Assembly (NCBI RefSeq): GCF_003550015.1
Contig: NZ_QXEV01000001.1
Location: 1-64,000, forward strand
DNA: 64,000 nucleotides
Direction: 5' to 3'
Origin: Anaeroplasma bactoclasticum
GTDB taxonomy: Bacteria > Bacillota_I > Bacilli_A > Acholeplasmatales > Anaeroplasmataceae
Shown: in pieces, positions 1 through 64,000 of the stretch
How positions within the stretch are numbered: the stretch's first letter is position 1
How the letters are laid out: the number at the start of each line of letters is the position of its first letter
The notes under the pieces: model-generated
The model's input: only the letters and a program-made list of their open reading frames with translations
What the model was told of the DNA's origin: nothing
Database searches by the model: none
Program-made: the position numbers and the translations under genes

Positions 1-72
1 TTATACCATAAATAGATATCGATTTATACTTTAAATTAAATTTGAATGTGATATCATTTTATTGGTGATACT

Positions 73-825
73 ATGAAACAATGTGTAATTACAGGCGCAA
101 GCCTAGGTCTGGGTCGAAGTCTATCAAAAAAATATGCCAGTATGGGGTATTCTTTAATTCTTATTTCTAGAAATAAGGATAATCTAGAAAAGCTAAAAGA
201 AGAATTATTAAAGGAATATAAAATAGATATTGATATCATCCCATATGATTTAACGAATGAAACCATAATTTTTTCAAAAGAAATTTTAAATTCTTATTCT
301 AATATAGAAGTATTAATCAATAATGCAGGAATGGGAATTGCAGATTCTATTCTTTATCATGATCCAATAGATGAAGAAAAGCTCATCGATTTAAATATAA
401 AAGCTTTAACTATATTATCTATTGAATTTGCTAAATATTTTAAAGAAAAGGGCTATGGCAGAATCATAAATATATCTAGTGTAGGATCTATGATGCCAGG
501 GGCATATATTTCTAGTTATTATGCTTCTAAAGCATATGTATCTAGCTTTACATATTCTATTAATTTAGAATTAAAGCAATATAATGTATATGCAGTAGCT
601 TTTAATTTACCAAGAATTGATACAGATTTTGATTTACATGCCAAAAGAAAATCAAAATTAAAAAAGGGCAAGAATCCTATGATAATTGCAAATAAGATAT
701 ATAAAAAAATGAATTCTAAAAAAGGTATAATCAATATAGGCTTATCTACAAAGCTTATGAATTTACTATCTCACATATTTCCAAAATCATTGATTTCTAA
801 ATGTATTGGAAGTAAATTGAAATAG
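73..825 (+). CDS. Short-chain dehydrogenase/reductase (SDR)
   Basis: A 250-residue classical SDR, predicted to be a cytosolic NAD(P)(H)-dependent oxidoreductase. The N-terminal Rossmann motif TGASLGLG is at residues 7-14, NNAG at 83-86, and the catalytic set is Ser136, Tyr149 and Lys153 (YYASK). The length is normal for the family. After the core it carries a basic C-terminal tail, as in the DltE/YqjQ-like acyl-chain or ketone reductases, but the substrate cannot be read from sequence. The ATG has only a weak upstream GGTGAT as ribosome binding site. It is followed by a small ORF and a terminator, so it is probably the last main gene of its transcript. The family call is secure; the substrate is unknown. 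Confidence 0.9.
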   Translation: MKQCVITGASLGLGRSLSKKYASMGYSLILISRNKDNLEKLKEELLKEYKIDIDIIPYDLTNETIIFSKEILNSYSNIEVLINNAGMGIADSILYHDPIDEEKLIDLNIKALTILSIEFAKYFKEKGYGRIINISSVGSMMPGAYISSYYASKAYVSSFTYSINLELKQYNVYAVAFNLPRIDTDFDLHAKRKSKLKKGKNPMIIANKIYKKMNSKKGIINIGLSTKLMNLLSHIFPKSLISKCIGSKLK

Positions 826-853
826 TTTTTATTAATAATTCTGGAGGATTTTT

Positions 854-952
854 ATGAAAAAGTATTCTATTTTATATGTTTCTTTTAATGAAGAGAATTA
901 TTCTTTATATGTATTTAATACACAATGGTTTCCTAAACCTATAACCTTATAA
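854..952 (+). CDS. Possible 32-residue small protein
   Basis: A short ORF beginning MKKYSILYVS and ending PKPITL. It has an excellent ribosome binding site: GGAGG at 843-847, six bases before the ATG. Its TAA runs directly into a perfect terminator hairpin. It is rich in aromatic residues (four Tyr, four Phe, one Trp) and has no clear transmembrane segment. It sits 28 bases after the SDR gene, so it would be co-transcribed with it. No family is recognised. The near-ideal Shine-Dalgarno sequence is the main argument that it is translated; it could also be chance in an AT-rich gap. Confidence 0.4.
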   Translation: MKKYSILYVSFNEENYSLYVFNTQWFPKPITL

Positions 953-975
953 ACCGGCAAGTGTCCGGTTTTTTT
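952..975 (+). terminator. Rho-independent terminator after the SDR transcript
   Basis: AACCGG (952-957) pairs with CCGGTT (965-970) around a seven-base loop, and the T-run continues to 975. The next promoter starts at 977. Confidence 0.85.
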
Positions 976-976
976 A

Positions 977-1005
977 TTGACAACAAAATTTCCGATTGCT
1001 ATAAT
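977..1005 (+). promoter_or_regulatory. Consensus sigma-A promoter
   Basis: TTGACA at 977-982 and TATAAT at 1000-1005 are separated by 17 bases, a perfect consensus. It lies 46 bases upstream of the RNase III-like gene at 1051 and starts right after the preceding terminator. Confidence 0.85.
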
Positions 1006-1050
1006 AAAAACCTAAGGGATAATTATAAAATTAGAGAGGGAATAGTTATT

Positions 1051-2016
1051 ATGAATCCACAAGACATTAAAAGAATTGAAAATATTATTCAATATGAATT
1101 CAAAAATAAAAAGCTTTTAGAGGAAGCTTTTATTATAGAGGCAGAACCAGATAATTATGCATGCTCCTCTGAGGTTTTTAGAATTCCAGGTAAAAGAGCT
1201 ATTAATTTTGCATTAACTCAAATCGTTATGGAAAGATTTGGAGAAATGGGAGAAGATGGATATAGCTTAATTACGGATAAGGAAAGTGTAAATTATATAC
1301 TTAATAATTTATATACTAGAGATGTATATGCTAGAAATATTCAAATGCTTGGTCTTGCAGAATATTTAAATATTCCTGAAGAAGATGTTTATGATGATAT
1401 GACAAGAAGATTATTTGAAGCATTAGTTGGTGCTGTAACTATTGATTCAAATTGGGATTTGTCATCTATTACCCCTTTTGTTGGATTCTTATTGGATTCA
1501 GATTTTTATATTGAATATGGCTTTGAAGATTATGATAAGCATTATGTAGCTAAAATATATAATTGGTGTGTAGAAAATAATAAATCATTCCCTGTGTATA
1601 GATTCCAAATAGAAAATGGAAAACCTGTATGCAAAGTAAAATTTGGTCCATCTATTGTAACTGGTAATGGTAAGAGTAAGACTTTAGCTAAATTTGATGC
1701 AGCAAAACAGGTGTATCAAATGCTTGTGGATGGTGGATATATTTTAGAAAGAGATAGTGAAGGATATATTATTGGAGATTTAAAAATGTCTTTGGATGAG
1801 GCCGTTGCTTATTTAGATAGCCAATATCAAAATGGTGCAATTGGAGAAATCACGTATTCCTCTGCAGTAGATAGCGAAAAAGGCTATATAGGTGTTTGCA
1901 CAATTGAAAGTGATACCTTTACAGCCTCTGCAGATGATTTAGATGAAATGGTTGCAATGAAAAAGGCAGCTTATAAAATGGTGAAGCATTTACTTGGATA
2001 TAGAGTAGAAGAATAA
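1051..2016 (+). CDS. Catalytically degenerate RNase III-like protein with dsRNA-binding domains
   Basis: A 321-residue protein. Residues about 10-155 follow the RNase III fold: YEFKNKKLLEEAF at 15-27 matches the first helix and LFEALVGAV at 121-129 matches the second signature. The catalytic positions are damaged. The usual NERLEFLGD becomes SEVFRIPGK (40-48), losing the acidic residues, and the Asp three residues before the Glu of FEAL is Arg. Residues about 165-228 look like a good dsRNA-binding domain (GNGKSKTLAKFDAAK at 205-219), and 247-316 resemble a second, weaker one. It is therefore probably an RNA-binding rather than RNA-cleaving protein. The ATG at 1051 was chosen because it follows GAGAGGGA; an upstream GTG lies inside the previous terminator. 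It has its own promoter and terminator. Confidence 0.75.
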   Translation: MNPQDIKRIENIIQYEFKNKKLLEEAFIIEAEPDNYACSSEVFRIPGKRAINFALTQIVMERFGEMGEDGYSLITDKESVNYILNNLYTRDVYARNIQMLGLAEYLNIPEEDVYDDMTRRLFEALVGAVTIDSNWDLSSITPFVGFLLDSDFYIEYGFEDYDKHYVAKIYNWCVENNKSFPVYRFQIENGKPVCKVKFGPSIVTGNGKSKTLAKFDAAKQVYQMLVDGGYILERDSEGYIIGDLKMSLDEAVAYLDSQYQNGAIGEITYSSAVDSEKGYIGVCTIESDTFTASADDLDEMVAMKKAAYKMVKHLLGYRVEE

Positions 2017-2020
2017 ATTG

Positions 2021-2047
2021 AAAAAAGTCTCTTGTAGACTTTTTTTT
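2021..2047 (+). terminator. Terminator of the RNase III-like gene
   Basis: AAAAAGTCT (2022-2030) pairs with AGACTTTTT (2036-2044) around a five-base loop, followed by more T. Confidence 0.85.
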
Positions 2048-2091
2048 ATTATATTTTTTGTTGTATAATTATGATGATTTGAGGTACAAAT

Positions 2092-3036
2092 ATGGAACTA
2101 TGGCAGATTATAGTCCTTATTGTAGGTGGACTAGTTTTATTTTTAATAATTTCATATTTCATTTTTCTATATAGCTTATTCCTTGTGTTATTTAAAAGAA
2201 TGAAGCATGAGGTTTTATTAACCGATGTTGATTTAGAAAAAACACATTATAAGCCTTTTATGGATATGGTCATAAGAAATATTAAAGTATTTTCTATGAT
2301 TCCATATTATAAAGTATCTATTATGTCTAATGATGGCTATAAGCTATATGGAAAATATTATAAAAATGGAGATTCTAAAAAGACATTAGTCTTTTTTCAT
2401 GGATACCATGCGGATCCATTAAATAATATAAATACACCAGGCTTAATGATGTTAAAGAAGGGGTATAATATATTATTAATTACAGAAAGAGCCCATGGGG
2501 AAAGCGAAGGAAAATATATCACCTTCGGTGTAAAAGAAAAAGAAGATGCATTATTATGGTTATCTTATTTAAATGATAATTATCACCCAGAAAATATTGT
2601 TTTATGGGGTGTATCTATGGGATGCGCAACAGTAGAAATGATATCAAATAAGCTCCCATCAAATGTATCCTTATTAGTTTTAGATTGTGGCTTTACAGGG
2701 GCATATGAAGAAGTATTATATTCTTTAGAAAAAAGATGTAAATATAAGCCTAAGGTTACAATGCTCTTTTTATCCATCTTTGCTAGACTTCATGGCTTTA
2801 AATTAGAAAAAGGAGTCGCAAAGGACTCCCTTAAGGGATGCAAGGTTCCTGCACTATTCATTCATGGAGAAAAAGATTCCATGGTTCCATTATCTATGGG
2901 AATGGAAAATTATAATAGCCATAATGGAGTAAAAAAACAGTTAATTATTGATGCAGGACACGCAGTATCTATTTATGTTGGATATAAAGAAATAGAAGAA
3001 GAAATAGATAAACTTTTAAATGAACATGTAAAATGA
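2092..3036 (+). CDS. Membrane-anchored alpha/beta hydrolase
   Basis: A 314-residue hydrolase with one N-terminal membrane segment (about residues 5-33) and an alpha/beta hydrolase domain. Visible elements are FFHGYH (101-106, oxyanion region), the nucleophile elbow GVSMG with Ser175, acid Asp262 in HGEKDSMVP, and His290 in DAGHAVS. This is a complete Ser-Asp-His triad. The likely activity is an esterase, lipase or peptidase of the broad YqkD/S33-like group; no substrate can be assigned. It is monocistronic, with a -10-like TATAAT at 2064-2069. It is clearly related to the minus-strand hydrolase at 12.8-13.8 kb, in which the nucleophile is Cys. Confidence 0.85.
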   Translation: MELWQIIVLIVGGLVLFLIISYFIFLYSLFLVLFKRMKHEVLLTDVDLEKTHYKPFMDMVIRNIKVFSMIPYYKVSIMSNDGYKLYGKYYKNGDSKKTLVFFHGYHADPLNNINTPGLMMLKKGYNILLITERAHGESEGKYITFGVKEKEDALLWLSYLNDNYHPENIVLWGVSMGCATVEMISNKLPSNVSLLVLDCGFTGAYEEVLYSLEKRCKYKPKVTMLFLSIFARLHGFKLEKGVAKDSLKGCKVPALFIHGEKDSMVPLSMGMENYNSHNGVKKQLIIDAGHAVSIYVGYKEIEEEIDKLLNEHVK

Positions 3037-3059
3037 AAAGCCCACTAGGGCTTTTATTG
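3036..3059 (+). terminator. Terminator between convergent genes
   Basis: AAAAGCCC (3036-3043) and GGGCTTTT (3048-3055) form a perfect eight-base stem with an ACTA loop. It overlaps the end of the opposing minus-strand gene and may serve both directions. Confidence 0.75.
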
Positions 3060-3869
3060 TTTAATGGAGATAGAATTACCAGTTGATGTTATGGTAATAT
3101 CTCCATTTTTTGTATAATAAGTCTTTACCCCCATTGCAGTTAAATAAGATTCAACTTGGCTATCTCTAGGCTCTTCTAATGAATCTGTAATAATTGCATA
3201 GGATGGATTGATCTTTTTAAAGAAGGTACTTGTATTATCTTCAAGCTGTCCATGGTGTGGAACCTTTAATACATCGGATTCTAAATTAGGTGCTTTACTA
3301 TTTAATTCCTTTAATCTTTCCTTTTCTGCATCTCCTGCAAAAAGGAAGGAATTTTTATTATATACACTTCTTACAACTAAAGAAGAATTATTACTTTGAC
3401 TATTATTATATGTTTTTGATTCTGGTGGATAAATTGTATAAGAAACATCACCTAAATAAAAGGATGTTTCTTCACTTACCTCTTTAGGAGTAATTTCTTT
3501 TTGACTTAAAGCAACCTTGAATGCGGATAAGACATTTGATGTTTTTACCTCATAGGTTTGATAAACCTCTTTTACTGTAAAATTGTTTACTACACTGGAT
3601 GCACCACCAACATGGTCTTGGTCAAAATGAGTAATGATTAATACATCAACGGTAGAAACATTTAATTCCTTTAATCTGTTAATGAAATATTCACTACTAT
3701 CTATAGTACCAGTATCAATAATCATATTTTTATCATCATACTGAAGTAGTATCGCATCCGCTTTACCTACATTGAAGAATGTAACTTTGTAATCCTTATT
3801 ATTTTTACAGCTAGATAAGGAAGCTATAAAAATAATAGAAAGAAGTAAGAATGAGAATAATCTTTTCAT
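3054..3869 (-). CDS. ComEC-type metallo-beta-lactamase lipoprotein
   Basis: A 271-residue exported lipoprotein: a basic, hydrophobic signal ends in the lipobox LSSC, with Cys21 the predicted lipidated residue. The rest is a metallo-beta-lactamase fold. The metal motif THFDQDHVGG has His81, Asp83, Asp85 and His86, the Asp variant typical of the ComEC/Rec2 hydrolase domain; VPHHGQ follows later. Free-standing, secreted versions of this domain are common in Bacillota and may be nucleases or phosphodiesterases, but their substrates are mostly unknown. No ComEC membrane channel is adjacent, so a role in competence is not supported here. The start follows GGAGGTG at a good distance. Confidence 0.85.
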   Translation of the reverse strand: MKRLFSFLLLSIIFIASLSSCKNNKDYKVTFFNVGKADAILLQYDDKNMIIDTGTIDSSEYFINRLKELNVSTVDVLIITHFDQDHVGGASSVVNNFTVKEVYQTYEVKTSNVLSAFKVALSQKEITPKEVSEETSFYLGDVSYTIYPPESKTYNNSQSNNSSLVVRSVYNKNSFLFAGDAEKERLKELNSKAPNLESDVLKVPHHGQLEDNTSTFFKKINPSYAIITDSLEEPRDSQVESYLTAMGVKTYYTKNGDITITSTGNSISIKQ

Positions 3870-3911
3870 TTAGGCACCTCCGTTTTGTTTTATTATAATA
3901 TAAATATTTAA

Positions 3912-3943
3912 ATAAAAAAAGAAAAATGGCTCATCTGAGCCAT
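3912..3943 (-). terminator. Terminator of the DegV/FakB gene
   Basis: On the minus strand, ATGGCTC and GAGCCAT (3926-3943) form a seven-base stem followed by a long T-rich run (3912-3925). Confidence 0.85.
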
Positions 3944-3947
3944 CAAT

Positions 3948-4901
3948 CTACTTAGAATTTAAGATTTGTGTAATATATTCCTTTTCTACGGATAAATCCT
4001 TAGAAATTTCTGTACCAAAATAATATGCAGCACATAGACCAGGTCCAATGTTGATACCATTTTGTGGATGAACTGTATTTACAATAACTTCCTTAGGCTG
4101 GAACTTTTCTTCAATTCTCTTCTTTAATTCTAATGCCTGTTTTTCTCTTGCAGTTTGAGCAATGAAGATAATTTGATCCTTTGGATCACGAATTGTCTTT
4201 TCAATATATTTAATACATGCATCATAGAATGCATTATCACCCTTAGTTTTACCAAGAACGCTAGGTAAGCCCTCATAAGAGAATTCAGCTAAAGGCTTAA
4301 TACCAATCATTTGACCCATGAAAGCCTTAGGTTTAGAAATTCTACCTTTCATAGCTACAAAGGATAGGTCATCTAAGAAGCCCATCTGGTGGCATTTTGA
4401 TTTATTTTCCTCAACCCACTTTGCACATTCCTCTAAAGTTAATCCTTCAGCTCTTTTTTCTGCAGCACGAACAACTAATAAGCCTAATCCTGTAGAATAA
4501 CGTAAGGAATCAATTACGATAATCTTTCTATTAGGGTATTCCTCTTTTAATTGTTCAGCAGCCTTAGCTGCAAAATTATAAGTAGCACTTAAACCAGTAG
4601 AAATAGTAATAACTAATAAGTCTTCTCCTTTATCTAAATACTTCTTATATTCTTCTTTGAATTCATCAATAGAAGCAGGAGCAGTAGTATATAAGGATTG
4701 TTTTGTTTCAGGATTGAAATTCTTTTTTGCTTTAACATCCTTATAGAATTGCTCTGGGGTTGTAAAATCCCATTCTAGTGTAGTACGTCTTTCTGTACCA
4801 TCAGGTAATGTCATATGTCCCATGACATACTCAATATTAAATCTTTCTCTTAGATCCTTTGTTAAATCGCATGCAGAATCTGATAAAATTACAAAACTCA
4901 T
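3948..4901 (-). CDS. fakB: DegV family fatty-acid-binding protein (FakB-like)
   Basis: A 317-residue DegV protein. Family features include DSACDLT near the N-terminus, TISTGLSATYNFA in the first half, and VIDSLRYSTGLGL; the length is slightly above the typical 280-300. DegV/FakB proteins bind a fatty acid and present its carboxylate to the kinase FakA, giving acyl-phosphate for phospholipid synthesis. The gene is divergent from a fakA homologue, which supports that role. The start at 4901 was chosen over an in-frame ATG 72 bases upstream because AAAAGGAGAT lies just before it and the protein then begins MSFVILSDSA, as in the family. Confidence 0.85.
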   Translation of the reverse strand: MSFVILSDSACDLTKDLRERFNIEYVMGHMTLPDGTERRTTLEWDFTTPEQFYKDVKAKKNFNPETKQSLYTTAPASIDEFKEEYKKYLDKGEDLLVITISTGLSATYNFAAKAAEQLKEEYPNRKIIVIDSLRYSTGLGLLVVRAAEKRAEGLTLEECAKWVEENKSKCHQMGFLDDLSFVAMKGRISKPKAFMGQMIGIKPLAEFSYEGLPSVLGKTKGDNAFYDACIKYIEKTIRDPKDQIIFIAQTAREKQALELKKRIEEKFQPKEVIVNTVHPQNGINIGPGLCAAYYFGTEISKDLSVEKEYITQILNSK

Positions 4902-4937
4902 AATATATAAATCTCCTTTTGTTTTGAAATCTAATCT

Positions 4938-4966
4938 ATTGTACCAAAAAAGCCATATTTTGTAAA
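4938..4966 (-). promoter_or_regulatory. fakB promoter
   Basis: On the minus strand, TTTACA (4961-4966), 17 bases and TACAAT (4938-4943) precede the fakB start. The region between fakB and fakA therefore holds two divergent promoters. Confidence 0.75.
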
Positions 4967-4988
4967 TCGACAATGTGACATGAAAACG

Positions 4989-5025
4989 GTCCTTTGTTTA
5001 CAAAGGACACAAATTGTTTTATAAT
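4989..5025 (+). promoter_or_regulatory. fakA operon promoter with palindromic operator over the -35
   Basis: TTTACA (4997-5002), a 17-base spacer and TATAAT (5020-5025) form a strong promoter. The -35 sits inside a perfect inverted repeat, GTCCTTTG (4989-4996), TTTA, CAAAGGAC (5001-5008). A protein bound there would block RNA polymerase, so it is a candidate operator for the lipid operon. The regulator is not identified. Confidence 0.65.
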
Positions 5026-5060
5026 TAGAATGTTAGAGTATGTCTAATCTGAGGTTTTAT

Positions 5061-6701
5061 ATGAGTGTTATGAATTTAGACGGAATAATGTTCCGTAATA
5101 TGTGTAAGGGTGGTTTGGATGCAATCCTTGCGGTGGAGAAGAAAGTAAATAGCTTAAATGTATTCCCAGTACCCGATGGAGATACAGGTACAAATATGAA
5201 GCTAACATTAGAGCATGGAGTAAATGATTCTTATGATACGAAAAGTATTGGAGAATTCTCTTTAAAACTAGCTCGTGGAATGCTACTTGGAGCAAGAGGT
5301 AATTCTGGAGTTATATTATCTCAGCTATTTAAGGGCTTATCTCGTCATTTAAAGAATTTTGAAACTATTTCTGCAATCGATTATAAGGATGCGTTAATCT
5401 TAGGATATGAAACAGCCTATCAAGCAGTAATTCATCCAACGGAAGGTACTATTTTAACTGTTGCAAGATTAGGTATTGAAAATATTAAAGATAAAATTAC
5501 AAATTCTACTTCATTTGAAGAATTATTTGCATTATATATTGCATCGATGAAGGATATCCTAAAGGAAACACCAGAAATGCTTCCAGTATTAAAGGAAGCA
5601 GGAGTAATTGATTCTGGTGGAGCAGGTTTAATTGCAATATATGAGGGAATGGAGGCAATCATTCTAGGTAAGGAGGTTCCTCATATTTTATCTGTTGATG
5701 ATAAGAAGAAGGAAGAAGAAATCCTATTTAATGAGGATTCTGTTTTAGAATATGGTTACTGTACAGAATTTATCCTTCAGCTTCAGAATTCCAAATGTGA
5801 TATAAAGAATTTCAATTTAGATCTATTTATCAAATTCTTAGAAGCTCATGGAGATTCTATTGTAGCATTAAAGGATGAATCTATCGTTAAGGTACATGTT
5901 CACACAATGGCTCCTGGTGATATTTTAAATGAAGCCCAAAAGTATGGTGAATTTATTACATTTAAAATGGAAAATATGTCGATTCAGCATAATGAGGTTA
6001 TAAAGGAAAAGAAAGAAAAACTTCCTCATAAGCATATTGCCTATATTGCAGTTGCTCAAGGAGAAGGCTTTAAAAACCTATATAAGGATTATGGCTGTGA
6101 TATCATCTTAGATGGTGGTAAAACATTTAATACCTCTGCAGAGGAATTCTTAAATGCAATGGATATGATTGATGCAGATGAAATCATTATTTTACCAAAT
6201 AATAAAAATGTTCATTTAGCTGCAGAACAAGCAAGAAATATTAAAGATAAGGATCATATTCATGTATTACATACAAATTCCTTAGTTGAAGGATATTTTG
6301 CATTCTCTATGATGGATACTGTAGAAGAAGATATTGATGTTCATCAACAAATAGAAAACATGATTTCGGGAATCGAATCTGTTCATAGCTTTGGTGTTAC
6401 TATGGCAGTTAAGGATTCTAGCTATAATGGTATTTCCATAGCTAGAGGAGATTACATTTCTGTATTAGATGGAGATATTGTATATACATCAAAGGATAAA
6501 AAGGAAGCTGTTACATTAGGCTTAAGGAAGATTTCTGATATTGACGAAAAGGAAATTATTATCTTATTTAAGGGTAAGAATTTATTAGAAGAGGAAAAAG
6601 ATGGAATTATAGAAGCATTAGAAGAAGAATATCCTAATGCGACAGTAGGTGAAATTGATGGAGATCAAGATACCTACGGAGTATTAATTGGTATTAGTTA
6701 A
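5061..6701 (+). CDS. fakA: Fatty acid kinase catalytic subunit FakA (DhaL/DegV-activating)
   Basis: A 546-residue kinase of the FakA (YloV-like) family, normal length about 550. The N-terminal DhaL-type nucleotide domain shows VFPVPDGDTGTNM at residues 34-46, then LGARGNSGVILSQ and DSGGAGLIAIYEG. The C-terminal part carries the FakA-specific domain that contacts FakB. With FakB it phosphorylates exogenous fatty acids; the acyl-phosphate enters phospholipid synthesis. The start at 5061 was chosen because GAGG lies six bases upstream; an ATG at 5040 lies before that site. It leads a compact operon with the PPTase, AMP-ligase, acyltransferase and LRAT genes, all ending at one terminator near 10.89 kb. 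Confidence 0.9.
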   Translation: MSVMNLDGIMFRNMCKGGLDAILAVEKKVNSLNVFPVPDGDTGTNMKLTLEHGVNDSYDTKSIGEFSLKLARGMLLGARGNSGVILSQLFKGLSRHLKNFETISAIDYKDALILGYETAYQAVIHPTEGTILTVARLGIENIKDKITNSTSFEELFALYIASMKDILKETPEMLPVLKEAGVIDSGGAGLIAIYEGMEAIILGKEVPHILSVDDKKKEEEILFNEDSVLEYGYCTEFILQLQNSKCDIKNFNLDLFIKFLEAHGDSIVALKDESIVKVHVHTMAPGDILNEAQKYGEFITFKMENMSIQHNEVIKEKKEKLPHKHIAYIAVAQGEGFKNLYKDYGCDIILDGGKTFNTSAEEFLNAMDMIDADEIIILPNNKNVHLAAEQARNIKDKDHIHVLHTNSLVEGYFAFSMMDTVEEDIDVHQQIENMISGIESVHSFGVTMAVKDSSYNGISIARGDYISVLDGDIVYTSKDKKEAVTLGLRKISDIDEKEIIILFKGKNLLEEEKDGIIEALEEEYPNATVGEIDGDQDTYGVLIGIS

Positions 6702-6726
6702 AATCTTTAAAAAAGGAGTTTAAGGT

Positions 6727-7287
6727 ATGATAACATTATACATTTATACAACAGATCAAGTTAAAGAAGTAGAATTACCAAAGAATTTAGATGAGCATTG
6801 TAATAAATATACACATTCTGTAACTAAAAGCTTATCTAGATATTCTTATTATTTATTACAAGGAAAGCTTGCAAAAAGTGGATATGACCCTAAATTAATT
6901 ACCTTTGATGCTAAGGGTAAGGGAACTCATCCTCATATTTCATTTTCATTATCTCATTCCAAAGATTATATTGTAATTGCAATTTCAGAGGCATCTGTTG
7001 GTGTAGATGTTGAGGAAATCGTAATTGATGAAAAGCTAAATTTAGCTGCTAAAATCTTAACCGATGAGGAATATGAAATATTTGATAGAAAGCTAGATAA
7101 GAATGGTTATTTAACAGAAAAATGGACCCTTAAGGAAGCATTCGGTAAATTTTTAGGTATTGGTCTTACCAATTCTGTATTAATGACTACCGTTGAGGGC
7201 TTTTCATTAAATGTTAAGGGTGCAGTTGTATCTGTATACCCTAAACAGCCAGTTAAGATGTATTATAACGAAAGAGAGATTAGCTAA
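6727..7287 (+). CDS. Sfp-type 4'-phosphopantetheinyl transferase
   Basis: A 186-residue PPTase that would move phosphopantetheine from CoA to a Ser of a carrier protein. Characteristic motifs are FSLSHSKDY, VGVDVEE (metal-binding Asp/Glu) and EKWTLKEAFGKFLG, the WxxKEA signature. Sfp enzymes of about 220 residues usually have a longer N-terminus, so this one is compact, between AcpS and Sfp in size. It lies two bases before the AMP-ligase gene, whose C-terminus carries a carrier domain, so that domain is the obvious local substrate. A ribosome binding site (AAGGAG) precedes the ATG. Confidence 0.88.
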   Translation: MITLYIYTTDQVKEVELPKNLDEHCNKYTHSVTKSLSRYSYYLLQGKLAKSGYDPKLITFDAKGKGTHPHISFSLSHSKDYIVIAISEASVGVDVEEIVIDEKLNLAAKILTDEEYEIFDRKLDKNGYLTEKWTLKEAFGKFLGIGLTNSVLMTTVEGFSLNVKGAVVSVYPKQPVKMYYNEREIS

Positions 7288-7289
7288 TC

Positions 7290-9185
7290 ATGGAGAATGT
7301 CAACAAGGTCGTTGATATAAGATGCAAGGGCCTTATTAATTCAAATCAACAATTTGAAGATATCTTTAGAGTAATGTTTTCTAAGGAAGATTATATATTA
7401 GGTGAATGGAACGATGGCTATAGAATAAAAACGATTAGCTATGGTGAGGCTAAAAGTAAAATATTAAATAAGGCGTATTCTATTAATACTATGTATCCTA
7501 CTTTAAAGGATTCTTATATCGGTATTGCGATGGAATCTAGTGTCGAATGGATTATTACATTTTGGGCCATTTTAGCTTCTGGAAATAAACCATATTTAGT
7601 TAATTTAAGACACCCTAAGGCCTTAATTAATAATTTACTTAAAAGCTTAGATGTAAAATATTTAATTGAAAAAGAAAAAATGGATTATGATGCAGATGTC
7701 ATTTTATATGATGATCTAACAGAAGAATCTTCTAATTTTACACCTAAGTTTTCTAATGAAATGGCACTATCTACAAGTGCTACTACCTTAAGAGAAAAGA
7801 TTATTTTCTTTAGCGGAAATGAAATTGCTGCACAAATTTTAAATTGTAAGCAGGTATTAAAGGAAAATAAGCAGGTAAAAAAGCATTATAAGGGTAGATT
7901 AAAACAATTAGTATTCCTACCTCTATATCATATATTTGGCTTTATGGCTACATATATGTGGTTTTCTTATTTTGGTAGAACTATGGTTTTCCTTAAGGAT
8001 TATTCCTCAGAAACCATTTTGCATACCATTCGTAAGCATGAGGTTACTCATATTTTTGCAGTACCTTTATTTTGGAATACCATTGAAAGAGAAATTCTTA
8101 AGGGTGTTAAGCAAAAGGGTAAAGAAAAGAAATTTAATAAGGGTTTAAATTTATGCTTAAAGCTACAAAAGTTATTCCCATCCTTAGGCTTATCCTTATC
8201 CAAAAAGCTTATGCATGAGGTTACCGATGAATTATTTGGTAAATCTGTATTATTCTGTATATCTGGTGGTTCTTATATAAAAGGGGATACCTTAAGAGTA
8301 ATTAATGCATTAGGATATCCTTTATATAATGGATACGGAATGAGTGAAATAGGAATTACATCTGTAGAGCTAGGTTCCCTTAAGGATAGATTAAAAAATG
8401 CGATTGGAAAGCCTTTTGAATCTATTAAGTATCAGATTAAGGATAATGAATTATATGTATCTGGTACATCTATTTCTCATAAGATGAAGATTAATGGGGA
8501 ATATGTATATAATAATGATACTTATCCAACTAAGGATATTGTTAAAAAGGATAAGGATAATAGATATTATATTTTAGGTAGAAGTGATGATTTATATATT
8601 GGTCCTAATGGAGAAAATATTAATCCAGATCAAATTGAAATGGAATTTAATCTATCTAAGGCAAATCGTTTTTCTATTTTAAATATTGAAGATAAATTAT
8701 CCTTAGTTATTGAAATATCTAAATATTTATCTAAGGATGCAATACTAGATATTTATAATGAAGCAGTAAATAAAAATAACAAGCTAGATAGCTCCTTAAG
8801 AGTAGAAAAAATCTATTTTACTTATGATAAGATTCAAGCAGATACTGCAATTAAGGTATCAAGACAATACTTATTAAAAAAGCTTAAGGATAATGAAGTT
8901 AATTTAATAAAAATAGATGAAATTAAAGAAAATAAAGAAGATATAAAAGTAAATCCATTAATCTTAAAAGAGGTTATGGATGAATTTATGAATGTATTAG
9001 CCTTAGATAAGGTAGAAGAAAATTCTAATTTCTTCTTTGATTTAAATGGTTCATCTTTAGATTATTTTTCTTTAATTTCTGCATTAAATCAAAAATTCAA
9101 TATAACAATTACATTTAATCAAGAAAAGAATTTACATACACCTATTGACCTTTCTTTAGAAATAGAGAGGTTAATTAACTTATGA
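7290..9185 (+). CDS. AMP-dependent acyl ligase with C-terminal acyl carrier domain
   Basis: A 631-residue two-domain protein. Residues about 30-500 are an ANL-superfamily adenylation domain: STSATTLREK corresponds to the P-loop, YNGYGMSE to the A5 motif, and YILGRSDDLYIGPNGENI to the hinge region. Residues about 555-631 are a carrier domain with DLNGSSLDYF; Ser589 is the predicted phosphopantetheine site. It would activate a carboxylic acid, probably a fatty acid, and load it on its own carrier arm. The P-loop lacks the usual second Gly (TSGTTG), so activity needs caution. It overlaps the acyltransferase gene by four bases (ATGA) and follows the PPTase closely, which supports an acyl-ACP synthetase role like the ligase half of E. 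coli Aas. Confidence 0.8.
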   Translation: MENVNKVVDIRCKGLINSNQQFEDIFRVMFSKEDYILGEWNDGYRIKTISYGEAKSKILNKAYSINTMYPTLKDSYIGIAMESSVEWIITFWAILASGNKPYLVNLRHPKALINNLLKSLDVKYLIEKEKMDYDADVILYDDLTEESSNFTPKFSNEMALSTSATTLREKIIFFSGNEIAAQILNCKQVLKENKQVKKHYKGRLKQLVFLPLYHIFGFMATYMWFSYFGRTMVFLKDYSSETILHTIRKHEVTHIFAVPLFWNTIEREILKGVKQKGKEKKFNKGLNLCLKLQKLFPSLGLSLSKKLMHEVTDELFGKSVLFCISGGSYIKGDTLRVINALGYPLYNGYGMSEIGITSVELGSLKDRLKNAIGKPFESIKYQIKDNELYVSGTSISHKMKINGEYVYNNDTYPTKDIVKKDKDNRYYILGRSDDLYIGPNGENINPDQIEMEFNLSKANRFSILNIEDKLSLVIEISKYLSKDAILDIYNEAVNKNNKLDSSLRVEKIYFTYDKIQADTAIKVSRQYLLKKLKDNEVNLIKIDEIKENKEDIKVNPLILKEVMDEFMNVLALDKVEENSNFFFDLNGSSLDYFSLISALNQKFNITITFNQEKNLHTPIDLSLEIERLINL

Positions 9186-10489
9186 AAAAGTTTTTAACTT
9201 GGCTATTCTATTGGATTGGCCATGTTACCTTATGGCCTATCCAATGGATATATTATAGAAAAAAAGTATATTATGAGGATAAAAAGGTAACAAGTAGGAA
9301 AATTAAAGGACCAGCATTAGTTGTATCGAATCATAAGGGATTAATGGATTTCCCTATGGCTATGTTTTTATTTCCATTCCATAAGCTATACTGCTTAATG
9401 AGTGAGCTTATTTATAACCATGGTAAGCTATTAGCTTGGCTAACAAAAATTGTTGGTGGAGTTAGAGTAGATAGAGTCAATTATGATTTTGGATTTATGG
9501 ATAAATCCTTGCAATTATTAGATAAAAAGAAGCTTTTAATTGTTTATCCTGAGGGTAAGGTTGAAACTAGTGATAAAATGTATCCATTTCATCCATCCTA
9601 TATCTTAATTGCTTTAAAAAGTGGTGCCCCAATTATCCCTATTTATACAGATGGTAAATATAAATTTAAGGAAAGATGTCATGTAGTTATTGGTAAAGCT
9701 ATCTATTTAGATGATTATTGTACTAGTGAAAATCCTTCAAAAGAAGAAATAGATTCTTTAAATAAGATGATAAGAAATAAAATTAGAGAGCTTGAAAGAA
9801 TCTGTAAGGCTAAGGTAGCTAAGGATACGTATAATCATGGTATTCATTTTAAATTTTTCTTCCGCGATTTAGGTAGATTATTAGCATTCTTGATGAATGT
9901 TCATTTTAAGGCTAAGGTTTATAATAAGGGTAAGCATAAGAAGAATTTAAAAATTAAGGGTGGTGGAGTTATTGTTGCAAACCACTCAAGCTTTGCGGAC
10001 CCATTAGTATTATTAAATGTATTTTGGAGAAGAAGAATATTTATATTAACTGCTGAAATTGTATTTGATGGCCATCCCCATAGATCTTGGCTATTAAATC
10101 AATTAGGCTGTGTAAGAATTGATAGAAATATAAATGATATTGATGCAATGCAAAAATGCTTAGATATTGTTAAAAATGGTAATTTACTTGTAATATTCCC
10201 ATCTGGTCATATTGATAAATATGGCACAATTGATGATTTTAAGGGTGGAGCTGCCCTAATGGCAATTCAAGCAAATGTTCCAATTTATCCACTTTATTTA
10301 GGCCCTAGAACATCTAAAATAGGAAGAAATCCTGTATGGCTTGGGGAAAAGATTGATATTGAAAAATTAAGAAGCCATGATAGGCTAAATAAAGAGGATT
10401 TAAATAATATATCCCAAGTATTATATCAAGAGGTTAAAAGGCTTGAAGCTATTGCGTTAGATACTAATTCCAAAAAGGAGAAAAAATAA
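9182..10489 (+). CDS. Tandem-domain PlsC-like acyltransferase
   Basis: A 435-residue protein with two lysophospholipid acyltransferase domains in a row. The first shows NHKGLMD and later YPEGKVE; the second shows NHSSFAD and FPSGHID. Both keep the His and Asp of the NHxxxxD catalytic motif. An N-terminal hydrophobic stretch suggests membrane association. Family members move an acyl chain from acyl-ACP, acyl-CoA or acyl-phosphate to glycerol-phosphate lipids. Two full domains in one chain is unusual; a duplication and fusion, perhaps with sn-1 and sn-2 specialisation, is an inference. It is translationally coupled to the ligase upstream and overlaps the next gene by one base. Confidence 0.85.
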   Translation: MKKFLTWLFYWIGHVTLWPIQWIYYRKKVYYEDKKVTSRKIKGPALVVSNHKGLMDFPMAMFLFPFHKLYCLMSELIYNHGKLLAWLTKIVGGVRVDRVNYDFGFMDKSLQLLDKKKLLIVYPEGKVETSDKMYPFHPSYILIALKSGAPIIPIYTDGKYKFKERCHVVIGKAIYLDDYCTSENPSKEEIDSLNKMIRNKIRELERICKAKVAKDTYNHGIHFKFFFRDLGRLLAFLMNVHFKAKVYNKGKHKKNLKIKGGGVIVANHSSFADPLVLLNVFWRRRIFILTAEIVFDGHPHRSWLLNQLGCVRIDRNINDIDAMQKCLDIVKNGNLLVIFPSGHIDKYGTIDDFKGGAALMAIQANVPIYPLYLGPRTSKIGRNPVWLGEKIDIEKLRSHDRLNKEDLNNISQVLYQEVKRLEAIALDTNSKKEKK

Positions 10490-10884
10490 TGCCAAAATGG
10501 TCTTTAAGAGAAGCAAAAATGGGGGATATCATAAGAGTATCTATTGGTAAGAATATGCATCATTATGGCATTTATGTATCAGACTCTGAGGTAATTCAAT
10601 ATGGAACTGGTATGGATATATTTTCTAAAAAGGAAGATGTATCAATTATCTCTACTACCATTGATGACTTTATAAATGGTAAATTCTTAGAGGTTAGAGA
10701 GTATTCCGTAATAGAGAAATTAAAGAAGAATAGCGTAGCAAAAACTATCTCTTTAGCAAGAGCAAGGCTTGGAGAGGCCAAATACGATATATTAAATAAC
10801 AACTGTGAGCATTTTGTAAATGAGTGTGTATTTAATAAACATGAAAGTCTAGAGGCCGAAAAATATTCGGAGAATCTTAAGTGA
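10489..10884 (+). CDS. LRAT/NC-domain protein
   Basis: A 131-residue protein of the LRAT-like (NC domain) branch of the NlpC/P60 fold. It has HHYGIYV near residue 25 (catalytic His region) and NNNCEHFVNEC in the C-terminal half (catalytic Cys). The order His then Cys is the circularly permuted arrangement of this branch. Eukaryotic relatives are phospholipid acyltransferases or phospholipases A; bacterial ones are poorly known. As last gene of the fakA lipid operon, a phospholipid-remodelling role is attractive but inferred. Its start shares the A of the preceding TAA, so translation is coupled. Confidence 0.8.
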   Translation: MPKWSLREAKMGDIIRVSIGKNMHHYGIYVSDSEVIQYGTGMDIFSKKEDVSIISTTIDDFINGKFLEVREYSVIEKLKKNSVAKTISLARARLGEAKYDILNNNCEHFVNECVFNKHESLEAEKYSENLK

Positions 10885-10898
10885 TTCTCCGTTTTTTT
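10868..10898 (+). terminator. Terminator of the fakA lipid operon
   Basis: CGGAGAATC (10868-10876) pairs perfectly with GATTCTCCG (10883-10891) and is followed by seven T. The stem begins inside the end of the LRAT gene. Confidence 0.9.
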
Positions 10899-10977
10899 GT
10901 ATAAAATTTGGTACAAATTCATATTTAACTGTCTTAATATTCGTGGTAAAATTGTTACATAATATGGAGGTATGGAA

Positions 10978-11955
10978 ATGATTCGAATTGGTATTTATGG
11001 CTATGGCAACCTAGGAAGGGGTTGTGAGGCAGCAATTAAGAAGAATCCAGATATGGAGCTTGTTGCAGTATTTACTAGAAGAAATCCTAGTGATTTAGTA
11101 ATTGCAACACCTACTGCAAAGGTAGTTAGCGCTAAGGATGTACTAGATTATAAAGATAAAATTGATGTTATGGTAATTGCAGGTGGTTCTGCAACAGATT
11201 TACCTTTAATGACACCAGAATTAGTTAAGAACTTTAATGTAATTGATTCCTTTGATACTCATGCAAATGTACCATCTCATTATAAAAATGTAGATGAGGC
11301 AGCAAAGAAGAGCAATCATATTGGATTTATTTCTTGTGGATGGGATCCCGGTATGTTTAGCTTAAATCGTGCAATTATGCAGGCTATTTTACCTGATGGT
11401 AAGGATTACACCTTCTGGGGAAAGGGTGTATCTCAAGGACATAGTGATGCAATCAGAAGAATTGAAGGCGTAATAGATGCAAGACAGTATACAATTCCTG
11501 TTAAAGAGGCATTAGATAGAGTAAGAAGTGGTGAAAACCCAACTCTTACTACAAGACAAAAGCATACAAGAGAATGCTTTGTTGTTGCTAAAGATCCTAA
11601 GGATTATGCAAGAATTGAAAAAGAAATTAAGGAAATGCCTAATTACTTTAGTGATTATGATACTACAGTACATTTCATTACCCTTGAGGAATTAAAGAAG
11701 AACCATAATGGTATTCCTCATGGTGGTTTTGTTATTCGTAGTGGTAAGACATCAGATGATATCAATCATGTCATTGAATATTCTTTAAAGCTTGATTCAA
11801 ATCCTGAATTTACAGGCTCTGTAATTATTGCATACGCAAGAGCAGTTTACCGTATGAGTAAGAGAAATGAGAGTGGCTGCCGCACAGTATTTGATGTAGC
11901 ACCTAAGGATATTCAAACCGTTTCTTACGAAGAATTATTAGCACATACATTATAA
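10978..11955 (+). CDS. ddh: meso-Diaminopimelate D-dehydrogenase
   Basis: A 325-residue enzyme matching the well-known Ddh family (about 326 residues). It starts MIRIGIYGYGNLGRG, an NADP-binding Rossmann motif, and continues with PDMELVAVFTRR, both highly characteristic. It converts tetrahydrodipicolinate plus ammonia to meso-DAP in one step, bypassing the acyl-blocked DAP route. Meso-DAP is used in lysine synthesis and peptidoglycan, which implies the organism has a wall. The start at 10978 was chosen because GGAGG (10966-10970) is seven bases upstream; the ATG at 10972 is too close. It appears monocistronic. Confidence 0.93.
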   Translation: MIRIGIYGYGNLGRGCEAAIKKNPDMELVAVFTRRNPSDLVIATPTAKVVSAKDVLDYKDKIDVMVIAGGSATDLPLMTPELVKNFNVIDSFDTHANVPSHYKNVDEAAKKSNHIGFISCGWDPGMFSLNRAIMQAILPDGKDYTFWGKGVSQGHSDAIRRIEGVIDARQYTIPVKEALDRVRSGENPTLTTRQKHTRECFVVAKDPKDYARIEKEIKEMPNYFSDYDTTVHFITLEELKKNHNGIPHGGFVIRSGKTSDDINHVIEYSLKLDSNPEFTGSVIIAYARAVYRMSKRNESGCRTVFDVAPKDIQTVSYEELLAHTL

Positions 11956-11983
11956 AAAAGAAAAAAGACTGCTAGGCAGTCTT
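11955..11983 (-). terminator. Terminator of the deacetylase-hydrolase transcript
   Basis: AAGACTGC and GCAGTCTT (11965-11983) form a perfect eight-base stem with a three-base loop. The T-run lies on the minus-strand side (11955-11964), so it ends the leftward operon and overlaps its last codons. Confidence 0.85.
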
Positions 11984-12814
11984 AGTGTATTCACCTAAGG
12001 ATTTGAATTCAAATCCTTTTTTCTTTAAATATTTTATAATTCTTTCAATTTTCTTTAAATAAGATTTTCTACCAATTCTTACAAAGAACCATTCTACAAA
12101 TTTAATGTCCTTCATATGAGGGGCTTTTTTTCTTGAAACCTCATATGGGTGAACATAAAACATATAGCAGTCTGTATTTCTAATACATTTCCAAATATAG
12201 TATTTAATTACAAACCAAGGAACTAATCTTATATATCCTCCACCAGAAACAGGTAAATGTCCACTATAGGCTCTTACTCTATTTGGTGTAATCTCAAAGA
12301 AGGAATCTTTTTTATAGCATAAATGATTTAATCTTTCATAGGTTTCTAAATTTACTTTTCCAGAATTAATAGCTAAATGGAAATTTAAGCTAGAAGAATC
12401 ATAACTAAATCCATTTCTTTTTAAAATTTCAATATAAGAATCTAATATTCCAAAGCATGGAGCTCTATATCCTTTTATTATTGTATGAAATTCATCTTCT
12501 AATATCTTTTTCGATTTTAAAATAGATTCTTCAAATTCCTTTTCATTCATGGATAAAGGAGAAGTATGATCAAAGCCATGAAGTGCAAGCTCATGACCAT
12601 TTGTAATAGCTTCCTTTAAAAATGGTCTTGCAAGAGGAAGGCTTGAGCATAATGTGAAGAAGGTACCTTTAATATTATATTTATCTAAAAGATGAACATA
12701 ATCAATCATAGCTTCTTCACAGGAATATTTTTCCTGATACTCTACATTTCTTCCTTTAAAGCACTCAATATCATAATAGGATTCTACATCCATTGTCATA
12801 AAGGCATATTTCAT
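11972..12814 (-). CDS. Polysaccharide deacetylase family protein
   Basis: A 280-residue NodB-fold protein without a signal peptide. Features are MTMDVESYYD at the N-terminus (the metal/catalytic Asp position), HGFDHTSP in the middle (metal His) and FYVHPYEVS in the C-terminal third. The segment SGHLPVSGGGYIRLVP followed by the YVHPYE stretch resembles the exosortase-associated deacetylases that carry a DUF3473-like tail. It probably removes acetyl groups from a cell-envelope or precursor polysaccharide. It overlaps the upstream hydrolase gene by four bases, so the two form an operon. No exosortase genes are nearby. Confidence 0.85.
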   Translation of the reverse strand: MKYAFMTMDVESYYDIECFKGRNVEYQEKYSCEEAMIDYVHLLDKYNIKGTFFTLCSSLPLARPFLKEAITNGHELALHGFDHTSPLSMNEKEFEESILKSKKILEDEFHTIIKGYRAPCFGILDSYIEILKRNGFSYDSSSLNFHLAINSGKVNLETYERLNHLCYKKDSFFEITPNRVRAYSGHLPVSGGGYIRLVPWFVIKYYIWKCIRNTDCYMFYVHPYEVSRKKAPHMKDIKFVEWFFVRIGRKSYLKKIERIIKYLKKKGFEFKSLGEYTKTA

Positions 12815-13773
12815 AGATTTCTTTCCTTTAAGAAGGTTTTAATTGCATTATCATATTCCTCTTGATTATTAATACGAATATGAGAATGAGCACCCTTATC
12901 AAACCAAACAAACTTTTTATCTGATTTACATAAATTATATAAATAGGTTGCATATTTTGGTAAGGAGAAGATATCTTCCTTAGAATGAATCATTAATATA
13001 GGCTTAGTTAATTTCTTTATTTGTCTTTCTGGTTTGATTCTTAATTGGTTACTACCAGTATGAAAGAATATAGCAAGCATAACTAAATATGCTAAGAAGG
13101 ATGCAACAGGAGCACCTTCAGCAATCATATGAGTTTTCATTGTTGCATGGAAGCTTTTAAACATACCATCGACACATAATCCTGTAACATAGGATGGACA
13201 ATCCTTAGAAGTAATGGCATTTAAGCAGGTTGCAGAGCCAATACAAATACCATGATAGAAGACCTCTTCATTATGGAATTTATCATGAACTAATCTAGTC
13301 CATCTAAGTAAATCCTTAGCCTCTTTAATACCAGCAGTAGAATGCTTACCATCCGATAGCCCATGAGCTCTTGGGTCAATAACTAAAATGTTATAGCCAG
13401 CCTCTTTATATGGTTTAGCAAAATAATATGTATATAATAAGGATTCTGTTCTACCTTGGTGGATGATGGCACATTTTTTATTGCCAAAATCAAAATATCT
13501 ACCAACTAGATGTAATCCATCATAAGAAGTGATTTCACAATCTACTCCATATTCTTTATTTTCTTCGCCCCAAGCTTCTCCAATTTCATACATTTGAACT
13601 TGTTCAACATTATCTGGTGCAGAGCATGCTCTACCCCACATTTCTTTATTCCTTCTTATTAATTGCTTCCTATAAACTTTTTCTGCAATGATATAAAATG
13701 GAAGTATTCCAAATAAAAATAGGAAAAGAATAATGGATGCGATTACGATTAAAACAATCATCCAAGGTTCCAT
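12811..13773 (-). CDS. Membrane-anchored alpha/beta hydrolase with Cys nucleophile
   Basis: A 320-residue protein with one N-terminal membrane helix (about residues 4-32) and an alpha/beta hydrolase domain. It is a paralogue of the hydrolase at 2.1-3.0 kb: both share a RAHG segment and the nucleophile-elbow layout. Here the elbow reads HGICIGSAT, so the nucleophile position is Cys177 (codon 13243-13245) instead of Ser. The acid and base candidates are Asp in HSKEDIF and His in KGAHSHIR. The oxyanion region is also altered (IIHQGR). A Cys nucleophile is known in dienelactone hydrolase; activity here is unknown. It forms a two-gene operon with the deacetylase, which suggests surface-polymer or lipid-ester processing. 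Confidence 0.82.
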   Translation of the reverse strand: MEPWMIVLIVIASIILFLFLFGILPFYIIAEKVYRKQLIRRNKEMWGRACSAPDNVEQVQMYEIGEAWGEENKEYGVDCEITSYDGLHLVGRYFDFGNKKCAIIHQGRTESLLYTYYFAKPYKEAGYNILVIDPRAHGLSDGKHSTAGIKEAKDLLRWTRLVHDKFHNEEVFYHGICIGSATCLNAITSKDCPSYVTGLCVDGMFKSFHATMKTHMIAEGAPVASFLAYLVMLAIFFHTGSNQLRIKPERQIKKLTKPILMIHSKEDIFSLPKYATYLYNLCKSDKKFVWFDKGAHSHIRINNQEEYDNAIKTFLKERNL

Positions 13774-13827
13774 AGAATTCTCCTTTCAAAAATAAAAGCA
13801 TTTATATCTTACAATATTTTTCGTCTC

Positions 13828-13861
13828 ATTTCAAAGAAAAAAAGAAGTGCTCGACTTCTTT
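13828..13861 (-). terminator. Terminator of the small membrane protein gene
   Basis: AAAGAAGT and ACTTCTTT (13841-13861) form an eight-base stem. The minus-strand T-rich run (13828-13840) follows the hairpin. Confidence 0.75.
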
Positions 13862-13874
13862 TTCATCGCCTGTA

Positions 13875-14165
13875 TTAATAAGCTACATTTTTAAGTATTA
13901 CAAAAATATATAATGCAAACATTAAAATGGCTAAAAAGCAACCAATTGAATTAAGAACAATACCAGTTACAGCCTTATTATGTTGGATTACAGATTTTGT
14001 ACCTAAACAGGATAATACTAAGCCTGGGATACCAAAGCCTAATCCTAAATATAATCCAGCCATTGGAATAAAGCTTACAAAAAAAGCAACAAATCCACTG
14101 GCAAAGCCTGCGATTGCGAATGCCCTCCATGGACCTCTTGGTTCGTTATTTGTTTGATTTTCCAT
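13875..14165 (-). CDS. Small DUF4190-like membrane protein
   Basis: A 96-residue membrane protein. A polar N-terminus (MENQTNNEPRGPW) is followed by two or three hydrophobic segments rich in Gly and Ala: AIAGFASGFVAFF, GLYLGLGFGIPGLVL and the C-terminal helix. The pattern and the ending GIVLNSIGCFLAI resemble DUF4190 proteins, whose function is unknown. GGGGGAG gives a strong ribosome binding site. It is a single gene with its own terminator. The coding call is firm; the family assignment is moderate. Confidence 0.75.
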   Translation of the reverse strand: MENQTNNEPRGPWRAFAIAGFASGFVAFFVSFIPMAGLYLGLGFGIPGLVLSCLGTKSVIQHNKAVTGIVLNSIGCFLAILMFALYIFVILKNVAY

Positions 14166-14274
14166 GTTTACACTCCCCCTTTGCCATAATTATACTATAT
14201 AATTCATGAATTGAATAGAAATTTTCTTTTTGGATATGGTATAATCATTTTATAGATTTAAAAGGAATATTATT

Positions 14275-15348
14275 ATGGAAGCAAAAGAATTAATTATTGT
14301 AATTCCGGCATATGAACCAGATTATTTATTGCCAGAATTAATTGACAAATTAAATGAATATTTTACAGGTCATCAAATGATTGTAATCAATGATGGATCT
14401 AAGGGAAAAGATGAGCTATTTGAACAGGTTAAAAATAAAGAGAATGTAACTTTATTAACTCATGAGGTAAATAGGGGTAAGGGAGCTGCCTTAAAAACAG
14501 CATTTGCCTATATTAAAACTTTAGGTGAAAGTTATGTAATCGTTACTGCAGATAGTGATGGACAGCATAAGCCAGAAGATATTTATAGAGTATATAATTT
14601 CTACAAGAAATATAATCAAGGATTAGTATTAGGCTCTAGAAAATTTGATGGAGATATTCCAGCGCGTAGTGCATTTGGTAATAATTGTGCTAGATTCTTG
14701 CTTCAAATGTGTAATGGAATAAGATTAAATGATACCCAAACTGGCTTAAGAGCCTTTGGGTCAGATTTAATCCCATTCCTATTATCTATTAAAGGAGACC
14801 GCTACGAATATGAAATGGATATGCTAGCACTAGCATCTAAAAGAAGCATTCCAATTCATGAAATTGCAATTGAAACAATTTATATCAATAATAATGCTTC
14901 CTCTCACTTTAGACCAGTAAGAGATTTTACAAGAATTTGTAGTGTTATCTTAAAGCATACATTACCATTATTTATATCTTTATTCTTTTATATATTAGGC
15001 TTTGTATTCTTATATTTACAATTTAAAAATCATGAAGCATTAAAAGAATATCGATTTGGTATTGGTATAGTTGCATCAGGTATCTTTGCACTATTCATTC
15101 ATTATGTAATGAATGCATTAAATATATGTAATGGAAATCGTTATGTATATAAGAATAAAAGAAGTTGTATATATTACATATTTGGAAGCTTACTATTAAC
15201 AGAGATTACCTTAGGTATATCTTATATGCTATGGTATTTAACAAAGTTAAGTGTATTAGCATTTATTTTAGGTATAGTGATTTCTTTTGTTTTATTAATT
15301 TTAGAGGTTTACATCTTCGCATTAAAATCCAAATTATACGAGGAGTGA
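14275..15348 (+). CDS. Family 2 glycosyltransferase with C-terminal membrane domain
   Basis: A 357-residue protein. Residues 1-220 are a GT-A/GT2 domain: IVIPAYEPD at the start, HEVNRGKGAALKTAF at 63-77, the DxD-type metal motif ADSDGQH (Asp93, Asp95), GSR near 121 and TQTGLRAF further on. This is the layout of polyprenyl-phosphate mannosyl/glucosyl transferases. Residues about 220-357 contain four predicted membrane helices, like a GtrA-type membrane domain. It probably moves sugar from a nucleotide donor to a lipid carrier at the inner membrane. Four bases separate it from the next gene, a hydrolase. Confidence 0.87.
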   Translation: MEAKELIIVIPAYEPDYLLPELIDKLNEYFTGHQMIVINDGSKGKDELFEQVKNKENVTLLTHEVNRGKGAALKTAFAYIKTLGESYVIVTADSDGQHKPEDIYRVYNFYKKYNQGLVLGSRKFDGDIPARSAFGNNCARFLLQMCNGIRLNDTQTGLRAFGSDLIPFLLSIKGDRYEYEMDMLALASKRSIPIHEIAIETIYINNNASSHFRPVRDFTRICSVILKHTLPLFISLFFYILGFVFLYLQFKNHEALKEYRFGIGIVASGIFALFIHYVMNALNICNGNRYVYKNKRSCIYYIFGSLLLTEITLGISYMLWYLTKLSVLAFILGIVISFVLLILEVYIFALKSKLYEE

Positions 15349-15352
15349 TAAT

Positions 15353-16414
15353 ATGAACGAGAAGACTTTAAAAAGATTAATTCAAGCAGCTGGGATTTTA
15401 GCAAATCCTACAACAGGACCTTCTGTTGCTGTATTTATGAATGTCTATGATAAGGCCTTCTCTAGATATGAAAGGCCAGATTATAGCTTAGTCCCTGGCC
15501 TTTATTTTTATGATAGAATTAAAGAGGATTTACCAAGAGAAGAAATATCCTTTATGAGTGGTAATGTAAGATTACAAGGATATTATTATAAATGTAAAAA
15601 TCCTAAGGGATTAGTTATAACAGCCCATGGACTACATAGCGGGGCTGATGATTATTTGCCTATTCAAAAATATTTTTATGATCATTCCTTTAATGTATTT
15701 TCCTTTGATTACAAAGGAACATATTCTTCGGATGGAGATTCTACTGTTGGAGCTTGCCTAGCTTTAGTAGATTTAGATTCTGCAATCAAATTTGTAAAAA
15801 GTGATGATAGATTTAAAGGATTACCTATCTTTTTATTTGGACATTCCTGGGGAGGATATGCCGTATTATCTGTATTATCTATCCATAAGGATATTAAAGC
15901 CTGTGCGGCGATATCTCCTATGGTAAATGGTCATTCGATTATTAATGATAAAGCTTATGAATATGCAGGGCTTATGTCTTATATGACAAAGCCATATATT
16001 ATTGTTTATCAAAGATATTTATTTAAAGAATATGTAGATTATGATGCAGTAAAGGGTATTAATGAATCTAATATTCCATGCTTTATCGCTCATGGAATAG
16101 ATGATAAGGTAATTAATTATTTTACCCAAAGTGTAACTGCAAAAAAGGATTTGATCACAAATCCAAATGTTATCTTTTATGATAGTATAGGATATCATGG
16201 AGATCATAATGATATATTATTATCCTTTGATGCAATATGCTATAAAAAGGAAATAGAATCTATATTAAAAATAGAAGAAAATAAGAATCCAAATTTTAAT
16301 TTAGATGATAAAAGAGAGTTTTATAAAAATATAGATCATAAAAGATATTCTAGTCCGAATTTAGATATTATGGATCCTATTTTAAATATGTTTTTAAATA
16401 CATTGGATAAATAA
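15353..16414 (+). CDS. Alpha/beta hydrolase (monoglyceride lipase / S33-like)
   Basis: A 353-residue hydrolase without a clear signal peptide. ITAHGLHSGADDY (89-101) is the oxyanion strand, LFGHSWGGYA holds the nucleophile Ser165, and HGIDDKVI (acid Asp250 or 251) and GYHGDHND (His282 or 285) complete the triad. The arrangement is typical of the serine aminopeptidase S33/monoacylglycerol lipase group. A C-terminal extension beyond the hydrolase core (about 300-353) is charged and of unknown role. It is co-transcribed with the glycosyltransferase upstream; its ribosome binding site GAGGAG lies in the end of that gene. Confidence 0.85.
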   Translation: MNEKTLKRLIQAAGILANPTTGPSVAVFMNVYDKAFSRYERPDYSLVPGLYFYDRIKEDLPREEISFMSGNVRLQGYYYKCKNPKGLVITAHGLHSGADDYLPIQKYFYDHSFNVFSFDYKGTYSSDGDSTVGACLALVDLDSAIKFVKSDDRFKGLPIFLFGHSWGGYAVLSVLSIHKDIKACAAISPMVNGHSIINDKAYEYAGLMSYMTKPYIIVYQRYLFKEYVDYDAVKGINESNIPCFIAHGIDDKVINYFTQSVTAKKDLITNPNVIFYDSIGYHGDHNDILLSFDAICYKKEIESILKIEENKNPNFNLDDKREFYKNIDHKRYSSPNLDIMDPILNMFLNTLDK

Positions 16415-16463
16415 GATAAAGTTGTGGTAAAATAGTTTTAATAACTTTTTGGAGGAAATGATT

Positions 16464-17654
16464 ATGGTAAATGAGAAGAGTTTTCTATTAGGTAATACTG
16501 GTTCTGCAATAAGAGAACTATTTGAATATGGTAAAAAAAGAAAGGCTATAGTAGGAGAAGATAATGTATTTGATTACTCTATTGGTAATCCATCCATTCC
16601 ATCTCCTAGTATTGTAAATGAAACATTAATAAAGTTATTAAAAGAAAAAGAGGCTACATCCTTACATGGATATACATCTGCAGTTGGAGATTTGAATGTA
16701 AGACGTGCTATCGTAGAATATATTAATAAGACTTATTCTGTAAATGAGAAGCCAGAGCTTGTTTATATGACTTGTGGCGCTGCAGCATCCTTAACTATAA
16801 CAATGAATGCAATTTTAAATAAAGGGGATGAAATCATCGCTCTTGCTCCATTCTTCCCAGAATATAGAGTATTTTGTGAGAAGGCAGGGGGTGTATTAAA
16901 GGTAGTTCCTTGTAGAAAAGAAGATTTCCAAATTGATTTTGATTTATTAGCTAAATCTATTACAAAGAATACGAAAGGTATTATTATTAATTCCCCAAAT
17001 AATCCTACAGGAGTTGTATTTAAAGAAGATACAATAAAGAAGCTTGCAAGCTTACTAGAGGCAAAGGAAAAGGAATTCAATACAGATATTTATATTATTT
17101 CTGATGAGCCTTATAGAGAATTAGTATACGATAAAGAAACTATCGTTCCTTATGTAACAAAATATTATGCAAATACAATTGTATGTTATTCATTTTCTAA
17201 ATCTATTTCTTTACCTGGTGAAAGAATTGGTTATATTTTGGTTGGCGCAAATTGTAAGGATGCCATAACTGTATATAAGGCTATTGCTGGAGCTGGTAGA
17301 AGCTTAGGATTCGTTTGTGCTCCTGCATTATTCCAATATATGATTCCATCTATTTTAGGTCATACATCTGATTTATCTATCTATAAGAAGAATAGAGATT
17401 TATTATATAAGACTTTAACAGATTATGGTTATCAAATAGCTTTCCCAGATGGAGCATTCTATTTATGGGTTAAGGCTTTAGAGGATGATGCAAATAAATT
17501 TGCAGAGCATGCAAAGAAATTTGAATTATTATTAGTACCTTCCGATTCCTTTGGAATGGGAGGCTATGTAAGAATTGCTTATTGTCAGGATCCTTTAATG
17601 ATTGAAAGATCACTTCCTGCATTTAAGAAGCTAATTTTAGATTATAAGAAGTAG
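16464..17654 (+). CDS. PLP-dependent aminotransferase, class I/II
   Basis: A 396-residue fold-type I aminotransferase, close to the aspartate/aromatic aminotransferase group. Visible are NSPNNPTG (cofactor and substrate contacts), ISDEPYRELVYD (Asp and Tyr near the pyridoxal ring), and SFSKSISLPGERIGY, in which the Lys forms the Schiff base and the Arg binds phosphate. It would exchange an amino group between an amino acid and 2-oxoglutarate; the side-chain specificity is not clear. The ATG at 16464 was chosen: GGAGG at 16451-16455 is eight bases upstream, whereas the in-frame TTG and ATG closer to it are not well placed. Confidence 0.9.
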   Translation: MVNEKSFLLGNTGSAIRELFEYGKKRKAIVGEDNVFDYSIGNPSIPSPSIVNETLIKLLKEKEATSLHGYTSAVGDLNVRRAIVEYINKTYSVNEKPELVYMTCGAAASLTITMNAILNKGDEIIALAPFFPEYRVFCEKAGGVLKVVPCRKEDFQIDFDLLAKSITKNTKGIIINSPNNPTGVVFKEDTIKKLASLLEAKEKEFNTDIYIISDEPYRELVYDKETIVPYVTKYYANTIVCYSFSKSISLPGERIGYILVGANCKDAITVYKAIAGAGRSLGFVCAPALFQYMIPSILGHTSDLSIYKKNRDLLYKTLTDYGYQIAFPDGAFYLWVKALEDDANKFAEHAKKFELLLVPSDSFGMGGYVRIAYCQDPLMIERSLPAFKKLILDYKK

Positions 17655-17665
17655 AAGGTATAAAA

Positions 17666-18244
17666 ATGGAGATTAGAGAATGGAATTCAATTACTGCCTA
17701 TGCAGTATATAAAATGAAGAAATGCTTCTTTGACTCCATTTTTTCTATTTTGGGGCTTTTATTCATTTATTTTGTTATATTGGAATCCTTCTATCATTTA
17801 GAATGGGTAAAGAATGGTGAATTAACATTTGATATTCCTAATTTTTTAAATAATTTCTTTTTTACAGTAATTGTTATTTTTATTACTTTGGGTTTTTTTG
17901 TATTCGCATTACTTATATATTTAATAATTGTAATGATTAAAGAATATAAGAAAATAAGATATTATAAAAAGCCTAGGTTTTCTATTATAGAAATAAAAGA
18001 AATAGAATATGATTATAAGCTATGGCAAACAGCCTCTAAGAATACTTTTCATTCTCAGGCAATTAAAATGCGGATAGATAGTGAAGAAAGATTATTTAAA
18101 ACACCAATTATATTTACAAATAGTAAAAGAATTGGAGTATTTAAGATACCACCGATTTTGCAAAGCCATTCTTATGTTAGAGGTAGATGTGAAATTGGCT
18201 ATGATCCTAAGAAAAATGAGGCAGTTATATTGTCTATACTATAA
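17666..18244 (+). CDS. Two-helix membrane protein of unknown function
   Basis: A 192-residue protein, family not recognised. It has two strong hydrophobic segments (about residues 25-44 and 67-92), then a basic patch and a 90-residue soluble tail predicted to be beta-rich, ending in GRCEIGYDPKKNEAVILSIL. The general layout (two helices plus a small beta domain with a ligand-like GYDPKK turn) recalls DUF3592-type proteins, but the match is weak. It starts 11 bases after the aminotransferase gene with an AAGG ribosome binding site, so it is probably co-transcribed. No terminator follows directly. Confidence 0.7.
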   Translation: MEIREWNSITAYAVYKMKKCFFDSIFSILGLLFIYFVILESFYHLEWVKNGELTFDIPNFLNNFFFTVIVIFITLGFFVFALLIYLIIVMIKEYKKIRYYKKPRFSIIEIKEIEYDYKLWQTASKNTFHSQAIKMRIDSEERLFKTPIIFTNSKRIGVFKIPPILQSHSYVRGRCEIGYDPKKNEAVILSIL

Positions 18245-18282
18245 GTATAGAGTCTATCATGTACGATTTTTTACGATTTTTG

Positions 18283-18311
18283 TTGACAACAATAAAATAG
18301 TGTTATTAAAT
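18283..18311 (+). promoter_or_regulatory. Promoter of the flotillin leader RNA
   Basis: TTGACA (18283-18288), 17 bases, then TTAAAT (18306-18311). It places the transcription start just ahead of the structured leader at about 18336. Confidence 0.65.
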
Positions 18312-18335
18312 AATAGTGTAAGTGAATAATCCTTT

Positions 18336-18460
18336 TATCAATAAGGGAGTAAAAAGCCAGGCAACTGGGATGTTGACTCGTCAGAACGATAACGTAAGTT
18401 ATCCGGGCACATTGAAATTTTGAGACTTTTGATACTAATGTGTCGGGAGTCTTTTTTTTG
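18336..18460 (+). ncRNA. Structured leader RNA, candidate yybP-ykoY-type (Mn2+) riboswitch
   Basis: A conserved-looking cis-regulatory leader before the flotillin gene. The closing helix pairs ATCAA-T-AAG (18338-18346) with CTTTTGAT (18426-18433). Directly inside are GGGAGTAA (18345-18352) on the 5' side and TGAGAC (18421-18426) on the 3' side, like the GGGGAGUAG and CGAGACC elements of yybP-ykoY RNAs. A GTCA element (18380-18383) and a perfect hairpin GATAAC-GTAA-GTTATC (18388-18403) lie between. A competing hairpin, CCGGGCACATT (18403-18413) with AATGTGTCGGG (18437-18447), is followed by eight T (18452-18459) and looks like the terminator. The two folds exclude each other. The ligand class is tentative; a flotillin target would be unusual. 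Confidence 0.5.
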
Positions 18461-18529
18461 AGAGTGCTGATGGGTTAGGGAGAGGGATTGTTACTTCAAA
18501 AAATTGAGCATTTCAAGGAGGGTATATAA

Positions 18530-20071
18530 ATGAATGCATTAATGTTTTTATTATCTGGCGGCGGACTTGCAGCATTAATTATTGGTATTGTTGTAGTTGT
18601 CGCATTGTTGATTGTATTCTTCGCTTGTGGTTATGTTAAGGCTGCACCCGATACTGCAATCATCATTTCTGGTGCAGGAAAGAGAAAAATCTTAATTGGT
18701 AAGGCAGGATATCGTCTACCATTCTTCCAAAGATTAGATAAGCTTTCCTTAAGGGTTTTCCAAGTTGACATTAAGACAGATGAGGCTATTCCTACATCTA
18801 ACTTTATCAACATTCGTGTTGATGGTGTTGCTAACTTAAAGATTTCATCTGACCCAGAGCTATTAGCTAGAGCTGCAGAGGCTATCTTAAATATGAGAGA
18901 AGATGAGCTAATTAAGCAGGTTCAGCAGGTTTTACAGGGTAACATGCGTGAAATCATTGGTACAGTTGATATCAAGAAGCTAGTTCAAGATCGTCAGGGT
19001 GTTGCTCAGAGCGTTAAGGAAAATGTAGTTCCTGATATGGCTAAGATGGGTATTGAGGTTGTTAACTTTAATATTCAGTCCTTCTCTGATGACAACCATG
19101 TAATTGAGAACTTAGGTATTGATAATATTTCTCAGATTTCTAAGGATGCTGCAATTGCTAAGGCTAATGCAGAGCGTGATGTTACAATCGCTAAGTCTTT
19201 AGCTGAAGAAGCAGCTAACCGTTCTCGTGTTGATGCAAATCAGAAGATCATTCAGCAGAATACTGAATTAAGCTTAAAGCAGTCTGCATTAAAGCAGCAG
19301 ACAGATACTGCAAAGGCTACTGCAGATGCAGCATATGCAATTGAGGAGCAGAAGCGTCAGCAGGAAATCAACATCGCTAAGATCAATGCCGATATCGCAA
19401 AGAGAGAGCGCGAGGTTGAATTAGGACAGAAGGAAGTTGAACTTCAGGAAAGAAAGCTACAGGCTACAATCAACAAGCAGGCAGATGCTGAAAAGTATGC
19501 TAAGGAGCAGGCTGCACAGGCAGACCTATTCGCTCGTCAGAAGGCTGCAGAAGCTAAGAAGTACGAGTTAGAGCAGGAAGCTGAAATGCAGAAGATTAGA
19601 GCTGAAGCTGAAAGAGTAGCTAGAGAAAAGGCTGCAGAAGCATTAAAGTTTGAAGCAGAGGCTAAGAAGCAGGCTGCACTTGATGAGGCTGCAGGTATTG
19701 AGGCTAAGGGTAAGGCAGAGGCTGATGCTATCTTAGCTAAGGCAGAAGCTATGAAGCAGTATGGTGAAGCTGCAACATTACAGTTAATCTTAGATTCTAA
19801 GGTATTACCAGAAATGGTTAAGGCATACAGCGAGCCAATGGCTGCTGCAATGAGCCAGATTGATTCTATCACTATGTACGGTGAAGGAAATACTGCAAAG
19901 CTTAATGAGGAAATTACTCGTAATGGTACTCAGATCTTTGCTGGTCTTGAAAAGGCTACTGGTCTTGACATTAAGTCTTTATTAGCTGGTTATTTAGGAG
20001 GCAAGCTAATCAATAAGGCTGATGCTCCTAAGGCTATTAAAGAGCCAAAGGCTAAGAAAGAAACAGAATAA
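18530..20071 (+). CDS. floT: Flotillin-like SPFH-domain protein
   Basis: A 513-residue flotillin. An N-terminal membrane hairpin or helix (about residues 8-33) is followed by the SPFH/band-7 domain (DTAIIISGAGKRKILIGKAG onward), and from about residue 190 to 420 by a long Ala/Glu/Lys/Gln-rich coiled coil with repeated AEA and KAEA units. Flotillins scaffold lipid microdomains at the membrane in Bacillus (FloT/YuaG). The length matches FloT. GGAGGG lies just before the ATG. Nearly all Gln codons are CAG and Lys codons mostly AAG, unlike neighbouring genes that use CAA, which suggests high expression. It is preceded by the structured leader and ends at a strong terminator; no NfeD partner gene is adjacent. 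Confidence 0.9.
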   Translation: MNALMFLLSGGGLAALIIGIVVVVALLIVFFACGYVKAAPDTAIIISGAGKRKILIGKAGYRLPFFQRLDKLSLRVFQVDIKTDEAIPTSNFINIRVDGVANLKISSDPELLARAAEAILNMREDELIKQVQQVLQGNMREIIGTVDIKKLVQDRQGVAQSVKENVVPDMAKMGIEVVNFNIQSFSDDNHVIENLGIDNISQISKDAAIAKANAERDVTIAKSLAEEAANRSRVDANQKIIQQNTELSLKQSALKQQTDTAKATADAAYAIEEQKRQQEINIAKINADIAKREREVELGQKEVELQERKLQATINKQADAEKYAKEQAAQADLFARQKAAEAKKYELEQEAEMQKIRAEAERVAREKAAEALKFEAEAKKQAALDEAAGIEAKGKAEADAILAKAEAMKQYGEAATLQLILDSKVLPEMVKAYSEPMAAAMSQIDSITMYGEGNTAKLNEEITRNGTQIFAGLEKATGLDIKSLLAGYLGGKLINKADAPKAIKEPKAKKETE

Positions 20072-20081
20072 TAATTTATGT

Positions 20082-20113
20082 AGGGGGTATCTTTGATACC
20101 CTCTATTTTTTTT
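20082..20113 (+). terminator. Flotillin terminator
   Basis: GGGTATC (20085-20091) pairs with GATACCC (20095-20101), extended by flanking AG/CT pairs, then a T-run. Confidence 0.88.
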
Positions 20114-20153
20114 CATTTATTTTTGGTAAAATTAAATTCTAGGTGGTGATATC

Positions 20154-22106
20154 ATGAAGAAAAATCTATTATCTATAGCTTTACTATCTCTTTTTTCTAT
20201 ATCCTTTACAAGCTGTAAAGAAAAAGAAGAGATATCTACAACTATAGAAGAGACTATAGATTATAATGATTATTCCTCTTATGAAATAAAATCACCAAGC
20301 TATGATGTACCAAAAAGAAATAATAAGAATGAAGTCACCTACTTAGATTTATTTAACCTAGGAAATAAAATTACTATAAGAGTTGATATAAAAGATAGTG
20401 AGCTTCGAAAGCTTGAAGAGGATTATTTAGAATTTGAAAGAACCGGTATTAAAGGGGAAATTTATCGCCACTGTGATAGTGTAACCATTACTATGGTAAA
20501 TTATGATAAAACCTTCTCCTGGGAGTTTTTAGATGTAGGAATTCGTCAAAAGGGAAATACCTCTAGAGGGCATGTGTATGAGAATGGTAGTCTTTCCCGC
20601 TTGAATCACTTTAAGCTATCCTTTGATGAAACCTTTGATAGTGAAGAATATGGAGCTGATAAGGTATCTTGGGTAGGACGTGAAGAAGAATATACCCTAA
20701 GAAAGAATAGAGATTTCTTAGGATTATCTGGCCTTGATTTAAGAAGTAATGCTCAAAAGGATTCAAGCTATATAAGAGAAATATACGCAAGCTATATGTA
20801 TAGAGCTTCAGGCTTATTAACTCAATATATTGGCTTATCCAAATTTAATATTTTCCAAAGTGATCAAAAAAAGAATAATAAAATGGGTGTTTATAAGATT
20901 TATGAGCCTACCACAAAATCAATGATTAAAAGACATCTAACGGATGAGGATTTATATAATTTTGGAAACTATAATGATGAAAAGAATGGTGCATATGGAG
21001 CTAACGCTAAATATGGAGATTTATATAAAGCCAAATGGAGTGGAGATTTATCCTTTGATGGAATGTATGGCAATCTAGTTGGAGTTAAGGATATATTAAA
21101 AGGCGTCTATCCAACCTATGAAAGAAAAACCAATAAGGATATTGAATATGATGATCACTTGCTTAAGCTTGCAGGTATTGCAATATCCTATGGAAATTAT
21201 GCAGATATCGATAAATATGTTGATTTAAAATATTTTGCAAAAACAGAAGCCGTTAGCTGGTTTTTAGGTAACCCAGATGATTTAAGAAACAATGTTAATA
21301 ATACAATGTATTATGCAAAAAAGATTGATGGTAAGGTTATCTCTATTCCTATAGATAATGATAGAGTATTAGGTCTAACCTATGGATGGAATCCAGATAA
21401 AGAGGGATGCTCTAAAAGAGATATCTTTGATTTAGAAAGGGCTGGATATGAAAATACACAAGTATCGGATATCTATAAAAAGACTATACTTTCAGAAGAT
21501 ACCAATTTATCTAAGATTATTTATTTAAATCATATAAGGGCACTAGCTAAATCCTTGTGGGTAGAAAATGCTACATTTAATGAATATTATAATTTGGCTA
21601 AAAAGAATTATTCGAATTCTGTAAAAAGTGATTTTCATTATGTAGAATTTGAAGAGAATAATACTTATAATGATTTCACATTTAGTGAATATGTCACTGA
21701 AAAGCTAAAGCATGTCGATTTTGATTTAGACTTAGGAGAAATCAAAAACATAGGTGAAACTAAGGATTTACCAACCCTAGAGGATTTTAATGGATTCTAT
21801 GGAGATTTATATATTTGTGGAGATATGAACCTTTGGAAAGGTACAACCTATCCTATGGAATATTTAGGGGATGGTGTTTATACAATTACCTTTATGCCAT
21901 TTATGGATAGTAATGCATTATATTTGAAGATTTATGATGGAGAATATTGGAGAATCAATTGGTCTATAAAGGATGGTAAGCTATTGATGTATGATACAGA
22001 TGCCATCTATATTTCAAATCCATCTTCAAAATTAGTTCTTACAATTACTATAAATACAATAACAAAAGAGGCTAAAATCAAAAGAAGCTATCAAAGCTCA
22101 ACATAA
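20154..22106 (+). CDS. CotH-family lipoprotein
   Basis: A 650-residue exported lipoprotein (lipobox before Cys21 in FTSCKEKE). Most of it is a CotH domain, the spore-coat kinase-like fold, with VGIRQKGNTSR in the first third, NHFKLSFDETFD after it, and IPIDNDRVLGL near residue 400, where a metal/ATP-binding Asp is expected. CotH proteins phosphorylate secreted proteins in Bacillus spores; many non-spore CotH proteins act on the surface with unknown substrates. The last 100 residues form a beta-rich module (LYICGDMNLWKGTTYPMEY) similar to carbohydrate-binding domains. It is the first of two tandem paralogues. Confidence 0.88.
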   Translation: MKKNLLSIALLSLFSISFTSCKEKEEISTTIEETIDYNDYSSYEIKSPSYDVPKRNNKNEVTYLDLFNLGNKITIRVDIKDSELRKLEEDYLEFERTGIKGEIYRHCDSVTITMVNYDKTFSWEFLDVGIRQKGNTSRGHVYENGSLSRLNHFKLSFDETFDSEEYGADKVSWVGREEEYTLRKNRDFLGLSGLDLRSNAQKDSSYIREIYASYMYRASGLLTQYIGLSKFNIFQSDQKKNNKMGVYKIYEPTTKSMIKRHLTDEDLYNFGNYNDEKNGAYGANAKYGDLYKAKWSGDLSFDGMYGNLVGVKDILKGVYPTYERKTNKDIEYDDHLLKLAGIAISYGNYADIDKYVDLKYFAKTEAVSWFLGNPDDLRNNVNNTMYYAKKIDGKVISIPIDNDRVLGLTYGWNPDKEGCSKRDIFDLERAGYENTQVSDIYKKTILSEDTNLSKIIYLNHIRALAKSLWVENATFNEYYNLAKKNYSNSVKSDFHYVEFEENNTYNDFTFSEYVTEKLKHVDFDLDLGEIKNIGETKDLPTLEDFNGFYGDLYICGDMNLWKGTTYPMEYLGDGVYTITFMPFMDSNALYLKIYDGEYWRINWSIKDGKLLMYDTDAIYISNPSSKLVLTITINTITKEAKIKRSYQSST

Positions 22107-22122
22107 ATGGGCTTTTCTTTTT
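22093..22122 (+). terminator. Terminator after the first CotH gene
   Basis: AAAGCTC (22093-22099) pairs with GGGCTTT (22109-22115) with one G-T pair, followed by TCTTTTT. The stem starts in the end of the coding region. Confidence 0.65.
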
Positions 22123-22168
22123 AAGCTTTTAATGTTAAAATGAATTCAGCAAAAAGGAGAAGAGAAAA

Positions 22169-24229
22169 ATGAAGAAAAAAATTTTAGCATTAATCCCTTT
22201 TATTACGGCATTAACCGCTTGTTCTTTTACAAGCGCACCTAAGAAAACTACAACAACAAATGGCACAGAAGAAACTACTACTAGTGGTATTGGAGAGACT
22301 ACTACTAGTACAACAATTGGTGAAACTACAACAGGTACTTTGGAAACAACTACAACAAATCCAACTCCTACAACAACAAATCCAATTGTTGTTGAGGATC
22401 ATACAGTAATTCCTACATATACATCTAGTGATATTACTTTACAAGCTCCAGATTTTTCAACAAGAAGAATTCCAAATCAGGATTCTGTAAAATATGAGGA
22501 TTTATTTAATTTAGGAAATACAGTTTCTATTTCTATTGATATGGAAGATAGTGAGCTTGAAAAATTACAAAGTGACTTAGATTATTATACTTCTACACAC
22601 TGTAAGAGCCAGCTATATCGTCATTGTAAAAGTGTAACGATTACACTTAAAAATTATGAAAATACATTCTCTTGGACTATAGAAGATGTAGGTATTCGTC
22701 AAAAAGGTAATACATCTAGAAAGGATGAATGGCCAATTATAGATGAAAGTGGAAGTCTTGCATCCTTAAATCATTTCAAGCTATCCTTTGATGAAACATT
22801 TGATGACGCTGCATATGGGGCTGACAGAATCGATTGGTCAAGTGATGCAGCAGGGTATGCACTAAGAAAGGATAGAGAATTCTTAGGCTTAACTGGCTTA
22901 GATTTAAAATGGAATAAGAATTATGATGGAACTCATATTAAAGAAATTTATGCACATAAGCTATATAAGGCTTGTGGTTTAATATCTCAAAATGCTGGAT
23001 TATCTAATTTTACAATTAATCAAGTAGATAAATCAGAAAGCTATGATATGGGTGTATATACTATTTATGAGCCAGCTAAAAAGTCATTAATTAAAAGAAA
23101 TTTACAAGATAATGATATTATGAATTTTGGTACTTGGAATGAAGAAAAGAAGGGCTCCTTTGGTGCTAGTGATTCTAAGTATGGTGATTTATATAAATGT
23201 AAATGGGGTATTGATTTAACATATAACAATATGAATGGTGATATTGGTGTTGGATCTATGGATGGTACATATACTCCATTGTATGAAAGAAAAACAAACA
23301 CAAGTGATACTACATATTCGGATTCCTTACTTAAGGAATTAGGTAGAGCTGTTGCAACAGGCAATATCGATAAGATTAGAACAAAGCTTGATATGGAATA
23401 TTTCTGCGCAACAGAGGCAGTAAGCTATTTTGTTGGTAATCCAGATGATTTAAAAAATAATACCAATAATACAATGATTTATATGAGAAGAAGCGATGGA
23501 ATGGGTATTACTATTCCTATCGATAATGACCGTGCCTTTGGTATTACTAAGGATTGGAATGTTCATGATGGTATGATTGATGTTGGACCTATGGATACAA
23601 ATATGGCTCCTAGTGGTAATTCTGTAATTAATTTATATAAGAATACTATTTTAAAGAGCGGTAGTGCTTCAAATAAGCTATATTTAGCTTGGATTACTGC
23701 ACTTTATAATAGTGATTGGTTAAAGGATTCTACATTTGAAGAATTATTTAATATTGCTAAAAATACATATGAAGGTACTGTATCTTCTGATTTTGATTAT
23801 ATTGGATTTAGTTTAACAGATTCTAATGTATCCTTCTCTAATTACATAACAGCTAAAAAGAATTTATGTAAGAATTATTTAGATACTAATCCAGAAGATG
23901 GTGGAGATGAAACAGATGGTGATTATGGTAACCTTTATATTGCAGGTTCTCTAAATGGCTGGAGTGGAAAAGATTATCCATTTACTTATTTAGGAGATGG
24001 TGTTTATACAATTACATTTACTCCTAAGAATGTAAGTGGTAATAAGATTGAATTTAAGATTAATAATGGTGAAGGTTGGGATGTCATCGACTGGACTATT
24101 GATTTATCTAATAATGAATTAGTTATGGAAAAGAGTGGTAATTGTGTATTAACTGGAGTTACAACATCTTCTGTAATTACAATTACATTTAGTACTATAA
24201 CAAAACAAGTAGATATTCAAATTTTATAA
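22169..24229 (+). CDS. CotH-family lipoprotein with Thr-rich linker
   Basis: A 686-residue paralogue of the preceding gene. The signal ends at a lipobox with Cys18 (ALTACSF). A low-complexity Thr/Glu/Gly linker (about residues 25-75) lifts the domain from the membrane. The CotH domain has VGIRQKGNTSR, HFKLSFDETFDD and IPIDNDRAFGI, aligned with the first copy. The C-terminal module has LYIAGSLNGWSGKDYPFTY, again resembling a starch- or glycan-binding domain. The pair arose by tandem duplication. The linker coding region is made of short ACT/ACA repeats. Confidence 0.88.
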   Translation: MKKKILALIPFITALTACSFTSAPKKTTTTNGTEETTTSGIGETTTSTTIGETTTGTLETTTTNPTPTTTNPIVVEDHTVIPTYTSSDITLQAPDFSTRRIPNQDSVKYEDLFNLGNTVSISIDMEDSELEKLQSDLDYYTSTHCKSQLYRHCKSVTITLKNYENTFSWTIEDVGIRQKGNTSRKDEWPIIDESGSLASLNHFKLSFDETFDDAAYGADRIDWSSDAAGYALRKDREFLGLTGLDLKWNKNYDGTHIKEIYAHKLYKACGLISQNAGLSNFTINQVDKSESYDMGVYTIYEPAKKSLIKRNLQDNDIMNFGTWNEEKKGSFGASDSKYGDLYKCKWGIDLTYNNMNGDIGVGSMDGTYTPLYERKTNTSDTTYSDSLLKELGRAVATGNIDKIRTKLDMEYFCATEAVSYFVGNPDDLKNNTNNTMIYMRRSDGMGITIPIDNDRAFGITKDWNVHDGMIDVGPMDTNMAPSGNSVINLYKNTILKSGSASNKLYLAWITALYNSDWLKDSTFEELFNIAKNTYEGTVSSDFDYIGFSLTDSNVSFSNYITAKKNLCKNYLDTNPEDGGDETDGDYGNLYIAGSLNGWSGKDYPFTYLGDGVYTITFTPKNVSGNKIEFKINNGEGWDVIDWTIDLSNNELVMEKSGNCVLTGVTTSSVITITFSTITKQVDIQIL
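22246..22390 (+). repeat. Low-complexity Thr-codon repeat
   Basis: Within the second CotH gene: repeated ACA/ACT runs broken by GGTGAAACT-like units, coding a Thr-rich, probably O-glycosylatable or extended linker. Confidence 0.75.
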
Positions 24230-24232
24230 ATG

Positions 24233-24256
24233 AAAGAGCCCATAAGGGCTCTTTTT
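24233..24256 (+). terminator. Terminator after the second CotH gene
   Basis: AAAGAGCCC (24233-24241) and GGGCTCTTT (24246-24254), ATAA loop, then T. The next gene's ribosome binding site follows immediately, so some read-through is possible. Confidence 0.88.
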
Positions 24257-24270
24257 CAGGAGTTGGTATA

Positions 24271-26316
24271 ATGAGTGAAGCAGAAAAAAAGAAAAAGTTT
24301 ATAGGCATTTGCTTCTTAGGAATCATATATATTGTTGCGTTTTTCTTAGGAATATTAATGTTCCTATTTACTGCAGGATATATGAATGATTTATGGAGAC
24401 TACTAATATCTTCTATGACATCTATGGTAGTTATCTATATTGTTGGAATGGTATTTAATACCTCAAGCTTTATAGACCCTTATTGGAGCTTACAAACACC
24501 TGTATATATGTTATTTTTAATGATATATTATAATGCCTTCAATGTAGGTACTATATTATTCTTTTCTGTATTTACTTTCTGGGCTATAAGATTGACCTTC
24601 AACTTTTTAAGAAATTATACTGGTCTTCATTATGAGGATTGGAGATATAGAAATGCTAAAAAGAGATTTAAGGGCTTCTATTTTATTATTAGCTTTTTCG
24701 CATTTCACCTATTAACAACTCTGTCTGTATTTGCATCCTCCTTGCCAATGTATTATTACATCATTGATGGATTAGATTTTGGCTTATGGCAGTTAATTGG
24801 TTTAATTATTATGACACTTGCGGTATATGTTGAAACACAAGCCGATAGTGAAATGTATCATTTTAGAAAGAATAGAAGTAGTGCTTCTTTAGTTTATGAT
24901 AAAAAGCTATGGAAGCATGTAAGGCATCCCAATTACTTAGCTGAATTTATTCTTTGGGCGGGCGCTTCCTATGTTTATATAAGTGCGGCCCCATACGATT
25001 GGTTCTTTATATTCTGTAGTATGCCTGTAATATTTTTAATTATTGTTGCGACATTTATTGCAGAAAAGCATTATTTAAGCTATAAGCCAGATTATAAGAT
25101 TTATAAGAAGAATACATTTATGTATTTACCTATTCCTAAAAAGAGGATACCTTATTTAAACGATAATAATAAGGCTTGGGTAACCTTCTATGGACAGGCA
25201 CAATCTAAGGGTAGACCGGATGCGATGAGATACGCTAAGGATTTAACCTTAAGATATCCTATCTTTGTCCCATTTGGAGGAAGCCATATAAGAATTACTT
25301 TAGATAATTACTGTGTCGATGAGGATATCCATATTGACCATGTGGTTATTGCAAGAGGTAAAAGCTTATCGGATTTACAAGAAGACCCTATCTATGTGAC
25401 ATTCCAAGGAGAAAGAAGAGTTCATATTTATCCTCATATGGAAATTACATCAGATCCAATTCCATATAAAATGGAATCGGATGAATATTTAATTGTAAAT
25501 ATTTATATTAAGGGATGCTGTAATTTAACTGGCTGTGTAGATATTATAGGTCCATTATCGAAAGGATATTTTGCCTATGGAGATCAAAGCTTAAAAGAAT
25601 CCTTAGATAAAAACACATCCAAATCCTTTAGCTGGGTTCATTTTATTTCTAATATCGATATTTATACAGATAAAACCAATGAATGTGTCGTTTGTTATGG
25701 AGATTCTATTACAAGCCAGGATTGGCCAGATTATATGGAGCTTCATTTAAGAGAAATGGGCATTAAAAATGTTGCAGTGGTAAGAAAGGCTGTATCTGGT
25801 ACTCGTATATTAAGAGAATATGATTGTATAACCTATCAATCCTATGGCTTAATGGGTAAAAAAAGATTTTATCATGAAGTATCTAGTGTTTCTGGCTGTA
25901 AGAAGGTAATTATTCAGCATGGTATTAATGATATTATTCATCCAGTTGGAGAGGATATCAATCCATTTAGACCAATGAGTGATATGCCAACAAGCGAAGA
26001 TTTAATTACAGGTCTTGAAAGATATCAAAAAATTGCAGAAAGATTAAAATTAGAAACCTATTATGGTAATTTACTTCCAATTTATAACTGGAGAACCTAT
26101 GCTAAATTTAGAGAAGATGTTAAGAATGAAGTAAATGATTGGATTAGAAAGCAACCTAATTTTATTGATTTTGAAAATGAAATTGGTAAAAAGGAAGATG
26201 GTATTTGGTATTTTAAGGATGAAATGGATTCATCTGACCATTTGCATCCATCCAAAAAAGCATATCAAGCAATGGGTAATCTAGCTGCAGAGGTACTATA
26301 TTCCAATAATAAATAA
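24271..26316 (+). CDS. DUF1295 membrane domain fused to an SGNH hydrolase
   Basis: A 681-residue fusion. Residues 1 to about 290 contain six or seven membrane helices and the DUF1295/isoprenylcysteine methyltransferase-like motif KHVRHPNYLAEFILW. Residues about 300-440 form a beta-sandwich (IFVPFGGSHIRITLDNYC), as found ahead of many SGNH hydrolases. Residues about 470-681 are an SGNH/GDSL esterase: GDSI with Ser479, IQHGINDI for the Asn block, and DHLHPS with Asp656 and His659. The esterase could act on a lipid, acetylated sugar or polymer next to the membrane; the DUF1295 part may bind or modify a lipid. This domain pairing is one I do not recognise as standard. The start follows CAGGAG. 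Confidence 0.85.
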   Translation: MSEAEKKKKFIGICFLGIIYIVAFFLGILMFLFTAGYMNDLWRLLISSMTSMVVIYIVGMVFNTSSFIDPYWSLQTPVYMLFLMIYYNAFNVGTILFFSVFTFWAIRLTFNFLRNYTGLHYEDWRYRNAKKRFKGFYFIISFFAFHLLTTLSVFASSLPMYYYIIDGLDFGLWQLIGLIIMTLAVYVETQADSEMYHFRKNRSSASLVYDKKLWKHVRHPNYLAEFILWAGASYVYISAAPYDWFFIFCSMPVIFLIIVATFIAEKHYLSYKPDYKIYKKNTFMYLPIPKKRIPYLNDNNKAWVTFYGQAQSKGRPDAMRYAKDLTLRYPIFVPFGGSHIRITLDNYCVDEDIHIDHVVIARGKSLSDLQEDPIYVTFQGERRVHIYPHMEITSDPIPYKMESDEYLIVNIYIKGCCNLTGCVDIIGPLSKGYFAYGDQSLKESLDKNTSKSFSWVHFISNIDIYTDKTNECVVCYGDSITSQDWPDYMELHLREMGIKNVAVVRKAVSGTRILREYDCITYQSYGLMGKKRFYHEVSSVSGCKKVIIQHGINDIIHPVGEDINPFRPMSDMPTSEDLITGLERYQKIAERLKLETYYGNLLPIYNWRTYAKFREDVKNEVNDWIRKQPNFIDFENEIGKKEDGIWYFKDEMDSSDHLHPSKKAYQAMGNLAAEVLYSNNK

Positions 26317-26337
26317 TTTGCTAAAGCGTTTTATTTG

Positions 26338-26368
26338 AGAAGAGTAACAAAATACTCTTCTTTTTTTT
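26338..26368 (+). terminator. Terminator of the DUF1295-SGNH gene
   Basis: AGAAGAGTA (26338-26346) and TACTCTTCT (26353-26361) form a nine-base stem, then a long T-run. Confidence 0.9.
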
Positions 26369-26422
26369 ATTCCCTTTTGTTAAAATGATGATAGTTGTTT
26401 TTGTTTTAGCGGAGGAAAAAAT

Positions 26423-27832
26423 ATGGGCGGATTTTTCGGGGCAGTATCCAAAAAAGATTGTGTCTTTGATTTATTCTTTGGAATTGATTACCACTCTCAT
26501 TTAGGTACTAGAAGAGGTGGTATGGTCGTTTTAAATGAAAAAGGCTTTAACCGTTCGATTCATAATATCGAGAATGCACCATTTAGAACAAAGTTCGAAA
26601 AAGATGTATTAGATATGAAGGGGAATATGGGTATTGGATGTATATCTGATTATGAGCCTCAGCCTCTTTTAGTCAGAAGCCATCATGGTACATATGCCAT
26701 TACTACAGTTGGTAAGATTAATAATACAAAGGAAATTGTAGATGAACTATTTAAAAATGGCTTTTCTCACTTTTTAGAGATGAGTGGTGGAGATATTAAT
26801 CCAACAGAGCTTGTCGCAAGTATTATTAACCAAAAGGAAAACTTAATTGATGGTTTAAAATATGTACAAGAATTAGTGGATGGTTCTATTACTTTATTAT
26901 TATTAAATGAAAAGGGGATTTATGTTTCAAGGGATAAGTATGGTAGAACTCCTGCTTCTATAGGATATAAGGAGGATGGAGATTATTGTGTTACCTTTGA
27001 ATCATTCGCATATCTAAATTTAGGATATAAGCCATATAAAGAATTAGGTCCTGGTGAGATTTGTATTATTTCTAAGGATGAGGGTGTAAAAACCTTAGTA
27101 GCACCAGGAAATAAAATGAGAATTTGTACATTCCTATGGGTATATTATGGATATCCATCTTCAAGCTATGAAGGCTTAAGTGTAGAGAAGATGAGAAATT
27201 CTTGTGGTAAATATATGGCAAGAAGAAATACAGTTAGACCTGATTGTGTTGCGGGTGTACCAGATTCAGGTATGGCACATGCGATTGGTTATGCCAATGA
27301 AAGTGGTATTCCTTTTGCTAGACCATTTATTAAATATACTCCTACATGGCCTAGATCCTTTATGCCAACTATGCAGGAAAAGAGAAATTTAATTGCTAAA
27401 ATGAAGCTTATTCCTGTCCATGATTTAATTGAAGGAAAAAGATTAATGCTTATTGATGATTCCATTGTAAGAGGAACTCAGATGAGAGAAACTACAGAAT
27501 TCCTATATAAAAGTGGAGCGAAAGAGGTACATATTCGTAGTGCTTGTCCACCACTTGTTTATGGATGTAAGTATTTGAATTTCTCTAGATCGAAATCCGA
27601 AATGGAGCTTATTACAAGAAAAACTATTTTAAAGCTTGAGGGTAATACAAATCCAGAAACATTAAAGGAATATACAAATCCAGATTCAAATAAATATAAA
27701 ACAATGGTAGAAGAAATTGGAAAAGAATTACATTTCACATCCTTACAGTTTAATCGTTTAGATGATTTAAAGAAGGCTTGTGAAATTGATGAGGATAAGC
27801 TTTGTACATATTGTTGGGATGGTAAAGAGTAA
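26423..27832 (+). CDS. PurF-like amidophosphoribosyltransferase homologue lacking the N-terminal Cys
   Basis: A 469-residue protein with the PurF two-domain layout. The N-terminal Ntn glutaminase domain starts MGGFFGAVSKKD, where active PurF has Cys as residue 1 after processing; here Gly replaces it, so glutamine hydrolysis should be impossible. The C-terminal phosphoribosyltransferase domain keeps the PRPP motif LMLIDDSIVRGTQ. It ends with CTYCWDGKE. A subfamily of PurF homologues beginning MGGFFG is widespread in gut Bacteroidota and Bacillota, as I recall, so this is a conserved variant and not a local mutation. Function is unknown: an ammonia-using or regulatory paralogue is possible. 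GGAGG precedes the ATG, which excludes an upstream Cys-bearing start. Confidence 0.82.
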   Translation: MGGFFGAVSKKDCVFDLFFGIDYHSHLGTRRGGMVVLNEKGFNRSIHNIENAPFRTKFEKDVLDMKGNMGIGCISDYEPQPLLVRSHHGTYAITTVGKINNTKEIVDELFKNGFSHFLEMSGGDINPTELVASIINQKENLIDGLKYVQELVDGSITLLLLNEKGIYVSRDKYGRTPASIGYKEDGDYCVTFESFAYLNLGYKPYKELGPGEICIISKDEGVKTLVAPGNKMRICTFLWVYYGYPSSSYEGLSVEKMRNSCGKYMARRNTVRPDCVAGVPDSGMAHAIGYANESGIPFARPFIKYTPTWPRSFMPTMQEKRNLIAKMKLIPVHDLIEGKRLMLIDDSIVRGTQMRETTEFLYKSGAKEVHIRSACPPLVYGCKYLNFSRSKSEMELITRKTILKLEGNTNPETLKEYTNPDSNKYKTMVEEIGKELHFTSLQFNRLDDLKKACEIDEDKLCTYCWDGKE

Positions 27833-27853
27833 GAGACTTTTAGTCTCTTTTTC
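27831..27853 (+). terminator. Terminator of the PurF-like gene
   Basis: AAGAGACT (27831-27838) and AGTCTCTT (27842-27849) with a TTT loop and trailing T. Confidence 0.88.
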
Positions 27854-27857
27854 TTTA

Positions 27858-27896
27858 TTTGTCAAACTTGACAAATTATTATATTTATAATAAACT
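27858..27896 (+). promoter_or_regulatory. Promoter with palindrome over the -35
   Basis: TTGACA (27868-27873), 17 bases and TAAACT (27891-27896). The -35 is the right arm of a perfect inverted repeat, TTTGTCAA (27858-27865), AC, TTGACAAA (27868-27875). It is a candidate operator for the acyltransferase-GT8 pair. Confidence 0.6.
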
Positions 27897-27924
27897 AAAT
27901 CAGCGTTATAGAAAGGAGAGCATT

Positions 27925-28704
27925 ATGGATAAGGTTATTTATTATTCTGATGAATTAAATGATGAATTTTCAGAAGCTAAAATAGAGCCTAGGGTTATTG
28001 ATGGATCTTATGTATATGTATATAAGAGCCTATGGAAAAAATTCACCCATTTCTTTTGGCTTAGAATTGTTGCTCATCCAATTGCCTCTTGTTATTTAAT
28101 ATTTAAATATCATCATAAATTTATTAATAAAAAAGTAATAAAGCCATATAAAAAGGATGCATACTTTATATATGGAAATCATACACACAATATTTGTGAT
28201 GCCTTTATCCCACCAAAGATTTCTGGTTGGACAGATGCTCACGTTATTGTAAATCCTGAAAATGTATCGATTAAGGGTATGGGTAATGTTGTGGAATCCT
28301 TAGGTGGAGTGCCACTACCTTCCAATAAAGATGCAATGAAAAATTTTATCTCCTGTATCGAAACAAGAGTAAAAGAAAAGAAGGTTATTGCAATTTATCC
28401 TGAGGCTCATATTTGGCCGTTTTATACAAAAATTAGACCATTTAAGGATATGTCATTTAGATATCCTGTAGAATATAATAAGCCAGTATTTTCTTATACA
28501 AATGTTTATTTAAAGCGTAAGCATGGTAAAACTCCTACGATTCATACATATATCGATGGCCCATTCTTCCCAGATACTACTTTATCTAAGCCAGAGGCAA
28601 GAAAAAAGCTTAGGGACCAGGTATATAATCAAATGGTTTTAAGAAGTAAGGAAAATACAGTAGAGATTATAAAATATATTAAGAAGGAGGAATCCCATGA
28701 TTAA
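27925..28704 (+). CDS. PlsC-like lysophospholipid acyltransferase
   Basis: A 259-residue acyltransferase of the LPLAT fold with one hydrophobic segment near residues 40-65. The catalytic block reads YGNHTHNICDAF: the His and Asp are present, but the spacing from the first His to the Asp is five residues instead of the usual four. Later it has IYPEAHIWPF, typical of an uncharacterised LPLAT subfamily. It would acylate a glycerolipid or glycolipid at the membrane. GGAG nine bases ahead fixes the start at 27925; an in-frame ATG 66 bases upstream lies between the palindrome and the -10 box. It overlaps the GT8 gene by eight bases. Confidence 0.82.
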   Translation: MDKVIYYSDELNDEFSEAKIEPRVIDGSYVYVYKSLWKKFTHFFWLRIVAHPIASCYLIFKYHHKFINKKVIKPYKKDAYFIYGNHTHNICDAFIPPKISGWTDAHVIVNPENVSIKGMGNVVESLGGVPLPSNKDAMKNFISCIETRVKEKKVIAIYPEAHIWPFYTKIRPFKDMSFRYPVEYNKPVFSYTNVYLKRKHGKTPTIHTYIDGPFFPDTTLSKPEARKKLRDQVYNQMVLRSKENTVEIIKYIKKEESHD

Positions 28705-29524
28705 TGTATTATTTTGTGGAAATGATAAGGTTTTTGATGGAATGCTAACAACAATGCTTTCTATATTTGAAAGAACCAAAACAAAGGAGCCTTTTCATTT
28801 TTATATTTATACAATGGATGTTTCTTATTTAAATCCAAAATATTTAGCTTTAACGAATGAAATGGGAGAATTCCTAGATAGTGTTGCTAAAAGATATAAT
28901 CAAGATAATCAGGTTACAGTAGTAGATGTATTCCCATATTATAAGGCTGAATTTGCAGGAAGCCCTAATGAGGGATGCTATTGCAGTCCATATACCTTAT
29001 TAAGATTATTTGCAGATATGGTACCAAATATGCCAGATAAGCTTTTATATTTAGATTGTGATTTAATGTTTAATCGTGATATAGAGCTTATATGGAATAT
29101 TGATGTTAATGGCTATGAATATGCAGCTGCAAGAGATCATTATGGTAAATATTTAATTCAACCAAATTATATTAATGCAGGTGTATTATTATTTAATTTA
29201 GCACATATGAAGGAAACTGGTCTTTTAGATAAGGCAAGACAATTAATTAAAACAAAGAAGCTTCCTTTTGCAGATCAATCTGCAATCTTACGTTCTACAA
29301 CAAAAAAGAGAATGCTTCCTCAAAAATATAATGATCAAAAATTCTTACATAAGAATACAATTATTCGTCATTTTTCTAAAAGATTATTTTGGTTACCTTA
29401 TCCTCATACTGCAAATATTAAGCAGTGGAAGATTGATGAGGTACATAAGATATTTAAATATCATCAATTTGATGATATCTATGAGGTTTATATAAAACTT
29501 AAAAAGGAATTTGAAGCGAAATAG
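28697..29524 (+). CDS. Family 8 glycosyltransferase
   Basis: A 275-residue GT8 enzyme of the LgtC/GspA type. The metal motif is YLDCDLMFN (DCD), followed by NAGVLLFNL and ADQSAIL, the standard GT8 set. These are retaining transferases using UDP-glucose or UDP-galactose, often on glycolipids, lipopolysaccharide or wall polymers. The eight-base overlap with the acyltransferase gene implies that both act on one product, such as an acylated glycolipid or teichoic-acid anchor (inference). The ATG follows AAGGAGG. A terminator sits right at its stop codon. Confidence 0.9.
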   Translation: MINVLFCGNDKVFDGMLTTMLSIFERTKTKEPFHFYIYTMDVSYLNPKYLALTNEMGEFLDSVAKRYNQDNQVTVVDVFPYYKAEFAGSPNEGCYCSPYTLLRLFADMVPNMPDKLLYLDCDLMFNRDIELIWNIDVNGYEYAAARDHYGKYLIQPNYINAGVLLFNLAHMKETGLLDKARQLIKTKKLPFADQSAILRSTTKKRMLPQKYNDQKFLHKNTIIRHFSKRLFWLPYPHTANIKQWKIDEVHKIFKYHQFDDIYEVYIKLKKEFEAK

Positions 29525-29549
29525 CATTGCAATTTAGCAATGCTTTTTT
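29523..29549 (+). terminator. Terminator of the acyltransferase-GT8 operon
   Basis: AGCATTGC (29523-29530) and GCAATGCT (29537-29544), then five further T. It overlaps the TAG stop. Confidence 0.9.
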
Positions 29550-29620
29550 GTTGTTTAAAATCGTAATCTAAATTATAATAAAAATAAAGGGGTTCTATTA
29601 AAAATTTAAGGGGGCATATT

Positions 29621-30913
29621 ATGGCTAAAACTACAAGCATCAGTTTAAGAAATAAAATTATTTATCAGGTTTTCCCAAGACAGTATTCTAAGACTCATGA
29701 TTTAAAAGGAGTTACTAAGGACTTAGAAAGAATTAAGGGACTAGGTGTAGATATTATTCAGCTTTTACCAGTTCATCCTATTGGAATACTTGCTCGTAAG
29801 GGTAAGGTTGGCTCTCCATATTCTATAAAGGATTATCGTGCGATTAATCCAGATTATGGTACAATGGATGATTTAAAGGAATTATTTGATAAGGCACATT
29901 CCTTAGGATTGAAGGTTATTATGGATATTGTATTCAATCATACATCTAGAGATTCCATATTAACTATGGAGCATCCAGAATGGTTTTATCATAAGGAAAA
30001 TGGTGAATTTGCAAATCGTGTAGGAGATTGGAGCGATATTACAGATTTTAAGTTTGAATATCCAGAATTAGAAAAATACTTATGTGATACATTACTTCAA
30101 TATGTAAGGTTAGGTGTTGATGGCTTTAGATTTGATGTTGCATCCTTAATACCATATAATTTCTTTGCGTATACATTCCCACTTCTTAAAAAAGAGAATC
30201 CAGATTTATTCTTTTTAGCAGAAACAATTCATTTATCCTTTGGTAAATATTTAAGAGATATGGGATATGATGCAATTAGTGATCCTGAGGCATTTACATT
30301 ATTTGATGCAGAATATGAATATGATGTAAATAATCATTTACAAAAATATATGAAGGGTGAGGCTGGAATTCAAGAATATTTATCTAGAGTAGAAGAGCAA
30401 GAGGCTCTATATCCTAAGAATTATGTTAAGGTTAGATTCTTAGAAAATCATGATTTTGGTACAGCTAATTCTTTATTAAAGGATGATTTAAGATTAAAGA
30501 ATTTATTAGTTTTATCTTATTTTACTCGTGGTATGGAATTCTTATTTAATGGAATTGAGGTATGCTCAAGACACCTACCTAATTTATTTGAAACAGATGA
30601 AATAAAGTGGAAGGATTATAATAAGAGTGGCATTGTCGATTTAATCATTAAAATGAATGAAATTAAAAAGCATAAGCCATTTATGGATGGCGTATGGAAT
30701 TATCATATCATTACGGATTCTGTTGTAACTTTATCTTTTAAGGATAAGGATGAAGAGTTAATCGCAATTGTTAATTTAAATCATGCCTCTGGTATGGTAA
30801 ATACGGAAATTGAAGGAAGATTTAAAAATTTATTAACTGGCGAGGTATTCCCACTAGATAAATACTTAGATATTCAAGAAGAACCTATGGTACTTTTGAA
30901 AATTCAAGAATAA
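29621..30913 (+). CDS. Cytosolic GH13 alpha-amylase family enzyme
   Basis: A 430-residue GH13 glycosidase without signal peptide, so it should act in the cytoplasm. The four conserved regions are present: DIVFNH, GFRFDVAS with nucleophile Asp172, LAETIH with acid/base Glu201, and ENHDF with Asp278. The length fits a small maltodextrin-processing enzyme lacking large accessory domains; the short C-terminal domain ends in a beta strand set. Together with MalQ (50.6 kb) and the secreted amylase (41.6 kb) it would complete starch breakdown. Exact specificity (maltase, alpha-amylase or neopullulanase) cannot be settled here. GGGGG lies eight bases before the ATG. Confidence 0.88.
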   Translation: MAKTTSISLRNKIIYQVFPRQYSKTHDLKGVTKDLERIKGLGVDIIQLLPVHPIGILARKGKVGSPYSIKDYRAINPDYGTMDDLKELFDKAHSLGLKVIMDIVFNHTSRDSILTMEHPEWFYHKENGEFANRVGDWSDITDFKFEYPELEKYLCDTLLQYVRLGVDGFRFDVASLIPYNFFAYTFPLLKKENPDLFFLAETIHLSFGKYLRDMGYDAISDPEAFTLFDAEYEYDVNNHLQKYMKGEAGIQEYLSRVEEQEALYPKNYVKVRFLENHDFGTANSLLKDDLRLKNLLVLSYFTRGMEFLFNGIEVCSRHLPNLFETDEIKWKDYNKSGIVDLIIKMNEIKKHKPFMDGVWNYHIITDSVVTLSFKDKDEELIAIVNLNHASGMVNTEIEGRFKNLLTGEVFPLDKYLDIQEEPMVLLKIQE

Positions 30914-30917
30914 TTTC

Positions 30918-30945
30918 TTGTTTAATTTAAAAATCGGTGTATAAT
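30918..30945 (+). promoter_or_regulatory. Promoter of the YgjV-like gene
   Basis: TTGTTT (30918-30923), 16 bases, TATAAT (30940-30945), just after a weak stem CAAGAA/TTCTTG (30905-30920). Confidence 0.55.
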
Positions 30946-30967
30946 AAGCCGGAAGAGGAAAAAGAAT

Positions 30968-31606
30968 ATGCCAAAAGAAACTATAAGTATTATTGCGTTA
31001 GTTATTTCCTTTATTGGAAATGCTTTATTTACAAGTTCATCTTTGTTTCACAGCAAGAAAAAGATTATTGCAATTCAAAGCTTCTGTCATGGCTTAAATG
31101 GTACTGCCCAGCTGATGCAGGGTGGTTATGGCGGAATGGTTCAGGATTACACAATGCTTTTCAAAAACTTTGTCTTATTATTTGTTGACGAAGCGAAGAA
31201 GAAGCTAATCTTGTTTATAAATATCTTATGTATTATTATTGCACTAAGCGTTGGTATTGTTGCAATTCAACTATGGACAGAAAAACAATGGTTTCAATAT
31301 CTACCTGTTGGTGGTATGTTTATATATTCTGTTTGTTCTACATTTGTATTTGCTAAATCTGGCTTATCTAAGAATTTTACTGAGGTATTATTAAAATCAG
31401 CATTAATTGTAAATGGTATATGCCAATGTATTTATGGTGTATTATTACCACTCCTACCAAATACAATATTTAATGCGATAACTATTATAATTTCTATTTA
31501 TTCTATTATTCGAATTGCTATCAAGGTTCATAAGGATAAGAATAAACCTAAAGAGGATATAGAAGATTTATATCAAGAAGAAAACATAATTAATGAAGAA
31601 GAATAG
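30968..31606 (+). CDS. YgjV-family inner membrane protein
   Basis: A 212-residue protein with about six predicted membrane helices and a charged, Glu-rich C-terminal tail (about 190-212). The N-terminal half, with LFHSKKKIIAIQSFCHGLNG followed by a Gly-rich helix, matches the bacterial YgjV family of short hydrophobic proteins; transport has been suggested, but the function is unknown. The helix pattern of pairs and triplets resembles SWEET/PQ-loop-like proteins (weak). It has its own promoter and a strong terminator that begins in the stop codon. AGAGGAAAAAG precedes the ATG. Confidence 0.78.
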   Translation: MPKETISIIALVISFIGNALFTSSSLFHSKKKIIAIQSFCHGLNGTAQLMQGGYGGMVQDYTMLFKNFVLLFVDEAKKKLILFINILCIIIALSVGIVAIQLWTEKQWFQYLPVGGMFIYSVCSTFVFAKSGLSKNFTEVLLKSALIVNGICQCIYGVLLPLLPNTIFNAITIIISIYSIIRIAIKVHKDKNKPKEDIEDLYQEENIINEEE

Positions 31607-31630
31607 AAGCGAATTTTCGCTTCTTTTTTT
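31605..31630 (+). terminator. Terminator of the YgjV-like gene
   Basis: AGAAGCGAA (31605-31613) and TTCGCTTCT (31616-31624), then T. The loop is only two bases, so the innermost pairs probably open. Confidence 0.88.
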
Positions 31631-32049
31631 TGCTTTTATAAGTCATATCATATATTTTAAGCAAGTGTCTTGCCTTTGTATAAATATAGGCATAAAGATT
31701 ATTTTACAAAACAGACAGTTCGTTGTATTTTGTTTGAATGTTTGTATGAAATGTGTTACTTTTCCGAATAAAATTTCGTTTATTCACAAATTAAGGCATT
31801 TTGTTAATCAAAAAATGAATAAAATCAAATATTTTTGAATAATGTTTCAAAATAATGTTGATATTTTGAATAAAGTGTGTATAATACATAATAAGGGATG
31901 CGAGTTATGGGATCACTTAGGGAAAGATTTGTAGTTTTTTTAATAAAAATACAATGATTGGAATGTTTAGTTTTTTGCCGTAAAGGATTAAGCATTTTTT
32001 TTATTTTTTAGGGGATTTATAGTTTGTATCTTTTGGAGAGGAGAAAAAA
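31631..32049 (+). promoter_or_regulatory. Long AT-rich gap with promoter and leader of the clostripain gene
   Basis: This stretch holds no supported gene. A good promoter is TTGATA (31858-31863), 16 bases, TATAAT (31880-31885) with an upstream TG. That gives a leader of about 155 bases, containing GGGATGCGAGTTATGGGATC at about 31895, before the ribosome binding site GGAGAGGAG (32035-32043). No riboswitch family is recognised. The 220 bases before the promoter are extremely AT-rich and could hold a UP-like element or repressor sites. Confidence 0.6.
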
Positions 32050-34047
32050 ATGAAAAAAATTATTTCAAGAATTGCTTTTGCTTTCATGGCATTTGCTTTA
32101 GCGTTCGTTTTCTTAGGACAGGTTTCTGTAAGAACTAGTGCTAGTGAAGTAAAAGCAGAAAGAACTTTAAGAGTTGCTGATACTAATTATAAATTAGTAA
32201 CTTCAAAATCTCAGTTAGTAGTTGGTAGAAAGGTTATTATTGCTGCAAATAATGCAAATTATGCAGTTTCTGCAACTCAGGGCTCTAGCTATAGAGGAGC
32301 TGAGACATTTACAAAATCAGGAAGCTATGCTATTCCATCTTCTAATGTTGGTTTATTCACATTAGCAAATGGTACTAAGAGTGGTACATATGGCTTCTAT
32401 GATGATAACTATGGATATTTATATTCAACTTCTAATGGTACATTAAAGGCTGATGCTGCACATGATGGTTATTCATCATTCACATTAACTTTTGCAACTA
32501 ACGGAAATGTTACTGCTAAGGTTTATAGCAAGTCATTATATATTAGATATTATTCTGGAAGTGTTGCTTTCGCATGTAGCACAACTAAGAGCAATATTTA
32601 TTTATATCAGGCAGAAGAGGCTACTACAGAGCCAGAACAGCCAACCACAGTAGCAGTTACTGGTGTATCTTTAGATAGAACTAGTGCAACAGTAGAAGCT
32701 GGTAAGACTTTTGCTTTAACAGCTACAGTTAAGCCATCTAATGCTACAAATAAGTCTGTAACATGGGCATCTTCTAATACAACTGTAGCTACAGTATCTA
32801 ATGGTACTGTTACTGCTAGGGCAGCAGGTAGTGCTAATATTACAGTAACAACTGCTGATGGTGGTTATAAGGCTACTTGTGCAGTTACAGTAACTAAGGC
32901 ATCTTCTACAGAACCAGAACAGCCAACAACAAACAAGGCTGCTTGGACAATCATGATCTATATGTGTGGTGCTGACTTAGAGTCTAATTATGGTTTAGCT
33001 ACATCTGATATCCAAGAAATCTTATCTGTAAGTGGACAGCCAAGTGATGTTAATATCATCATCCAGACTGGTGGAGCAAAGAAGTGGAAGACTACTTATG
33101 GTATTAATGCAAATTATACTCAGAGATATCATGTTGCAAACAAGAAGTTAGTATTAGATAGCCAAACTTCACTTGTTAACATGGGTCAGGCATCTTCCTT
33201 CGCAAGCTTCTTACAGTGGGGCTTAACAAGCTATCCAGCTGAAAAGACTGGTGTAATCATGTGGAACCATGGTGGAGCTATGAGAGGTGTTTGCTACGAT
33301 GAAAAGAATAGCGATGACTGCTTATTAAACTCTGAGGTTAAGAGTGCATTATCTACTGCATTCGCTAACACTGGTAGAACAGCGAAGTTAGAATTCATCG
33401 GTTATGATGCATGCTTAATGAGCGTACAGGATGTTGCTGAATTCAATTCTCAGTATTTCAACTACATGATCGCATCAGAAGAATCTGAATCTGGTTATGG
33501 TTGGGATTATGATACTTGGGTAGATGATTTATATGCAAAGAAGAGCACTACTACAATCTTAAAGGCTGTTGTTGACGGCTTCATTCAGGACAATGGTGGT
33601 ACTTATTCATCATCTAATAACCAGACATTAGCTTACTTAAATTTAGCTTATATGGCTGCTTATAAGAATGCTTGGGAGACTATGGCAACTAAGCTTGCTT
33701 CTAAGTTAACTTCTTCTAATAAGAATAGCTTCAATACTTTAGTTAAGTCTGTAAAGCATTATGCAGATAGCGATTATACTTACTTCGGTACATTCGATGC
33801 TAAGGATTTCGTTAATAAGCTTGCTGCAAATTCTACATTCAACCCAGGTTCTACTTATACTAATGCAGTATTATCTGCTTTCAACAATTTAGTAGAATAC
33901 AGTTCTTGTGGTAGGGGTGCAGGTAACTCTTATGGCTTATGTATGTTCTGGAGTGTTTCTTCTTACTGTGCTAAGGGAACATACTATACAGCATCTCAGA
34001 CTAATTTCTCTAACTGGAGAAGCTTAGTTTCTACATACGGCGCATAA
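32050..34047 (+). CDS. Secreted clostripain-family (C11) cysteine protease
   Basis: A 665-residue secreted protein. A signal peptide spans about residues 1-33. Residues 45-185 form a beta-rich domain common in gut Bacilli exoproteins (YKLVTSKSQLVVGRKVIIAA). Residues 200-285 are a bacterial Ig-like BIG2 domain (VTGVSLDRTSATVEAGKTF). After an Asn/Pro/Glu linker, residues 297-665 are the C11 peptidase, with catalytic His407 in WNHGG and Cys455 in GYDACLM. Clostripain-type proteases cleave after Arg or Lys and are usually autoprocessed and calcium-dependent. No sortase motif is visible, so it is probably released or bound by its Ig-like domain. Codon use includes more C-ending codons than neighbouring genes. 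Confidence 0.92.
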   Translation: MKKIISRIAFAFMAFALAFVFLGQVSVRTSASEVKAERTLRVADTNYKLVTSKSQLVVGRKVIIAANNANYAVSATQGSSYRGAETFTKSGSYAIPSSNVGLFTLANGTKSGTYGFYDDNYGYLYSTSNGTLKADAAHDGYSSFTLTFATNGNVTAKVYSKSLYIRYYSGSVAFACSTTKSNIYLYQAEEATTEPEQPTTVAVTGVSLDRTSATVEAGKTFALTATVKPSNATNKSVTWASSNTTVATVSNGTVTARAAGSANITVTTADGGYKATCAVTVTKASSTEPEQPTTNKAAWTIMIYMCGADLESNYGLATSDIQEILSVSGQPSDVNIIIQTGGAKKWKTTYGINANYTQRYHVANKKLVLDSQTSLVNMGQASSFASFLQWGLTSYPAEKTGVIMWNHGGAMRGVCYDEKNSDDCLLNSEVKSALSTAFANTGRTAKLEFIGYDACLMSVQDVAEFNSQYFNYMIASEESESGYGWDYDTWVDDLYAKKSTTTILKAVVDGFIQDNGGTYSSSNNQTLAYLNLAYMAAYKNAWETMATKLASKLTSSNKNSFNTLVKSVKHYADSDYTYFGTFDAKDFVNKLAANSTFNPGSTYTNAVLSAFNNLVEYSSCGRGAGNSYGLCMFWSVSSYCAKGTYYTASQTNFSNWRSLVSTYGA

Positions 34048-34052
34048 AAATT

Positions 34053-34084
34053 TGGGCATAGGCATAAGGCTTATGCCCATTTTT
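34053..34084 (+). terminator. Terminator of the clostripain gene
   Basis: TGGGCATA (34053-34060) and TATGCCCA (34072-34079), with an internal alternative stem, then five T. Confidence 0.88.
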
Positions 34085-34153
34085 CTTTACAAGGCTTCCT
34101 TTTTAAAATAAAATATAAGTAGAAGATTCGATTTTAAAAAGGGAGGTTCATTT

Positions 34154-34492
34154 ATGTTTTGTACTTGCTGTGGTAAAAAGATTATGGATGGCTGTAATTT
34201 TTGTCCGGAATGTGGAGTAAAACTAAATATGAATGCGATAAGAGGGGATGAGCTTAAAAATAGAGTTCCTCTAGGGGAGGCTAGAAATGTAATGCTTATT
34301 ACAGGAGTTCCTCAAGAATTATATTTTTATAATGGATTATATTATTATGATAAATTCTGTACAAGGCTATTCCCTATTGGTATGATTGCTATGCCATATA
34401 GAAATCCAGGCCTTGCAATGCCTTCCTTTTTAGGTTTTGGTATGCTTCATCTTGCTGCCTTTGGGCTTATGAATAAGTGTGGAAAGAAGTAA
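34154..34492 (+). CDS. Small zinc-ribbon protein of unknown function
   Basis: A 112-residue protein. It opens with a zinc ribbon, CTCCGKK and CPECG (Cys3, Cys6, Cys19, Cys22 region), the short zinc_ribbon_2 type. The rest contains two aromatic strands (LYFYNGLYYYDKFC) and two Gly/Met/Pro-rich hydrophobic stretches towards the C-terminus that may enter the membrane. No function is known. GGGAGG precedes the ATG at a good distance. It is monocistronic and ends at a long-stem terminator. Confidence 0.72.
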   Translation: MFCTCCGKKIMDGCNFCPECGVKLNMNAIRGDELKNRVPLGEARNVMLITGVPQELYFYNGLYYYDKFCTRLFPIGMIAMPYRNPGLAMPSFLGFGMLHLAAFGLMNKCGKK

Positions 34493-34521
34493 AGAAAACG
34501 AAAATTTGTTTATATTTTTAG

Positions 34522-34553
34522 AAAGCTTTAGAACGAAAGTTTTAGAGCTTTTT
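34522..34553 (+). terminator. Terminator with GAAA tetraloop
   Basis: A 13-base stem (34522-34534 with 34539-34551, two G-T pairs) closed by GAAA (34535-34538), followed by T. Confidence 0.85.
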
Positions 34554-34571
34554 CATATTTTTTCGAAGATT

Positions 34572-34606
34572 ACTATCATAGTGAATTTTTATGACTATCA
34601 TAGTGA
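34572..34606 (+). promoter_or_regulatory. Paired palindromic sites upstream of the glycerol operon
   Basis: Two identical 13-base copies, ACTATCATAGTGA at 34572-34584 and 34594-34606. Each holds a perfect palindrome ACTAT-C-ATAGT. They are 22 bases apart start to start, about two helical turns, which suits cooperative binding on one DNA face. They lie about 80 bases upstream of the -10 box. A glycerol-operon regulator is a natural candidate; none is encoded nearby. Confidence 0.6.
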
Positions 34607-34683
34607 TAGAAAAACAATTAATTAGATAGTAAATATTTCATTTTTCTCCTCTGTTAAGTGTTTTAAAATTGTGTCAACAGTGA

Positions 34684-34715
34684 TATAATTAAGTGAGTTA
34701 TGAGAACGCTTACAA
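34684..34715 (+). promoter_or_regulatory. Glycerol operon promoter with a cre (CcpA) site
   Basis: An extended -10, TGA-TATAAT (34681-34689), has no clear -35, suggesting activator dependence. Just after it, ATGAGAACGCTTACAA (34700-34715) fits the catabolite-response consensus WTGNNANCGNNWNCAW at every position. It lies between the promoter and the start codon, so CcpA would act as a roadblock or block initiation when preferred sugar is present. Confidence 0.7.
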
Positions 34716-34729
34716 AGGAGATGGAGTAT

Positions 34730-36184
34730 ATGTATGATGTCATAATTATCGGTGGAGGAATTACTGGTTCATCTATTGCTTATGAATTTTCGAAATATAA
34801 TTTAAAGGTTGCAATGGTTGAAGCATCGAATGATGTTGGTGCTTCAACAACAAAGGCAAACTCTGGTATTGTACATGCTGGATATGATCCAAAGCCAGGT
34901 ACCTTAATGGCAAAATTAAATGTTGAAGGTTCTAAAATGTATAAAGAGCTTGCTCCTAAATTTAATGTCCATTATTCTAATATTGGTTCTTTAGTTATTG
35001 GTAAGAAGTCTGATGAAGATAAAATATTAGAATTATATAATAGAGGCTTAGAAAATGGTGTTTCGGATATGTCTATCTTAAGAGGAGAAGAAATATTTAA
35101 GCTTGAGCCTAATTTAAATAAGGACATTACTATAGCCTTACTTGCAAAAAGTGCAGCCGTTGTATCTCCTTGGGAGATGTGTTTAGCGTTTAGTGAAAAT
35201 GCCGTTAGAAATGGTGTTGAATTATTCCTATCCTTCAAGGTTACTAATGTAACTAAGGTGAATGATTATTTTACAGTAGAATCTAAGGATAAGGTTTTAA
35301 AGACAAAGTTTGTTATAAACTGTGCAGGTGTATATGCTGATGAAATCTATAATATGGTTTTAAAGGACCAAAAAGGCTTTAAAATCGTTCCTGTAAAGGG
35401 AGATTATTATTTATTAGATAAGGAAGAAGGAAAACTTGTAAATCATATTATTTTCCAAACTCCGTCTAGCTTAGGTAAGGGTGTATTAGTTTCTAAAACC
35501 TGTCATGGAAATTTAATTGTAGGACCTAATGCAAAAGAGATTATGGATAAAGAAGATGTAGGCGTAGATCAAGAATCTTTAGATTATATTAAAAAAATGG
35601 CTAAGAATACTTTAGAGAATATTAATTATAGAAATAATATAAGAAATTTCGCTGGTCTTCGTGCGAAGATTTTAGATTATGATGACTTTTTAATTGGAGA
35701 TTCCTTAGTTTCTGGATTTATTAATTTTGCAGGTATTAAATCTCCTGGTTTATCTGCAGCTCCTGCCTTTGGTCCTTATGCAAAAAGAATTTTAATGTTC
35801 TTAGGATTACCGTTTGAATTAAATAATAAGTTTAAGATAACTCCACTTCCTAAATTCTTTAAGGATATGACAAAAGAAGAAATAGATTCAAAAATTAAAG
35901 AAAATGAATTATATGGAAGAATTATTTGTAGATGTGAAACAGTATCGGAAGGCGAAATAGTAGATTCCTTAAAAAGACCAATTCCTGCATTATCTATTGA
36001 TGCAATTAAAAGAAGATGTAATGCCGGAATGGGAAGATGCCAAGGAGGATTTTGTGGTCCTAAGATATTAGAAATTATGACAAGAGAATTAAATCTTGAG
36101 CCAAAGGATATTTTACAGGATAAGGAAGGCACAAATATTGTTTTAGATTATACAAAAGGAGGCATTCACCATGAAGGAATATAA
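34730..36184 (+). CDS. glpA: GlpA-like glycerol-3-phosphate dehydrogenase flavoprotein
   Basis: A 484-residue FAD protein. The N-terminal dinucleotide motif is VIIIGGGITGSSIAYEFSKY; the DAO-type core carries GASTTKANSGIVHAGYDPKP, a signature of GlpA/GlpD-like and L-2-hydroxyglutarate oxidases. The C-terminal BFD-like domain has CRCETVSEG and CNAGMGRCQGGFC, four cysteines for an iron-sulfur cluster, as in anaerobic GlpA. With glpK downstream, glycerol-3-phosphate oxidation to dihydroxyacetone phosphate is the best reading. The start at 34730 was chosen: AAAGGAG ends at 34720, nine bases upstream; the earlier ATG at 34700 lies in the cre site. Confidence 0.85.
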   Translation: MYDVIIIGGGITGSSIAYEFSKYNLKVAMVEASNDVGASTTKANSGIVHAGYDPKPGTLMAKLNVEGSKMYKELAPKFNVHYSNIGSLVIGKKSDEDKILELYNRGLENGVSDMSILRGEEIFKLEPNLNKDITIALLAKSAAVVSPWEMCLAFSENAVRNGVELFLSFKVTNVTKVNDYFTVESKDKVLKTKFVINCAGVYADEIYNMVLKDQKGFKIVPVKGDYYLLDKEEGKLVNHIIFQTPSSLGKGVLVSKTCHGNLIVGPNAKEIMDKEDVGVDQESLDYIKKMAKNTLENINYRNNIRNFAGLRAKILDYDDFLIGDSLVSGFINFAGIKSPGLSAAPAFGPYAKRILMFLGLPFELNNKFKITPLPKFFKDMTKEEIDSKIKENELYGRIICRCETVSEGEIVDSLKRPIPALSIDAIKRRCNAGMGRCQGGFCGPKILEIMTRELNLEPKDILQDKEGTNIVLDYTKGGIHHEGI

Positions 36185-37424
36185 TTTAGTAATTATTGGT
36201 GCAGGACCTGCTGGATTATCTAGTGCATATGAGGCATATAAGGCTGGAGAGAGAAATATATTAATCATAGAAAGAGATTCTCATTTAGGTGGGATATTAA
36301 ATCAATGTATTCATAATGGATTTGGACTTCATAGATTTAAAGAGGAATTAACTGGTCCAGAATATGCAATGAAATTCATTGAATTATTAAAAGAAACCAA
36401 TGTAGAAGTTAAGAGCGACTCTATGGTTATTCATATTACAGAAAATAAAGAAATCCATTATTTAAATACAAAAGAAGGATATCAAGTAATTAAAGCCAAA
36501 GCAATTATCTTAGCTATGGGCTGTAGAGAAAGAACTAGAGGAGCTATTTCTATCCCAGGAGATAGATGTAGTGGTGTATTTACTGCTGGTGCTGCTCAAA
36601 AGTATTGTAATATGGATGGTTATTTGGTTGGTAAAAGAGTTGTCATTTTAGGCTCTGGTGATATTGGACTTATTATGGCAAGAAGAATGACTTTAGAGGG
36701 AGCAAAGGTTTTAGCTGTTGTAGAGCTTATGCCATACTCTAATGGTTTAACTAGAAATGTTGTACAGTGCTTAGAGGATTTTAATATTCCTCTATACTTA
36801 TCCCATACAGTTACAGATGTTATAGGACATGGAAGAGTTGAAAAGGTAATTGTATCTAAAGTAGATGAGAATAAAAATCCAATTAAGGGTACTGAAATGG
36901 AATTTGATTGTGATACATTATTATTATCTGTAGGATTAATTCCTGAAAATGAATTATCTAAAGAAGCTGGTGTTCAATTAGATAAAAGAACAAACGGCCC
37001 TATCGTATATGAAAATATGGAAACATCTATTCCTGGTGTATTTGCCTGTGGTAATGTACTTCATGTACATGACCTTGCGGATAATGCATCGATTGAGGCA
37101 GGACGTGCTGGAGTTGCTGCTCAAAAATATATTGAAAAAGGTAATGATTTATCTGGATTATGCTTAGAAATAAAGAATGGGGAAGAGGTATCCTATACAG
37201 TACCTCAAAAGGTTAGAGTAAATAATTTAGAGGATTCCTTAAATATATTCTTTAGAGTGAGAAGTGTTATGAAGGATAAATATATTTATGCTATATCTAA
37301 AGATAAGGTTTTAGCTAAGGTAAAGAGATTATATTTAGCTCCAGGTGAAATGGAATCTATTAAAATACCTAAGGATAAGCTTATGGATTTAGAAGAAGAT
37401 ATTATTATAAAGGTTGGTGACTAA
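36171..37424 (+). CDS. FAD/NAD(P)-dependent oxidoreductase partner of GlpA
   Basis: A 417-residue pyridine nucleotide-disulfide-type oxidoreductase. FAD motif VIIGAGPAGLSSAYEAY at the N-terminus, a second nucleotide motif VVILGSGDIGLIMARRM in the middle, and FACGNVLHVHDLADNASIEAG near the C-terminus for the flavin ribityl contact. It overlaps glpA by 14 bases and is followed immediately by a DUF1667 gene. In Bacillota the trio GlpA-like, this protein and DUF1667 is commonly found with glycerol kinase; together they probably pass electrons from glycerol-3-phosphate to NAD or another carrier (inference). It may be the functional counterpart of GlpB. Confidence 0.83.
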   Translation: MKEYNLVIIGAGPAGLSSAYEAYKAGERNILIIERDSHLGGILNQCIHNGFGLHRFKEELTGPEYAMKFIELLKETNVEVKSDSMVIHITENKEIHYLNTKEGYQVIKAKAIILAMGCRERTRGAISIPGDRCSGVFTAGAAQKYCNMDGYLVGKRVVILGSGDIGLIMARRMTLEGAKVLAVVELMPYSNGLTRNVVQCLEDFNIPLYLSHTVTDVIGHGRVEKVIVSKVDENKNPIKGTEMEFDCDTLLLSVGLIPENELSKEAGVQLDKRTNGPIVYENMETSIPGVFACGNVLHVHDLADNASIEAGRAGVAAQKYIEKGNDLSGLCLEIKNGEEVSYTVPQKVRVNNLEDSLNIFFRVRSVMKDKYIYAISKDKVLAKVKRLYLAPGEMESIKIPKDKLMDLEEDIIIKVGD

Positions 37425-37425
37425 A

Positions 37426-37767
37426 ATGAAGGAATTAATATGTATAACATGTCCAAGAGGATGTCACCTAACTGTAGATGAAGAATTAAAGAAGGTTACA
37501 GGTAATTCCTGTAATAGAGGAGAAGCCTATGGGCTTCAAGAGGTATTAGACCCTAAAAGAGTGATTACCTCAACTGTGACAATCCTCGGTGCAGATTTAA
37601 AAAGATTACCAGTAAGATGTGATAAGCCTATATCTAAAAAGCTAATGCTAGATGTAATGAAGGTATTAGATACAGTTACTGTAAAATCTCCGGTAAAATG
37701 TGGAGATATCATTGTTAAAAATATACTTGGAACGGATGTAAATATTATATCCTCAAGGGATTTATAG
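37426..37767 (+). CDS. DUF1667 protein, small Cys-rich subunit
   Basis: A 113-residue protein of the DUF1667 family. [10 protein letters not shown] at residues 5-14 and a later [10 protein letters not shown] give conserved cysteines that could hold a metal or iron-sulfur site. It sits between the FAD/NAD oxidoreductase (one base gap) and glpK, the usual position in glycerol operons, and is probably a redox subunit of the same complex. The ATG at 37426 is chosen over an in-frame TTG twelve bases earlier that would overlap the preceding gene. Confidence 0.85.
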
Positions 37768-37775
37768 GAGGAATT

Positions 37776-39284
37776 ATGGAACAACCTACAAAGAAAAGAA
37801 GATATATTATTGCCCTAGATCAGGGAACAACATCCTCACGTGCAGTCGTCTTTGATAATTCAGGTAAAATCGTTCAAGAGGTACAAAAGGAATTTAAACA
37901 AATTTACCCTAACCCAGGCTGGGTAGAGCATGATGCGATGGAAATATATGCAAGCCAGTATTCTGTTATGACAGAAGCAATTGCCCAGTGTGGTATTAGA
38001 CCTTGGCATATATTAGCTATTGGTATAACCAATCAAAGAGAAACTACTATTGCTTGGAATAAAGAAACTGGTAAGCCTATTTATAATGCCATAGTATGGC
38101 AATGTAGAAGAACCTCAGCGATTGTAGAAGAGGTTAGAAAGGCAGGACTTCAGGATTATATTAAAGAAAATACTGGTTTAGTATTAGATGCCTATTTTTC
38201 TGCAACAAAAATGAAATGGATACTAGATAATGTTGAGGGTGCAAGAGAGCTTGCAGAAAGTGGCAAGCTTATGTTTGGTACTGTAGACACATGGCTTATG
38301 TGGAAGCTAACTGAAGGTAAAACTTTCGCAACCGATTATACAAATGCTTCTAGAACTATGCTATTTAATATAAAGAAGCTCGAATGGGATAAGAAGCTTT
38401 GTGATTATTTTGGTATTCCAATTTCTTGTCTTCCCGAGGTAAAAAAATCTAGTGATGATTTTGGTACTGTATCTATTTTTGGATACGAAATTCCAATTGC
38501 GGGTGTTGCAGGTGACCAGCAGGCAGCCCTTTTTGGTCAAGCTTGCTTTAAAGAAGGCGAAATCAAAAATACCTATGGTACAGGATGCTTCTTACTTATG
38601 AATACTGGGTCAAAGTATGTTGAAAGTAAAAATGGCTTAGTTACTACTATAGCTGCAAGCTACAATAATGAAATTCAATATGTTTTGGAAGGATCCGTAT
38701 TTGTTGGTGGTGCAGTTGTACAGTGGTTAAGGGATGAGCTTCATTTAATTACAGATTCTTCCGATACAGAATATTTTGCACAAAAGGTTAAAGATAATAA
38801 TGGAGTATATGTTGTACCTGCATTTACAGGTTTAGGTGCTCCACATTGGGATATGTATGCAAGAGGTACAATCTTTGGCCTTACAAGAGGCTGTAATAGA
38901 AATCACATCATTCGTGCTTGCCTAGAAGGTATTGCATATCAAACAATGGATGTAATGGATGCAATGAAGCAAGATACTGGCTTAAAGATTTTAGATTTAA
39001 AGGTAGATGGTGGTGCATCTAAAAATAATTTCTTAATGCAATTTCAAGCCGATGTATGTGATTGCAAGGTTGAACGTGCAAAGGTAATGGAAACGACAGC
39101 TCTAGGTGTTGCATATTTAGCTGGATTAAAGGTTGGAGTATGGAATTCCATCGATGAAATAAGAACTATCTGGGCAGCAGATGCTTGCTATGTGCCAAAA
39201 ATGGATATAGAGAAAAAGAGAGAATATGTTAAGAAATGGCACAAGGCAGTAAAAATGTGTCAGGGCTGGGAAAAAGAAGAATAA
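37776..39284 (+). CDS. glpK: Glycerol kinase
   Basis: A 502-residue FGGY-family kinase matching GlpK end to end. [15 protein letters not shown] opens the ATP-binding domain; [12 protein letters not shown] and TNQRETTI are GlpK signatures, and [12 protein letters not shown] with [13 protein letters not shown] lie in the second domain. It phosphorylates glycerol to glycerol-3-phosphate, feeding both oxidation by the upstream enzymes and phospholipid synthesis. A GGAGGA site precedes the ATG, eight bases after the DUF1667 gene. The aquaporin-family gene at the window's right end could supply glycerol entry. Confidence 0.97.
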
Positions 39285-39292
39285 AGCTAATT

Positions 39293-39315
39293 AGAGACCA
39301 CCAAGGTCTCTTTTT
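39293..39315 (+). terminator. Terminator of the glycerol operon
   Basis: AGAGACC (39293-39299) and GGTCTCT (39305-39311) with a five-base loop, then T. Confidence 0.88.
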
Positions 39316-39399
39316 ATTTATTTATTTTGTCTTCTTTTCTTTACATTATTTCTTCTATTTGGTAAAATAGAATAATCTCATTTAAGGAGTTGTGATACT

Positions 39400-40191
39400 A
39401 TGTTAACAAAGTGGAAAGAAGGTATCCCATCTTATAAGGATACTGATTTATTAACTAAAAATGATATCTATAAGATGGCAGTAGATTATGTTTCAGAATA
39501 TGAAGAAGGAAACATAAAGCTTTTTTGCTTTTCTAAGGATTATGATATAAGAACAGGAGTATCTATTACTGGTCGTACTGGCTATGATGTTGTATATATC
39601 ATGGTAAGATCATCTTTAGCTCCAGAGCAAGTAAAAATGACAGAATTTGAGCGTCATGTATTAATAGCTAAAAGCTTTATTTATGGTCAATCTTGCTATT
39701 TTGCATCAGTATCTATTGGTAGTAAGGATGAAGCAAGAAGAGAAAAAGGATTAGCTTTAAAGGATGATGATTATTACTATACATATCAGGGACTTGAGTA
39801 TGTACCAAGAGCAAACTATAATCAGCATGAGATTTTATTATTACAGGCCTTAGAGGAATTAGGCGTAGGCTATTACATAAAAAATGCGGATAATTTTAAA
39901 AAGCTTATTGGGGACGATTGTAAAGTATATTTAGAGGATGGTACTACAATTAGTGGCTATAATAATGTTTGCAAGCATTATGATAAGTGCTTTTTAGCTT
40001 TAAAAGAAAAGGGAGTTAAAACAGATTATTTCCTATCTCGTGCAGAAAATGATTCTGTTGTATATATCGAATATGTATCCGATGGCTCTGCAACTGGTAC
40101 ATTAGTATATGCTAAGGTATCTGATGAGGATGGTTTAATTCAAGAATTAAGATATGATTCCCCATTAAAGCATAAGGTTTCATTTAGATAA
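39400..40191 (+). CDS. Unknown 263-residue cytosolic protein
   Basis: Family not recognised. No signal peptide or membrane helix. The first 140 residues are mixed alpha/beta with many aromatic residues. The C-terminal part, from about residue 170 (VYLEDGTTISGYNNVCKHY to VYAKVSDEDGLIQELRYD), has the order of strands and the DG-x-I-x-G feature seen in NTF2/SnoaL-like domains, which is a weak suggestion only. AAGGAG lies ten bases before the ATG, and the gene has its own terminator. It stands alone between the glycerol operon and a HAD phosphatase. Confidence 0.7.
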   Translation: MLTKWKEGIPSYKDTDLLTKNDIYKMAVDYVSEYEEGNIKLFCFSKDYDIRTGVSITGRTGYDVVYIMVRSSLAPEQVKMTEFERHVLIAKSFIYGQSCYFASVSIGSKDEARREKGLALKDDDYYYTYQGLEYVPRANYNQHEILLLQALEELGVGYYIKNADNFKKLIGDDCKVYLEDGTTISGYNNVCKHYDKCFLALKEKGVKTDYFLSRAENDSVVYIEYVSDGSATGTLVYAKVSDEDGLIQELRYDSPLKHKVSFR

Positions 40192-40198
40192 TTAATTT

Positions 40199-40220
40199 GG
40201 GGCAATAAGCCCCTTTTTTT
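40199..40220 (+). terminator. Terminator before the HAD gene
   Basis: GGGGC (40199-40203) and GCCCC (40209-40213), AATAA loop, seven T. Confidence 0.88.
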
Positions 40221-40231
40221 AAGGAGAGTTT

Positions 40232-40888
40232 ATGAAATGTATATTATTTGATATCGATGGAACATTAATGGATTTTAATCAAGCAGAAAGAAATGCTTTT
40301 ATTAAAACAATAAAAAACTTTACAGATATTATTCCTAATGATGAAGATATAAAGATGTTTTCAGATATAAATGAAAGATTATTTAATGAATTTGCTAAAG
40401 GAAATTTAACAAGAATTGAATTTCAAAAGAAAAGATTTAGAGAAATCATGAATCATATGCAAATTGATGGAGATGAAGAAATCTTTAATTTATGCTATAG
40501 AAGTGCAATAGAAAAAGAGGCTACACTTTATGATGGAGTAATAGAGGTATTAGATTATTTAAAAGGGAAATATCGATTATTTATTGCATCAAATGGAATG
40601 AGTAAGGTTCAATTACAAAGATTAGCTATCGCAAATATAAAGGAATATTTTGAGGACTATTTTATATCCGACGATATAGGCTATGCTAAGCCAGATAAGA
40701 ATTTCTTTTTAAGAGTAATGGAAAGGGTTGGTAATAATAATCCTAAAGATTACATAATGATTGGAGATAGAATGGATGCGGATATTATAGGTGCAAAAGA
40801 AGTTGGAATGGATGGTATTTTATTTACAAAGGATGCTTTAGATTGTACTACAATAAAGACAATAAAGGAATTAAAGAATATTCTTTAA
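40232..40888 (+). CDS. HAD-family phosphatase, YjjG/YfnB-like
   Basis: A 218-residue HAD hydrolase. Motif I is FDIDGT (Asp nucleophile near residue 7), motif II FIASNGMS, motif III the Lys in YAKPDKNFF, and motif IV MIGDRMDADIIGA. A helical cap of about 75 residues follows motif I. The sequence of motifs and the length fit the pyrimidine 5'-nucleotidase YjjG/YfnB group, which removes phosphate from nucleoside monophosphates. AAGGAG precedes the ATG. It lies between two terminator-like structures, so it is probably monocistronic. Confidence 0.87.
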   Translation: MKCILFDIDGTLMDFNQAERNAFIKTIKNFTDIIPNDEDIKMFSDINERLFNEFAKGNLTRIEFQKKRFREIMNHMQIDGDEEIFNLCYRSAIEKEATLYDGVIEVLDYLKGKYRLFIASNGMSKVQLQRLAIANIKEYFEDYFISDDIGYAKPDKNFFLRVMERVGNNNPKDYIMIGDRMDADIIGAKEVGMDGILFTKDALDCTTIKTIKELKNIL

Positions 40889-40890
40889 AA

Positions 40891-40934
40891 AATAATTAAT
40901 GTGTCAAGAAAAAATAATTAATGTGTCAAGAAAA
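40891..40934 (+). repeat. Perfect 22-bp tandem duplication in the rpsP promoter region
   Basis: Two identical 22-base units (40891-40912 and 40913-40934), each containing GTGTCAAG. The second copy pairs with CTTGACAC further on. Recent duplication is likely, since the copies are identical. Confidence 0.9.
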
Positions 40935-40967
40935 AATACTTGACACCTTTTTATTTTGTGCTATAAT
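40923..40967 (+). promoter_or_regulatory. rpsP promoter with overlapping inverted repeat
   Basis: TTGACA (40940-40945), 16 bases, TATAAT (40962-40967). GTGTCAAG (40923-40930) and CTTGACAC (40939-40946) form a perfect palindrome that contains the -35. Followed by CTTTTTATTTT, the same hairpin may also terminate the preceding HAD transcript. Confidence 0.7.
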
Positions 40968-41009
40968 CTTTCTCGTATTATAAAAAACTTAAAAAGGAGT
41001 GTATTATAT

Positions 41010-41255
41010 ATGGTTAAAATTAGATTACAGAGATTTGGTGCTCATAAGGCTCCTAAATATCGTATTGTTGCAGCAGATTCAAGATCCCCAAGAGATGGTA
41101 AGTTCTTAGAGATTTTAGGAACATATAACCCATTAACTAACCCAGCTACAGTAACTGTAGATGCTGAAAAGGTTAACGCTTGGATTGCTAAGGGTGCACA
41201 GCCTACAACTACTGTTAAGAACATTTTAGTTGCAAACAAAGTTATCGCTAAGTAA
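41010..41255 (+). CDS. rpsP: Ribosomal protein S16
   Basis: An 81-residue S16 protein of the small subunit: [20 protein letters not shown] opening and [14 protein letters not shown] are diagnostic. The start at 41010 follows AAAAAGGAG; an ATG 54 bases upstream would add a tail not seen in S16. It is followed after 11 bases by khpA, the usual Bacillota order. The expected rimM-trmD continuation is not adjacent but lies 8 kb downstream, beyond an amylase gene and addBA. Confidence 0.97.
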
Positions 41256-41266
41256 GAGGTTTTGCT

Positions 41267-41512
41267 ATGGTAAAGTTTGAAGAGTTAATTAAAAACTTAA
41301 TTCTTCCTTTAGTAGCTTATCCTCAGGACGTTGAAATTATACGTTTGAATGATTCTGAAGATGACCTTCAGTATCAGGTAAAGGTAAATCCAAGTGACTT
41401 AGGCAGAGTAATTGGTAAGGGTGGCGCTATTGCAAAAGCTATTCGTACTGTATTATATGCTGGAGCTTCTAAAGAAGGAAAGAAGATACACCTAGATATT
41501 GACAGTAAGTAA
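41267..41512 (+). CDS. khpA: KH-domain RNA-binding protein KhpA
   Basis: An 81-residue single KH domain protein (YlqC family). The RNA-binding GxxG loop is VIGKGGAIAKAIRT. KhpA forms a complex with KhpB/Jag and influences cell-wall synthesis and small-RNA biology in streptococci. It is co-transcribed with rpsP, as usual, and ends at a strong terminator. Confidence 0.93.
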   Translation: MVKFEELIKNLILPLVAYPQDVEIIRLNDSEDDLQYQVKVNPSDLGRVIGKGGAIAKAIRTVLYAGASKEGKKIHLDIDSK

Positions 41513-41535
41513 AAAGAGGGGAAAACCCTCTTTTT
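41511..41535 (+). terminator. rpsP-khpA terminator
   Basis: AAAAAGAGGG (41511-41520) and CCCTCTTTTT (41526-41535) around GAAAA. The stem overlaps the khpA stop. Confidence 0.9.
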
Positions 41536-41591
41536 GTTTTGCAAAAAAATTGTTATAATAGAATAAACAAAACAAAAAAGGAGAAATTTAT

Positions 41592-43727
41592 ATGAAAAAA
41601 TATTTTAGTGTACTTGCATTAAGTCTAGGTGCTTTAGTCTTGGCTTCATGTGGAAATGATGCAGTTTCAACAACGGAAACAGTTGTAACTACTACAGAAA
41701 CAACAACGGAAACAACAACGGAAACAACAACTACTACAAAACCTACTCCAACAACTACAGTGGATAATCCAATAGATGTGAAAGAGTTTGATTCGGCTGT
41801 AACTTTAGGTACAACTAGTGGTGATTATGATTTGGCTGATAATATTCAAGATGGAACAATATTACACGCTTGGAATTGGAGCTATAATACAATTAAAGAA
41901 AACCTTCCTGCAATCGCTCAAAGTGGTTACTCTGCAGTACAAACTTCACCAGTACAGCAAAGCAAATCATCAGCTAAAACTGGTGGATGGAAGAGTGAAT
42001 GGTTTAAATTATATCAGCCAGCTGCATTCAGCATTGCGGCAGATTCTTATTTGGGTACAAAAGAAGAATTGGCAGAAATGTGTGAAGAAGCAGAAAAATA
42101 TGGTATTAAGGTTATTGTCGATATTGTTTCAAATCATTTAGGCAATAATGAGCAAGGAGATCCACTTTCTATATCTGATGCAGTTGGTACTTATGAACCA
42201 GAATTGGTTGCAGATGCTCCATTTGCAAAGTATTTCCATTCCTTTGCTCAAAATGTTAGTGATGATAGTGCATTGACTGTATGCTACTATAGCTTATCTA
42301 ATCTTCCAGATTTAAATACTTCAAATAAATATGTTCAAGAGAGAGTTGCATCTTTACTTAAGGAATGTATCGATTGTGGTGTTGATGGATTTAGATTTGA
42401 TGCTGCAAAACATATTGAAACTCCAGATGATGGAGACAGATTTGGTTCTGATTTCTGGCCAACAATTTTAGGTGCTGCTTCTGAGTATTCCAAAGAGAAG
42501 TTTGGCAAGGATATGTATTATTATGGAGAAATCTTAAATACTTGTGGTGGTGGAAGAAATTATTCTTTCTATACAAAGTATATGAGTGTTACAGATTCAA
42601 AGTATTCTGACAACTGGCGTAAAGGATTAAATGCTACAGCAACAAAGAAAATTTTAGGTAATACAAAGTATTCCTTTAGCGGGGATGGAACTAAGGCTGT
42701 TGTTTGGGCTGAATCTCATGATACCTTCGCAGATGGCACAAGTGCTACTCAAAAGCAAGAAGCAATGAACCGTGTTTATGCATTTGAGGCAAGCCGTGGT
42801 GGCGCAACTCCTTTATACTTTGCAAGACCTAATGCCGCAACGGGTATGGGTGATATGGGATCTAAGGCTTGGAAGAGTGCTGAAATTGGTGCTGTTAATC
42901 GTTTCCATAATGATATGATGGGCGAAAATGAAACTATTTCTTATCAGCCAGGGTTTGTAGTTACAGAACGTGGAGATAAGGGTATGGTTATTATTTCTAC
43001 AAATCCATTAGCTGTTGCTAAAAACTTCACAGTTAATGCATACGCAATTAAAGATGGAACTTATTATGATCAAGTAACAGGTACTGAGGTTGTTGTATCT
43101 GGTGGTGTTGTATCTTCTAGTATTTCTGCTTGCGGAATTATGGTTTTAGAGCAAGTGACACCAACAATTTATCCGACAGTTTCATTAACTGATGAAATTG
43201 GTTATTTCTATGATGATTTCTTAGTTCGTGTTGATGTTACTCATGCAACATCAATGTCCTATTCTATTAATGGTGGAGATGCAGTTACATTTAATGGCTC
43301 TGCTACTATGACATTAGAACCAGATGCTTCAGGTGTTGCAACACTAACTATTACAGCTTATAATGGTGAATTAAAGACAGAAGAAACATATAGATATTAT
43401 CAGGTTGAAAGAAAAGAAGGGTATGTTGCAATCTCAGGATTAAGAGATCTTGCAAGCAATAATTATTTAGCTTGGGTATGGCCAACAGGTAAGGCAGGTC
43501 ATTGGGAAGAAGTTGCTATAGATGGCAATGTTGCATATATTAAAGTTCCTACAGATGCTTCAGGAAACTCATTAATATCTACATCTAACTATTTATTATG
43601 TGCGTTCCCTAAGGATTTTGATGTAACTGTATTATATGGAACAAGCGAAGATGTTTGGTCTCAGAAAACAGGACAAACTGCCGATTACTCTATGAATGCT
43701 GATGTAATTGAGGTTTCAACAATTTAA
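41592..43727 (+). CDS. Secreted GH13 alpha-amylase lipoprotein with starch-binding tail
   Basis: A 711-residue lipoprotein (Cys20 after ALVLAS) with a Thr-rich stalk (about residues 28-55). Residues about 75-525 are a GH13 amylase: DIVSNH, GFRFDAAK with nucleophile Asp270, YYGEIL with acid/base Glu313, and ESHD with Asp377, giving the full catalytic set. The C-terminal 180 residues hold an Ig-like strand set and an aromatic-rich module (NNYLAWVWPTGKAGHWEE) similar to the CBM26-type starch-binding domains. It would start starch breakdown on the cell surface, making maltodextrins for the cytosolic GH13 enzyme and MalQ. A TATAAT lies at 41554-41559. Confidence 0.92.
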   Translation: MKKYFSVLALSLGALVLASCGNDAVSTTETVVTTTETTTETTTETTTTTKPTPTTTVDNPIDVKEFDSAVTLGTTSGDYDLADNIQDGTILHAWNWSYNTIKENLPAIAQSGYSAVQTSPVQQSKSSAKTGGWKSEWFKLYQPAAFSIAADSYLGTKEELAEMCEEAEKYGIKVIVDIVSNHLGNNEQGDPLSISDAVGTYEPELVADAPFAKYFHSFAQNVSDDSALTVCYYSLSNLPDLNTSNKYVQERVASLLKECIDCGVDGFRFDAAKHIETPDDGDRFGSDFWPTILGAASEYSKEKFGKDMYYYGEILNTCGGGRNYSFYTKYMSVTDSKYSDNWRKGLNATATKKILGNTKYSFSGDGTKAVVWAESHDTFADGTSATQKQEAMNRVYAFEASRGGATPLYFARPNAATGMGDMGSKAWKSAEIGAVNRFHNDMMGENETISYQPGFVVTERGDKGMVIISTNPLAVAKNFTVNAYAIKDGTYYDQVTGTEVVVSGGVVSSSISACGIMVLEQVTPTIYPTVSLTDEIGYFYDDFLVRVDVTHATSMSYSINGGDAVTFNGSATMTLEPDASGVATLTITAYNGELKTEETYRYYQVERKEGYVAISGLRDLASNNYLAWVWPTGKAGHWEEVAIDGNVAYIKVPTDASGNSLISTSNYLLCAFPKDFDVTVLYGTSEDVWSQKTGQTADYSMNADVIEVSTI
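41694..41735 (+). repeat. 12-bp tandem repeat coding a Thr/Glu stalk
   Basis: Repeats of an ACAACGGAAACA-like unit in the amylase gene encode TTET repeats. Such units can change copy number by slippage and so vary stalk length. Confidence 0.7.
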
Positions 43728-43741
43728 ACTATATAAAAATT

Positions 43742-43771
43742 CAGTCTGATTAAAAATCAGGCTGTTTTTTT
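43742..43771 (+). terminator. Amylase terminator
   Basis: CAGTCTGATT (43743-43752) pairs with AATCAGGCTG (43755-43764), with one T-G pair, followed by seven T. Confidence 0.85.
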
Positions 43772-43848
43772 AAAAAAATTTTTAAAATAGACATCAATAA
43801 TGTCAATAATGCCTTTATAATGGTAAAAAAATAAGGAGGATAGTCCCT

Positions 43849-46191
43849 ATGCAGCTAAAAGAAGGATTTATCGTATGTGATAATCAAGTAAAATTGAGAA
43901 TATTATCTAATTTAAAGGAATTTAAAAGATATATGTTTATATCCTATAAGGAGCTTATCCATAAGTTTTATGGATATGTTAAGGAAAATGCTATATTTTC
44001 TTTAGTATCTAATTATGGAATATCCTATGACCTAGCAAAAGAATATATGAGGTATGCTCCTTATACGGAAAATAAGGCATATAATGACATAAAGCTAGAT
44101 AGTCTATATAAAGTTAAATCTTTCCTAGAAAAAGAAGATTTAATAGAAAAAGATCCATATTTCATATATCAATTAAAACAATATCCTATTACCTTTATGG
44201 ATATTAAGGAAACAAAGGAATTTGAAAAATTAACAAGTGAGTTATCTAAAATAACTGAAGTTATTCTTATGCCTAAGGAAACTAAGAATTATCAGCCTAA
44301 GGTATCTGAATATGACACGATTTTAGATGAACTATATGATATATGTAATCAGATTAAAATTCTTCATAAAAAAGGAATAAAGTATTCCAATATCTATTTA
44401 ATGAATATGAATTCCGATTATGAATTCATTCTAAAAAGACTATCAGAAAGCTATAATATTCCAATTGCTTTTAAGCCAAATAAGAATATCCTACATACTC
44501 GCTTTGTAAAAGACTTCCTTAAATTATCTATGGAAAAGGAATCATTTCAGGATATATTAAAAGAATTAAATGATTCCATATTTTTAAAGCCTTTAATTCA
44601 ATTAATTACTACCTATTCCTTAGAAGACAAAAAGCCTATAGATTATATTGATTTCTTTAAAAAGGCATTTAAATCCTTTAGTTATGAAGAAAAAATATAT
44701 GAGGATATGGTAAATATATCCAGTTCAACTATTTATGAGGATAATGATTATGTTTTCTATTTAGGCTTAAATCAAGGAATATCTCCTAAAATTTATAAGG
44801 ATGAGGAATATTTACCAGATAATTTGCTAGAAAAGTTATTCCTTCCAACAAGTATAGAAAAGAATAAAGAGGAAAGAGAAAATCTAATTTCTTTGATAAG
44901 AAATACAAAGAATCTTTATCTATCCTATGCAATAAGAAAACAAACCTTAGAATTATTCCCATCAAGTATTATTCAGGAATTAGGATTAGAAACTATAAAA
45001 AAGACTCCTCTTTATGGTTATTCCAAAGATGAGGATATGCTAAGATTATCTGTATTATTATCTATTTTTGATAAGACAAAAGAAGAAAATATGGCCCTAG
45101 ATTATTATGATTTAAGTGATATTCCATATAATACATTTGATAATAAGTTTAAAGGAATAGATAAAGCTCATATGATAGATAGATATAAAGAAGAAGGCTC
45201 TATATCCCTATCCTATTCTACAATGAAGTATTATTTTGAATGTCCATTCCATTATTATGCAGAAAAGATATTAGATTTATCCTCTTATGAGGATTCAATC
45301 GCAACAAGAATAGGTACCTATTCTCATGCAATATTAGAGGATTCTTATAAAGATGATTTTTCCTTTTTAGATTCTTCTTTAAAGCATAAAGAAGAAGGAA
45401 TAAAGGATATCGATATAAAAGATGCCAAAAAGGCAAAATTCTATTTTGAGCAGATGAATGAGGTATTAGTAAATTTAATTGAATATAATAAAAACCATGA
45501 AGCATTATCTAGCTTAAATAAAGTAGAATGTGAAGCACATATATCTTATATGGAAGGAAATCTTAAATTTCATGGCTTTATTGATAAGCTTTTATATACA
45601 GAAATTAATGGCGAAATTTATGCTGCAATTATGGATTATAAAACAGGTAAGGATTTTATTACCCTAGATAATGTAGAAGATGGCTTCCATTTACAGCTTC
45701 CTTCCTATATGTTTTTATTATCTAAATATGAAAAATTTAAGGATAAAAAAATCCATATTATTGGTATTTATCTACAAAAGGTAAATCTGATTGCGTTAGA
45801 TAATTCCAAGGATATCAAAGAACAAAGAGAAAAAAGCTTTAAGCTTCAAGGATTTACTATCCTTGATAAAAGCTTAATTCCTTTACTAGATCCTTCTTAT
45901 AATAAGAGTGATTATATCCAATCTATGGCTACCATTAAGGATGGCTCTTTTGGTAAATATGCAAAAGTAATGGATGAAGAGGAAGAAAATGAATTGATTC
46001 AGCTAGTGGATGTATTTATTCATAGGGTAAGGGATGGAATTATGGACGCATCATTTTCTATTTCTCCAAAAAGAATAAATAACAAGGATCAATCCTGTTT
46101 GTTCTGTCCATATAAGGATTTATGCTTTAAAACATATGGGGATTATATTCATTTAAAAGAAAAGAAATTCCAAGATAAGGAGGGTGAATAA
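43849..46191 (+). CDS. addB: ATP-dependent nuclease subunit AddB
   Basis: A 780-residue AddB. The C-terminal PD-(D/E)XK nuclease domain shows AAIMDYKTGKD, and the iron-sulfur cysteines appear as YYFECPFHYY upstream plus CLFCPYKDLC near the end, the AddB pattern of one distant and three clustered Cys. The N-terminal helicase-like half is inactive in this family. It is much shorter than the B. subtilis protein (about 1,160 residues), so the N-terminal region is reduced. It forms an operon with addA one base downstream. AddAB processes double-strand breaks for RecA loading. Confidence 0.88.
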   Translation: MQLKEGFIVCDNQVKLRILSNLKEFKRYMFISYKELIHKFYGYVKENAIFSLVSNYGISYDLAKEYMRYAPYTENKAYNDIKLDSLYKVKSFLEKEDLIEKDPYFIYQLKQYPITFMDIKETKEFEKLTSELSKITEVILMPKETKNYQPKVSEYDTILDELYDICNQIKILHKKGIKYSNIYLMNMNSDYEFILKRLSESYNIPIAFKPNKNILHTRFVKDFLKLSMEKESFQDILKELNDSIFLKPLIQLITTYSLEDKKPIDYIDFFKKAFKSFSYEEKIYEDMVNISSSTIYEDNDYVFYLGLNQGISPKIYKDEEYLPDNLLEKLFLPTSIEKNKEERENLISLIRNTKNLYLSYAIRKQTLELFPSSIIQELGLETIKKTPLYGYSKDEDMLRLSVLLSIFDKTKEENMALDYYDLSDIPYNTFDNKFKGIDKAHMIDRYKEEGSISLSYSTMKYYFECPFHYYAEKILDLSSYEDSIATRIGTYSHAILEDSYKDDFSFLDSSLKHKEEGIKDIDIKDAKKAKFYFEQMNEVLVNLIEYNKNHEALSSLNKVECEAHISYMEGNLKFHGFIDKLLYTEINGEIYAAIMDYKTGKDFITLDNVEDGFHLQLPSYMFLLSKYEKFKDKKIHIIGIYLQKVNLIALDNSKDIKEQREKSFKLQGFTILDKSLIPLLDPSYNKSDYIQSMATIKDGSFGKYAKVMDEEEENELIQLVDVFIHRVRDGIMDASFSISPKRINNKDQSCLFCPYKDLCFKTYGDYIHLKEKKFQDKEGE

Positions 46192-46192
46192 T

Positions 46193-49100
46193 ATGGGTTG
46201 GACTACGGAACAAGATGAAGCTATCCATAAAAGAGGAGAATCGATTATTGTATCTGCAGGAGCAGGTAGTGGTAAAACTGCAGTTTTATCCGAAAGAATA
46301 TTAGATTATTGCTTAAATGGTGGAGATATAAGAAGAGTCTTAGTTTTAACATTTACTGAAGCTGCGGCAGAGGAAATGAAAGAAAGAATAAGAAAAAAAC
46401 TTAAAGAAAACAAATTATTTACTCAAGCAGAATATATTGATTCTACATATATAACAACCTTTGATTCTTATTCCTTATCTATTGTAAAAAAATACTATTA
46501 TAAGCTTGGCTTAGAAAAGGGTATTGCTATTATGGATGGGGCCTTAATTTCTATTAAGAAAAATGAAATTATTCGTGATTTATTTACAGAATATTATTTA
46601 ATGGAAGATGAATCCTTTTTATCCTTCCTAAGGAAGTATTCTTTGCAAGATGATAAGCAAGTAGCAAATATGGTCTTTGATATGACATCAAGACTTGAGC
46701 TTATTGTTGATTTAGATAAATTTATAGAAGAATATGAGGATAGATATTTTTCTAATGAAAAGATAGAAGAAATTCTATCTTCCTATATGGAATATGTAAA
46801 AGAAGAGGTTAGAAGCTTTATAGATTCCTTAAAGGAATTGGCGAATGAAGCAAGCTATGATCCAAAATTAGAATCCTTTTATTTACCATTAAGTGAATAT
46901 TTATCTCATTTATCTATTGATGATACATATTCCAATTTATATCAGCAAATTGCATTATATGAATTTCCAAGAGCTTCTAGATACTTTGATGATAGATTAA
47001 AGGAATTACATAAGATTGCTAAAGATAAGCTTGCTTTAATAAAGAAGGATGTATTTAAAGAATATACTACCTTAGATATGATGAGGGATGAAATCTATTC
47101 TACAAAGAAGGATGTATTATTCTTATTATCTGTTTGTGATAAGGTATTAAAAAGATTATTTGAATATAAAAAAGAACAAAATATGTTTGGATTTATGGAT
47201 ATTGCAAAGCTTGCGATATCCTTAGTTAAAAATGATTCTTTAGTTAAAGAGGAATTAATGAATTCCTATGATGAGATATTAGTAGATGAATATCAGGATA
47301 CATCGGATATTCAAGAAGCATTTTTATCTTTACTTGAGAATAATAATCGATATATGGTAGGAGATATTAAACAAGCAATTTACCGCTTCCGTAATGCAAA
47401 TCCTTATATTTTTAAAGAGAAATATAATAAATATGCAAGCCATGATGGTGGATATAAAATTGATTTAACATATAATTTTAGATCTAGACAGGAAGTATTA
47501 GATAATATTAATCAATTGTTTAATTCTTTAATGAGTGATTCTTTAGGTGATGCGAATTATAAAAAGGATCATCAAATGCAATTTGGTCAAAAAGATTATT
47601 TGGATTTGAAACAAAATATTGATTTTAATATGGATATTTTATCTTATGAAAAGGATGAAGATATTCCATTTGAACAAGCTGAAATAGAAGCATTTATTAT
47701 TGCAAGAGATATAAAAGAAAAATTATTAAATGGTAATCAAGCCTTACGTAAGAAGAGCTTTTCTAAGGTATCCTATAATGATTTTGCAATATTAATATCT
47801 ACTGCAAGTGAATTTTTAACATTTAAAGCTATCTTTGAATATTTAAATATTCCATTATCTATAGAAGCATCCTTAGATTTAAAGGAATCTATTTTACCAA
47901 CATTATATAAGAATATTTTAACTGTATTATCTGGAATTAAATCAAAGGATTATAGTAAAGAGTATTATCATTCCTTAGCTTCTATAGCTAGAAGCTTCTT
48001 ATATGAATATAGTGATGAGGATATTTATAGATTAATTTATTTAAAGGAAGATTATCCAATTCTAGAGGATATGAAAAATCTATTAATAACAGATGAAATA
48101 TCCTATAGTACCCTATTCTATAACATTAATAGTATTATTCATGTTTATGATAAATTATCTAAAATTGGAGATGTTGATTCATCTTTAGTTGTATTAGAGT
48201 ATATTCATAATATATTTAAGCAATTTGATACCTTAGGCTATGATATTCATGAGGCATCTCTATATTTATCTACTTTATTAGATTCTGGTATTAAAATGGA
48301 ATATAAGCCTGGTGTATCTGCTTCCGATGCAGTAAGAATTATGACTATTCATAAATCTAAGGGATTAGAGTTCCCATATGTGTATTTCCCATTGCTTACA
48401 AAGGGATTCAATCAAGCAGATATGAAACAATCGATAGGTTTATCTATGAAATATGGTATATTTATTCCATTTGTCGATGAGGGGAAATCATCTACAATTA
48501 TAAAAACTCTATATTCCAAAGAGATTAGAGATGAGGATGTATCTGAAAAAGTTAGATTGCTATATGTTGCCTTAACTCGTGCAAGAGAAAAGATGATTTT
48601 ACTTCTTCCTAAGGAAGAGATAAAGAATATAAGTCAAAAGAATATCAAGAGCTTTAGTGATATGATTTATTATGCAAATAGCTTATCTAGCTATTTTAAG
48701 GATATTCATCTAGAGGATTATCATTTAGAGGATTATAAGGCATCCCTAAAGATGAAATCATCCTTTAATGGAGATTATAAAATAGAATATGAAGAAGATT
48801 GTATGCCTAACGAGGTATATAAAACTCAAATTTCAAAGGAATTAAAGGAATTACCTTCAAAGGAATTAAAAAAATCGATTGAGCTTGGTTTAAAATTCCA
48901 TAGAGTATTAGAGGTTATGGATTTTAAATCGATAGATTTAGATAATATCCCTATGAATCCATTATTAAAGGAGAATTTATCTGTTTTATTAAATGATCCA
49001 TTATTTCAAAATATACGTAATGGAAAATATTATCAGGAGCATGAATTTGTATTTTCTAAGGATGATTTAAATTATCATGGTATTATTGACCTTATGGTAG

Positions 49101-49273
49101 AATATTCGGATCATATTGATATTATTGATTATAAGCTTTCGAATGTAGATAGTGATGCTTATAAAAGACAATTAGGTATTTATAAGGATTATGTACAAAC
49201 TATATCTAGTAAGCAAGTAGATTTATATTTGGTTTCTATTATCAAAAAAGAAATTAAAAAAATTGAATTAGAA
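46193..49273 (+). CDS. addA: ATP-dependent helicase/nuclease subunit AddA
   Basis: A 1,026- to 1,027-residue UvrD-type helicase with a C-terminal nuclease. Walker A is SAGAGSGKTAVL near residue 25, Walker B is ILVDEYQDTSDIQ, motif VI includes RLLYVALTRAREKM, and the nuclease motif IDIIDYKLS lies near the C-terminus. It is shorter than B. subtilis AddA (about 1,230). The ATG at 46193 is chosen because AAGGAGG (46177-46183) is nine bases upstream; an in-frame GTG directly touching that site is unlikely. It is translationally close to addB and ends at a UUCG terminator. Confidence 0.9.
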
Positions 49274-49276
49274 TAG

Positions 49277-49296
49277 AAATGGCTTCGGCCATTTTT
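49277..49296 (+). terminator. addBA terminator with UUCG tetraloop
   Basis: AAATGGC (49277-49283), TTCG, GCCATTT (49288-49294), then T. UUCG loops are unusually stable. Confidence 0.88.
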
Positions 49297-49297
49297 A

Positions 49298-49326
49298 TTG
49301 ATTTTCAGGCATTAAAATAGTATACT
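49298..49326 (+). promoter_or_regulatory. Promoter of rimM-trmD-malQ-holA
   Basis: TTGATT (49298-49303), 17 bases, TATACT (49321-49326), directly after the addA terminator. Confidence 0.75.
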
Positions 49327-49351
49327 AAAAATAGTTAGTGAGGTCGATTTT

Positions 49352-49843
49352 ATGAAGTATTTTATGTGTGGCCATATCATGACAACTCATGGTATTAAAG
49401 GAGATTTAAAGGTAAAGAGCTATTCGGATTTTGATCGTTTTTATAAAGGAGCAAGATTATATATTTTACATGGCAAGGATTATGTAGAAGTTGAAGTTTT
49501 AAAGGCAAGTGAATTTGGTAATTATTATTTAGTTCGCTTTAAGGATTTAGAGGATATTAATTTAGTGGAAAAATACCATAGTGATGATATTTATATTTCT
49601 GAACTTGATCGTAAGGATTCCCTAGATAAAGGAGAGTTTTATTATTCCGATTTAATTGGTAAAAGGGTTGTGAATGAAAATATGGAGGATAGAGGTATTG
49701 TAGAAGAAATAAGAGAAATGCCTCATGCGAAGTATTTAGCTATAAGATATAATGAAAAGATTCATCTAGTTCCATTTATTGAAGAATTTATTGGAGATAT
49801 AGATGATAAAATTGTTGTTAAGGAAATCGAGGGATTATTTTGA
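49352..49843 (+). CDS. rimM: Ribosome maturation factor RimM
   Basis: A 163-residue RimM: GHIMTTHGIKGDLKVKSYSD at the N-terminus (the RimM domain) and a C-terminal PRC-barrel (IGKRVVNENMEDRGIV). It helps mature the 30S head together with S19 and 16S rRNA. Its TGA overlaps the trmD start by four bases. The gene pair is the standard order, though separated here from rpsP-khpA. Confidence 0.95.
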   Translation: MKYFMCGHIMTTHGIKGDLKVKSYSDFDRFYKGARLYILHGKDYVEVEVLKASEFGNYYLVRFKDLEDINLVEKYHSDDIYISELDRKDSLDKGEFYYSDLIGKRVVNENMEDRGIVEEIREMPHAKYLAIRYNEKIHLVPFIEEFIGDIDDKIVVKEIEGLF

Positions 49844-50565
49844 AAATTAAAATCTTAACCTTATTTCCGGATATGTTTACCGGATTTATTCATGAATCAA
49901 TTATTAAGCGAGCTATAGAAAAAGGTGTAGTTAGTGTTTCTTTAATTGATATAAGAGAATATTCGTTAGATAAGCATAAGCATGTTGATGATACACCATG
50001 TGGTGGTGGAGCTGGTATGGTTATGGCTTGTGATGTTGTAGATAGGGCAATCAAAGCCAATAAAAGTGAAAATAGCCATATTATTATGATGACTCCCCAG
50101 GGTGCACCATATAATCAAAAGAAGGCTTTAGAATTATCTAAGATGGATGAAATTATGATTATATGTGGACATTATGAAGGATTCGATGAAAGAATAAGAA
50201 GCTATGTAGATGAAGAGATTTCTATAGGAGATTTTGTATTAACTGGAGGAGAGATTCCAGCAATGGCGATATCGGATTCGGTAATTCGTCTTTTAGACCA
50301 TGCCATTCGAGAGGAATCCCATCTAGATGATTCATTTTCTACAGGATTATTAGAATATCCACAATATACAAGGCCTATTGAATATGATGGTATGAGAGTA
50401 CCTGAGGTACTTTTAAGTGGAAATCATAAAAATATTGAAACATTTAGAAAAAAAGAATCTTTAAGAAGAACATATCTTAAAAGACCAGATTTATTAGAAA
50501 ATTATAAATTAAACAAGGAAGAAGAAAAACTTTTGAAAGAAATCATAGAGGAGGAAAAAGTATGA
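49840..50565 (+). CDS. trmD: tRNA (guanine-N1)-methyltransferase TrmD
   Basis: A 241-residue SPOUT methyltransferase that makes m1G37 in tRNA, needed to prevent frameshifting. KILTLFPDMFTGFIHESI at the start, HVDDTPCGGGAGMVM, ICGHYEGFDERI and SIGDFVLTGGEIPAM (the trefoil knot and SAM site) are diagnostic. The start codon is TTG, inside the TTGA overlap with the rimM stop. It also overlaps malQ by four bases. Confidence 0.96.
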   Translation: MKIKILTLFPDMFTGFIHESIIKRAIEKGVVSVSLIDIREYSLDKHKHVDDTPCGGGAGMVMACDVVDRAIKANKSENSHIIMMTPQGAPYNQKKALELSKMDEIMIICGHYEGFDERIRSYVDEEISIGDFVLTGGEIPAMAISDSVIRLLDHAIREESHLDDSFSTGLLEYPQYTRPIEYDGMRVPEVLLSGNHKNIETFRKKESLRRTYLKRPDLLENYKLNKEEEKLLKEIIEEEKV

Positions 50566-52025
50566 GACAAGCAGGAGTATTACTTCACATTTCATCATTA
50601 CCTAGCGAGTATTCCATTGGTTCTATTGGAAAAAGTGCTTATCAATTTGTGGACTTCTTAGAAAGATGTGGTCAGCATGTATGGCAGATTATGCCAATTG
50701 GTCCTACATCCTATGGAGATTCTCCATATCAAGGGGTTAGTGCATTTGCGTTTAATCCATATTTTATTGATTTAGAGCTTTTAGTGGAAGATGGATTATT
50801 ACTAGAAGAGGAATTACCAGCAAAGAAAAGAGCATATCGTGCAGATTATGGAGATTTATTCTATAATCGTTTTAATGTATTAAGAAAAGCTTTCGCCAGA
50901 AGAAAAAAAGTTCAGGCAAAGTTTAAAAAATTCCGTGATGAAGAAGCTTATTGGTTAAAGGATTATGCCATTTATATGGTATTAAAGGAAAATCATAATT
51001 ATGCATCCTGGGATACTTGGGAGGATGATTTTAAATATAGAAACCCTAGTGCTTTAGCTAAATTTGAAGAAACTGAAAAGGATAGAATCCTAGAGTGGCA
51101 ATTCTATCAGTTTATCTTCTATGATCAGTGGATGAGATTAAAGAAATATGCAAATGCCCACGGTGTAGATATTATGGGTGATATGCCAATTTATTGTGCA
51201 TATGATTCTGTTGATGTTTGGAGTAATCCAAATGATTTCCAGCTGGATGGAGCATTAAAGCCATATGCAGTTGCAGGATGTCCACCAGATGCGTTTAGTG
51301 CGGATGGACAGCTATGGGGTAACCCACTTTATAACTGGGGCAGAATGAAGCAAGAAGGCTATCATTGGTGGGTAGCTAGAGTTAAACACGCACTTAAGGT
51401 ATTCAATATTTTACGTATTGACCACTTCAGAGGCTTTGCAGGCTATTTCTCTATTCCATATGGTGCTCCAAACGCTAAGGGAGGACACTGGGAGGATGGT
51501 CCTAGATATCAGCTATTCGAAAAAATTAAGCAGGAATGTCCTAATGCCAATATTGTAGCTGAGAATTTAGGCTTATTAACTCCAGATGTAGAGGAATTAT
51601 TAAATCAGTGTGGCTTCCCAGGAATGAATATCTTCCAGTTTGAGTGGGGAGATTGGAATTATAATGTTCCTATTTATAAACCATATCCAACACATAATGT
51701 ATTCTATTCTGGTACTCATGATAATCAGATGATTACATCCTTCTATGAGTCTTTAGATGAATGGCATAAACAAAAGATTAATGGCCTTGTTGGTATTAAT
51801 TGGGGCGATAGACCAAATAGAAAGATTATTGAATGGTGTATGAGAACTGCCTGTGATTTATGCATTATTCCACTTCAGGATTATTTGGGATTAACAGATG
51901 AAGAAGGAAGAATGAATATTCCATCTAAGGCAAATGGTAATTGGCAGTATATGGCAAAGCCAGAGGATTTCTCCATAGATTTAACAAATTATATTACTTG
52001 GATAACAAAGGATTCAAATAGATAA
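50562..52025 (+). CDS. malQ: 4-alpha-glucanotransferase (amylomaltase)
   Basis: A 487-residue GH77 enzyme: LHISSLPSEYSIGSIG opening, RIDHFRGF with the catalytic Asp, AENLG with the acid/base Glu, and SGTHDNQ with the third carboxylate. It disproportionates maltodextrins in the cytosol. Its ATG overlaps the trmD stop (ATGA), and holA begins one base after its stop. A starch enzyme placed between tRNA-modification and replication genes is unusual and ties its expression to growth genes. Confidence 0.95.
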   Translation: MRQAGVLLHISSLPSEYSIGSIGKSAYQFVDFLERCGQHVWQIMPIGPTSYGDSPYQGVSAFAFNPYFIDLELLVEDGLLLEEELPAKKRAYRADYGDLFYNRFNVLRKAFARRKKVQAKFKKFRDEEAYWLKDYAIYMVLKENHNYASWDTWEDDFKYRNPSALAKFEETEKDRILEWQFYQFIFYDQWMRLKKYANAHGVDIMGDMPIYCAYDSVDVWSNPNDFQLDGALKPYAVAGCPPDAFSADGQLWGNPLYNWGRMKQEGYHWWVARVKHALKVFNILRIDHFRGFAGYFSIPYGAPNAKGGHWEDGPRYQLFEKIKQECPNANIVAENLGLLTPDVEELLNQCGFPGMNIFQFEWGDWNYNVPIYKPYPTHNVFYSGTHDNQMITSFYESLDEWHKQKINGLVGINWGDRPNRKIIEWCMRTACDLCIIPLQDYLGLTDEEGRMNIPSKANGNWQYMAKPEDFSIDLTNYITWITKDSNR

Positions 52026-52026
52026 T

Positions 52027-52962
52027 ATGTATAATTACATCATAACTACGGATGACATAAGTGCCGCAAATGAAAAAATTGAACAAATAAAAAGTAGCCT
52101 GTCATCCGAGTATGATGAAATAAGCTACGATATAGAAGAGGAAGGACTATATTCATTAGTTGATGAATTAACTACAGTGTCCTTATTTGATTCTTTAAAA
52201 TTTGTGGTAGTTAAAGGAGCAGAAGCTATTACTAAGGCTTCCGATGCCCCTCTTAAGGAATTGTATTCAGCAATGAATGATAGAAATTCCGAAAATGTAT
52301 TGATATTCCTATTTACTAAAGATACTGATTATCAAAAGTCAGAAAAGTTTAAGAATTTAAGAAAGTATTCTACCTATATAGATATTAGAATAAAGAATAT
52401 TCCATTAGATCAATATGCAAAGAATGTATTTGAAAATGATGGTTATAAGATTACAGATCAAACTTTAGCATTATTGATTACTTATGTAGATTCCTTATCT
52501 AGCTTAAAAAGAGCAATCGAAATACTTGAGCTTTATAAAGCAGAAGAAAAGAAAATTTTAACAGCGGATATTGAGCTTATGATTACAAAGCCATTAGATA
52601 ATGATGTATATCAGCTAATTAGTGCATTTTTAATAAATCATACAAAGGAAGTATTCTCTATTTATAAAGATTTAAAGGTAGTAAGTAAGATTCAAGTATC
52701 CTTTTTAGTATCTTTACTAATTAACAAATTTCAAGAAATGTATAATGTATCCATATTATTAAAGGGTGGAATGAGTCAAAATGATATTGCAGCTTTATTT
52801 AATGTTTCTCAAGGTAGAGCATATTATATGGTGAAGAATGCAAAATCCTCAAATTTGGGTAAAATCAAAGCCAATCTTGAAGATTTAGTTAAACTTGATG
52901 CAGATATTAAAAGTGGTAAGATTAAGGAAGACTTAGGTCTTGAATTATTCTTCTTAAAGTAA
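52027..52962 (+). CDS. holA: DNA polymerase III delta subunit
   Basis: A 311-residue HolA, the clamp-loader wrench subunit. The N-terminal AAA-like domain is weakly conserved; the C-terminal collar domain shows QISAFLINHTKEVFSIYKDL and FQEMYNVSILLKGGMSQNDI-like helices typical of the family. The position next to rpsT (convergent) is conserved in Bacillota. It starts one base after the malQ stop and ends at a perfect terminator. Confidence 0.88.
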   Translation: MYNYIITTDDISAANEKIEQIKSSLSSEYDEISYDIEEEGLYSLVDELTTVSLFDSLKFVVVKGAEAITKASDAPLKELYSAMNDRNSENVLIFLFTKDTDYQKSEKFKNLRKYSTYIDIRIKNIPLDQYAKNVFENDGYKITDQTLALLITYVDSLSSLKRAIEILELYKAEEKKILTADIELMITKPLDNDVYQLISAFLINHTKEVFSIYKDLKVVSKIQVSFLVSLLINKFQEMYNVSILLKGGMSQNDIAALFNVSQGRAYYMVKNAKSSNLGKIKANLEDLVKLDADIKSGKIKEDLGLELFFLK

Positions 52963-52966
52963 TATA

Positions 52967-52991
52967 AAAACCTCCTGCCTGGAGGTTTTTT
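52967..52991 (+). terminator. Terminator of rimM-trmD-malQ-holA
   Basis: AAAACCTCC (52967-52975) and GGAGGTTTT (52981-52989), then T. The stem contains an anti-Shine-Dalgarno-like CCTCC. Confidence 0.9.
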
Positions 52992-52998
52992 ATATAAC

Positions 52999-53029
52999 AA
53001 AAAAAGCATCTCATATGGATGCTTTTTTG
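52999..53029 (-). terminator. rpsT terminator (possibly bidirectional)
   Basis: AAAAAAGCATC and GATGCTTTTTT (53000-53028) form a symmetric stem with T-runs on both strands. Confidence 0.8.
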
Positions 53030-53055
53030 TTTAAACTTTAGTTAAACAATATCTA

Positions 53056-53319
53056 TTACTTTAATGTATTAACTGCAGAAGCTAATTCAGACTTATGTCT
53101 AGCAACATAATTCTTATGAACGATGCCCTTAGCCTGTGCCTTGTCTAACTTCTTATAAGCGTAGCTTAAAGCCTCCTGAGCCTTAGCAGCATCTTTAGCC
53201 TCAACTGCAGCGAATACAGCCTTCATTGCAGTTTTTAAAGATGATTTGAATGCTACATTTGCTTTTCTAGCCTTTTCATTTGTACCAACACGCTTAATCT
53301 GTTGTTTAATGTTTGCCAT
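53056..53319 (-). CDS. rpsT: Ribosomal protein S20
   Basis: An 87-residue, Lys/Ala-rich S20: ANIKQQIKRVGTNEKARKAN at the N-terminus and ALSYAYKKLDKAQAKGIVHK are typical. It is a small-subunit protein at the bottom of the 30S body. GGAGGTG precedes the ATG. It is a single gene, convergent with holA. Confidence 0.96.
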   Translation of the reverse strand: MANIKQQIKRVGTNEKARKANVAFKSSLKTAMKAVFAAVEAKDAAKAQEALSYAYKKLDKAQAKGIVHKNYVARHKSELASAVNTLK

Positions 53320-53512
53320 AGTTTTTCACCTCCGCTATCACATGCAATGACAATTATATCATTACAGAAATACTAAATCAAGTAAAAAATTAATTTTTTC
53401 CATGTATAATACTATCACTGTTTTCTATAGCGTTTTCATGGATTTCTTCATATCCAAATAGGAATATTCTTTCAAATTCTTCATCTGAAATTTCTGGTAT
53501 AGTATTAGAGAA

Positions 53513-53535
53513 AAGCAGCATTATGTGCTGCTTAA
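53513..53535 (-). terminator. mutY terminator-like hairpin
   Basis: AAGCAGCA and TGCTGCTT (inside 53513-53535) form an eight-base stem followed on the minus strand by TTCTC. It overlaps the end of mutY. The T-run is weak. Confidence 0.55.
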
Positions 53536-54545
53536 AATGGCAAGAATTTTTTATATGCAGTTGGAAGTCCAATCGTGTTTAAGATTTCATCTTTTGTATA
53601 GGAATTATAATTTAATAAGTCTTTTGAATAGCATAGATAAGCCTTAATATTCCAAAGCTGATGCGAGAATATATGCTTGCCTTCTTTTATAAATTCAACA
53701 TTATAAATATCTATATTATATTTATTCTTTATTTCATCAATGATTTCATAATCCATTAAAAAGGAATTAATTAATATAGGGGCTTGTAATCCTTTTAATA
53801 CACCATCTTCCTTTGGAAGAAGTATGTATTTATTTCCATCTGTAATAAATATCATAGAATATTCTAAATATTGTTTTTCCATCTTTTCTTTTTTCTTTGG
53901 ATAATCTAAAACTAGATTTTCTCTTTTTGCCTTACAAAAAGAAGAAAGAGGACAAATATCACATAATGCAATCTTTGGCATACAAACGGTTGCCCCTAAA
54001 TCCATTAATGCTTCATTAAACATACCAGGTGTATCTGGGATAATCTTTTCTATTTTTTCTTTATAATACTTTTTAGTAGTATCCTTTAATATATCCTTAT
54101 CATCTAAATATAATCTAGAAAACACTCGAAGTACATTTCCATCCACTGCAGCTATTTTTTCGTTATACGCTCTAGATAGTATGGCTCCTGCAGTATACAT
54201 ACCTATACCTGGAAGATTAATTGCATCCTTATAATCTTTTGGAAATTCACCATTATATTTATTTACTATTTCTTGAGCACATTTTTTTAAATTCTTGGCT
54301 CTAGAATAATAACCTAATCCTTCCCATAGCTTATATAATTCACTATCTTCTAGATTTGCTAGCATAAAAAAATTAGATGCTTTATTTAAAAACCTATGAT
54401 AATAGGGCTTAACAGCTTCAACTTTTGTTTGTTGAAGCATAATTTCACTAATATATATTTCATATGGAGAGACATCGCCTCTCCAAGGTAAATCTCTTTT
54501 ATTTTGGTTAAACCAAGTAAGTAGAGGTATTACAATTTCTTTCAT
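53532..54545 (-). CDS. mutY: A/G-specific adenine glycosylase
   Basis: A 337-residue MutY. ISEIMLQQTKVEAV holds the catalytic Glu, LPGIGMYTAGAIL is the helix-hairpin-helix, and VDGNVLRV holds the catalytic Asp. The iron-sulfur cluster motif is CMPKIALCDICPLSSFC (spacing 6-2-5). A short C-terminal NUDIX-like domain (MIFITDGNKYILL onward) recognises 8-oxoG. It removes adenine mispaired with 8-oxoguanine. Slightly shorter than E. coli MutY (350). It appears monocistronic. Confidence 0.94.
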   Translation of the reverse strand: MKEIVIPLLTWFNQNKRDLPWRGDVSPYEIYISEIMLQQTKVEAVKPYYHRFLNKASNFFMLANLEDSELYKLWEGLGYYSRAKNLKKCAQEIVNKYNGEFPKDYKDAINLPGIGMYTAGAILSRAYNEKIAAVDGNVLRVFSRLYLDDKDILKDTTKKYYKEKIEKIIPDTPGMFNEALMDLGATVCMPKIALCDICPLSSFCKAKRENLVLDYPKKKEKMEKQYLEYSMIFITDGNKYILLPKEDGVLKGLQAPILINSFLMDYEIIDEIKNKYNIDIYNVEFIKEGKHIFSHQLWNIKAYLCYSKDLLNYNSYTKDEILNTIGLPTAYKKFLPF

Positions 54546-54812
54546 AAAATCACCATAGCAATTATATCATATTTTTGATAAAAAAGAGGGGAAAAGTATA
54601 TATATTTTGAGTAAATTTTAGTGAAGTTGGGAAATGAAAAAATGGCTTAACTACGCCAATTTTTCGTGATATAATTTAGGTATAGACCAAAAAGAAGAAA
54701 TGTTTGGTTTTATAATGGTTTTCTTTTGTAAAAAGAAGATGAAATATTTCTTTTTAAAAATGGCTTTCTATGATATAATATTTTTGATATTTTTTATAGG
54801 GAGTGATTTGGT
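54546..54812. promoter_or_regulatory. AT-rich divergent region between mutY and pgsA-recA
   Basis: No ORF supported. Three -10-like TATAAT boxes are visible (about 54669, 54710 and 54775), so the pgsA-recA transcript may have several starts. No GAAC-N4-GTTC SOS box was seen, although recA is downstream. GGGAGTGAT (54800-54808) serves as the pgsA ribosome binding site. Confidence 0.5.
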
Positions 54813-55427
54813 ATGACATTGCCGAATAAACTTACTATCGGTAGAATTTTAGCAGTACCTGCAATGGTTACTGTTGCATGTATTCCATATTTAAGGGATA
54901 CAAATATGTTTACTATCGATGGAGTAGGATATTTAACGATTGCTAATTTTATAAACTTTATATTATTCATTTTAGCTTCATTTACAGACTTTTTAGATGG
55001 AAAGATTGCAAGAAAATACAATCTAGTAACAACATTTGGAAAGTTTGCAGATCCATTAGCGGATAAGATGTTAGTGTTGACATCCTTCTTAATCCTTATG
55101 ACACAAGGATTAACAGTTAGAGGCTGGCCTAGTGAGCTTGGTATTACACCACTATGGGCAGTAGCTATTATCTTAATTCGTGAGCTTATGGTATCTGGTA
55201 TAAGACTTGTGGCAGCCCAAAAGGGTATTGTAATTGCTGCAGGATGGGCAGGAAAGGTTAAGACTTTTGTAACTATGGTTGCATTAGCATTTGTTTTCTT
55301 AGCTACAATTCATATTTCAATAGCTATTATCGCATTAATTTTAGTTTATGCTTCAGTAATCCTTACAGTATATTCTGGCGTTGTTTATTTCATTAACGCA
55401 AAAGATATGCTACTTGAATCAGTATAA
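54813..55427 (+). CDS. pgsA: Phosphatidylglycerophosphate synthase
   Basis: A 204-residue CDP-alcohol phosphatidyltransferase with about five membrane helices. The catalytic motif DGKIARKYNLVTTFGKFADP and the following ADKML fit DG-x2-AR-x8-G-x3-D-x3-D. It joins CDP-diacylglycerol and glycerol-3-phosphate, the first committed step to phosphatidylglycerol. The order pgsA-recA (15-base gap) is normal in Bacillota. Confidence 0.95.
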   Translation: MTLPNKLTIGRILAVPAMVTVACIPYLRDTNMFTIDGVGYLTIANFINFILFILASFTDFLDGKIARKYNLVTTFGKFADPLADKMLVLTSFLILMTQGLTVRGWPSELGITPLWAVAIILIRELMVSGIRLVAAQKGIVIAAGWAGKVKTFVTMVALAFVFLATIHISIAIIALILVYASVILTVYSGVVYFINAKDMLLESV

Positions 55428-55442
55428 TAGGAGGAAAAATAT

Positions 55443-56423
55443 ATGGCAGAAGTCACAAGAGAGCAAGCTCTTGAAAATGCACTTAAGACCATTGAAAAAG
55501 AGTTTGGTAAAGGCTCTGTTATGCGTCTTGGGGACCGTGTAGATCAGAAGGTTGAGGTTATCCCAACTGGTTCTATTGGACTTGATAAAGCGTTAGGTGT
55601 TGGTGGATATCCTAAGGGAAGAGTCATTGAAGTATATGGTCCTGAATCTTCAGGTAAAACTACATTTGCCTTACATGCGATTGCAAATGCTCAGGCTGCT
55701 GGTGGTTATGCAGCATTCATTGATGCAGAGCATGCATTAGACCCAGTTTATGCAAAGAATTTAGGCGTAGACGTTGAAAATTTAATTTTATCTCAGCCAG
55801 ATTCTGGTGAGCAGGCTTTGGAGATTGCAGAAGCATTAATTAAGAGTGGATCTGTAGATATTATTGTAATAGACTCTGTTGCAGCGTTAGTTCCTGAAGC
55901 AGAATTAAATGGTGATATGGGAGATTCCCATGTAGGCTTACATGCGAGATTAATGTCTCAGGCAATGCGTAAGCTATCTGGTATTATTGCGAAAACAAAT
56001 TGTGTTGCGATTTTCATCAATCAGATTCGTGAAAAGGTTGGTGTTATGTTTGGTAACCCTGAAACAACAACTGGCGGTAGAGCATTAAAGTTCTTCGCAT
56101 CTGTTCGTATGGAAATTAGAAAGGGTGAAGCTATCAAGGATGGTACAATGGTTATTGGTAACCGTACAAGCATTAAGGTTGTTAAGAATAAGGTTGCACC
56201 TCCATTCAAGACTGCAGAAGTAGATATTATTTTTGGTAAGGGTATTTCTAAGATTGGTGAAATCGTAGATATGGCTTGTCAAGCAGATATTATTCATAAG
56301 TCTGGAGCTTGGTTTTCTTATGAAGGAAATAAGATTGGCCAGGGCCGTGAGAATGCTAAAGAATTCTTACTTAATAATTCAGAAATTGCAAAAGAAATTG
56401 AAGATAAAGTTAGAGCTTTATAA
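55443..56423 (+). CDS. recA: Recombinase RecA
   Basis: A 326-residue RecA. Walker A is GPESSGKT at 66-73, Walker B region [12 protein letters not shown], loop L2 around [20 protein letters not shown]. The C-terminal tail is short compared with the usual 340-350 residues and lacks the long acidic end. It catalyses strand exchange and LexA cleavage. AddAB at 43.8-49.3 kb is its likely DNA-end loader. Confidence 0.98.
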
Positions 56424-56443
56424 AAGATTCGAAAGAAGATTTT

Positions 56444-56470
56444 GGGGACTTCATAAGTCCCCTAATTTCT
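56444..56470 (+). terminator. recA terminator
   Basis: GGGGACTT (56444-56451) and AAGTCCCC (56455-56462), followed by a short T-rich stretch. Confidence 0.78.
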
Positions 56471-56472
56471 TG

Positions 56473-56501
56473 TTGACTTTGTATTTTCAATTTGCTATAA
56501 T
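56473..56501 (+). promoter_or_regulatory. tRNA-Ser promoter
   Basis: TTGACT (56473-56478), 17 bases, TATAAT (56496-56501), 21 bases before the tRNA. Confidence 0.8.
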
Positions 56502-56522
56502 GATGTAGCAACCTTGGTAGAT

Positions 56523-56613
56523 GTCGACGTACTCAAGAGGCTCAAGAGGCTTCCCTGCTAAGGAAGTAGGTTGGGTAACTGGCGCGAGGGTTCGAATCCC
56601 TCCGTCGACGCCA
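56523..56613 (+). tRNA. tRNA-Ser (anticodon GCU)
   Basis: A class II tRNA. Acceptor GTCGACG (56523-56529) pairs with CGTCGAC (56603-56609); discriminator G and an encoded CCA (56611-56613) follow. Anticodon GCT is at 56557-56559 within the stem CTTCC/GGAAG, decoding AGC and AGU. The long variable arm and the T-arm GAGGGTTCGAATCCCTC are intact. It is a stand-alone gene with its own promoter and terminator. Confidence 0.96.
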
Positions 56614-56621
56614 CGTAGGTA

Positions 56622-56655
56622 AAATGCGGCTTTCATAAAGAAGGTCGCTTTTTTG
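56622..56655 (+). terminator. tRNA-Ser terminator
   Basis: GCGGC (56626-56630) pairs with GTCGC (56644-56648), with one G-T pair, followed by a T-run. Confidence 0.7.
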
Positions 56656-56771
56656 TTTACATTTTTTTAAGATTTGTTTAAAACATTGTAAAAAAATAAA
56701 CCCTGTTCACTTTTGCTCATTTTAACTCTATCATTTTGTGATATAAATATAAGTGAAGCGAGGGGATTTTT

Positions 56772-58580
56772 ATGAAGAAACATATTGTATTTTGGATAAT
56801 ATTTCCGATTGTTACACTATTTTTAATCGCAATAACTTTATTCTATATGGATTTGGCAAATGGACCAATTATATATCTTATTTTAGAATTAATCGCTATT
56901 GGAGTATATATTGCATTTAGCATAATACTAATTAATAAGAGGAAAGCAATAAGATTAATCCCATTTTTAGCTATGGGTATTACTACTGTTTTACTTTTTA
57001 TGCTATCTCATCCATCCAAAGCGGTAAAAAGAGCAGTGGATGGTCCATATATGGAAACAGAAGTATTAACATTAAAAAATGGTGATGTAAAAGGATTATA
57101 TAATGAAGATAAAACGGTTCGTGTTTATGCATCTATTCCTTATGCTGCTCCACCTGTTGGCAATTTAAGATGGAAGGAGCCTAAAGAGGTTTCTAATTGG
57201 GAAGGGGTACTAGATTGTACGAATTTTGCTCCTATCTCTATGCAAAAGGAAAGTAATGCGATTACAAATACTTTAGTAGATATTTATGCGGAAAAGAGTT
57301 GGCACCCAGATTATAATTCTTATCCAACGCAATATATGAGTGAGGATTCCTTATATTTAAATATTTGGAGACCTAATACAGAAGAAGAAAATCTACCTAT
57401 ATTGGTATATATCCATGGAGGCTCACTCACTGGTGGTAATTCCAATAGTAGTGATTATAATGGAGAAGCAATGGCCAAAAAGGGTGTCATTATGATTACT
57501 GTTGCTTACCGCTTAGGTGTTTTTGGCTATTTGGCTTTAGATGAACTTCAAAATGAATCACCAAATGGAACAACTGGTAATTATGGATTATTAGACCAAA
57601 TTCAAGCATTAAAGTGGATTAATGAGAATGCAAGCTACTTTGGTGGCGATAAAAATAATATTACGATAGCCGGAGAATCTGCAGGATCTAGTTCTGTATC
57701 TGCATTATGTGTTAGTCCTCTTGCGAAGGGATTATTTAAAAGAGCTATTGGTGAATCATCATCTATAGTTGGTGCATATCCTCCTCATACTTTTAGAAGC
57801 TTAGATGATGCTCTTTCTACAGGAAAGAGTATTATGAAAAATATGGGATGTAATAGTTTAGAAGAATTAAGGAATGTTTCTGCAGAGAAACTTGTAGATG
57901 CATCCTATCTGAATTCATCTATGACTATCGATGGCTATGCTATAACAAAATCTCCAAACTTGGTTTATTTAAATCACGAAAACAATGAAGAAGCATTATT
58001 AAATGGATATAATGTCTTAGAAGCAGACGCATTTGTTATTCCTACGATGCTATTTGATTTACCAAATAAGAATAATATTAAGTCAAAGCTTACGGATTAT
58101 TTCGATGAAAAGCTTGCTTTAGATATGATGGAATTATATAAGGATGAAATTGATAAGGATGCATTTAGTGTATTCAATGAAATCATTTCAGCCTATTGGT
58201 TTTTTATGCCACATTATGAATGGTCAACTCTAGCATATAATAATGGAGAGGATGTGTATTGTTATCAATTTACTAAGGAAAATGGATACTATGGTACATA
58301 TCATTCTGGTGAGATTATTTATGCTTATGGTAATATTTCTAAATCAAAACATGGCTTTGCTTATAATGAAAGTGATTATAAATTATCTGATATAATGCTA
58401 TCTTACTGGAGCAATTTCGCAAAATATGGTAATCCAAATGGAGAAGGATTAGAAACTTGGGATAAATGGGATAGTAATAAGAATAACTTATTAGAGCTTG
58501 GAGAAGTAATTCAAGTGATTCCAGAAAAATATATTGGAGCTTATCAAATTATTGATGAGTGGAATAGAAGAACAAAATAA
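56772..58580 (+). CDS. Membrane-anchored type-B carboxylesterase
   Basis: A 602-residue carboxylesterase with three hydrophobic segments in the first 80 residues, then the catalytic domain outside or inside the membrane. Signatures: IPYAAPPVGNLRW, SEDSLYLNIWRP, IHGGSLTGGNS (oxyanion hole) and AGESAGSSSV with nucleophile Ser303; the His lies in YGTYHSGEIIYAYG. Such enzymes split short-chain or aromatic esters. The membrane anchor is unusual for the family. A single gene, with a GAGG ribosome binding site and its own terminator. Confidence 0.9.
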   Translation: MKKHIVFWIIFPIVTLFLIAITLFYMDLANGPIIYLILELIAIGVYIAFSIILINKRKAIRLIPFLAMGITTVLLFMLSHPSKAVKRAVDGPYMETEVLTLKNGDVKGLYNEDKTVRVYASIPYAAPPVGNLRWKEPKEVSNWEGVLDCTNFAPISMQKESNAITNTLVDIYAEKSWHPDYNSYPTQYMSEDSLYLNIWRPNTEEENLPILVYIHGGSLTGGNSNSSDYNGEAMAKKGVIMITVAYRLGVFGYLALDELQNESPNGTTGNYGLLDQIQALKWINENASYFGGDKNNITIAGESAGSSSVSALCVSPLAKGLFKRAIGESSSIVGAYPPHTFRSLDDALSTGKSIMKNMGCNSLEELRNVSAEKLVDASYLNSSMTIDGYAITKSPNLVYLNHENNEEALLNGYNVLEADAFVIPTMLFDLPNKNNIKSKLTDYFDEKLALDMMELYKDEIDKDAFSVFNEIISAYWFFMPHYEWSTLAYNNGEDVYCYQFTKENGYYGTYHSGEIIYAYGNISKSKHGFAYNESDYKLSDIMLSYWSNFAKYGNPNGEGLETWDKWDSNKNNLLELGEVIQVIPEKYIGAYQIIDEWNRRTK

Positions 58581-58582
58581 AG

Positions 58583-58609
58583 AAGAGGAGCTATTTGTGC
58601 TCCTCTTTT
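58583..58609 (+). terminator. Terminator between convergent genes
   Basis: AAGAGGAGC (58583-58591) and GCTCCTCTT (58599-58607), then T. It reaches into the end of the opposing gene. Confidence 0.82.
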
Positions 58610-61575
58610 CTATAGTCCTCATAGAAGGATAATCTATTTTTACCTGCATCTTTAGATGCATATAAAACTTTATCTACAGCTTCATATTGTTCATCAAAGC
58701 TTCTAAATGTACCATCATTTACCGCAACTCCGACAGAGAATGTTGTAGATTTTTCCAGTAGGGAAATTCGCATGGAAATCTTATCGAAGATTTCTTTGGC
58801 GATTTTTTTATAATCATCTGTTGGTTTAACAAAAATGGCTAACATGAATTCATCTCCACCCATTCGACATGCAAGATCATGATCTTTAGTTACAGATAAT
58901 AATACTTGACCAATTTGAATTAAGAATTCATCACCCGCATGGTGTCCATAGGTATCATTGAATTTTTTAAAGTTATCTAAATCCATCATAACAAGCATGG
59001 ATTTTAATTCAGGACATTCAAATCTCTTTTGTTCTATATCATTTACAAATGCGATATGAGTTAAAAGACCAGTTAGAGAATCTCTTCTATAGGTATCTTC
59101 CCATTTCTTTAATTGAACTTCAGATTTTTGTTCCATTGATTTTGCAAGAAGCTTTGCAGCATAAGTGGTAGAAGAATTAACAATGACAATTTCTGATTTT
59201 TCTTCTCTAGCTATAGAATCAAAATACTTTCTACCAAAACAATATACGGTTTTAATAGAACCATCTTTACAAAGAATTCTATGCTCTATATATGCCATAG
59301 AATTCATTCTTAATTGTTTTTCTACCTCTAAGATATAATCAGCTCTATCTTCCTTTGGAAGTAAATCCTTTTGGGAAAGCTCCTTTTCCTTTATATCCTT
59401 TAGAGTATATCCTGTGATTTCTGTAAATTCCTTATCAATTTCAACAATTCTCATTTCACTGTCTATAATATATTTTGAATATATCATTGGATGAATATTT
59501 CCATGAGAAGTCTCTTCATTATTGTCATTTGTAATTGTTTGAGTTGGAACTACTTTAGCATCCTGATTGATAGATATTTCATATCCATTATTTAGCATGC
59601 TTATAAATTCTTCAACCATTCTAGGGTCAAACTGACTACCTGCATTATGAATTAAATCTTCCTTAGCCTCTTCAATGGATTTGGCTTTTCGATATGGACG
59701 ATTTGAAATCATTGCATCAAAAGAATCAATAACACTAATGATTCTAGATAGAAGAGGAATGGATTCTCTAGATAATCCATCTGGATAACCCTTACCATCC
59801 CATCTTTCATGATGATATCTAATTTCCTTTGCGATAGTTTTTAATTCGGAAGTTGCATTTGCAATAGCCTCTCCCTTTAAAACATGAGATTTTATAACAA
59901 CCCATTCATCATCAGTTAGTTTTCCTGGTTTATTCAAAACCTCAAGAGGAATACTAATTTTACCAATATCATGTAATAAGCATAATAAGGATAATCTAGA
60001 TTGTTCAATATCCGATAGTCCTAGTCTTTCACCTAAATCTTGACCTAGCTTTTGAGTTCTTTCTACATGAGCAAGTGTATCTGGGTCAGCTTCCTTTAAT
60101 GCTCTAATTAAAGATGAAATAAGTGCAGACCTTGCAGAATCCTTGTCTAATAGCTTTTTAGCTCTTAAGCCTGCAAAGACTCTATGCATTACGGTAACTA
60201 GGTTTTCATCTTCATCAAGTACAGTATCATAAGAATACTGTATTTTTTCTTCAAAGCTTTCGGATAATTCTTTTAGGTATTTTGAACAATCCAGTTTTGT
60301 TTTGTCATAACATATTGCAATTAAATAGGCATCTTGTCCTCTAACATAATATGTGTCCTCAGGGAAGATTTTTCTCATGGTTTCAGACAAGGATTTTAAT
60401 AATTGATCTCCTTTGTTTCTTCCATACATTGTATTAAATACAGATAATTTATTAATATCACATACACATACTGTAGTAGGATTAGGGAAATTCTTTTTGT
60501 TTTCAATTGCAAATTTTCTAAATGGCTCCCAGTTGTGGAAGCCTGTTAACAAGTCTGTATCAAGCTGTGCATCTACAAAAACGAATAAACGACCAATAAT
60601 TTCGTTTCTTTCGTTTCTAAGCATTCTATAATCACATCTTAATGGCTTTTGTTTTCCATATTCATTGATATAGCATTGTAAGGAATATGCATCCTCATCC
60701 ATAATGATGGATAGGTTGCATTTTTGTAAAAATTCCTGAAGTGTGGTTTCTAGTGTAATACCAATAGAAGAAAAGAATTTTTTAGCCTTATCATTTATGA
60801 CAAGCATAGCTTCTTGATAATCATATAAAACAATACCTTGGTCAATGTTTTCAAAAATAAAGGTTTTGAAATGATTTAGCATTCCTTTTTTAGGGAATAC
60901 ATAACATGCCCAATAACAAATCACGGATCCTATAAAATAGAATAGAACTGCATAATCTGCAAGTAACCAATCGGAATTCTTAGGTAAGAATAAGAAGATT
61001 CCATTAATAATAACGATAATTACGAATGTATAGATTATAAATAGGTAAGGGGCTCTATATTCTTTTGGCACCTTAAGGCATTTCACAATTAGCATAGACA
61101 TAATTGCTATAACTAAGGAATAGGAATATGCCAAATGTAGGTAGTAAAATACATTCATTTTATATTCATAATGCATGAAGCTTGTATTTCTTGGAATATA
61201 TTCTATTGCGATTGGATTGAATATATTAACGATAAAGATAATAATTTCAAATAATAGATAGCCCTTTATGATGAAGGATATTATTTTAAAATGATTTTTT
61301 CTGTGTGATATTCTCCAATATACAATAAACGCAAGAAAGCTTAATAATAAGAAATCTATACAGATAAAATATAAGCTAGAGAATACTGCTACAATTGTAT
61401 AATTGTTAGCTACTGCACTAAATGTATAGAAAGAACCTGTTAATATTTCAAAAATACAGGTTATAGCTAAGTACTTTCCTTTCTTATCCTTTTGCCTAAA
61501 AGAATTATAAATAATTAAAATGTTAAAACAGATTACCAAAAGCATAGCAATTTGGAAACCAACAGCAAAGGTCAT
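58591..61575 (-). CDS. Membrane cyclic-di-GMP enzyme: degenerate GGDEF, HD-GYP, PAS, GGDEF
   Basis: A 994-residue signalling protein (numbering below from the upstream ATG at 61584, three residues longer). About seven N-terminal membrane helices (1-240) are followed by a PAS-like region (240-345), a first GGDEF-fold domain whose motif is RGQDA at 415-419 (inactive, perhaps GTP-binding), an HD-GYP phosphodiesterase with HDIGK at 538-542 and HHERWDGKGYP, a PAS domain (about 710-820), and an intact GGDEF (909-913). It could both make and destroy c-di-GMP. GGAG favours the start at 61575; the ATG at 61584 touches it. It is divergent from the Sir2 gene. Confidence 0.88.
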   Translation of the reverse strand: MTFAVGFQIAMLLVICFNILIIYNSFRQKDKKGKYLAITCIFEILTGSFYTFSAVANNYTIVAVFSSLYFICIDFLLLSFLAFIVYWRISHRKNHFKIISFIIKGYLLFEIIIFIVNIFNPIAIEYIPRNTSFMHYEYKMNVFYYLHLAYSYSLVIAIMSMLIVKCLKVPKEYRAPYLFIIYTFVIIVIINGIFLFLPKNSDWLLADYAVLFYFIGSVICYWACYVFPKKGMLNHFKTFIFENIDQGIVLYDYQEAMLVINDKAKKFFSSIGITLETTLQEFLQKCNLSIIMDEDAYSLQCYINEYGKQKPLRCDYRMLRNERNEIIGRLFVFVDAQLDTDLLTGFHNWEPFRKFAIENKKNFPNPTTVCVCDINKLSVFNTMYGRNKGDQLLKSLSETMRKIFPEDTYYVRGQDAYLIAICYDKTKLDCSKYLKELSESFEEKIQYSYDTVLDEDENLVTVMHRVFAGLRAKKLLDKDSARSALISSLIRALKEADPDTLAHVERTQKLGQDLGERLGLSDIEQSRLSLLCLLHDIGKISIPLEVLNKPGKLTDDEWVVIKSHVLKGEAIANATSELKTIAKEIRYHHERWDGKGYPDGLSRESIPLLSRIISVIDSFDAMISNRPYRKAKSIEEAKEDLIHNAGSQFDPRMVEEFISMLNNGYEISINQDAKVVPTQTITNDNNEETSHGNIHPMIYSKYIIDSEMRIVEIDKEFTEITGYTLKDIKEKELSQKDLLPKEDRADYILEVEKQLRMNSMAYIEHRILCKDGSIKTVYCFGRKYFDSIAREEKSEIVIVNSSTTYAAKLLAKSMEQKSEVQLKKWEDTYRRDSLTGLLTHIAFVNDIEQKRFECPELKSMLVMMDLDNFKKFNDTYGHHAGDEFLIQIGQVLLSVTKDHDLACRMGGDEFMLAIFVKPTDDYKKIAKEIFDKISMRISLLEKSTTFSVGVAVNDGTFRSFDEQYEAVDKVLYASKDAGKNRLSFYEDYRKEEHK

Positions 61576-61584
61576 AGGCATCAT

Positions 61585-61671
61585 CTCCTAATTTATTGAA
61601 TTTAAAAAAGTAATTTATTATAATAATTATACACTATTTTTAATGAAAAGGAAATAAACCTAAGTATACAT
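61585..61671. promoter_or_regulatory. Divergent promoter region between the c-di-GMP gene and Sir2
   Basis: Very AT-rich; on the minus strand GTGTATAATTATTATAAT supplies one or two -10 boxes for the large signalling gene. No clear ribosome binding site precedes Sir2, so its initiation may be weak or leaderless. Confidence 0.45.
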
Positions 61672-62364
61672 ATGACAAAAATTGAACGTTTAAAGGCTTG
61701 GATTATGGAAGCAAAAACTTTAGTTATCTTTACAGGAGCAGGAATTTCAACGCCATCTGGGATTCCTGATTTTAGAAGTAGCCAAGATAGATCATTTGAG
61801 GATATATTAACCTATGGATATATGATAGATAATAAGGATTCTTTTACAAATTATGTATTCAAACATTTATATTATCCTTTTGCAAAGCCAAATTTAGCAC
61901 ATTTGTATTTTGCTGAACTAGAAAGAAAAGGTAAAGTTACCTCTTTAGTAACTCAAAATATAGATGATTTACATATGCTTGCAGGACAAAAAAGAGTATA
62001 TCCAATTCATGGGTCTATTCATAAATGGTATTGTATGAAATGTGAAAAGGAATATGATCCATTAAAGCTTGATCATAACCATGCCAATTATTGTAGCTGT
62101 GGTGGATTTATAAGACCAAATATTACTCTTTATGGAGAACCACTAGATGAGGCTTATTATCATTTGGGATTAACAGCTTGTCAGGTTGCTGATTTATTAA
62201 TTGTTGTTGGTTCATCCTTAAATGTAGAGCCTGCAGCTTCTATGGTAAGATATGCATCCCAAAGATTGGTAATTATAAATAAGGATAAAACAAAATACGA
62301 TAGAAGAGCAGATTTGGTATTTCATGAGGATATTATAGATGTGATTCATAAGCTATCTCTGTAA
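61672..62364 (+). CDS. Sir2-family NAD-dependent protein deacylase
   Basis: A 230-residue sirtuin. NAD-binding motif TGAGISTPSGIPDFRS, then TQNIDDLH, catalytic His in HGSIHKWYC, zinc cysteines CMKC and YCSCGG, and VVGSSLNVEPAA for the ribose contact. It removes acyl groups from Lys using NAD, linking metabolism and protein acetylation. The length is normal for bacterial CobB-like enzymes. The start has no good Shine-Dalgarno sequence. Confidence 0.95.
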   Translation: MTKIERLKAWIMEAKTLVIFTGAGISTPSGIPDFRSSQDRSFEDILTYGYMIDNKDSFTNYVFKHLYYPFAKPNLAHLYFAELERKGKVTSLVTQNIDDLHMLAGQKRVYPIHGSIHKWYCMKCEKEYDPLKLDHNHANYCSCGGFIRPNITLYGEPLDEAYYHLGLTACQVADLLIVVGSSLNVEPAASMVRYASQRLVIINKDKTKYDRRADLVFHEDIIDVIHKLSL

Positions 62365-62424
62365 CGCTACAAAATCTTTTAATAATCGTGTATAATAAAG
62401 TATAGATGCAAGGACGTGATGTAT

Positions 62425-63423
62425 ATGAAAATAATAAAAAGGATAATCCAAGGAATTGGTATTCTGGTATTAGCTGGAGTATTGTTCTTATTATTTATTA
62501 AGGTATTTGGGTTCTTTAAACTCAAGGATTTTTATGATAATTCCACAAGAGAGTTTAAAATTCCTGGCCTTTTTGAAAATTTTATCCCTCAGGGTATGGA
62601 TTTTGATGAAACAAAGGAAACATTTGTTATATCAGGCTATGATAGTAAAGGGGATAAATCTACTATTTATACAGTAGATAAAGAGAAGAATGTAAAAAAG
62701 ATATATTTAAAGAATTTGCAAAAAGAAGAATGCAAGGACCACTGTGGTGGCGTTACGATTTATAAAGATTATCTTTTAGTTTCTGGAGGAAACGGGGCAT
62801 CAACAGATTTACAATTTGTATACACCTTTAAACTTGATGATTTATATAGTTTAAATGATGGAAGCTTTATAGAATCTATTGCTGAAACAGAAGTATATGT
62901 AGGTACAGCATTTATTAATGCTGTTGGAGATACATTATATGTTGGAGAGTTCAATCATGATGGAAGTCCTTTATATGATGTTATTAAAACTACAGGAAGA
63001 AGCTGGATGCCTTCTGATTCAAAGGCAATTATGCTAGCATATGATTTAAATATAGATGGTACATTTGATTTGGTTCCTACAAAAGCATATTCTATTCCAT
63101 CGGATGTTCAAGGTATGGCAATTGTAGATGGTAATAAAATTGCATTTTCAGATTCTTATGGTATAAATCCTGGACATATTTCCTTTTATAATAATCCAAC
63201 TGCTTCAGGTTCAGTTACCATTGATGGAAATAATATTCCTCTTTATTATTTCAATGATTCAAATTTTATAAAAAAAGTAGATACTTCACCTATGATTGAA
63301 GCAATTTGTTATGCAAATAATAAGATATATACATTAAATGAATCTGCCTCAAATAAATATTTATATGGCTTGTTATATAGAGGAAGCTATGTTTATTCCT
63401 TTGATTATACAAAAATTCTTTAA
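62425..63423 (+). CDS. Membrane-anchored predicted beta-propeller protein, unknown function
   Basis: A 332-residue protein with one N-terminal membrane helix (about residues 8-32) and an extracellular domain of repeated beta strands (PQGMDFDETKETFVISGYD, VSGGNGASTDLQFVYTF, GMAIVDGNKIAFSDS), typical of a beta-propeller of the NHL/YncE or lactonase type. A CKDHCGG pair could form a disulfide or bind metal. No enzyme family is recognised. The start at 62425 is chosen for its ten-base distance from AAGGA; an ATG at 62419 is also possible. Confidence 0.72.
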   Translation: MKIIKRIIQGIGILVLAGVLFLLFIKVFGFFKLKDFYDNSTREFKIPGLFENFIPQGMDFDETKETFVISGYDSKGDKSTIYTVDKEKNVKKIYLKNLQKEECKDHCGGVTIYKDYLLVSGGNGASTDLQFVYTFKLDDLYSLNDGSFIESIAETEVYVGTAFINAVGDTLYVGEFNHDGSPLYDVIKTTGRSWMPSDSKAIMLAYDLNIDGTFDLVPTKAYSIPSDVQGMAIVDGNKIAFSDSYGINPGHISFYNNPTASGSVTIDGNNIPLYYFNDSNFIKKVDTSPMIEAICYANNKIYTLNESASNKYLYGLLYRGSYVYSFDYTKIL

Positions 63424-63484
63424 AATGGTGTGATTGTTTTTAAAATAGTGGTATAATCAAAGGTAAATAGGAGGAAAAATAAAA

Positions 63485-64000
63485 ATGAATGTTTTATTAA
63501 AAAAAGCTGCTGCTGAATGCTTCGGTACTGCTATGCTAACACTAGTAGCATGTGGTGTTGCTGTAGCAACTCGTGATTATTTAGCAACATGCTTAGCATT
63601 TGGTTTTGTAATCGTTGCGTTAGCTTATTCCATTGGAAACATTTCTGGATGTCATATCAATCCAGCTGTTTCTCTTGCAATGGCTATTCGTAAGGAAATT
63701 TCATGGAAGGAATTTGGCGTATATGTAGCTTCCCAGGTTGTAGGTGCATTTGTTGGTACATTATTATTAGCTGCATTTATGAGAAGCTTTAATGCTTTAG
63801 GTGGTAATGCAATTACTGGATTCTTAGCAAATATGGATGAATGGGGCCGTACTAATCTTGATGCATGGAGCTATATTGGTGCATTCTTAATTGAAGTTAT
63901 CTTAACTTGCTTATTTGTATTTGCTATTTTAGGTGTTACTGATAAGAAGTTTGGTAATGGCAAGCTTGGTGGAATTGTTATTGGTATTGCACTTGTATTA
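63485..64000 (+). CDS. Aquaporin/MIP-family channel (partial, runs off the window)
   Basis: 172 codons are visible from the ATG, with no stop before the window end. MNVLLKKAAAECFGTAMLTL begins the first helix, and GCHINPAVSLAMAI holds the first NPA motif. VGAFVGTLLLAAFM and the following helix match the MIP fold. The second NPA is outside the window. The residues around the first NPA (HINPAVS) are of the AqpZ type, but a glycerol-facilitator role is possible, given the glpK operon in the window. AGGAGG (63469-63474) and a TATAAT with upstream TG (63452-63457) precede it. Confidence 0.9.
   Translation, partial: MNVLLKKAAAECFGTAMLTLVACGVAVATRDYLATCLAFGFVIVALAYSIGNISGCHINPAVSLAMAIRKEISWKEFGVYVASQVVGAFVGTLLLAAFMRSFNALGGNAITGFLANMDEWGRTNLDAWSYIGAFLIEVILTCLFVFAILGVTDKKFGNGKLGGIVIGIALVL

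Follow-up and report, generated by a model that had tools for sequence, protein, structure and literature searches.

A compact, P4-less leader RNA of the yybP-ykoY (Mn2+) riboswitch type probably controls a FloT-like flotillin gene in Anaeroplasma bactoclasticum

The leader RNA ahead of a flotillin gene in Anaeroplasma bactoclasticum is most probably a compact riboswitch of the yybP-ykoY (Mn2+) type that lacks P4 (a three-way junction) and, by means of a terminator, places a FloT-like flotillin gene under antitermination control; we give this reading a probability of roughly 0.86. The leader lies in a stretch of 64,000 nucleotides of contig NZ_QXEV01000001.1, called the window here. By sequence and folding, it spans positions 18336–18459 and is made of P1, a P2 hairpin, a P3 arm and an intrinsic terminator. 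The P1–P2–P3 arrangement, the L1 and L3 motifs, a terminator that shares the 3′ strand of P1, conservation, covariation and Mn2+/Ca2+ transporter genes as targets are all evident from the sequence comparisons. The kind of aptamer is known, and a flotillin or SPFH target appears to be new. The preliminary description of this DNA had expected as much, and no paper linking flotillin or SPFH genes to the yybP-ykoY class was found in the open literature searched (subscription papers, including the 2015 supplements, lie outside that search). The features of the region are the following:

18283–18311, + strand: probable promoter, with a putative −35 element TTGACA (18283–18288), a 17-nt spacer and a weak −10 element TTAAAT (18306–18311)
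18336–18345, + strand: 5′ strand of the P1 switch helix (UAUCAAUAAG), with U18342 bulged; pairs with 18426–18434 over 9 bp
18345–18352, + strand: L1 motif (GGGAGUAA), containing GGGAGUA
18357–18368, + strand: P2 hairpin (CCAG-GCAA-CUGG), which covaries in the wider set
18370–18377/18407–18412, + strand: strands of P3.1, which encloses L3 and P3.2 and covaries strongly among flotillin leaders
18379–18387, + strand: L3, the metal-site loop (CGUCAGAAC), with A18383 inside
18388–18393/18398–18403, + strand: P3.2 hairpin (GAUAAC-GUAA-GUUAUC), with double changes in all five modelled pairs
18413–18425, + strand: unpaired joint followed by a conserved AGA element; the site of P4 in other members
18426–18434, + strand: 3′ strand of P1, which doubles as part of the terminator 5′ arm
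18422–18435/18440–18453, + strand: stem of the intrinsic terminator (14 bp, loop of 4), with its T-run at 18452–18459
18518–18526, + strand: predicted ribosome-binding region (AAGGAGGGT)
18530–20071, + strand: flotillin gene, the regulated gene, encoding a FloT-like SPFH/Band 7 protein of 513 aa

The L1 loop of the yybP-ykoY class holds an A-minor adenosine and metal contacts. The window leader shares with the class as represented by RF00080 (L. lactis yoaB and E. coli mntP) the GGGAGUA of L1, the invariant adenosine of L3, and P1, P2 and P3 in the class arrangement, with covariation. GGGAGUA is invariant in all 56 leaders compared, and in alignment A5 the L3 adenosine is present in 56 of 56 and the C before it in 55 of 56. 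A18383 presumably occupies the position of A41, the Mn-binding adenosine of L. lactis yoaB. The nucleotide numbering in PMC9190785 is consistent with this match of positions, and N7 of A41 binds Mn2+ (PMC9190785, PMC6754395). The motif GGGAGTAA (18345–18352) and the TGAGAC (18421–18426) flank the closing helix, just as the preliminary description had it.

P4 is one of the four helices usually described for yybP-ykoY. The window leader has neither P4 nor a four-way junction: its joint from P3.1 to the AGA element cannot accommodate a hairpin, and one does stand at this site in the RF00080 matches L072–L074, from the same bacterial family, and L081. We treat P4 as non-essential because the S. 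pneumoniae mgtA riboswitch, an accepted member that is named a yybP-ykoY family riboswitch (PMC11434433), is described as a three-way junction (PMC9495176); the P4-less form is therefore known, though poorly covered by Rfam. Compared by its published description, the mgtA riboswitch resembles the window leader in its three-way junction and as a transcriptional ON switch, as predicted for the window leader, and its P-type ATPase target recurs among the relatives of the window leader. It differs in that the target in the window is a flotillin.

The same RNA in relatives is associated with Mn2+/Ca2+ transporter genes, which are also targets of RF00080 members. A covariance model built from 14 flotillin leaders only (R1) matched about 100 places in 51 of the 55 genomes of the window's family. 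The downstream gene was taken as the longest ORF starting within 700 nt, and a few single cases may be mis-assigned by this rule. In the 88 matches read, it was a P-type ATPase 27 times, a Na+/Ca2+ antiporter 20 times, a flotillin 13 times, MntP six times and another SPFH protein twice, with single cases of PHO4, TrkH, an NptA-like and a TauE-like protein. The window's own genome contains four copies of the leader. Besides that of the flotillin, one precedes a Na+/Ca2+ antiporter, and the other two (L062/L120, G000:C2:65240-65337, and L070/L121, G000:C3:14228-14323) precede membrane proteins with no assigned function, one of which has a C-terminal zinc ribbon; the L121 target resembles the product behind a leader copy in another genome, G010 (L130), with 28% identity over 78 aa. 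A second model (R2), made from a wider selection of 56 sequences, was run on 200 genomes sampled from a Blautia genome's family and matched 126 of them; its best matches lay mostly before MntP. Its targets there also include HflK, MgtE and a subunit of a Na+-pumping decarboxylase.

At three loci (L258, L271 and L277), the gene behind the leader encodes the beta subunit of a Na+-translocating decarboxylase, and such targets could be a sign of a broader ion-stress regulon or of a ligand ion that is not Mn2+. DUF1646 is a sodium riboswitch, and we considered it because of the Na+-linked targets, but none of the Rfam scans returned such a family. The same aptamer fold and switch could also answer to Ca2+, to mixed Mn2+/Ca2+ or to some other ion as the physiological ligand, the targets then reporting general ion stress. 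The Na+/Ca2+ antiporters (20 of the 88 downstream genes) speak for this, as do the Na+-translocating decarboxylase beta subunit, MgtE, PHO4 and TrkH among the targets and the S. pneumoniae mgtA aptamer, which is reported to bind Ca2+ more tightly than Mn2+ in vitro, with Mn2+ the better activator (PMC9495176). We nevertheless think a different ligand rather unlikely, as MntP recurs often among the targets of the same model and the adenosine that is selective for Mn is invariant (56/56).

RF00080 gave no match at E ≤ 10 in the window leader and none in the window's genome, and Rfam run on the window at gathering and permissive thresholds returned no riboswitch; the Infernal check against RF00080 that had been proposed for this leader was thus negative on the window itself. 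Nor does the leader reach the RF00080 gathering score of 45 bits, which is a library convention and no sound ground for exclusion, because the validated E. coli mntP riboswitch scores 41.6. The best Rfam match of the orthologous leaders, across the full model length, is RF02617 (SSRC10, Streptococcus sRNA 10). It falls exactly on the leader at eight flotillin loci of relatives and at a further copy (L003), and it has no match in the window slice at E ≤ 10. Scores were 22–42.5 bits at the relatives' leaders and up to 51.4 bits elsewhere, all below the gathering cut-off of 56. In genomes of the class, RF02617 matches precede MntP, Ca2+-type P-type ATPases and Na+/Ca2+ antiporters, and at three related loci (L046, L053 and L056) RF00080 and RF02617 match the same positions. 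Weak RF02617 matches at L059, L060, L065, L066, L068 and L069 lack the core motifs and were set aside as chance.

SSRC10 itself appears to be a compact, P4-less Mn2+ riboswitch that has been filed as an sRNA (loci L046, L053, L056 and L311). Its neighbours in S. pyogenes are a hypothetical gene on one side and a putative calcium transporter gene on the other (PMC3675131), an arrangement that, together with the full-length match, likens it to the window leader; the sRNA filing, the scores below cut-off and an Rfam structure without P1 set it apart. The filing, together with the Northern blot detection and end mapping of SSRC10 (PMC3675131), would suit a terminated leader that works in trans as a small RNA, with read-through into the flotillin gene being incidental. 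We consider this very unlikely: the genes that follow on the leader's own strand consistently encode ion transporters or SPFH proteins, and the covariation of P1 and its overlap with the terminator indicate control in cis.

R1 recovers the RF00080 loci tested (L072–L074, L077, L081 and others; L078 was left out, its leader not being visible in its stretch) as well as the RF02617 loci that bear the core motif. R2 recovers the E. coli mntP riboswitch with 19.7 bits (E = 0.0042), where RF00080 scores below its own cut-off; R2 gave no match at the E. coli alx leader. Together with the metal-transporter targets and the invariant motifs, these recoveries support the resemblance to yybP-ykoY first noticed in the preliminary description. 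Its fallback, a new RNA, finds no support in them. That a new class should resemble yybP-ykoY in short motifs by chance would fit the missing RF00080 match in the window and its genome, and is highly improbable given the recovered RF00080 loci and mntP, the coinciding RF00080 and RF02617 positions and the common targets. Judging by R2 (126 of 200 genomes in the family of the Blautia genome), this well-known riboswitch has a common compact form that Rfam does not pick up.

The leader is kept before orthologous flotillins in the same genus, in a second genus of the family and in one genus of another family of the same order; flotillins of the other genera in that comparison are without it. In A1, the raw MAFFT alignment of the 14 flotillin leaders, we counted 47 doubly changed cells against 21.2 ± 3.1 after shuffling (0/500), and the covariation score was 0.368 against 0.158 at the best slide, with strong signal in P3.1 and P3.2. 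Alignment A3 gave 264 doubly changed cells against 91.0 and a score of 0.642 against 0.103 or 0.096 when slid by one, and A5 covaried likewise; both alignments were fitted to the structure, so their counts are biased towards it. When RNAalifold was run on A1 with no structure supplied, it returned just P3 and neighbouring pairs, and P1 and P2 were therefore tested as predefined helices. P1 is nearly constant among flotillin leaders, where pairing in the terminator puts a further constraint on its 3′ strand. In the wider family, four of its five pairs show double changes, and P1 cells are paired in 97.6% of cases in A3 and in 97–98% across A3 and A5. Of the two helices on whose covariation the preliminary description had let its reading depend, the closing helix (P1) covaries across the wider family. 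The fold (z-score −3.14 for the window leader), the conservation and the covariation all exceed chance.

A terminator search on the window leader found one terminator, against a mean of 0.1 in shuffled sequences. P1 and the terminator both need 18426–18434, which bears out the earlier claim that the closing helix and the terminator exclude each other. Both elements stand, with their coordinates revised: the closing helix proposed at 18338–18346/18426–18433 runs over 18336–18345/18426–18434, and the terminator, proposed at 18403–18413/18437–18447, occupies 18422–18453, with its T-run at 18452–18459. The latter proposed hairpin is complementary in 10 of 11 pairs, yet a fold forced to contain it is 7.7 kcal/mol less stable (−30.8 against −38.5 kcal/mol), and inspecting leaders of relatives by eye revealed no comparable pairing. 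The minimum-energy fold without ligand includes the terminator (−38.5 kcal/mol); forcing P1 gives −21.4 kcal/mol. Before the 3′ arm of the terminator exists, P1 costs just 0.8 kcal/mol (−20.6 against −21.4), which suits a kinetic switch in which the ligand would hold P1 during the passage of the polymerase. In all 21 flotillin leaders examined, four or five of the five nucleotides of the P1 3′ strand lie inside the terminator stem, so that P1 shares a strand with the expression platform and the switch is predicted to turn on with ligand. The terminator contributes much of the fold energy, as it would in an ordinary terminator of the upstream transcription unit followed by a spacer that senses no ligand, but the covariation of P3.1 and P3.2 in the raw MAFFT alignment, upstream of the terminator, and the invariant loop motifs make that reading the least credible of all.

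For the Mn2+-type riboswitch, the ligand and the direction of the switch can be proposed by analogy with the studied class. At high divalent metal, most likely Mn2+, L1 and L3 would dock around the ion and stabilise P1; with P1 held, the terminator would be blocked and flotillin made. At low metal, P1 would open, the terminator would form and transcription would end near 18459. The flotillin would then belong to a metal-overload response, alongside the Na+/Ca2+ antiporter whose gene follows another copy of the leader in the window's genome. The yybP-ykoY class has a published ON-switch mechanism (PMC11087558, PMC9190785): in L. lactis, P1.1 is stabilised when Mn2+ binds, which keeps the terminator from forming (PMC11087558), and there, as in the window leader, the P1 switch helix competes with the terminator. 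Transcription likely begins upstream of the structure, and from the probable promoter a start site is expected near 18318. In several leaders of orthologous flotillins, TTGACA-17/18-TATAAT or something close to it (TAAAAT) stands just upstream; promoter scoring of the window called no promoter for the TTGACA and weak −10 pair.

The window flotillin matches Pfam Band_7 (E = 5.5e-22) and scores 266 bits (E = 6.6e-79) against the NCBIfam FloT model NF058507, whose equivalog cut-off is 700 bits. By sequence, its product is thus FloT-like and no certified FloT equivalog. The closest flotillin among named genomes is that of an uncultured Anaeroplasma sp. (L199), with 93% identity. Among 76 flotillin loci of named genomes, the leader lies upstream on the same strand at 13 of the Acholeplasmatales/Anaeroplasma type and seven in Clostridia (Blautia, other Lachnospiraceae, a bin labelled Oscillospiraceae and others). 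Assembly gaps were checked at part of the leaderless loci. On a quick flotillin tree, the leader label needs four changes against 18.4 when shuffled, or three when rows short on upstream sequence are omitted, and the leader-bearing flotillins form three separated clades, one of them in Clostridia. The pairing would thus have arisen more than once or been lost repeatedly. Other SPFH genes, HflK and prohibitin-like, stand behind the leader in Clostridia (L275 and L279) and in relatives from the family (L174 and L176); for HflK, L279 scores above the TIGR01933 cut-off and L275 is similar by sequence.

To our knowledge, the role of bacterial flotillins is still unsettled. The occurrence of this type of switch ahead of flotillin genes both in a rumen relative of Anaeroplasma and in gut Clostridia suggests that flotillins, which are poorly understood membrane scaffolds, respond to metal stress. 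The broader claim, that three-way-junction Mn2+-type riboswitches repeatedly control SPFH scaffolds (FloT-like flotillin, HflK, prohibitin-like) in at least two bacterial classes and that flotillins belong to the metal-overload response, seems to us evenly balanced. If it is true, flotillins perhaps organise membrane sites for the metalation or quality control of exported proteins. It is plausible that flotillin has a tie to Mn2+ biology, since in B. subtilis the proteins FloT, FloA and FtsH were recovered with the TerC-family Mn2+ proteins MeeF and MeeY (PMC10550928). A riboswitch of a metal class before flotillins of three clades and before other SPFH genes offers a direct, testable handle on their physiology.

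Some observations concern the surroundings of these leaders. The gene upstream of the window leader (17666–18244) encodes a membrane protein of 192 aa with no confident family, and a similar sequence lies ahead of the leader in a second genome, G019 (L016). In G008, a genome of the same genus, a flotillin-type leader (L004, G008:C3) runs as far as the AAG element and then meets a repeat-like GGCTGTGAAA; a different contig (L018, G008:C78) carries the flotillin gene, with related sequence upstream, and the broken leader would reflect an insertion or an assembly break. Beside the flotillin locus of one relative (L023, 1162–1263, − strand), an S10-Clostridia ribosomal protein leader RNA (RF03136) scores above cut-off.
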